A DNA stretch of 32,420 nucleotides from Chloroflexota bacterium (GTDB lineage: Bacteria > Chloroflexota > Dormibacteria > Dormibacterales > Dormibacteraceae). The first letter of the stretch is position 1, and every line of letters begins with the position of its first letter. The notes beneath the pieces are model-generated. The model was not told the origin of the DNA and ran no database searches. It was given only the letters and a program-made list of their open reading frames with translations. A program made the position numbers and the translations under genes. This document shows positions 1 through 32,420 of the stretch, piece after piece. The DNA is taken from positions 1-32,420 of the forward strand of contig VBDS01000011.1 of NCBI GenBank assembly GCA_005889085.1, in the 5' to 3' direction.

Positions 1-1379
1 TTGTTGCCGACCACCGAGACGACAGGTATCCGATGGCGCACCATCGTGTCGAACTCCATGGCAGAGAAGCCAAAGGCTCCATCGCCCGCCAGCAGGAAAA
101 CCTGCTTGTCGGGTCGCGCCAGCTTCGCGGCCATCGCGTAGCCAGGTCCGGAGCCCAGGCATCCGAACGGGCCGGGATCCAACCACAGGCCAGGTTTGGA
201 GCGTTCGATCAGCCGGCCCGCAAACGAGATGAAGTCGCCGCCGTCACCGACGATGATCGCGTCCGGATCGGCAAACCGGTCGACATCCGCGATGAGCCGG
301 GCGGGATGCACGGGAGACGCTTCCGACTGAGTCATAACCTCGTCTTTACGGCGCACCGCAGTCTCGGTTTCGCGGAGATTCTCCAGCCACTGGGAACTGG
401 AGGACGCGCGGCTCGCGGCGCCGGCGACCTGCTCCAGCGCCGCCTTGAGGTGGCCGAAGATCGCCACTTCCGCCGGACGGTGCTTGCGGTGGTCGTCGAC
501 GTCGATATAGATGAGCTGCGCGTCCTCCGCGAAAACAGGTGGCTGGCCGAAGTTGAGCCGGAAGTCCAGCAGCACTCCCACCAGGACCACGAGATCCGCC
601 TCGCGCAGCGCCTGGCCGCGGGCACGGGAGAAGAAAAGCGGGTGCGCCGGCGGCAGCATGCCGCGTGCCATGCCGTTGACGACAAGCGGCAGGCTTGCAC
701 CTTCGACCAGTGCGCTCAGCTCATGCTCGGCGTGCGCCCACCAGACGCCGCCGCCGGCGACGACGACCGGCCGCTCCGCTTTTCGGATCAATCGCGCAGC
801 CTGCTCGACGAGGTCTGGGTCGGGCGGCGGCCCGGGGTCGGGCGTGAGGTGCTCCGTCGCCTCGGGAAGATCGGCGGCGCCAAAGAAGACGTCGATCGGG
901 ATGTCCATGAAGACCGGGCCGGTGCGGCGGCTGAGGGCCGCCCGCATGCACTCGGCCGCCCAGGCGTACGCGTCGTCTGCCGAGCCCAGCGTCATCGCCT
1001 TCTTCGTGAGGCTCCGCACGACCTCGACGTGGTCCATCTCCTGCAGCGAACCCATCCCCCATCGCGCGATGGGTGCGCGGCCGCCGATGACGAACATCGG
1101 GGTGTCGTTGGCCTGGGCCTGGGCTAACGCCGACGCGGAGTTGGTCACGCCGGGCCCGGCGGTCACCGCCGCGACGCCGCATTCACGCGTGACCTTGGCC
1201 CATCCCTCGGCGGCAAACGCGGCCGACTGCTCGTGGCGCACGTCGATGATGCGGATGCCGTGCTCGGTGGCGCCGGTGAGGATTGGCCAGATGTGGCCGC
1301 CGTTGAGCGTGAACAGATGGCTGACGCCTGCCCGCTTGAGGGCCAGCGCGACGAGCTCGCCCGCGTTGCCCGAATCCAC
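1..1379 (-). CDS. thiamine pyrophosphate-dependent enzyme (acetolactate synthase / oxalyl-CoA decarboxylase-like), 3' end outside window
   Basis: Minus-strand reading from GTG at 1379 gives VDSGNAGELVALALKRAGVSHLFTLNGGHIWPIL...RHEQSAAFAAEGWAKVT...GPGVTN...GDGGDFISFAGRL...LLAGDGAFGFSAMEFDTMVRHRIPVVSVVGN, with the TPP N-terminal RHEQ.AAFAAEGWA and C-terminal GDGAFGFS motifs. Runs off the window edge, so it is not in the ORF track. Confidence 0.88.
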   Translation of the reverse strand, partial: MDSGNAGELVALALKRAGVSHLFTLNGGHIWPILTGATEHGIRIIDVRHEQSAAFAAEGWAKVTRECGVAAVTAGPGVTNSASALAQAQANDTPMFVIGGRAPIARWGMGSLQEMDHVEVVRSLTKKAMTLGSADDAYAWAAECMRAALSRRTGPVFMDIPIDVFFGAADLPEATEHLTPDPGPPPDPDLVEQAARLIRKAERPVVVAGGGVWWAHAEHELSALVEGASLPLVVNGMARGMLPPAHPLFFSRARGQALREADLVVLVGVLLDFRLNFGQPPVFAEDAQLIYIDVDDHRKHRPAEVAIFGHLKAALEQVAGAASRASSSSQWLENLRETETAVRRKDEVMTQSEASPVHPARLIADVDRFADPDAIIVGDGGDFISFAGRLIERSKPGLWLDPGPFGCLGSGPGYAMAAKLARPDKQVFLLAGDGAFGFSAMEFDTMVRHRIPVVSVVGN

Positions 1380-1381
1380 GC

Positions 1382-2215
1382 CTACTCGGCCATCGCCCAC
1401 GGCATGGCAGAGGTGTTGAACGCCGCCCGAGGCGAGCCATGGTGCGGCATGAGGATCACGCCGCCCTTTGCCTTCATGGCTTTGCCCAGGTGGTCGATTG
1501 CGCCCTGGGCGACCGAAGCCGGGTCCATTCCGTGCTGCAGCTCGACGATCATCAAACGGGCCAGCCCGAGCCGGATGAACGCCTCGCCCTGCCCCGTCCC
1601 GCAGACTGCGCCGAACCGATCGTCGGCGTAGAAGCCCGCCCCTGGAATCGGGGAGTCGCCGATCCGTCCGGGCAGCTTGCCCTTGATGCCTCCGGTCGAG
1701 ACGGCGACCGCCAGGTGTCCCTCCGCGTCTCGGGCGACAGCCCCGACCGTGTCGGCGCCTTGCATCAGCTCCTGACGCTTGCGGTCGGTGATGAAGGTGG
1801 CGGGGTCCGCCATCTCGACGCCGTGCTCCCTTGCGAAACGCGAGGCTCCTTCGGCCGCCAGGAGCACGTGGCGGCCGTCCTGCATCACGGCCACGGCCAG
1901 GTCGATCGGGTGGCGCACATCACGCAAGCATGCTGCCCCGCCCGCGCGCAGCGCGGCGCCTTCCATCACCCCGGCGTCGAGCTCGACCACCCCATCGCTG
2001 TTCAGGCAAGCGCCGATGCCGGCGTTGAGAAGGGGCTCGTCCTCCATGTGACGAACCGCCGCGACGGCCGCGGCCAGGGCACCCTGGCCGATGAGGGCCC
2101 ATCCGACATCGCGGGCCCGCTCCACAGCGGCCTGGCGCAGCGGCCGTTCGGCGGCGGGGACTGGACCGGCGCCACCGTGGACGATCAGCGCCGAGCGGAC
2201 GGCCGTACGACTCAG
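1382..2215 (-). CDS. isoaspartyl peptidase / L-asparaginase (Ntn-hydrolase, plant-type asparaginase family)
   Basis: LIVHGGAGP N-terminal motif, NAGIGACLNSDGVVELDAGVMEG, and DTVGAVARD (nucleophilic Thr). The conserved N-terminus lies upstream of the first canonical start (GTG 2125); probable CTG start at 2215. Confidence 0.85.
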   Translation of the reverse strand: MSRTAVRSALIVHGGAGPVPAAERPLRQAAVERARDVGWALIGQGALAAAVAAVRHMEDEPLLNAGIGACLNSDGVVELDAGVMEGAALRAGGAACLRDVRHPIDLAVAVMQDGRHVLLAAEGASRFAREHGVEMADPATFITDRKRQELMQGADTVGAVARDAEGHLAVAVSTGGIKGKLPGRIGDSPIPGAGFYADDRFGAVCGTGQGEAFIRLGLARLMIVELQHGMDPASVAQGAIDHLGKAMKAKGGVILMPHHGSPRAAFNTSAMPWAMAE

Positions 2216-2415
2216 TAAGCCTGGGCTTCTGTGTTAGGCCAGTCGGTGCGCCGCTCTAGGAAGCGACGCTCGGCGACTCGGCGGTCGAACGGAAAGAGGA
2301 TGCGGCGGCCTGCGGCTGCCCGCTCGGGAGCGCGTCGCTCGCCAAAGCGGCGGTCCGAAGCAGCTCGCCGGTCCAGGCCTGCTCGTCGCTCGGGTCCACG
2401 CGGTACCACATCCAC
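2212..2415 (-). CDS. small Arg-rich protein with repeated ERR/DRR motifs, unknown function
   Basis: 67-aa ORF MDVVPRGPERRAGLDRRAASDRRFGERRAPERAAAGRRILFPFDRRVAERRFLERRTDW; sits between thyX and the asparaginase gene on the same strand; its TGA overlaps the candidate CTG start of the next gene. Confidence 0.45.
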   Translation of the reverse strand: MDVVPRGPERRAGLDRRAASDRRFGERRAPERAAAGRRILFPFDRRVAERRFLERRTDWPNTEAQAY

Positions 2416-2433
2416 CCTCTTAGACGAACGATG

Positions 2434-4035
2434 CTAGCGCACGCGATGGTCGATGGCATCGAGTTTCTCGTCAATTCTGCGCTCGGACTTGCGCCGCTCC
2501 AGCTCGTCTCCCGGCCCGAGGTCGACGAACCGGGCATACCGAGCCAGCCGGGGGTGGACCTCGCTGACCCGGCGGAACATCTCCTGCGCGATCCAGCGGT
2601 AGTCGGGGTGACCCTGCGGGGTGGTCCGCAGCTCGCACAGGTGGTAGATCTCGCGCAGGTTGGCCCGGAAGTACCAGCGCACGTGGAAGGCCAGGGGCAC
2701 GACATACTGGGCGACGGCAGGTCCAAGATCGCGCTCGAGCCGGGCGTGCGCGCCGGCCGCAGCGTCGACAGCGCCGGCGAAGGCGTCTTGCATCCCGAGC
2801 TCGGCAAGCCCTGGCGGAAGGTCGTAGCCGAGCGAGGTACCGAGGAGCTGGCGCTCCTGCGTCAGCATGCGGTGGCGGTGGAGGTCGCGATAGGCGGCGA
2901 AGTTGGCCACGATCTCGAACTCGTACTGCGCGTGCTCGAGGGCGCGGGGTGCCCGCTGCCTTCGGTTGGCGCGGTCCGCAAGGAGGCTTTCGAGCACGGC
3001 CGCGACGTCTGCGGATTGCGCCTCGAGGGGCAGGTTCGAGTGGGGAAACAGCGTGGCGGCGACGACTTTCTTCTCGGCGTCCGGATCGAATTCGATAAGG
3101 CGCACAGAGGGCTCCATCTCCCCACCCCGGCCCTGCCCGGCGAGCGGGGAGGGGGTCAGCGCCTTGATCCGGTTCCTGATGTTCGCGAGCCGCCTTGCCG
3201 CCGGCGCGCCGTAGCGCTCATCGAGCGCTCTCCTGACGAATGCGGGGATGACCAGCGATAGCTCGCGATGGAGGTCGGACGCCAGCACCTGGCATTCGGG
3301 CAGCTCGTGGGCGGCCATCTTCGTGATCAGGTATTCGAAGGCCCTGCCGTTGCCGAACAGCCCGAGGTTGGTCAGCGTGCCCGCCGGCAGCAAGCCGCGC
3401 AGTAGGTCGAGCGCTTTGGCCCGAGTCGCCGATTTCCAGGCGCGGTCGGTCTCCGCCTCCTCCTGGGGATATCGCTCGCGTATCGCGCGAGTCGCGGGCT
3501 CGACCAGGCCGCTGTAGGTCTCGAAAAGCGTGTCCGCGGCGCGCTCGTAGTCAGGATGAGCGAGCTCCGGGCCGCGGTGATAGAGGTACCGTCCGTCGGC
3601 CCCCGGGCGGTCGAAGCGGACGTAGCGCGTCGACTTTTCGAGTGGCGAGATCCCGATCCGGCTGTCCTCGACCGCCTTGGCCGCAAGCGTCGAGACCTGC
3701 TCCACAGCAACGTGGGCGCCGGCCAGCTCGGCCACCGAGTCGTCGCCGTAGCCGACGAGGACTCGTTCGTAGAACTCCTCTGCACGGCGGACCGCGACCA
3801 TATCGTCGTCGACGGGAGCGGAGCCGGCCAGGCGTTCGAAGCCGGAGTCCGGCTCGTTGATGAACTCGTCCAGCAGGACCCGGCGCAGGCTCTTCTCCGT
3901 CCTGGAGTACCGAGAGAACAGCGCTCCCTTGACGACCTCGGGGAGGTTGCGCAGCGCGAAGACGGGCCGGTCCAGGTTGGTGAAGTAGCGCTCGAGGAGA
4001 GACGCTTCTGCCGCACTGAACTCGGACTCTGGCAT
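2434..4035 (-). CDS. thyX: FAD-dependent thymidylate synthase-like protein with two tandem ThyX domains
   Basis: First half: SRIGISPLEKSTRYVRFD and GTLTNLGLFGNGRAFEYLITKM; second half: YRDLHRHRMLTQERQLLG and VPLAFHVRWYFRANLREIYHLCELR. Start MPESEFSAAE at 4035; an in-frame extension to 4107 is possible. Confidence 0.8.
   Translation of the reverse strand: MPESEFSAAEASLLERYFTNLDRPVFALRNLPEVVKGALFSRYSRTEKSLRRVLLDEFINEPDSGFERLAGSAPVDDDMVAVRRAEEFYERVLVGYGDDSVAELAGAHVAVEQVSTLAAKAVEDSRIGISPLEKSTRYVRFDRPGADGRYLYHRGPELAHPDYERAADTLFETYSGLVEPATRAIRERYPQEEAETDRAWKSATRAKALDLLRGLLPAGTLTNLGLFGNGRAFEYLITKMAAHELPECQVLASDLHRELSLVIPAFVRRALDERYGAPAARRLANIRNRIKALTPSPLAGQGRGGEMEPSVRLIEFDPDAEKKVVAATLFPHSNLPLEAQSADVAAVLESLLADRANRRQRAPRALEHAQYEFEIVANFAAYRDLHRHRMLTQERQLLGTSLGYDLPPGLAELGMQDAFAGAVDAAAGAHARLERDLGPAVAQYVVPLAFHVRWYFRANLREIYHLCELRTTPQGHPDYRWIAQEMFRRVSEVHPRLARYARFVDLGPGDELERRKSERRIDEKLDAIDHRVR
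3131..3153. repeat. GC-rich imperfect palindrome of the CCCTCCCC-type interspersed repeat class, inside thyX
   Basis: CCCTGCCCG-GCGAG-CGGGGAGGG (9-bp arms, one mismatch). Translated in the gene frame as ALTPSPLAGQGRGGE. Confidence 0.6.
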
Positions 4036-4212
4036 GGCCCGTAGTATCCCCTCTCTCGTGGAGACGAGGTGGTCCCTAGATGTTGTGTCGGGCGGGGCGC
4101 TATCCACAGCGTATAGGCGTTGTTGGCCGAGTTGTCCCCGGTTTGTCCCCAGGTCTGTTAAAAACTGCCTGCGAAACGCGGACGGCAGGCGCTCACTACA
4201 TTGCTATGTCTG

Positions 4213-5001
4213 ATGGACGAGATCGACTGGGCCGCGCGCTGGAGGCGCCTGGTGGAGGATCGGGCGTCACTCGCCTCCGGCCACGCCGACTGCGGCTACT
4301 GGGACCGCCGCGCCCGCAGCTTTGCGCGCTCAACCCACGCGCGGGCCGATGAGTTCATGCGCGTGCTGGAGCCTTACCTGTCGCCGCGCAAGACGCTGAT
4401 CGACGTCGGAGCTGGGACGGGCCGGCACACCAACCCGCTCGCCGAGCGCCTCGAGTGGGTCACCGCGATCGAGCCATCCGAAGGCATGAGGTCGCACATC
4501 GCACAGCGCGACAACGTCACTGTCATCGCAAGCACGTGGGAGGATGCCGAGGTCGCGCCGGCGGACCTCGTCATCTGCAGCCACGTCCTTTATGGAGTCG
4601 CTGACCCGGTGACGTTCATCGCCAAGCTCGAGCGAGCGGCCCGCGAGCGCGTCTTCGTGATGATGCGTGAGACCGACCTCCCACATCCCGTGGCCGAGAT
4701 TCGCAGGCGGCTCCGCGGCGAAACCGGTCCGCGTTTGCCGCGCTTCAGCGAGCTTTTCATGCTCCTCCTGCAGGTGGGCATCGCTCCAGACGTCGCATTC
4801 TTGAAGTACCCGATCATGACTCGTTACTCCGATATGGACGAAGCGCTCGCCGACAGCCGCGCCCTGTTCGGCGGAGGGTGGGACGAGGCCGCGGGCCGGG
4901 CAGTCCTCGAAGAGATCCTGCAGCGCGACGGCGACGAGCTTGTGTTCGACGGCGGCGTGGCGCTGACTGGGGTGGCGCATTGGCAACCACGGGAGAGCTG
5001 A
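4213..5001 (+). CDS. class I SAM-dependent methyltransferase
   Basis: TLIDVGAGTGRHTNPLAERLEWVTAIEPSEGM (motif I/II) and DLVICSHVLYGV. Start ATG 4213 preferred over TTG 4201. Confidence 0.8.
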   Translation: MDEIDWAARWRRLVEDRASLASGHADCGYWDRRARSFARSTHARADEFMRVLEPYLSPRKTLIDVGAGTGRHTNPLAERLEWVTAIEPSEGMRSHIAQRDNVTVIASTWEDAEVAPADLVICSHVLYGVADPVTFIAKLERAARERVFVMMRETDLPHPVAEIRRRLRGETGPRLPRFSELFMLLLQVGIAPDVAFLKYPIMTRYSDMDEALADSRALFGGGWDEAAGRAVLEEILQRDGDELVFDGGVALTGVAHWQPRES

Positions 5002-5831
5002 CAATCCGGCCGGTCAGGCCCGCAGACCGAGACCGTGTCGTCGAAATGACCCAGGACGTCTGGGAAGGGCACGACTACCTCGCGCGCGTTTTCGACCGTT
5101 GGGTGTCCGACGCCGGTGCGGCATTCCAGGCCGCGGAGATAGAAGGCGTGGTCGTCGGCCTCCAGCGGCTGCGGCCATTCGCACCCGGCCTCGTTTGGTA
5201 TGAGGGCCTTCGCGTCGCAAGCGAACACCGAAGGCAGGGCGTCGCTCGGACAATGCTCGAGGCGGCGATCGACGAGGCGCGGGCGCAGAACCTTCGCGAG
5301 ATGCGTCTCGCTACGCGCGACCTGCCGGCGGTTCGCCTGTTCGAGTCCGCGGGTTTTCGACGGATCGTCGAGGTCAAGTGGTGGCGCGGTCTTCGAGTGG
5401 AGGGCGGGGAGCCCGCTCGCATGCCTGAGGCCACTGAAGCCCGCAAGCTGTGGCCGTTCGTGGCCTCGAGTCGAGGCATCGAGCTCTATGGCGGCGTGTC
5501 TCCGGACCTGAACGGCGCGCGCGACCTTGACGCCACGGAGCTGGAGCGACTCGCGCGAAGCGGGTTGTTGAGGGTCGGCCCGGGCGGCCGCGCCCTTGCC
5601 CTCCTCCGCGAACCGTGGGGCCAGAACATCGCAGTCTCACTCCTCGCAGGTGCGGGCGGCGCCCTGCGCGAGGTGCTGATGGCGCTGCGCTTCGAAGCGG
5701 ACGCCGACGGCTTGAGCCACGTCACGATCAACCTGCCCCCGGGCCACCCTGCCGAAGAGGACCTTCGTGCCACCGGATACGATTTCGCGGATGCCGAAAA
5801 CAGCGCCTACGTCTACGCCCTCAAGCTCTAG
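4980..5831 (+). CDS. GNAT family N-acetyltransferase
   Basis: LTIRPVRPADRDRVVEMTQDVW...LRVASEHRRQGVARTMLEAAIDEAR...LFESAGFRRI. TTG start overlaps the upstream gene. Confidence 0.82.
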   Translation: MATTGELTIRPVRPADRDRVVEMTQDVWEGHDYLARVFDRWVSDAGAAFQAAEIEGVVVGLQRLRPFAPGLVWYEGLRVASEHRRQGVARTMLEAAIDEARAQNLREMRLATRDLPAVRLFESAGFRRIVEVKWWRGLRVEGGEPARMPEATEARKLWPFVASSRGIELYGGVSPDLNGARDLDATELERLARSGLLRVGPGGRALALLREPWGQNIAVSLLAGAGGALREVLMALRFEADADGLSHVTINLPPGHPAEEDLRATGYDFADAENSAYVYALKL

Positions 5832-7052
5832 TTGACTCGCCGTTACGTCGTTCTCGGCAACGGCATCGCCGGTCAGACGTGCGCTGAAGACCTGCGCAAG
5901 GCTGACCCAGACGCGTCGATCGTGATCATCGCCGCGGAGCGGCACCCTCTCTACAACCGGGTGGCGCTGCCGCGCTATCTGCGCGGCCAGGTGCGCCGCG
6001 AGAAGGTGTTCATGCGGACGGCCGAGGACTCCGCCAACCGGAACATCGAGATCCATTTCGAAACGTGGGCGACCGACGTCGATTTCGCGGGCAAGGTCGT
6101 CCACACCAACCGCGGGCAGGAATTCAAGTACGACGCGCTGCTCGTCGCGACGGGCGGCCGGCCGAAACCGCCCCCCTGGCCGGGCTCGGGAGAGGTCTCC
6201 GCGTGCCTTGGCTTCCAAACGCTAGACGACACCGACTCGATCATCGAGAAGGCGGACGCGTGCGAGAGGGTCCTCGTCATGGGCGGCAGCTTCATCGGCT
6301 ATGAGCTGGCCGAGGGAGTGAGCTTTCGGCACAAGGCACAGGTCAGCTGGATCATGCGCGGGCCCTGGTTTCTGCGCTACGTGCTCGACGAGGAAGGTGG
6401 CCAGCTGTGCCGCCAGCTCGGCGAGGCGCAGGGCGTCCAGTTCATCACCTCCGACGAGGTGCAAAAGTTCAGCCGGACCAACGGCCGTTACACCGCCGAG
6501 ACTGTGAACGGCGAGAAGGTCGAGTTCGACGTGCTGACCTACGGCGTCGGCCTGGACTACTACACCGAGCCGGTACGCGAGGGCCTCGAGCTGAACAAGG
6601 GAATCGTCACCGACTCGAAGCTGCGGACGTCCGCGCCAGACGTTTATGCGGCCGGCGACATCGCGGTGTTCTTCGATCTCATGGTCGAGCGCCACAACCA
6701 GATGGGCACCTGGGACAACGCCGAGGCGCATGGCAAGGTCGCGGCGCGAAACATGGCCGGGGCCGACGAGGACTTCTTCGACGTGCCCACATACACGACG
6801 ACGATGTTCGGCTCGACGCTGGCCGTGATGGGCGTCACGCCTGACGTGCAGCCCGACCTCGAGTCAGTCCGCACGTTCAGCTTCGAGGAGAAGTTCTACC
6901 GCAAGCTCTTCTTCAAGGACGACCGCCTGGTCGGCGCGATCATGATCGGCCCGCCCAAGGGTCGGAAGAAGCTGATCGAGATCATGCGCTCGCGGCAGAA
7001 GATCGAGCGGCCGAAACAGGAGCTGCTCGACCCGGCAAACCTCAAGGACTAG
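5832..7052 (+). CDS. NAD(P)/FAD-dependent pyridine nucleotide-disulfide oxidoreductase
   Basis: YVVLGNGIAGQTCAEDLRKADPDASIVII, LLVATGGRPKPP, VLVMGGSFIGYELAEGV, DVYAAGDIAVF. Confidence 0.88.
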   Translation: MTRRYVVLGNGIAGQTCAEDLRKADPDASIVIIAAERHPLYNRVALPRYLRGQVRREKVFMRTAEDSANRNIEIHFETWATDVDFAGKVVHTNRGQEFKYDALLVATGGRPKPPPWPGSGEVSACLGFQTLDDTDSIIEKADACERVLVMGGSFIGYELAEGVSFRHKAQVSWIMRGPWFLRYVLDEEGGQLCRQLGEAQGVQFITSDEVQKFSRTNGRYTAETVNGEKVEFDVLTYGVGLDYYTEPVREGLELNKGIVTDSKLRTSAPDVYAAGDIAVFFDLMVERHNQMGTWDNAEAHGKVAARNMAGADEDFFDVPTYTTTMFGSTLAVMGVTPDVQPDLESVRTFSFEEKFYRKLFFKDDRLVGAIMIGPPKGRKKLIEIMRSRQKIERPKQELLDPANLKD

Positions 7053-7059
7053 GGAGACC

Positions 7060-7593
7060 TTGGCTCCTGAGTACGCGTTCCTCACCCGTTGGCGCGTAGT
7101 GGGCACCGCCGAGGAGGTCGCCGAGATCCTCGGGGATGCCACCTCGCTCGCGCGCTGGTGGCCGTCGGTCTATCTCGACGTGAAGGAGCTGGCGCCCGGC
7201 GATCCAACGACTCGTACCGGCCGAGTCATCGACCTCTACACCAAGGGCTGGCTGCCCTACACCTTGCGGTGGAAGTTCACCGTCACCGAGTCAAACCCAC
7301 CACATGGGTTCAAGCTTCGCGCCGAGGGCGACTTCGAAGGCACCGGCGTGTGGACGATCAGGCAGGACGGCGAATACGTAGAGGCGATTTATGACTGGCG
7401 GATCGCAGCCACGAAGCCACTCCTGCGATATGGGAGCTTCGTACTCCGGCCGATCTTTGCCGCCAACCATCGGTGGGCCATGGCGCGTGGCCTGGAGAGC
7501 ATCGAGCTCGAGCTACGACGCCGCAGAGCCCGCACGCCGGCCGAGCGCGAGGCGGTGCCGCCGCCACCTGGTCCGACGTTTCAGTCTCACTGA
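7060..7593 (+). CDS. SRPBCC / polyketide cyclase-dehydrase-like protein
   Basis: FLTRWRVVGTAEEVAEILGDATSLARWWPSVYLDVKEL...WKFTVTESNPPHGFKLRAEGDFEGTGVW; typical START-like fold pattern. Confidence 0.75.
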   Translation: MAPEYAFLTRWRVVGTAEEVAEILGDATSLARWWPSVYLDVKELAPGDPTTRTGRVIDLYTKGWLPYTLRWKFTVTESNPPHGFKLRAEGDFEGTGVWTIRQDGEYVEAIYDWRIAATKPLLRYGSFVLRPIFAANHRWAMARGLESIELELRRRRARTPAEREAVPPPPGPTFQSH

Positions 7594-7626
7594 GCCGGCT
7601 TTCGTCGTATTGTTAGCCCAGGACAG

Positions 7627-8049
7627 ATGGATTTCGCCTACAGCGAAAGCGCCGCTACGGTTCGGGCCGCTCTTGGCTCGATCTTGCGCTCCCGCCGGGA
7701 GGCCAACCGCCGGACGTTGAGCGAAGTCGCGGCAGAGGCGGGCCTCTCCCCGGCCCATCTGTCGGAGGTGGAGCGCGGCCGCAAGGAGGTGTCCACCGAG
7801 CGCCTGCTCGCCGTGGCTCACGCACTCGGGATCCGCCCGGCCGAGATCTACGGCGACCTGGCCCGCCTTCTGGGCGCGGACTCGGAGCAGCGGACATGGC
7901 CCGATGACCCGCCCGTGAAGCTCCGCCTCGCCACAGCATCCCTGCCTCTCGAAGCGCTGCGCAGCGTGGCCGACTTCAGCGCTTATCTCGCGATGGCCAA
8001 CCCGCCACCCAGACCCAAAGAGCGCATCGGCTTCATGCCAAGGAGGTAA
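7627..8049 (+). CDS. XRE-family HTH regulator, ClgR-like
   Basis: GSILRSRREANRRTLSEVAAEAGLSPAHLSEVERGRKEVSTERLLAVAHALGI matches the ClgR HTH pattern (LREV...LSEVERGRKE); directly upstream of clpP. Confidence 0.8.
   Translation: MDFAYSESAATVRAALGSILRSRREANRRTLSEVAAEAGLSPAHLSEVERGRKEVSTERLLAVAHALGIRPAEIYGDLARLLGADSEQRTWPDDPPVKLRLATASLPLEALRSVADFSAYLAMANPPPRPKERIGFMPRR
7632..7648. promoter_or_regulatory. candidate ClgR-type operator (TTTCGC-N5-GCGAAA)
   Basis: Perfect inverted repeat TTTCGC CTACA GCGAAA overlapping codons 3-7 of the clgR-like ORF; matches the ClgR box as I recall it except at one end position. Confidence 0.45.
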
Positions 8050-8052
8050 CAA

Positions 8053-8664
8053 ATGCACCTCATTCCAACCGTGATCACCAATGACGGCCGCGGTGAGCGC
8101 GCGTACGACATCTACTCGCGGCTGCTCAAGGACGGAGTCATTTTCGTCCGTGGCGTGATCGACGACGACATGGCGAGCACCGTGACGGCGCAGCTACTTT
8201 TCCTCGAGAACGAGGCACCCGACAGCGACATCCAGATCTACATCAACAGCCCCGGCGGCTCGCTCACCGCGGCGCTTTCCATCTACGACGCGATGCAGTA
8301 CGTCGGGCCGAAGGTCGCGACACTTTGCACCGGCCTCGCAGCAAGCGGCGCATCCATCCTCCTTGCCGGCGGCGACCCGGGCATGCGAATGTCGCTGCCG
8401 CACGCGCAGATCCTCATCCACCAGCCGTTCACGCAGGGGATCCAGGGCCAGGCCACAGACATCCAGATCCACGCCCAGGAAATCCTCCGCCAGCGGGAGC
8501 AGGTGGCCCGGATTTACGCGAAGCACTGCAACCGGCAGCTGGAAGACGTCGAGCGGGCGATGGAGCGAGACTTCTTCATGACACCCGAGCAGGCCAAGGA
8601 GTGGGGCCTGATCGACCTGATCGTCGAAAAGAACCCGCACGTGGTGACGCCGGTCGCGGGGTGA
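8053..8664 (+). CDS. clpP: ATP-dependent Clp protease proteolytic subunit ClpP
   Basis: [35 protein letters not shown] (Ser), [11 protein letters not shown] (His), [18 protein letters not shown] (Asp). Strong SD AAGGAGG upstream. Confidence 0.95.
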
Positions 8665-9641
8665 GGGTGGTCCTTCTCGGCGGCACGCGGTTCATCGGCC
8701 GCGCGATCGTCGAGGAGCTCGCCGCGGCGGGCGATGAGCTGCTTGTCGTGCATCGCGGCCAGCTCGAGCCCGGCGACCTCCCACAGGTTCCCCACCTCCA
8801 CTGCGACCGGGCCGAGCTGGCATCGCATCGCGATGAGCTCGCGGCCTTCCGACCGGATGCGGTGGTCGACTGTCGGGCTCTGAGCCGAGCTGACGCGGAG
8901 GTCGCACTGCAGGCGTTACCGGACATCAAACGCTGGATCGTGATTTCCAGCATGGACGTCTATCGCGCCTTCGGAGCGCTGCTCCAGGACCGCGAGACCG
9001 ACCCGGTACCGATCGACGAGGACTCGCCAGTCCGCTCGGAGCGCTATCCCTATCGCGGCAAGCTCGCCGACCGAGAGGACTACGACAAGCTCGACGTCGA
9101 AGACATTTACTTGCCCCGCGGCGCGCTCGTGCTGCGCCTGCCGATGGTCTATGGCGAGCACGACTATCAGCTGCGCGAGGAGTTCATCCTGCGGCGCGTC
9201 CGCGCCGGCAGGACGCAAATTCCCTTTGGCGCCGGCACGTGGCTCGCATGCCGCGGCTACGTCCGCGACATCGCGCGGGCAGTGAGCCTGGGACTGCGGA
9301 CACCTGCCGCGGCCGGCGTGATGAACATCTGCGAGGACCGCACTTATTCGATGCGGATGTGGTCGCAGATGATCATCGAGGCGGCAGGTGCCAGCGCCGA
9401 GCTGGTGCGGGTGCCGGACGAGATGCTGCCGGAGGACCTGAAGCCGACCGGCACGATGACGCAGCACATCGCGGCAAGCGCACGCAAGGCTCGGTCGCAG
9501 CTGGGATGGACGCCATCCGACCCATTGGAGGCGCTGCGCGCCACCGTACGCTGGCACCTCGACCACCCACCGCCAGATTCGGACGCCGATTTCACCCTGG
9601 ACGATAGGGCTCTGGAGGCCCGACCGAAGACCCTCGACTAG
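8661..9641 (+). CDS. NAD-dependent epimerase/dehydratase family protein
   Basis: GTG start in a GTGA overlap with clp[34 protein letters not shown] Rossmann motif; [10 protein letters not shown]. Confidence 0.85.
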
Positions 9642-9784
9642 AGATTCGGCGATCCAGGGGGCCGAGATCCGGGTGAAGCGGCGAGCAGCGCACACGCTGA
9701 ACCCGGAGATCGGTCGCCTGGGCGCCGAAGATCAGGCGAGGGCTCTTCGGGCGGACCTCCGAGTCCGTCTAAGCTTCAGTCCAG

Positions 9785-12631
9785 ATGTCCCGCCGGTACC
9801 GGCCCTTCGATCCCTTCGAGCGCGGTGGTCCGTTCGACGTCGGCAGGGAGATCCGGATGCCGCAGATACCGCGCCGTTTCTGGGGAGGCGTGGCTCTCTT
9901 TGCCCTGGCGGTGCTCGTATTCATCATCGCCAGCCCGATCGTTTCCTTCATCACAGAGCTCCAGTGGTACGACGCGCTCGGATTTCGCGACGTCTACACC
10001 ACCCGACTGACCCTGGAGTGGTCGCTGGCGATCGGCGCGACCGTCATCGCGTTCGCGTACCTCGGTGTCAACGTCGCCATCGCCCTGAGGATCCGAGCGG
10101 GCGGTGCCTTACGCGCGGTCGGCATCGAGCGCCCGACCCTTCGCGGGCCCGCGGGCTGGATCAGCATCGGCGTTGCGGCGATCATCGCTCTGATCCTCGG
10201 CGCCGGGGCCTTCTCACAGTGGCAGCAGCTCGCTCTGTTCATGCACTCGACCCCGGTCGGCGCCACCGATCCGGTGCTGGGCCAGGACATCTCCTTTTAT
10301 CTGCTGACGCTGCCGTTCCTGCATTCGGCGGCCAACTGGGCGCTCGGCCTGGACTTCCTCACCGTGCTGCTGATCGGCGCTCTCTACTCGTGGCGTGGCG
10401 ACAGCTTCGACTTCCGCCCCACGCCGCGGGCGATTGCCCACCTCTCGGTGCTGTTCGCCGCTTTCGCGGTGACTCTGTCGGTCGCGACATGGCTCAGCCG
10501 CTACGACCTGCTGTACGGCCATACGAGCGGTACCGTCTGGGGCGCCGCCTATACGGACGTCAACGCGCGGCTGCCGCTGTACACGTTCCAGGCGGGGATG
10601 GGCATCGTGCTGGCGGGAGGGCTGCTCGCCAACGCCTGGCTGAGGCGGCTGTGGCTGCCGATCGCCGCGACGGTCGCCTGGATCGGCCTATCGGTGCTGG
10701 CTCAGGCGTACCCCGCGGTCGTGCAGGGCGTTTCCGTCACCCCGAACGCCCAGACGTATGAGCTCCCGTACATACAGCGCGAGATAGCCGGCACGCGCGC
10801 GGCTTACGGGCTCTCCGATGTGGGTGTTCGCAACTTCACGGGTGACCAGCCTCTCACGGCACAGGACGTCCAGAACGATCAGGCGACGGTCAACAACCTG
10901 CGGCTGTGGGACTACGTCGCGCTGAAGGAGACGTATCAGCAGCAGCAGACGATCCGCACGTACTACACCTTCAACGACATCGACATCGACCGCTACATGA
11001 TCAACGGCCAGTACCAGCAGCTCGAGATCAGCGCGCGAGAGATGGACACCTCGAAGCTCTCGTCCGCCGCACAGAACTGGGTGAACATCCACCTCGGGTA
11101 CACACACGGCTACGGCGCCGCCGCAAGCCCGGTGAACGCGGTCGTCGGCGAGGGGCTGCCCGCCTACGTGGTCGGCGATGTACCGCCGACCGGCGCACTC
11201 AAGATCACGCAGCCGGCGATCTACTTCGGCGAGCTGACCAACGACTACGTTCTTGCGCCTTCCGCCAACCGCGAATTCGATTACCCCGTAGGCGGCACGG
11301 ATGTGTTCACCAACTACTCCGGCACGCATGGCGTGCCGATGACGGGTCTCAACTCAGCTCTGTGGTCGCTCAAGCTGAGCGACTTCAACCTGCTTGTGTC
11401 CCGCCAGGTGATCAGCCGCACCACGATGCTGTACCGCCGCAACATCCTCGACCGCGCACGGGAGATTGCGCCCTTCCTGACGTTCGACGGCGATCCGTAC
11501 CTTGTCGTCGTCGACGGTCGCCTCTACTGGATCATGGACGCCTACACGACCGCCTCGACCTACCCTTACGCGCAGCAGCAGGCCTTCGGCGGCAACTCCA
11601 TCAACTACATCCGCAACTCCGTCAAGGTCGTCATCGACGCGTACGAGGGAGTCCCGACCTTTTACGTGGTCGACCCGAAGGACCCGCTGATCAAGGCCTA
11701 CCAGGCCACCTTCCCGTCGATGTTCAAGCCGATCGACGCGATGCCGGCAGGACTTCGCGCCCACGTTCGAGTCCCGGTCGACCTGTTCAACCTCCAGGTC
11801 GGCATCTACGCGACCTACCACGTCACCGCTGACGCGGCCGGGGCGAAGGTGCTCTTCGCCCGCGAGGACGTCTGGGCCGTGCCCACGGCGCAGACGGCGC
11901 CGGGTGCTGGGGCGACCGCGCTCGAACCCTACTACGTTCTGTTTCGCCTGCCGGGCGAGCAGAACCCAGAGTTCCTCCTGATCATGCCCTACACGCCTCT
12001 AGGCAAGAACAACATGGTCTCGTGGATGGCCGCCCGCAGCGACGGCTCCCATTACGGCCAGTACGTCTCCTACGTGCTGCCGAAGGACAAGACAATCTTC
12101 GGGCCTCAGCAGGTGGCCAACCGGATCAACGAGAACACGACGATTTCCGCCGACTTCACGCTTTTCCATCAGGCGGGCTCCCAGGTTCAGCAAGGCAACC
12201 TGCTCGTGGTGCCGATCGGCAACTCGTTCCTCTATTTCGAGCCGATCTACCTGCGGGCCAACCAGACTTCGAGCCTTCCCGAGCTCAAGCGAATCATCCT
12301 GGCCACCCAGGACAGCGTCGTCTACACGACCACTCTGGACCAGGCGATTCAACAGCTGGTCGGCAACGCTCCTCCGACGACGCCCAACCAGCCGCCGATC
12401 ACCACGTTGACCCCAGCTCAGCTCGCGCAGCTCCAGAGCCTCGTCGCGCAGGCGAACCAGCACTACAAAGCCGCCTACACGGCTCTGGCTCTGGGCGACT
12501 TTGCGACGTATGGGGCCGAGATGCAGAAGGTCGGTCAGCTGCTCAGTCAGATCCAGGCGCTGACCGGATCGAGCTCCACCACGCCAAGCCCATCGGCGTC
12601 GCCGTCACCGAAAGCGTCATCCAGTCCGTAG
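9785..12631 (+). CDS. UPF0182 family large membrane protein
   Basis: 948 aa; N-terminal transmembrane segments, FITELQWYDALGFRDVYTTRL, LPYIQREIAGTRAAYGL, and a large extracytoplasmic domain, as in UPF0182/COG1615. Confidence 0.9.
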   Translation: MSRRYRPFDPFERGGPFDVGREIRMPQIPRRFWGGVALFALAVLVFIIASPIVSFITELQWYDALGFRDVYTTRLTLEWSLAIGATVIAFAYLGVNVAIALRIRAGGALRAVGIERPTLRGPAGWISIGVAAIIALILGAGAFSQWQQLALFMHSTPVGATDPVLGQDISFYLLTLPFLHSAANWALGLDFLTVLLIGALYSWRGDSFDFRPTPRAIAHLSVLFAAFAVTLSVATWLSRYDLLYGHTSGTVWGAAYTDVNARLPLYTFQAGMGIVLAGGLLANAWLRRLWLPIAATVAWIGLSVLAQAYPAVVQGVSVTPNAQTYELPYIQREIAGTRAAYGLSDVGVRNFTGDQPLTAQDVQNDQATVNNLRLWDYVALKETYQQQQTIRTYYTFNDIDIDRYMINGQYQQLEISAREMDTSKLSSAAQNWVNIHLGYTHGYGAAASPVNAVVGEGLPAYVVGDVPPTGALKITQPAIYFGELTNDYVLAPSANREFDYPVGGTDVFTNYSGTHGVPMTGLNSALWSLKLSDFNLLVSRQVISRTTMLYRRNILDRAREIAPFLTFDGDPYLVVVDGRLYWIMDAYTTASTYPYAQQQAFGGNSINYIRNSVKVVIDAYEGVPTFYVVDPKDPLIKAYQATFPSMFKPIDAMPAGLRAHVRVPVDLFNLQVGIYATYHVTADAAGAKVLFAREDVWAVPTAQTAPGAGATALEPYYVLFRLPGEQNPEFLLIMPYTPLGKNNMVSWMAARSDGSHYGQYVSYVLPKDKTIFGPQQVANRINENTTISADFTLFHQAGSQVQQGNLLVVPIGNSFLYFEPIYLRANQTSSLPELKRIILATQDSVVYTTTLDQAIQQLVGNAPPTTPNQPPITTLTPAQLAQLQSLVAQANQHYKAAYTALALGDFATYGAEMQKVGQLLSQIQALTGSSSTTPSPSASPSPKASSSP

Positions 12632-13243
12632 GGGAACGAAAAGCACCGGGAAGAGCGACCTGTAGATCACGTCCGTGCCATGGCGCGCGTACAGGCGAAG
12701 ATCCTGCGGCTCATCCGCCGAGGTTGCCACCGGGATCACCATGCGCCCTCCGTCGGCCAGCTGGTCGATGAGCGCTTGCGGCACCTCGCGGGCGGCGGCC
12801 GCGACGAGGATCACGTTGTAGGGCGCCTCGGCCGGCCAGCCGAGGCTTCCGTCGCGGACGGCCACCTCTATGTTGTCGAAGCCGAGCCGGAGCAGCGTCT
12901 CCGATGCATGTTCGGCGAGTGCCGGCTCGCGCTCGATTGTTATCACGCGGCGGCACAGCCTGCTCAGGACGGCGGCTGCGTATCCAGAGCCGGTGCCGAC
13001 CTCGAGCGCAATCTCGTCCGGCTGTGGTGAAGCGGCCTGCGTCATCAAAGCAACCACGAGCGGCTGAGAGATGGTCTGGCCGCACTCGATTGCGAGAGCG
13101 CGGTCCTCGTACGCGTGCCTGCGCATCCGGGGTGCGAGGAACTCCTCGCGAGGCACCGACGCCATCGCCTGGAGCACGCGCTCATCGGTCACGCCGTGAG
13201 GACGCAGCTGCTCGGCGACCATCCGTTGCCCCGGTGTGCTCAC
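12617..13243 (-). CDS. pcm: protein-L-isoaspartate O-methyltransferase
   Basis: MVAEQLRPHGVTDERVLQAMASVPREEFLAP...ISQPLVVALMTQ...ALEVGTGSGYAAAVLSRLCRRVITIE. Start GTG 13243 or ATG 13222; the longer ORF in the track is an antisense extension over hpt. Confidence 0.9.
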   Translation of the reverse strand: MSTPGQRMVAEQLRPHGVTDERVLQAMASVPREEFLAPRMRRHAYEDRALAIECGQTISQPLVVALMTQAASPQPDEIALEVGTGSGYAAAVLSRLCRRVITIEREPALAEHASETLLRLGFDNIEVAVRDGSLGWPAEAPYNVILVAAAAREVPQALIDQLADGGRMVIPVATSADEPQDLRLYARHGTDVIYRSLFPVLFVPLRTG

Positions 13244-13285
13244 AAGGGTGCCCTCGATTCCGAGAGTACAATCACTGGCGTTTCC

Positions 13286-14278
13286 TTGGCGTCGTCGTCC
13301 ATCCCAACGTCCGTCCCACAGAAATGGCGCCGCCCGGTCAGGCAACGTTCGCGCCTGGTCAGACGTACGGGCCCCGCTCACTCGCGCGTCGAGTTCGCCC
13401 ACCCGTCCGAGCAGGAGTTTGCTCGCTTCCTCGACTACTACCGAATTCGCTGGCAGTACGAGCCGGTGTCTTTTCCGATCGGATGGGAAGGCGAGCGCGT
13501 GGCCGAGATGTTCACACCCGACTTCTACCTCCCAGAGCACGACCTCTACATCGAGCTCACGACCATGAAGCAGTCGCTGGTGACACCCAAGAACCGGAAA
13601 GTGCGTATGCTCCGCGAGCTCTACCCGGAGATCAACGTACGGCTCCTGTATCGCAAGGACTACCAGCAGCTTCTCGCCAAGGCCGGCTACAGCGCGCTCG
13701 AGGTGCAGCACCTCCGCCAGGAGGACGTCGGCGAGATCCTCATCTCTCCGGTGGAGCTCGAGACGCGACTGCGCGCCCTGGGCCGCAAGATCTCGCGGGA
13801 TTATCGCGAGCAGTCCTTGGTCCTGGTAGGCGTGCTCAAAGGGATCACGTTCTTCATGGCCGACCTCGCGCGCCAGATCAAAGTGCCATTCGTCATCGAC
13901 TACCTCGACCTGCAGCGCTACGCAGGCGCCCAGCCTCAAGAGCGGGTCAAGATCGCGCGCGACATCGACTATCCGATCGAGGGCCGCCACGTGCTCCTGG
14001 TCGAGGACATCATCAACACCGGGCTCACGATTGACTACGTCCTCTCGGAGCTGCGCGCGCGCAAGCCCGCCTCGCTCGAGGTGGTGACCTTGCTCGACCG
14101 CCCACTCCGCCGACTGGTCAAGGTGCCACTGCGTTATGTCGGTTTCCAGATCCCCAACGACTACGTGGTCGGCTACGGGCTTGACTATCGCGAGCTCTAT
14201 CGCAACCTGCCGTTCATCTGCACGCTGCGAGCGAGCGTCTACGACATTCCCACCGTGGCGCCCGATCCCAGCGCCTAG
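13286..14278 (+). CDS. hpt: hypoxanthine phosphoribosyltransferase with N-terminal restriction-endonuclease-like domain
   Basis: C-terminal half VLVGVLKGITFFMADLARQIKVPF...VLLVEDIINTGLTIDYVL...VGYGLDYRELYRNLPFI; N-terminal half FLDYYRIRWQYEP...FTPDFYLPEHDLYIELTTMKQ. TTG start at 13286 is in frame but uncertain. Confidence 0.85.
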   Translation: MASSSIPTSVPQKWRRPVRQRSRLVRRTGPAHSRVEFAHPSEQEFARFLDYYRIRWQYEPVSFPIGWEGERVAEMFTPDFYLPEHDLYIELTTMKQSLVTPKNRKVRMLRELYPEINVRLLYRKDYQQLLAKAGYSALEVQHLRQEDVGEILISPVELETRLRALGRKISRDYREQSLVLVGVLKGITFFMADLARQIKVPFVIDYLDLQRYAGAQPQERVKIARDIDYPIEGRHVLLVEDIINTGLTIDYVLSELRARKPASLEVVTLLDRPLRRLVKVPLRYVGFQIPNDYVVGYGLDYRELYRNLPFICTLRASVYDIPTVAPDPSA

Positions 14279-14315
14279 GGGCCCGGGGGCGCGGCTGGCC
14301 CGCCTCCTGGCCTGG

Positions 14316-14588
14316 ATGGCGGGCCGGGATTTCGCCGAGCTCCTCCGCTCCGGACTGCTGAAGGACGTGGAACAGGTGGTCGTTGACGGCCACCGCAGGC
14401 TTAACGAGTCGGAGGGCAAGCCCTGGTCGCCGCCCGACGCGTACCGCTGGCTCCGCTACGAGGACCCCGCGCCCGTGGCGCGCCTTGCCGACGGAGTGCG
14501 GAAGCTGCGAAAAAGAGCTGTGACGTTCGACGCCGAAGCTGTGGACAAAGCCTGCTTTAAGGCGTCAAAAACGGGCTATTCGAATTGA
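14316..14588 (+). CDS. hypothetical protein
   Basis: 90-aa ORF MAGRDFAELLRSGLLKDVEQVVVDGHRRLNESEGKPWSPPDAYRWLRYEDP, same direction and just downstream of hpt. Confidence 0.5.
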   Translation: MAGRDFAELLRSGLLKDVEQVVVDGHRRLNESEGKPWSPPDAYRWLRYEDPAPVARLADGVRKLRKRAVTFDAEAVDKACFKASKTGYSN

Positions 14589-14619
14589 ATGGCCGGTGTG
14601 GGAGTTCTGGGGAAAAGTA

Positions 14620-14766
14620 ATGCCCCAAGAGACCTTCCTGTTTACCCTGAAGTCCCCTATGCGTTTTTCGGTTTCCATCCCGGATTGCTCCGGACCTTCC
14701 ACCTACTCGACGTTCGGTATCCTCAGGTTTACCGTACTCAGCCGCTTGGGGCGACGCGAAAATTAA
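14620..14766 (+). CDS. possible small ORF (48 aa)
   Basis: MPQETFLFTLKSPMRFSVSIPDCSGPSTYSTFGILRFTVLSRLGRREN* in a locally AT-richer gap; purine-rich GGGGAAAA upstream of ATG. Confidence 0.25.
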   Translation: MPQETFLFTLKSPMRFSVSIPDCSGPSTYSTFGILRFTVLSRLGRREN

Positions 14767-14775
14767 CAGGAGCCT

Positions 14776-14868
14776 ATGGGCACGTCAACAGTAAAGAAAA
14801 TCGTATCGCCAGGCAAATGTTGGTGGCTTGACACGGCGACTCTTGAGTCGCTAATGGAGGTGCTCTGA
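14776..14868 (+). CDS. possible small ORF or leader peptide (30 aa)
   Basis: MGTSTVKKIVSPGKCWWLDTATLESLMEVL*; AGGAG SD five nt before ATG; ends two nt before the thiolase GTG and contains the thiolase SD. Confidence 0.35.
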   Translation: MGTSTVKKIVSPGKCWWLDTATLESLMEVL

Positions 14869-14870
14869 AA

Positions 14871-16034
14871 GTGCGCGAAGTCGTGATCGTCGAGGCCGTC
14901 CGCACACCGATCGGTCGACGCAATGGAAAGTTGAAGGACGTCCATCCCGTCGTCCTGGGGTCTTTAGTCCTCAAAGAAGTTGTGGCGCGCGCGGGCATCG
15001 AGCCCGAGCAGGTCGAAGACGTCGTCTTCGGCTGCGTCAGCCAGGCCGGCGAGCAGAGCCTCAACATCGCGCGCAACGCGTGGCTCACCGCGGGCTTCCC
15101 TGTCACGACACCGGGGACCACGGTCGACCGACAGTGCGGATCCAGCCAGCAGGCGATCCACTTCGCCGCCAACCTGATCCAGTCGGGTGTATGCGACATC
15201 ACAATCGCCGGCGGCGTCGAGTCGATGAGCCGCGTGCCCATGGGCTCTAACGCGGTTTCTCCGGGCACGCCTTTTCCGCCCGAGCTGATGGAGATCTACG
15301 ACCTCGTGCCGCAGGGCATCTCGGCCGAGCTGATGGCGCGCAAGTACGGCATCTCGCGGAAAGCTATGGACGAGTTCAGCGTCGAGAGCCATCACCGGGC
15401 GCACGAAGCGACCGAAAAGGGTTACTTCAAGTCGCAGCTGCTGCCCATCGAGGTGTCGCTCGACGGCAATGGGCAGCACGATCTGTTCAACCGCGACGAA
15501 GGCATCCGCGCCAACGCGAGCTACGCGGCGACCTCCGCGCTGCAGCCGGCCTTCAATCCGGAGCACTCGATCACCGCCGGCAACGCGAGCCAGATTTCCG
15601 ACGGCGCGGCCGCCGTGCTGCTGATGTCACTCGAGAAAGCCAAGCAGCTCGGCCTCAAGCCTCGGGCGCGCATCCGCGCGCAGGCCGTGGTCGGCACCGA
15701 CCCGGTGCTGATGCTCGAGGGGCCGATCCCGGGCACGGCGGCCGTTCTGAAGCGAGCGGGCCTCGATCTGAAGAGCATCGACCTGTTCGAGGTCAATGAG
15801 GCGTTCGCCTCGGTGGTGCTTGCATGGCAGAAGGAGACAGGCGCCGACCTGAGCAAGACGAACGTGAATGGCGGCGCAATCGCCGTGGGTCATCCGCTGG
15901 GCGCGTCGGGCGCGATCCTGATGAACCGGTTGCTGTACGAGCTCGAGCGGCGCGACCTCCGCTACGGGTTGGAGACGATGTGCTGTGGCGGCGGGCTCGG
16001 TACCGCCACGATCATCGACCGCGAAATTGAGTAA
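14871..16034 (+). CDS. thiolase family protein / acetyl-CoA acyltransferase
   Basis: VVIVEAVRTPIGRRNGKL, TTVDRQCGSSQQAIHFAA (active-site Cys), GGVESMSRVPMGS, NVNGGAIAVGHPLGASGA, CCGGGLGTA. Confidence 0.95.
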   Translation: MREVVIVEAVRTPIGRRNGKLKDVHPVVLGSLVLKEVVARAGIEPEQVEDVVFGCVSQAGEQSLNIARNAWLTAGFPVTTPGTTVDRQCGSSQQAIHFAANLIQSGVCDITIAGGVESMSRVPMGSNAVSPGTPFPPELMEIYDLVPQGISAELMARKYGISRKAMDEFSVESHHRAHEATEKGYFKSQLLPIEVSLDGNGQHDLFNRDEGIRANASYAATSALQPAFNPEHSITAGNASQISDGAAAVLLMSLEKAKQLGLKPRARIRAQAVVGTDPVLMLEGPIPGTAAVLKRAGLDLKSIDLFEVNEAFASVVLAWQKETGADLSKTNVNGGAIAVGHPLGASGAILMNRLLYELERRDLRYGLETMCCGGGLGTATIIDREIE

Positions 16035-16404
16035 GACGGAGACGTTCCGACCGCTCGCGAGCATCCGGCCGCACAAGCTGCGCGAAGGCGTCTTCGCACG
16101 CGCGATCAATGGCAATCGGCTGACGTTGGCCGTGGTGGACCTCGAGCCCAACAGCTCGGTCCCCGAACACCATCACGAAAACGAGCAGCTCGGTTTCATT
16201 CTCCAGGGCTCTATGACATTCACCATCGGCGGCGAGGCGCGCGTCCTGCACGCCGGTGATACGTATGAGATTCCAGGCAACGTCCCCCACGACGCGGTCG
16301 CGGGATCGGATGGCTGCACTGCCGTCGACGTCTTCGCACCGGTCCGGGCCGACTGGGAGAAGCTAGAGCGCCCGGAGCCGTTTCCTCCGGACTGGCCGCG
16401 ATAG
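16027..16404 (+). CDS. cupin domain-containing protein
   Basis: VPEHHHENEQLGFILQGSMTFTIGGEARVLHAGDTYEIPGNVPHDAVAG; TTG start at 16027 probable. Confidence 0.85.
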   Translation: MSKTETFRPLASIRPHKLREGVFARAINGNRLTLAVVDLEPNSSVPEHHHENEQLGFILQGSMTFTIGGEARVLHAGDTYEIPGNVPHDAVAGSDGCTAVDVFAPVRADWEKLERPEPFPPDWPR

Positions 16405-16971
16405 GAAGGGGGAGTCCACGACGTAGCGGAGGAGCCTCTTCTCCCAGCGACCTGTGCCCTGGACCCCAACCCGCGGCGTAGCAAAGATTCGGCGCCGGGG
16501 CGCTCCGTCGTCGACCATATAAAGGTCGGGCGGTTGGAGAGGAGCCCCGTTCAAGGCGCGGTCGATGTGCAGGGCGCGCGTGACGAGGCCTGGACCGGCG
16601 CACCGTCCGACTCCAGGTCCTGGCTCCAACGCCCGGACCAGGACGGCCTGTGGCACGCCGGCCTCGCGGGTCACGAAATTCAGGCACCAGTGCATGCCAT
16701 ATGTGAAGTAGACGTACGCGTGGCCTGGTGGTCCGAACATGACCTCCGTGCGCGGAGTGCGCCGCCCGCCCTTCGAGTGCGCGGCCAGGTCTTCCGGACC
16801 GAGATATGCCTCCACCTCCACCAGGCGTCCCCAAAGCGCGCCGCCGTCGAACCGGCGGACGAGGACCTTGCCGAGCAGCTCCCTGGCGACGGTCGTTGTC
16901 TCCCGGTCGAAGAAAGCCGCGTCGAGGACCTTGCCGGGTGGAGGGGTCAGCTCAGACCCGTGCTTCGCCAA
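16363..16971 (-). CDS. 3-methyladenine DNA glycosylase (AAG/MPG family)
   Basis: LDAAFFDRETTTVARELLGKVLVRR...GRLVEVEAYLGPEDLAAHSKGGRRTPRTEVMFGPPGHAYVYFTYGMHWCLNFVT. TTG start at 16971. Confidence 0.92.
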   Translation of the reverse strand: MAKHGSELTPPPGKVLDAAFFDRETTTVARELLGKVLVRRFDGGALWGRLVEVEAYLGPEDLAAHSKGGRRTPRTEVMFGPPGHAYVYFTYGMHWCLNFVTREAGVPQAVLVRALEPGPGVGRCAGPGLVTRALHIDRALNGAPLQPPDLYMVDDGAPRRRIFATPRVGVQGTGRWEKRLLRYVVDSPFLSRPVRRKRLRAL

Positions 16972-18376
16972 GCCTCTTTCTGACCGAGTGCCGGCGGCGT
17001 TTGTCCACGTACAGTGCCTTGTCCGCGGACTGGTACATGGCCTGCCAGTCGAGGCCCTGCCGCCAGGCGGTGATCCCGATGCTGAACTCCACCGGGACCG
17101 GCAGCTTGGCGGTGCGGTTGAGGTGGTCGAGCGCCTCGCGCACCCGGAGCCCGACCTCGCGCGCGTCGCGCTCGTCCGCATCAGGCATCGCGACGCCGAA
17201 CTCGTCACCCCCGAGCCGGCCGCACGTGTCGGTGGCCCGGACCGCGCGCTGGAGCTCGGCTGCGAGCACGCGGATCGCCTCGTCTCCGACGTGGTGACCG
17301 TACGTGTCGTTGATGTCCTTCAGGTTGTCGAGGTCGATCATCATCAGCGCGAGCCGGCGCTTGTGCCGTTCCGCGGACGCGACCGCGCGATCGATCGCCC
17401 GCTCGAACTCCGGGCGGTTGGCCAGCCCGGTGAGGAAGTCGGTGCGCGCCTCCTTGGTGTGCTGGCGGGCCCGGTCGAGGGCCACCGCGATCTGGTCCGC
17501 CACCGCTGCGACGAACGCGAGGTCGCTCGTCTCGAATGTGCGAGGCAGCCGCGTCGCTACGGTCATCGCGCCCAGCAGCACGCCCTTCGTTCGGAGCTCG
17601 GCTCGGATCGCGCTCCATTCGCCCGCGATGCGGTCGACTCGGGACTCGGCGGGACCTGAGGCGACCTCGACCACCCGCATCAGCCCGGACCGGCCGGATT
17701 CGGAGAACTCCTCCTCCTCGCCAGGCTGCATGCCGATCGTCTTGGCGAGCTTGAGCCGAGCGCCCTCGCGCACCCAGACGGCACCCGCCTGGAGCCCGAG
17801 CACCTTGAGCGTTTCCCGGAGGCCCACCTCGGCGATCTCGCTGACATCGAGCGAACGGCCCAGCGCGCTGGCGATGTGGTACAGGCCATGGAGCTCGCTC
17901 TGCCGCGCGTGGTGCTTGGTTTCCGTGTAATCGAGGTAGCCCCGGATGAAGCTCGAGTTCAGGTGCTCGATGACGTCCCCGAGCCGGCTCTGGGCGAGGA
18001 GCAGGACCTCATCGGCGTACGGGCTCTGGCCGAGCTCCTCGGTGAGCCTGGCGATGACCGTGCGGCGGTAGATCGCCAGGCCTTCCGACAGCGACTCGTG
18101 CGGGACGCCTTTCTCCGCGTAGCGGCGAGCAAACTCTCGGGCCTGGGTGTAATACTCGGGCCACGGCAGGTTCGAGTTCGGCTTCAGGGAGCGGAAGAGC
18201 GCCCGGAGGAACTCGACCGACATGCTGACCAGCTCGTCGGTCCCATCCTTGAACCCCTGGATGATCTCGGGCTCGATTGCCCTGACCGCCTCGGCAGCCA
18301 CCATCCCGCTCTGGGAGGCGTCATCCGAGAGCCGGTCCGCCACCTCGGCGAGGAGATCGCTGGCCCGCTGTGTCAT
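16952..18376 (-). CDS. GAF-like and GGDEF domain protein (diguanylate cyclase)
   Basis: DFLTGLANRPEFERAIDRAV, LMMIDLDNLKDINDTYGHHVGDEAI, GRLGGDEFGVAMP; GAF-like segment at about residues 160-290. Confidence 0.9.
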   Translation of the reverse strand: MTQRASDLLAEVADRLSDDASQSGMVAAEAVRAIEPEIIQGFKDGTDELVSMSVEFLRALFRSLKPNSNLPWPEYYTQAREFARRYAEKGVPHESLSEGLAIYRRTVIARLTEELGQSPYADEVLLLAQSRLGDVIEHLNSSFIRGYLDYTETKHHARQSELHGLYHIASALGRSLDVSEIAEVGLRETLKVLGLQAGAVWVREGARLKLAKTIGMQPGEEEEFSESGRSGLMRVVEVASGPAESRVDRIAGEWSAIRAELRTKGVLLGAMTVATRLPRTFETSDLAFVAAVADQIAVALDRARQHTKEARTDFLTGLANRPEFERAIDRAVASAERHKRRLALMMIDLDNLKDINDTYGHHVGDEAIRVLAAELQRAVRATDTCGRLGGDEFGVAMPDADERDAREVGLRVREALDHLNRTAKLPVPVEFSIGITAWRQGLDWQAMYQSADKALYVDKRRRHSVRKRLGEARV

Positions 18377-18449
18377 ATCGGCGCACTATAGAGTGACGGA
18401 TATACCTTCGCGATCGTGCGAATCAAGCTAATCAAATGTGTAAGAGGCA

Positions 18450-19529
18450 ATGATGGCTACAGTCACCCGAGGTTCCCTGGGGAAGATTGAAGAAGTCCTG
18501 GGAGGGGACGCCGGCGACCTCCTGGAACACAAATGTCAAACCATCCCGAAGGAGCAGCTACACCTGCCCGGCGGGGATTTCGTCGACCGGATCTGGAAGG
18601 ACAGCGACCGGCCCACCCGGGTGCTCCGGAGCCTGGAATCGATGCTCGACCACGGCCGCCTGGCCGGGACCGGCTACCTATCGATCCTGCCCGTCGACCA
18701 GGGCATCGAGCACACCGCCGGGGCCTCCTTCGCGCCCAACCCCATCTACTTCGACGGGGCCAAGATCGTCGAGCTGGCCATCGAGGGCGGCTGCAACGCG
18801 GTGGCGTCGACCTTCGGCGTCCTGGGCTCGGTCGCCCGCCGGTACGCCCACAAGATCCCCTTCATCTGCAAGATCAACCACAACGAGCTTTTGACCTACC
18901 CCAACCATTACGACCAGATCGTCTTCGGAACCGTTAAGGAAGCGTGGGAGATGGGAGCGGTTGCCCTCGGCGCGACGATCTACTTCGGCTCGCCGGAGTC
19001 CGATCGCCAGCTGCAGGAGATCGCGGTCGCGTTTCACGCGGCTCATGAGCTGGGCATGGCAACCGTGCTTTGGTGCTACGTGCGTAACCCGGCCTTCAAG
19101 AAGGACGGCGTGAACTACGAGACAGCCGCCGACCTGACCGGTCAGGCCAACCACCTCGGCGTGACGATCCAGGCGGACATCATCAAGCAGAAGCTGCCGA
19201 CGACCAACCGCGGCTTCGAGGTCATCGGGTTCGGTGTGACGTCGCCTGCGGTGTACGACAAGCTCTCGACCGACCACCCCATCGATCTCTGCCGCTACCA
19301 GGTGATCAGCAACTACATGGGGAGATCCGGTCTGATCAACTCGGGGGGTGAGAGCAAAGGCGCGACAGACCTGAAAGAGGCTGTCCGCACCGCCGTCATC
19401 AACAAGCGCGCGGGCGGCATGGGTCTGATCAGCGGCCGGAAGTCGTTCCAGCGCCCGATGAAGGAGGGCATCGAATTACTCCACGCAATCCAGGACGTGT
19501 ATCTCAATCCGGCGGTAACCATCGCGTAA
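18450..19529 (+). CDS. class I fructose-bisphosphate aldolase (DhnA/FbaB type)
   Basis: [66 protein letters not shown]. Confidence 0.9.
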
Positions 19530-20215
19530 AGCTCGCGTTCCTCGGTAGCGGTGCGGCGTTCTCGCTCGACCGCTACAACGGTGCCGTCGTGGTCGCCGGC
19601 CGCGTGCTGCTCGATGGAGGCGCGCCACTGCTGCCGCACATGCATCGGCTGGGCGTGGACCCGGGCGCTATCAACGTCGTGTTTATCACGCATTTCCACG
19701 GCGACCACACGCTCGGCCTGCCGCCGTTCGTCCTGCATCGGGTGTTTGTAGATCGCCGCCCGATCACGTTCGTCGGACCTTCCGGGCTGGAGAAGTACCT
19801 CGAGAAGCTTTGGCAGGTCAGCTGGGGAGCCGACTGGAAGAGGGTGATGCGGCCGCAGTTCAAGGTTCGCTACCTGACGGCGAAACCGAAAGGCACTGTG
19901 TCAGGCCTGCGGTACGAGACTGTGAAGCTCGACCACGGGACGATGGGCAGCAACGGCTACCGCATCCACATCGGCGGCAAGGTCGTTGCGTACTCAGGCG
20001 ACACAGAGCCGACTGCGCCCCTCGACAAGCTCGTCGACGGAGCCGACGTCGCCATCGTCGAGGCAACGGGCCCCGGCGACATCTTCAGCCACATGAGCTG
20101 GGAGAACGCGGCGAAGCTGAGGAAACGTCATCCCGATACGCGTTTCTTCTTCAACCACGTGTATTCCGGCACCACGGCCGGCGCGGTCAAAGACCTGCAG
20201 GTGATCGAGGTCTGA
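19526..20215 (+). CDS. MBL fold metallo-hydrolase (RNase Z-like)
   Basis: [21 protein letters not shown]...[17 protein letters not shown]...YSGDTEP...NHVYSG. The N-terminal motif precedes the first canonical start (GTG 19589); candidate GTA start overlaps the fba TAA. Confidence 0.82.
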
Positions 20216-20442
20216 GGCCGAGCAGCACCGCTCCATCACTCGTCGGCGCGGTGGCGGGCGGCGTTGCCGGAGCATTGGTCTTTGTCGCCCTGGCCGGCCT
20301 GGGTGGCTTGCTCTCCAGCCGAGTCGGCAACCCGATCCCGGTCATCGTGCTGGCCGTCGCCGGCGCGTACGGAGGCTGGTTGCTCGGAGTCATCGTCTTC
20401 GGCGCGGTTCGCGGCGGCGGTGAAGGCGAAGGCCCGAAGTGA
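20212..20442 (+). CDS. small membrane protein
   Basis: LVGAVAGGVAGALVFVALAGLGGLLSSRVGNPIPVIVLAVAGAYGGWLLGVIVFGAVRGG: two hydrophobic segments. Start unclear: CTG 20212 (CTGA overlap) or an internal GTG. Confidence 0.55.
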   Translation: MRPSSTAPSLVGAVAGGVAGALVFVALAGLGGLLSSRVGNPIPVIVLAVAGAYGGWLLGVIVFGAVRGGGEGEGPK

Positions 20443-20843
20443 GCCCGGACGTCGCCTCGACTCGACCCCTTCTCGACAAGCTCGGGGTAAAGCCCGGCGC
20501 GAAGGTCGCCGTCGTCGACCTGGACGATCCCTCCTTCCTCAAGCTGCTTCGAGAACGAACGATGGACATCGTCAGGGGCAAGCCTCGCACGCCGTGCGAC
20601 ATAGTGTTCATGGGGGTGAGCGAGGTCCGCGACCTGCAGCGATTGAAGGATGTGAAGAGCTGGATCGAGCCCAACGGCGCGATCTGGGTCATCCGGCCCA
20701 AGGGCGGACGCGGTCCCGTGCGCGACACCGACTTGATCGACGCCGGACTCGCGGCGGGCCTGGTCGACAACAAGATCGCCAGCTTCTCCGACACCCACGG
20801 TGCAATGCGATTCGTCTTTCGGCTGCGAGACCGACCGAAGTGA
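20439..20843 (+). CDS. DUF3052-like protein
   Basis: LLDKLGVKPGAKVAVVDLDDPSFLKLLRE...PCDIVFMGVSEVRDLQRLKDVKSWIEPNGAIWVIRPKG; GTGA overlap start. Confidence 0.7.
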   Translation: MSPDVASTRPLLDKLGVKPGAKVAVVDLDDPSFLKLLRERTMDIVRGKPRTPCDIVFMGVSEVRDLQRLKDVKSWIEPNGAIWVIRPKGGRGPVRDTDLIDAGLAAGLVDNKIASFSDTHGAMRFVFRLRDRPK

Positions 20844-21319
20844 CGCTGCAGATCCGGCCGGGCGTACTTGCCGACGTGCCGCTCATCGCGGATCTGATCC
20901 GCGGCCTCGCGCGTTACGAGAAACTCGAGCATGAGGTGGTGATGACCGAAGAGAAGCTGACTGACTACTTGTTCGGCGAGCGTCGATACGCGGAGACGCT
21001 GATCGCAGAGATCGACGGTGAACCGGCCGGTTTCGCGCTCTTCTTTCACAGCTTCTCGACGTTTCTCGCCCGGCCGGGCGTCTACCTCGAGGATCTATTC
21101 GTCGTCCCGGAGCATCGCGGTCACGGCATTGGTCGCGCTCTGCTCGAGCGCCTGGCGCAGACGGCGGTCGAGCGCGGGTGCGGCCGGCTCGAATGGGCGG
21201 TGCTCGACTGGAACAAAGACGCGATCAGGTTCTACGAAGGTCTGGGCGCGAAACCAAACTCCGATTGGACCGTGTACCGGCTCGCCGGCGAATCGCTTCA
21301 CTCGCTTGCCGGAGAATAG
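20840..21319 (+). CDS. GNAT family N-acetyltransferase
   Basis: LQIRPGVLADVPLIADLIRGLARYEKLEHEV...YLEDLFVVPEHRGHGIGRALLERLAQ...WNKDAIRFYEGLGA; GTGA overlap start. Confidence 0.9.
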   Translation: MTLQIRPGVLADVPLIADLIRGLARYEKLEHEVVMTEEKLTDYLFGERRYAETLIAEIDGEPAGFALFFHSFSTFLARPGVYLEDLFVVPEHRGHGIGRALLERLAQTAVERGCGRLEWAVLDWNKDAIRFYEGLGAKPNSDWTVYRLAGESLHSLAGE

Positions 21320-21613
21320 ATGCGCATGGAAGTACTCCGTCCGAAAGAGCTCGACATCCACTCCGGTGACGAGATCGTGAGCTGGGCGCGTGAACAGATC
21401 GGCATCGCGCGATCGATCCTGGACAACCCTGGCGGAGGGCTCGTGTTCGCCACCCAGACCATCGGGCAGGTCCGCGCCGGCCTGCACGAGCGCGACGCCG
21501 AACGGTGGCAGGAGGTCGTCCGACTGCTCGACCGCGCCGAGGATGCCGCAGTGCGGCGCGAGTTTGCCACGACACGCGAGCTGCTCGATAAAGCGGCAGC
21601 TAAGTTGAGCTAG
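21320..21613 (+). CDS. hypothetical protein
   Basis: 97-aa ORF directly after the GNAT gene, alpha-helical composition; terminates in a CTAG shared with the convergent gene. Confidence 0.65.
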   Translation: MRMEVLRPKELDIHSGDEIVSWAREQIGIARSILDNPGGGLVFATQTIGQVRAGLHERDAERWQEVVRLLDRAEDAAVRREFATTRELLDKAAAKLS

Positions 21614-22557
21614 GCGCTAGCAGCCGCCTCGAGAGTTGCCTCGAAGCCGGCCGCGCCGGGGTGACCACCGAACGGGGCGACGCCCGGCAACGTGACACCG
21701 GCTTCTCGATAGCGTTGGATCGCGTGGCGAACCTTTTGCTGGTCGCCGATGCCGGCGATCTCGTCGATCATGCCTTCGCTGACGTGGTTGGCGTCCAGCT
21801 CGTCCTTGAACCCGCTCGCGTCCATCACCTTTCTGTAGAAGGGGAGCGACGCGTAGCGCTCAACAGTCTTGCGATAGACATCCAGCGCTGCGGCGCGGTC
21901 CGACGTAAGGCAGGCGTCGATCGCAGCCACGATCTCGAAACCTTCGAGTGACTTGCCGACCTTCGCGCGACCTGCGCTGATCCCAGGTACCACGTGGTCG
22001 CGGATGTAGGCCGGCGAACACATATAGAGGATGACGCCGTCCGCGAGCTCGCCTGCAAGCTCGAGCATGCGCGGATGGAGCGCGGAGATCATGACTGGCA
22101 GCTCGGGCCGGCGTGGCGCGGAGTACGCCCAGCGAGCTGTGAAGAAGCGGCCCTCGAACCTGCACCCACCGTCGCGCAGGCTGGTCCTGACGATCGTGAG
22201 GTACTCGCGCATGGCATCGACAGGATGTTCCAGCCGCATGCCCCACATGCCCTCGACCGTGACTTTGTGACTCACGCCGATGCCGAGGATGAACCGGCCG
22301 CCCGAAACCTCATCCAGCGTCGCGGCCATCTGCACCATGGCCGTCGGATGTCGCGTATAGATCGGGAGGACGCCCGTGCCGACCTTCAGTCGCTCGGTTG
22401 CGGCCGCGTAGGCGGCGAGGACCAGCGCGGCGTCGCGCGCAGGGGGAAGCTGCGACGTCCAGACCGACTCGTAGCCCAACCTTTCAACCGTCCGGACGCG
22501 ATTGACGGATTCGTCGAGGGTTTTGCCCGCCGGGCTCAAGGCAGCGATCCGATCCAT
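21610..22557 (-). CDS. LLM-class (F420-dependent-like) oxidoreductase
   Basis: TVERLGYESVWTSQLPPARDAALVLAAYAAATERLKVGTGVLPIYTRHPTAMVQMAATLDEVSGGRFILGIGVSH. Confidence 0.9.
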   Translation of the reverse strand: MDRIAALSPAGKTLDESVNRVRTVERLGYESVWTSQLPPARDAALVLAAYAAATERLKVGTGVLPIYTRHPTAMVQMAATLDEVSGGRFILGIGVSHKVTVEGMWGMRLEHPVDAMREYLTIVRTSLRDGGCRFEGRFFTARWAYSAPRRPELPVMISALHPRMLELAGELADGVILYMCSPAYIRDHVVPGISAGRAKVGKSLEGFEIVAAIDACLTSDRAAALDVYRKTVERYASLPFYRKVMDASGFKDELDANHVSEGMIDEIAGIGDQQKVRHAIQRYREAGVTLPGVAPFGGHPGAAGFEATLEAAASA

Positions 22558-23504
22558 TGCCCGACAATCTAACCAGTGACAGAGGGTCTGGGCGGCGAAT
22601 CCTCGACGGATCTTCGCCGAGGCTCACAGCCCTGACCCTCGCACAGGCGCTGTTCATGGGCCTGCTGCAGGGCGCGAGCGAACTGTTCCCCGTTTCCTCG
22701 TTGGGCCACGCCGTGCTCGTGCCGAGCCTGCTGCACTGGAGCTTCAAGCAGTCCGACCCGTCGTTCTTGCCCTTCCTCGTCCTGCTCCACCTCGGCACGG
22801 CGACCGCTCTCCTCATCCTCTACCGCGACCAGTGGGTGGTGATCATTCGCGGATTTTTCGCGGCCGCGGTCCGGGGCAAGATCGAGAACGACGCGGAGCG
22901 TCTCGCCATGCTGCTCCTCGTCGGCACGATCCCGGCCGCCATCCTTGGCGTGTTCCTCGAGAGCCACATCAAGACGCTCTTCGCCAGCCCGTACGAGGCG
23001 GCCGGATTCCTCGTCGCCAACGGTGTGTTGATGCTGGGTTTCGAGTGGTTGCGACGGCGCGCCGAACGACGCGCGGCCGTGGCGGCCGGATCGCGCGCCG
23101 AACAGGAGGCACACTTTGCCCAGGCCGAGCGGATCAGCTTTCGCGCCGCGGCGATCGTCGGCGCCTGCCAGGCGCTTGCTTTCCTTCCCGGAATCTCACG
23201 CTCTGGCGTCACGATCGGGGGCGGACTCGTCGCCGGGCTCCGGCACGAGGAGGCGGCGCGGTTCTCATTTCTCCTGGCGACGCCCGTGATCCTGGGGGCG
23301 GGGATCATCGAGGTGCCCCAACTGTTCTCGAATGGAGTGCCGGTCGGTGAGTACCTCGCCGGCGCGGTGCTCTCCGGAATCGCCGCTTACGGCAGCGCAC
23401 GCTTTCTGCTGCGCTACTTCAGATCCGGCCGGCTCGACCCATACGGCTGGTACTGCATCGCCGCGGGGGCCCTCAGCCTCGCACTGTTAACCTTGAACGC
23501 GTGA
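22557..23504 (+). CDS. uppP: undecaprenyl-diphosphatase UppP/BacA family
   Basis: FMGLLQGASELFPVSSLGHAVLVPSLL and FLPGISRSGVTIGGGLVAGL. Exact start uncertain. Confidence 0.9.
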   Translation: MPDNLTSDRGSGRRILDGSSPRLTALTLAQALFMGLLQGASELFPVSSLGHAVLVPSLLHWSFKQSDPSFLPFLVLLHLGTATALLILYRDQWVVIIRGFFAAAVRGKIENDAERLAMLLLVGTIPAAILGVFLESHIKTLFASPYEAAGFLVANGVLMLGFEWLRRRAERRAAVAAGSRAEQEAHFAQAERISFRAAAIVGACQALAFLPGISRSGVTIGGGLVAGLRHEEAARFSFLLATPVILGAGIIEVPQLFSNGVPVGEYLAGAVLSGIAAYGSARFLLRYFRSGRLDPYGWYCIAAGALSLALLTLNA

Positions 23505-23701
23505 AATCGACACCAGTCGCGTACGGCATTTTGCTGGTAGGACTTCTCTGCGTGGTTGTGGCGATCTTGTATGCGTTGGGGATTCTGCAGCTATTCGCCT
23601 CGACCTCGTCCGGTCCTCACTACAAGCACGCGATTCTCTTCGGCGTCCTCGCGGTTGCGTGCTTCATCGCTTTCAACTTCGCCCGACCGAAGACTGTCTA
23701 G
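23501..23701 (+). CDS. small two-TM hypothetical protein
   Basis: MKSTPVAYGILLVGLLCVVVAILYALGILQLF...HAILFGVLAVACFIAFNFARP; GTGA overlap with uppP. Confidence 0.65.
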   Translation: MKSTPVAYGILLVGLLCVVVAILYALGILQLFASTSSGPHYKHAILFGVLAVACFIAFNFARPKTV

Positions 23702-23709
23702 CCAGCTCT

Positions 23710-25227
23710 CTAACTAGCTGACACTCGCTCCGGAACCAGGCGGCCGGTGCCATCGCGCTCACCGACCCGGATGTCCTCGTGGTAGACGGCATCGGCGTTG
23801 ACCTTCCACGGGTCAAGCGGCGAACCGCTCGCGATATTTCGCGCCACGAGCAGCGCGGTCATCATCGAGTGGTCCTGGTTGTTGTACTTGTGCATGCCGT
23901 TGCGCCCGGCGAGATGCATGTTCGGTAGCGTGGTCGCGAGGTAGTCGCGCACGACAGCGACGTGCTCCTGATAGTTGTCGTCGTAGACCGGGTACGCCTT
24001 GTGCTGTCGGACCACGACTCCCTCGAAGATTTCGCCCGCGGCACAAATTCCGAGCCGGCCGAGCTCCTCAGTCGCCAGCGCGATGAGGTCAGCGTCTTTC
24101 ATCGTCCAGAGGCCGTCGCCCTCGAAACAAAAGTATTCGAGTCCAAGACAGGTCTTGGAGCGGTCGGGCACCATGTCCGGGCTCCAGTTCTTGAAGTTCT
24201 GAATCCGTCCCACCCGCACGCCCGGGTCGTGGATGTAGATCCAGTTGTCGGGAAATACGTTTGCACGGTCGATCATCAACGCGATGCTGATGAAGTCTCT
24301 GTAGGTCAGCGAATCCGCCGCCTTCCGAACTCTTTCCGGCGCGGGCGGGTCGAGCTTCGCCACCAGCTCGCGCATCGGAATGCTCGAGATGAAGTGTGTG
24401 CCACGGTGGGTCTCGGTCCTGCCGTCTTCCGTTCGTGTCGTCACCGATGTCGCGGCGCCATCCTCATGACTGATTTTTTCGACCGACCTCCCGAGCAGGA
24501 TGGGATGGCCTTTGGCCGCGCTGATCTCGGCCACCCGCTCCCACATCTGGCCTGGGCCAAGGCGGGGGTAGCGGAACTTGTCGATCAGCGTGGTGACGAT
24601 TTCGCCTCGACGTCCCGACCTGCGGCCCGGCCCAAGCGCCGTGCGGAGAACGACCCAGAGGTCAAGGCTCTTGATCCGTTGCGCCGCCCAGTCCGCGGAG
24701 AGCTCTTTCGTGCTGATGCCCCACACCTTTTCCGTGTAGGTCTTGAAGAAGATGCTGAAGAGGCGCGAACCGAACTGATTCCGCACCCAGTCTTCCAGGT
24801 TCCTCGGATTCTTTACCGGCTGAATCCTGGCTTGCGCGTAGCTGGCAAGGCAGCGGACGGCTTCGACCGGGCCGAGGTTCCAGAGCGCGTTGGCGGCTTT
24901 GATGGGGTAGGCGAAGAAGCGGCCGCGGTAGTAGATCCGCGAAAGACGGCCCCGAGTAAGCATCTCGTCACCGAGGATCTCAGTCCAGAGGGCCTCGACC
25001 TCCTCGTTCTTGGAGAAGAAACGGTGGCCTCCGATGTCGAACCGGTATCCCCTGTGCTCGACCGTCCGGGCCAGGCCGCCGACCTGCAGTGGGTCCTTTT
25101 CGACCACGGTGACCGGCACGTCGTGCTTCAGCAGCTCATACGTGGCGGTGAGCCCCGCGGGGCCCGCCCCGAGGACGACGACGTGCTTGCGTTCGCCGCT
25201 GGCGATCAAAGTGGCCACAAGTATCAA
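23710..25227 (-). CDS. FAD-dependent oxidoreductase (protoporphyrinogen oxidase / UDP-galactopyranose mutase-like)
   Basis: HVVVLGAGPAGLTATYELLKHDVPVTVVEKDPLQVGGLARTVEHRGYRFDIGGHRFFSKNEEV...NMHLAGRNGMHKYNNQDHSM. Confidence 0.85.
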   Translation of the reverse strand: MILVATLIASGERKHVVVLGAGPAGLTATYELLKHDVPVTVVEKDPLQVGGLARTVEHRGYRFDIGGHRFFSKNEEVEALWTEILGDEMLTRGRLSRIYYRGRFFAYPIKAANALWNLGPVEAVRCLASYAQARIQPVKNPRNLEDWVRNQFGSRLFSIFFKTYTEKVWGISTKELSADWAAQRIKSLDLWVVLRTALGPGRRSGRRGEIVTTLIDKFRYPRLGPGQMWERVAEISAAKGHPILLGRSVEKISHEDGAATSVTTRTEDGRTETHRGTHFISSIPMRELVAKLDPPAPERVRKAADSLTYRDFISIALMIDRANVFPDNWIYIHDPGVRVGRIQNFKNWSPDMVPDRSKTCLGLEYFCFEGDGLWTMKDADLIALATEELGRLGICAAGEIFEGVVVRQHKAYPVYDDNYQEHVAVVRDYLATTLPNMHLAGRNGMHKYNNQDHSMMTALLVARNIASGSPLDPWKVNADAVYHEDIRVGERDGTGRLVPERVSAS

Positions 25228-25236
25228 CGGGACTAA

Positions 25237-25743
25237 CTAGTTCTTTGGTCCCTTACTGCGAACTTCGTCCACTTTCACGAGGGCATCCCGGAGGCCCTTG
25301 ATCCAGTCGGCCTGGTGCATGCCGACCAGGCGCACGCACCACGCAAGAGCCTCGCTGCGGCTCCGGGCGACCCCTCCGGCGACCAGGGTGTCCAGGATGG
25401 CGCGTTCGGGCATCCGGAGCCGTGTCATGACCGGGACGCTCAGCGTGGTGAACACCTTGACCTCGTCGCCGCACCGGGCTCCCCACGCGACCTTGCGCCG
25501 GAACTGGCGTTCGGCCTCGCGGGCGATCCGGATCCGGTCGTCCCTGGTCTCTTCACGGAAGCGCTCGATCCGGGCCGCCCTGGCGGCGGCCAGAGCCTCC
25601 TCGGAAGTGCCCGCGGCAAGCTCCACGTCCGGGAGCGTGCCGATCACGAGGATCTCCTCCCCGTCCGCTGAAACGTCGGGCGGGCCGGCAAACCAACCGG
25701 ATGGGATGCGGGAGGCAAACCAGCTGCGGACGTCCTCGGGCAT
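25237..25743 (-). CDS. hypothetical protein with C-terminal ribbon-helix-helix-like segment
   Basis: VPVMTRLRMPERAILDTLVAGGVARSRSEALAWCVRLVG resembles the RHH/CopG beta-alpha-alpha pattern; N-terminal part has no recognised family. Confidence 0.55.
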   Translation of the reverse strand: MPEDVRSWFASRIPSGWFAGPPDVSADGEEILVIGTLPDVELAAGTSEEALAAARAARIERFREETRDDRIRIAREAERQFRRKVAWGARCGDEVKVFTTLSVPVMTRLRMPERAILDTLVAGGVARSRSEALAWCVRLVGMHQADWIKGLRDALVKVDEVRSKGPKN

Positions 25744-25765
25744 TGATTACAACGTTACAGCCTAC

Positions 25766-25779
25766 CCCCATGTATGGGG
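25766..25779. promoter_or_regulatory. perfect palindrome upstream of the RHH-like gene
   Basis: CCCCAT-GT-ATGGGG about 23 bp upstream of the ATG at 25743 (minus strand). Confidence 0.35.
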
Positions 25780-25805
25780 AGATGGCGCGGGAGCGTCAGA
25801 GGGGC

Positions 25806-25821
25806 GCCGCCGGAGGGCGGC
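25806..25821 (-). terminator. GC-rich hairpin abutting the ssb stop codon
   Basis: GCCGCC-CTCC-GGCGGC on the minus strand directly after TAA at 25824-25822; no T-tract, so terminator function is uncertain. Confidence 0.35.
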
Positions 25822-26169
25822 TTACGCCGCCGCCTCCTGCGGCTTTGGACCGAGCGGTTTCAGGCTGTCAACCACGATCTCGGTCCGCGATCGCTTCTGG
25901 CCGGCAGTGTCCTCCCAGGTGTTTGTCTGAAGCCTTCCGTCGGCGTAAACGAGCCTGCCCTTGTGGAGGTACTGGCCTGCGAACTCGGCCGTCTTGCCGA
26001 ACGCCACCAGGTGGTGGAACTCGGTCTGCTCCCGCGCCTTGCCCTCGTCGTCCTTGCCGATGTACGTGTGGGTGGCGAGCCGCAGCTTGGCGACGTAGGT
26101 GCCTTTGGGCGTCGCCTTGACCTCTGGATCCGCCGCCAGGTTGCCGATAAGAGTGACTCTGTTGATCAT
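25822..26169 (-). CDS. ssb: single-stranded DNA-binding protein
   Basis: MINRVTLIGNLAADPEVKATPKGTYVAKLRLATHTYIGKDDEGKAREQTEFHHLVAFGKTAEFAGQYLHKGRLVYADGRLQTNTWED; SD GGAGGTG upstream. Confidence 0.93.
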   Translation of the reverse strand: MINRVTLIGNLAADPEVKATPKGTYVAKLRLATHTYIGKDDEGKAREQTEFHHLVAFGKTAEFAGQYLHKGRLVYADGRLQTNTWEDTAGQKRSRTEIVVDSLKPLGPKPQEAAA

Positions 26170-26233
26170 CGCATCACCTCCGTGAAATTGGCTCCAGGCT
26201 AGGGTCGGGCGCCCCGGGCGCCAACCCAGGTTG

Positions 26234-26719
26234 TTAAGAGTCGAGAAACGTCGCAGGGTCGACTGGGCGGCCGTCGACATTGACCTGCAGGTGGACGTGT
26301 GGGCCCGTCGCAAGACCGGTGGCCCCGAGCAGGCCAATGACCTGCCCTGGTGCAACCGTCTGACCAGCGGCGATCCGAAACGCCGCGAGGTGGCAATACA
26401 GGATGCGGACGTGCGCGTCGACCGTAACGACGACGAAGTTGCCGGCTCCGGCCGGGTCGAAGCCAGGGAACGCTATCCCCTCGGTCGCCGAATGCACCTC
26501 GGTCCCTTCCCGAGCCGCGAGGTCGATCCCAGTGTGGATGTGGTGCCAGGGACAGAGCGGGTCGAATGGTTCCAGGTCCAGCGTGCTGCAGCCGAAGGGC
26601 TGGGTGATGGTGGCTCCTATGACGACGCTGCCCACCGGAAGCCGGACATGGGTCGGCACCTGCGTCGCGGTCACGAGCCAGACCGTGACCGCCAGCGCGG
26701 CGATGGCGAGAAGACGCAC
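26234..26719 (-). CDS. M23 family metallopeptidase with N-terminal signal/anchor
   Basis: Hydrophobic N-terminus LLAIAALAVTVWLV; HTGIDLAAREGTEVHSATEG...ILYCHLAAFRIAAGQTVAPGQVIGLLGATGLATGPHVHLQVN. GTG start at 26719. Confidence 0.9.
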   Translation of the reverse strand: MRLLAIAALAVTVWLVTATQVPTHVRLPVGSVVIGATITQPFGCSTLDLEPFDPLCPWHHIHTGIDLAAREGTEVHSATEGIAFPGFDPAGAGNFVVVTVDAHVRILYCHLAAFRIAAGQTVAPGQVIGLLGATGLATGPHVHLQVNVDGRPVDPATFLDS

Positions 26720-27604
26720 CTAAGCCTTGGCCAGCGCGTGCCCGATGTGGACGAAAGATGTATGGACGATCGACTCGAGCTTGTGGGCGGCCTTTTCCGT
26801 CCCGCCCATCGCTCCCGGCACCTTGAAAACGACCAGCAGAGAGGCGAGCGCGAACAGATGGTGGACGGGGCTCACACCGTCGTGCTCCAGCGCAAAGCCG
26901 ATCGACAGGACGAATAGCTGCGCCGGCTGCATGAAGAGATTGGTCGCGAAATGGGACATCCACATCTTCGAGAGGTGGTTCGTCTCGGGCAGCATGAAGA
27001 GCAGCGCGGCAAGGGGCGCGGTGATCGCAAGTACGATGAGCACCGCGTAGCGGACCAGGTAGCTGATCGCCAGCGCGCCATAGCCCGCGGCAAGTGCTCC
27101 GGTCGTGATCACCTCCCACGTGCCCTCGTTGGCGTTGTGCGCGATCCCCGCGGCGAGGGTGGAGAGATCGTCGTGCGTGCTGAAGCTCTGCACCGCCTGG
27201 CTCATCGCATTGGCGGCGCCCACACCCATCTGGAACATCGGCATCGCGAAGTTGATCAGCACCACGGCCATGAAGAGCCTCGGCAGCAAGATGCGCGCCG
27301 TGTACTGGGTGAAGAGGCCGTGGCCCCACATGATTCGGTACGAGGCCCACAAGGCGATGAGGACCAGCGCCGCGTCCGCGACGAGCTGCACCTTCGGTTC
27401 GAAGCGCTGGATGGCGGCGGCGTTCACGAAGTCGCCGCCCGTTTCGAGGTCGGTCGTGCTGAGGATGAACTTGAACCAGACGTTGAGCAGCAGCCCGACG
27501 CTGTCGTCGAGCATCTTGGCGAGGATCAGGTTCGGATGGACGATGGTGTAGAGGTAGCCGTCGATCCTGCTCAGCTCGACATAGAGCTCATGGAGCCAGT
27601 CCAT
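26720..27604 (-). CDS. polytopic membrane protein, TrbL/VirB6-like
   Basis: 294 aa, multiple hydrophobic segments (AALVLIALWASYRIMWG, LLPRLFMAVVLINFAMPMFQ, YLVRYAVLIVLAITAPLAALLFMLPET); position after a VirB2-like gene. Confidence 0.6.
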   Translation of the reverse strand: MDWLHELYVELSRIDGYLYTIVHPNLILAKMLDDSVGLLLNVWFKFILSTTDLETGGDFVNAAAIQRFEPKVQLVADAALVLIALWASYRIMWGHGLFTQYTARILLPRLFMAVVLINFAMPMFQMGVGAANAMSQAVQSFSTHDDLSTLAAGIAHNANEGTWEVITTGALAAGYGALAISYLVRYAVLIVLAITAPLAALLFMLPETNHLSKMWMSHFATNLFMQPAQLFVLSIGFALEHDGVSPVHHLFALASLLVVFKVPGAMGGTEKAAHKLESIVHTSFVHIGHALAKA

Positions 27605-27607
27605 CGA

Positions 27608-27871
27608 TCAGTGCGAGTTCGGCACCGAGCTGGTGAGGATTCCGACCAGCGAGCTCGCCACCTCGACGCCGATCGTGCCGACGACGATGCGCTGGATCCA
27701 CTGCTTGGCCGCGAGCGCGGACTTCGTCTCCACGGCCGTGATCTTCCAGATGAACGCGAAGATGAACGCGAGAGCGCCGATGGATCCGACGAGCGCCTGG
27801 CCGATGTGAATCCACGTGTTGATCAGGTTGACGATGGGCGTGATGTCGGGTTCGCCGGTGAGAAAAACCAT
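27608..27871 (-). CDS. small two-TM protein, VirB2/TrbC pilin-like
   Basis: 87 aa; NTWIHIGQALVGSIGALAFIFAFIWKITA and WIQRIVVGTIGVEVASSLVGILTS: two hydrophobic segments with a short charged loop. Confidence 0.55.
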   Translation of the reverse strand: MVFLTGEPDITPIVNLINTWIHIGQALVGSIGALAFIFAFIWKITAVETKSALAAKQWIQRIVVGTIGVEVASSLVGILTSSVPNSH

Positions 27872-27873
27872 GT

Positions 27874-27918
27874 GCGCCTCCAGCCTTTTCGGGGCAAGTT
27901 ACCCGGCCCCGGAGGCGC
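27874..27918 (-). promoter_or_regulatory. 5'-UTR hairpin sequestering the Shine-Dalgarno of the VirB2-like gene
   Basis: Minus strand: GCGCCTC-CGGGGC-cgggtaactt-GCCCCG-aaaaggctg-GAGGCGC-ac-ATG; the 3' arm contains the SD (GGAGG) five nt before ATG. Confidence 0.6.
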
Positions 27919-28058
27919 GCGAAAACCCAGCCTGTTAACGAATCATGGAGGTCCAGCCGGCCCCCAGCGATGTCGATTCCGCACGTCTTGCGCAAACATC
28001 GTTTGGATTCGCGCGAGAGGAGCTTTCTGAACAAGACGCGCGTAAAACCGGCGATCCG

Positions 28059-29222
28059 CTAGCGAGACTTCGTTCGCGCCTCGACTCCGTCGAGCAGGAT
28101 CTCGAGGGCTGATGCCGGCTTCCCCTTTGGCTGCGGTTCGGCCGGCGGCGGTTCGACCCGCTCGATTTTCGGTGCGTTTGTGCCGAGCTGGAAGTCCACG
28201 ACTCCGCCGCTGATCTCGAGCTCATAGCGATCGCGGGCGTTTTCCGCGCCCTCGCTCTGCCAGTGGATGTCGGTGACCACGACCTTGGTCGAGAAGTCGT
28301 CCAGCTTCAGCTTCAGCGTTCCGGGGTGGACGTTGACGACGACCGCGGTTCCGCGTGGCCGCTGGATCGAGACGTTGACCACGCCGCTCGAGATGTGGAT
28401 CGGCACCACGCCTCTGGGTTCTGGAAGAAAGCACTGCACGTTCGCGGCGCCGCTGTCGACGTGGATCCCACGCACGTCGAGCCCGCCGATATCGAGGACC
28501 GTGTTCCAGGTCGGAGCCTGCACCTTGAAGCGCCAGGGCCGTCGCGGGTTGAGCTCGATCTCACCCCGCCCCACTCCGCGCAGGCGCCGTACCACCACCT
28601 GCTCCCCTCGCACCACCGCCGGCGCGGCGGCGGCCTGGTCGTGCGGCACCCGGATCATCGACTGCATGTCCACGGTTCCCGCACGGAGCATCACTCCGCG
28701 CGATCCGCTGTCGATCGCGATCGACGCCACGTCACCGCCGCTCGGGAATACGGGGCTTTCCTCGTGCGTCCGCCGTGAGATCACGGAGGTCATCACCATG
28801 AGCGCGACGTCGCCGGCTTCCGCCGCCTGCAAGCCCGCCGCCTGAAGCTGGGATTTCAGGTCGGCGAACGTGTCGCTGCGCTCGAGCGCCTCGGGCACCT
28901 CGAGCAGGATGCGGTCGGCGTCCTTCTGTGCGTTCACGGACGTGCCCAGCGCCGCTCCGATCGCCAGCACGCTTTGCCGCCAGGCGCCGCTCCTGCGCGG
29001 CCGGCCGACGCGCTCGAGGATCGATTCCGCCAGCAGTTCCAGCAGCTCGCCGCGGTCGCGCACATGCCAGTAGAGCGAGGAGGCCTTGACCTCCAGCCGG
29101 TCTGCGAGGGCGCGCATCGAAAGCCCTTCCAGGCCCTCCTCGTTGATCAATTCCAAGGCGGAATCGACGAGCCGCTCCCGGGTCAGGCCGCGCTGCCTCT
29201 CTTCTTCAGGGCTCACTTGCAT
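28059..29222 (-). CDS. TetR family regulator with C-terminal beta-rich LiaF/DUF4097-like domain
   Basis: TRERLVDSALELINEEGLEGLSMRALADRLEVKASSLYWHVRDRGELLELLAESIL (TetR HTH); C-terminal LDIGGLDVRGIHVDSGAANVQCFLPEPRGVVPIHISSGVVNVSIQRPRGTAVVVNV. Confidence 0.85.
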   Translation of the reverse strand: MQVSPEEERQRGLTRERLVDSALELINEEGLEGLSMRALADRLEVKASSLYWHVRDRGELLELLAESILERVGRPRRSGAWRQSVLAIGAALGTSVNAQKDADRILLEVPEALERSDTFADLKSQLQAAGLQAAEAGDVALMVMTSVISRRTHEESPVFPSGGDVASIAIDSGSRGVMLRAGTVDMQSMIRVPHDQAAAAPAVVRGEQVVVRRLRGVGRGEIELNPRRPWRFKVQAPTWNTVLDIGGLDVRGIHVDSGAANVQCFLPEPRGVVPIHISSGVVNVSIQRPRGTAVVVNVHPGTLKLKLDDFSTKVVVTDIHWQSEGAENARDRYELEISGGVVDFQLGTNAPKIERVEPPPAEPQPKGKPASALEILLDGVEARTKSR

Positions 29223-29251
29223 TGATTCTCCTCTAATTCTTGTAGTGGTAC

Positions 29252-29281
29252 TTGCAATCCTAACGGTGTTAGGGGTATTCT
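29252..29281 (+). promoter_or_regulatory. candidate promoter of the methyltransferase-MFS operon
   Basis: TTGCAA (29252-29257), 18-bp spacer, TATTCT (29276-29281). Confidence 0.45.
29259..29273. promoter_or_regulatory. candidate TetR operator 1
   Basis: CCTAAC-GGT-GTTAGG, perfect palindrome in the -35/-10 spacer. Confidence 0.65.
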
Positions 29282-29294
29282 ACCGCCATTGGCA

Positions 29295-29309
29295 CCTAAC
29301 AGCGTTAGA
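29295..29309. promoter_or_regulatory. candidate TetR operator 2
   Basis: CCTAAC-AGC-GTTAGA, same palindrome core as operator 1, centre 36 bp away, just before the AAGGAG SD. Confidence 0.65.
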
Positions 29310-29324
29310 TAAAGGAGAAGCAAG

Positions 29325-30011
29325 ATGCAGATGACTGAAGCAAGACGGTGGCGATTCAAGGGCCCCGAGATGGAAGGACCGATCGCGCGGTGGTACGCAC
29401 GCGTGCGAGGAACGAAGAGCCAGCTCGATGCGTACCGTGAGCAGGCCCGGCTCCTGACCAATGGCCTTCCGGACGGCACCCGGGTGCTCGAGGTTGCACC
29501 CGGGCCCGGGTACCTGGCGATCGAGATGGCGCGACTCGGAGGGTTTCATGTAACGGGCCTCGACATCAGCCACACGTTCGTCGAGATTGCCAGCGATAAC
29601 GCCCTCAAGGCGGGAGTGGCTGTTGAGTTCCGCCAGGGCGATGCGGCCCGAATGCCGTTCGAATCCGAGTCCTTCGACCTGGTCGTGTGCCAGGCCGCGT
29701 TCAAGAACTTCACACTGCCGGGCCGTGCGCTCGCGGAGATGCACAGAGTCCTGCGCGCGGGCGGGACGGCCGTGATCCAGGACATGAGCAAGGACGCAAC
29801 CCATGCCGACATCGAGGACGAGGTGAGGGACATGGACCTCGGCCGGTTCAGTGCGTTCACGACGAAGGCGACGCTCGAGATGCTCAAGCGCCGGGCGTAC
29901 TCATCGGGCCAGTTCGAACGGCTCGTTGCCGAGAGCCCGTTCAGGACGTGCGAGATCACCACCGAGGGGATCGGTCTCCAGGTGCAACTGAAGAAGGAGC
30001 AGAACCTGTGA
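29325..30011 (+). CDS. class I SAM-dependent methyltransferase
   Basis: VLEVAPGPGYLAIEMARLGGFHVTGLDISHTFVEIA...FRQGDAARMPFESESFDLVVCQAAFKNF. Confidence 0.9.
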   Translation: MQMTEARRWRFKGPEMEGPIARWYARVRGTKSQLDAYREQARLLTNGLPDGTRVLEVAPGPGYLAIEMARLGGFHVTGLDISHTFVEIASDNALKAGVAVEFRQGDAARMPFESESFDLVVCQAAFKNFTLPGRALAEMHRVLRAGGTAVIQDMSKDATHADIEDEVRDMDLGRFSAFTTKATLEMLKRRAYSSGQFERLVAESPFRTCEITTEGIGLQVQLKKEQNL

Positions 30012-31606
30012 CAAATATTCGCAACCACCCGATAGCCGCCCTGGGCGTCCTCGCCCTCGGCCTGTTCATGACCCTGCTCGACCTGACCATCGTGAACATC
30101 GCCATCCCCTCGATCCTCGACGGGCTGCACGCCAGCCTGGACCAGGTCCTGTGGGTTCTGAACGCCTACAGCCTTCTCTACGCCGTCCTGCTCATCACAT
30201 CGGCGCGGCTCGGCGACATCTACGGCCCGCGCAACGTATTCGCCGCAGGCATCGTGATCTTCACTGTCGCGTCAGGCTTGAGCGCTCTTGCCCAGGACCC
30301 GACGCAGCTCATCGTGGCCCGCGCCCTGCAGGGACTCGGCGCCGCGGTGATCGCGCCGCAAGGCCTGCCGCTCATGCTCACCCTGTTCCCGGCCGATAGG
30401 CGCGGCGGGGTGTTCGCGATCTACGGAACGGTCGCCGGGCTTGCCGTGATCGCCGGCCCCACCGTCGGCGGCGTGCTCGTGAGCCACTTCGGCTGGCGCT
30501 CGATCTTCACCGTCAACCTTCCCATCGGCGTCATCGTCCTGGCGCTCGCGATGCTCGTCATCCCCGACCTCCGCCCTGGACGGCGCCATCGCCTCGACTT
30601 TGCGGGAGTCGGACTCGCCACCGCCGGCCTCCTTGGCGTCATTTACGGCCTGATCGAAGGCCAGCGCTACGACTGGGGCGTCGTGACCGGGATCATCACG
30701 ATCCCCGAGATCATCGGGGCCGGCGTTCTGTTGCTCGCCGCCTTCCTCTACTACCAGGCGCGCCGGCAGGACGCCGAGCCGCTTCTGAACTTTGCCGTCT
30801 TCAAGGACCGCAACTTCGCACTGGCGACTCTCGTCATGGCAGCGATGGGATTCGCGATCCTCGGCCTCTATCTGCCGCTCACGATCTACCTACAGTCGGT
30901 GCTCGGCCTCAGCGCAATCGACGCCGGCCTCACGGTCGCGATCCAGCCGTTCACGACCATGCTCACCTCTGGCGTGGCCGCGGGCCTCAGCCAGAGGATC
31001 AACGGCAAATATCTGCTCGTCCCAGGTCTGCTCGCGCTTGCCGCGGGAAGCGGATACATCGACTGGGCGGCGCACGCCAGCTCCGGCCGCTGGGACTTCG
31101 TCCCGGGCCTCGTTGTCAGCGGCCTGGGCATGGGCTTCATCTGGACTCCGATTTTCAGCCTCGCCACACGCGACATTCCCGCCCACCTGGGAGGTGTCGC
31201 GTCGGGAGTCGTCAACACGATCCAGGAGCTGGGCGGTGTTCTAGCGAGCGCGATCGTCGGAGCCTTCCTGCAAAACCGTCTCGCTCTCGCCTTGCACGAC
31301 CAGGCGGCAGCTGCGTCAGGCCAGCTGCCCGAGCAGTACAGGGCTTCCTTCGTCGCCGGTTTCAGCCACGCCGCACATTCAGGCTTCGAGGTCGGCGCCG
31401 GACAATCCGGCGTGAGCCTGCAGCTCCCGGCGCAGGTCCAGGCCCTTGCGCACTACGTCTTCACGCACGCGTTCGTCGATGCCATGCACCCGACCCTGGT
31501 GCTGCCGATCGTGGTGCTCATCGCGGCCGCGGTCGCGGCGGGCTTCATGCGGGCCCACCCCCGCGTCCAGGTCCTGGTCGACGAGGAGGAAGCGGCCGTA
31601 GCCTAA
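30008..31606 (+). CDS. MFS transporter, DHA2 (EmrB/QacA) drug efflux family
   Basis: LFMTLLDLTIVNIAIPSILDGLHASLDQVLWVLNAYSLLYAVLLITSARLGDIYGPRNVF; GTG start in a GTGA overlap with the methyltransferase. Confidence 0.92.
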   Translation: MTNIRNHPIAALGVLALGLFMTLLDLTIVNIAIPSILDGLHASLDQVLWVLNAYSLLYAVLLITSARLGDIYGPRNVFAAGIVIFTVASGLSALAQDPTQLIVARALQGLGAAVIAPQGLPLMLTLFPADRRGGVFAIYGTVAGLAVIAGPTVGGVLVSHFGWRSIFTVNLPIGVIVLALAMLVIPDLRPGRRHRLDFAGVGLATAGLLGVIYGLIEGQRYDWGVVTGIITIPEIIGAGVLLLAAFLYYQARRQDAEPLLNFAVFKDRNFALATLVMAAMGFAILGLYLPLTIYLQSVLGLSAIDAGLTVAIQPFTTMLTSGVAAGLSQRINGKYLLVPGLLALAAGSGYIDWAAHASSGRWDFVPGLVVSGLGMGFIWTPIFSLATRDIPAHLGGVASGVVNTIQELGGVLASAIVGAFLQNRLALALHDQAAAASGQLPEQYRASFVAGFSHAAHSGFEVGAGQSGVSLQLPAQVQALAHYVFTHAFVDAMHPTLVLPIVVLIAAAVAAGFMRAHPRVQVLVDEEEAAVA

Positions 31607-31616
31607 CCTTTGATCG

Positions 31617-32420
31617 ATGGCGAAGAAGCTCGCCGAGTACGAAGCCAAGAGAGACTTCAAGAAGACGCCGGAACCAGGCGCTCGGGTGCCAAAGAAGGCA
31701 GCCCGGGCGCCTCGGTTCGTCGTTCAGGAGCACCACGCCCGAAGGCTGCATTGGGACTTCCGCCTGGAGAAGGACGGCGTGGGCGTGTCCTGGGCTGTCC
31801 CGAAAGGCATTCCACCCGATCCGAAGCAGAACCACCTCGCCGTCCACGTCGAGGACCACCCGCTCGAATACTTCAAGTTCGCGGGCGAGATTCCAAAAGG
31901 CGAATACGGCGGTGGACAGGTTTTGATCTGGGACGAAGGGACTTACGACCCGGTCAAGTGGTCAGACCGCGAGGTGATGATCGACCTCCACGGCAATCGG
32001 CTGAAGGGCCGCTACGTCCTCTTCAAGACCAACGGTGAGAACTGGATGATCCACCGGATGGATCCGCCCCAGGATCCAGACCGCAAGCCCATGCCCCAGA
32101 AAGTCGAGCCGATGCTGGCCAGACTCTCGCCAAAGCTTCCGGCACCGGACGCCGCGTGGGGATTCGAGTTCAAGTGGGACGGCATTCGGGCGGTCGCATT
32201 CGTGGAGGGCGGCCGGGTGAGGCTGCAGAGCCGCACCGGTGAAGACATCACGCCACGCTATCCAGAGATCCACGCCATGGGCCGCGCCCTTGGCTCACGA
32301 GAAGTGATCCTCGACGGCGAGATCGTCGCGCTCGACGAAAAGGGGCGGCCGAGCTTCGAAGAGATCCAGCAGCGGATGGGCCTCACGTCCGAGTCGGAGA
32401 TCCGGCGCAAGATGAAAAAC
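31617..32420 (+). CDS. ligD: ATP-dependent DNA ligase LigD (3'-phosphoesterase + ligase domains), 3' end outside window
   Basis: FVVQEHHARRLHWDFRLEKDGVGVSWAVPKGIP...HVEDHPLEYFKFAGEIPKGEYGGGQVLIWDEGTY (PE domain), WGFEFKWDGIRAVAFVEGG (KWDG ligase motif). Confidence 0.93.
   Translation, partial: MAKKLAEYEAKRDFKKTPEPGARVPKKAARAPRFVVQEHHARRLHWDFRLEKDGVGVSWAVPKGIPPDPKQNHLAVHVEDHPLEYFKFAGEIPKGEYGGGQVLIWDEGTYDPVKWSDREVMIDLHGNRLKGRYVLFKTNGENWMIHRMDPPQDPDRKPMPQKVEPMLARLSPKLPAPDAAWGFEFKWDGIRAVAFVEGGRVRLQSRTGEDITPRYPEIHAMGRALGSREVILDGEIVALDEKGRPSFEEIQQRMGLTSESEIRRKMKN

Follow-up and report, generated by a model that had tools for sequence, protein, structure and literature searches.

A block of four genes in a Dormibacteria genome, encoding a VirB2-like protein, a TrbL/VirB6-like protein, an M23 peptidase and an SSB, is very probably one half of a machine derived from a type IV secretion system (T4SS), with its motor encoded elsewhere on the chromosome. 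This machine probably handles DNA. Our analysis gives about an even chance that it is a domesticated monoderm T4SS for DNA uptake upstream of ComEC. We propose more tentatively a class-wide competence T4SS of ancient origin in a presumed monoderm lineage. Stripped of relaxase and coupling protein but equipped with a pilin, a wall hydrolase and a tail-less SSB of its own, it would feed ComEC in genomes that have no type IV pili.

A conserved gene block

The window, meaning the whole stretch of 32,420 nucleotides that was analyzed, is contig C204 of a Dormibacteria MAG (2.8 Mb, 86% complete) whose close relatives are soil MAGs of Candidatus Dormibacterota or "Chloroflexi". The class-wide survey covered 61 Dormibacteria genomes, all of them MAGs, in which a single absence is weak evidence, and genome content was assessed by targeted searches. 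The labels f1 to f4 denote families and g10 a genus in the genome search; the window genome (G000) falls in f1. Five minus-strand open reading frames (ORFs) had been predicted at 25237-27871 of the window, and all five are present:

27608..27871, minus strand: VirB2/TrbC-like pilin candidate (87 aa, two hydrophobic helices)
26720..27604, minus strand: TrbL/VirB6-like inner-membrane channel (294 aa, polytopic; PF19597 TrbL_4, E 6.8e-6)
26234..26719, minus strand: M23 cell-wall endopeptidase (161 aa; PF01551, E 7.7e-24)
25822..26169, minus strand: second, tail-less SSB paralogue (115 aa; TIGR00621, E 3.7e-35)
25237..25743, minus strand: AbmR-family ATP-binding transcription factor (168 aa; NF058631, E 7.2e-74)

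The VirB2-like and TrbL genes are separated by 3 nt, not by the 4 nt first reported, and the GTG of the M23 gene does abut the TAG of TrbL, leaving a gap of 0 nt. The SSB gene starts 64 nt after the M23 gene and has a clear ribosome-binding site, its ATG following GGAGGTG; 78 nt lie between the SSB and AbmR genes. Conservation of the neighborhood had been suggested as a check on the prediction, and identical gene order was found in 16 further Dormibacterota contigs, a few of them short and interrupted by contig ends, where the block sits inside the same larger synteny. Compared with three relatives, all five genes have dN/dS values of 0.04-0.31. The four genes for the VirB2-like protein, TrbL, M23 and SSB are syntenic and evolve as a block under purifying selection. 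This shared order and constraint, together with the intact M23 motifs described below, indicate that the block is more than a chance arrangement.

The fifth gene had been labeled RHH-like. No Pfam family matched its product at E<=1, hence there is no RHH match, and the protein scores 246.9 bits against NF058631 (AbmR; cut-off 160). AbmR was considered as a component of the apparatus and rejected. Only f1 showed its gene next to the cluster, and it is probably a neighbor.

Identity of the pilin candidate, channel and peptidase

The VirB2-like protein, which has no recognizable signal peptide, shows 79% mean column identity across 17 genomes. None of the curated pilin models was matched above cut-off, and PF04956 (TrbC) had no match in the window genome. 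An orthologue in another genome (G071) gave a weak match, under the cut-off, to PF18895 T4SS_pilin (E 6.7e-4), the model used for the T4SS pilins of Patescibacteria (PMC12102498). Profile comparison with hhalign aligned the family to VirB2-like proteins encoded beside VirB4 in other Chloroflexota (83.6%, E 8e-6, 78 columns). One genome has a partial second copy, a 53 aa ORF upstream of the intact gene (L004:8815-8976) with 83% identity over 42 aa.

For TrbL, the protein of the window falls just under the cut-off of PF19597 TrbL_4 (26.1 bits, cut-off 27), and an f4 orthologue is above it at 40.9 bits. The M23 protein has an N-terminal hydrophobic stretch and intact HxGxD/HxH motifs (HTGID and HVHL), making it a candidate for a VirB1-like role. 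Its gene follows TrbL in f1, f2 and f3, and was not found in the f4 cluster.

Structure prediction appears to add little on the topology of the two membrane proteins. In the proposed structural check of the 87-aa protein, AlphaFold predicted two helices (71.8), and Foldseek returned no significant match in the PDB, the best having an E of 4.1 and the Agrobacterium tumefaciens T-pilus (8exh) an E of 9.8. The TrbL model, built on a shallow alignment, has a pLDDT of 46.9, and PDB profile searches with both proteins returned nothing significant. The T4SS assignment, originally made from topology and gene order, is supported by homology, namely the TrbL_4 match, the weak T4SS_pilin match and the VirB2-like profile match, and by linkage to PrgI and VirB4 in f4, with no help from structure prediction.

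The motor genes lie on another contig

The original prediction saw no VirB4 in the window, which is correct for the window and incorrect for the genome. Its suggestion that an ATPase lies elsewhere was borne out by a search of the genome for the VirB4 P-loop family, which located VirB4 on contig C183. The order there is PrgI, VirB4, a 196-aa protein and then an alpha/beta hydrolase-like ORF. This VirB4 matches PF19044 (1.2e-11, above cut-off), NF045971 (1e-67) and the PDB VirB4 structure 4ag5 (2.5e-30), and its Walker A and B motifs are intact, as they are in eight other aligned Dormibacteria VirB4s. The PrgI ORF, which overlaps the VirB4 frame, scores 30.2 bits against PF12666 (cut-off 27). 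The 196-aa protein (C183:2919-3509, locus L077) has no Pfam or NCBIfam match; it adjoins VirB4 in f1 and f4 and was found in 54 of the 61 class genomes, suggesting that it is a conserved partner without a known family.

The two halves are tied together by f4, in which PrgI-like, VirB4, 196-aa, VirB2-like and TrbL genes are contiguous in this order, with one extra ORF intervening in G119 and G188; the f4 PrgI-like ORF has no Pfam match. In addition, six f1 genomes (G027, G071, G079, G157, G166 and G169) carry both halves on one contig, about 12-116 kb apart, indicating that the two halves are truly separate on the chromosome.

Several further features were observed around the VirB4 loci. Each of the five f1 genomes examined has a tRNA-Lys(CTT) gene next to PrgI-VirB4 (L077:402-477 in the window genome); the f2 and f4 loci examined do not. 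We did not accept it as the insertion scar of an element, as the tRNA of the window genome is divergent, with its 5' end facing PrgI. Among f2 genomes, VirB4 follows the Tad pilus genes T2SSE, T2SSF and CpaB in G045 and adjoins a Flp-like pilin ORF in G054 (f2 loci L090:2527-9927 and L124:5411-9020), a neighborhood that suggests a link between the VirB4 ATPase and Tad pili. A further VirB4 cluster, about 14 kb away from the first and with VirD4 close by, occurs in f4 genomes (L082 and L079; G119:C98, G143:C60), and that of G119 also includes a large 6-TM protein.

Distribution, descent and missing conjugation genes

The apparatus genes, mostly single copy, extend across the class. TrbL was found in 56 of the 61 genomes and VirB4 in 55, representing 24 of 24 genera, although the VirB4 count includes weak matches or the second VirB4 type and falls to 51 at E<1e-40. 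The VirB4 and TrbL trees are congruent, each containing one Dormibacteria clade divided into f1 versus f2+f4. These clades are separate from the other Chloroflexota, and the VirB4 clade is also separate from the second VirB4 of f4. Such congruence fits vertical co-inheritance rather than recent mobility.

The core parts, VirB4, PrgI and TrbL, are those of a monoderm (MPF-FATA-like) conjugative T4SS, yet the further parts by which such a conjugation system is recognized were not found in the window genus. VirD4 (PF02534) was not found in any of the eight genus members searched, the window genome among them, a PF03432 search found no relaxase in any of these, and TcpC/VirB8 (PF12642) was not found in the eight and was above cut-off in no genome of the class. 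These results argue against a conjugation system. Some relatives have VirD4 and relaxase matches elsewhere in the genome; the VirD4 of f4 lies near the second, different VirB4, and VirD4 was not found in 27 of the 49 genomes that have TrbL together with VirB4.

A dedicated SSB and its association with ComEC

An SSB gene lies beside TrbL in 41 of 51 f1-f3 genomes, second to the replicative SSB. The linked SSB is generally shorter, and the acidic tip is missing at all 22 loci compared. Canonical SSBs have the tip in 19 of 20 cases, the twentieth (L138) being cut at a contig end; that of the window genome (contig C140) ends in DPDEIPF. Tail-less pneumococcal SsbB still protects internalized ssDNA (PMC3128108).

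In the window genome, a ComEA-like gene and ComEC lie side by side. Across the 61 genomes, 37 have both a linked SSB and ComEC, 15 have neither and nine are mixed (Fisher p=5e-7; p=0.009 without f4), an association that is suggestive only, as the counts treat related genomes as independent. In genus g10 (G063, G190), ComEC is missing along with TrbL, the window-type VirB4, the 196-aa protein and the linked SSB. Three f2 genomes (G127, G161 and G179) have ComEC and no linked SSB.

Two observations bear on whether the T4SS parts would be needed for uptake. Type IV pili occur in many genomes and could themselves perform DNA uptake, which counts against a role for the T4SS. At the same time, 11 of the 34 genomes that are near-complete combine ComEC and TrbL with no strong PilT/PilB match (the PilT search is cluttered by related ATPases, and only strong PilT/PilB matches were counted as a type IV pilus); these genomes would need a route to ComEC other than a type IV pilus. 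Family f4 keeps PrgI-VirB4-VirB2-TrbL, and ComEC, the linked SSB and an M23 gene in the cluster were not found there. The f4 core must therefore act without ComEC, and either its function there is another one or it has no need of ComEC. Conjugative elements, too, often carry SSB genes, which likewise counts against reading the linked SSB as a sign of uptake.

Proposed function and alternatives

The class Dormibacteria is believed to be monoderm, with one membrane. Under the uptake reading, VirB4, docked by PrgI, would assemble VirB2 into a short pilus or pore, with TrbL in the membrane, and the M23 peptidase would open the cell wall locally. DNA from outside could then be brought in and passed to ComEA/ComEC, with the dedicated tail-less SSB coating the incoming single strand. 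Overall, the machine would operate like Helicobacter ComB or archaeal Ced.

The less likely but most substantial alternative is that a domesticated T4SS acts as an exporter of DNA or protein, or forms a surface or contact pilus, the SSB serving donor-side or unrelated DNA work. Such a function has been proposed for the Patescibacteria T4SS, which are chromosomal and mostly relaxase-less (PMC12102498), and it would accommodate both the persistence of the f4 core without ComEC and the position of VirB4 beside Tad/Flp pilus genes in G045 and a Flp-like pilin ORF in G054. An exporter would be expected to select its substrates, but no coupling protein was found in the window genus, and a tail-less SSB encoded beside the channel gene, with its association with ComEC, fits incoming ssDNA better.

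Two further alternatives invoke conjugation itself. Active conjugation or mobilization, with a relaxase and coupling protein of undetected families or in assembly gaps, is improbable. It draws on the 86% completeness of the MAG, on searches that covered PF03432, PF02534 and PF12642 only, and on the VirD4 and relaxase matches elsewhere in some relatives; against this, VirD4 and relaxase were not found in any of the eight genus members, more than half of the TrbL- and VirB4-bearing genomes are without VirD4, the f4 VirD4 accompanies a different VirB4, and mobility fits poorly with the chromosomal synteny and the congruent trees. Even less credible is that the genes no longer have a function and are what is left of a decaying integrated conjugative element. 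Although the split loci, the failure to find relaxase, VirD4 and TcpC and the homologous conjugation-type clusters of other Chloroflexota would suit a remnant, this explanation is already contradicted by class-wide conservation, and the mostly single-copy genes, dN/dS of 0.04-0.31, intact catalytic motifs and congruent trees also stand against it.

Relationship to known systems

The closest known systems share some features with the Dormibacteria genes and differ in others. As in the T4SS of Patescibacteria (CPR), there is a monoderm-type VirB4, PrgI, VirB6 and a VirB2-like pilin, on the chromosome and mostly without a relaxase, and the pilin family of those systems, PF18895, weakly matches a Dormibacteria orthologue (PMC12102498). 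In contrast to them, the f1 system is split in two loci and accompanied by a tail-less SSB and an M23 peptidase, its distribution is linked to ComEC, VirD4 was not found in the window genus, and no tandem pilin arrays were seen in Dormibacteria, the one partial second copy at L004 aside.

The archaeal Ced/Ted importers are likewise domesticated, combine a VirB2-like pilin, a VirB6-like channel and a VirB4-like ATPase, and have no coupling protein listed (PMC9905601), as none was found in the window genus; the Ced pilin also has no recognizable signal peptide. Unlike Ced/Ted, the Dormibacteria set is bacterial and adds PrgI, M23 and SSB, and its role in import is a proposal. Matches to the CedB/CedD models are only marginal and do not support orthology (NF041017, 13.5 bits, cut-off 700; NF053655, 19.7 bits, cut-off 600). 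The combination typical of Ced/ComB systems, chromosomal VirB2, VirB4 and VirB6 with no coupling protein, was found in the window genome, its VirB2 part as a candidate whose orthologues match a pilin model below cut-off. Helicobacter ComB provides a precedent for chromosomal T4SS parts working with ComEC (PMC13395361), as proposed here for Dormibacteria, but ComB is diderm and has a VirB11 ATPase, whereas Dormibacteria have monoderm-type PrgI and VirB4. The linked SSB is comparable to competence SsbB in being second to the replicative SSB, and differs from pneumococcal SsbB, which has an acidic tail (PMC3128108).

Full-text literature on Dormibacteria with type IV secretion, ComEC or VirB4 yielded no paper on such a system. 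If the uptake reading is true, the machine would be a rare example of conjugation equipment converted to DNA uptake. This class-wide, pilin-bearing, relaxase-less T4SS would then be an independent bacterial case, and these soil bacteria, mostly uncultured, would have a concrete means of exchanging DNA.

The conjugation-type clusters of other Chloroflexota (L107-L112) share with Dormibacteria TrbL, a VirB2-like protein, VirB4 and, in some, PrgI, in one cluster, but fall outside the Dormibacteria clade in both the VirB4 and TrbL trees. Several of them (among L107-L111) also carry a zinc-finger primase-like ORF along with another large ORF, and are apparently conjugation-type elements.
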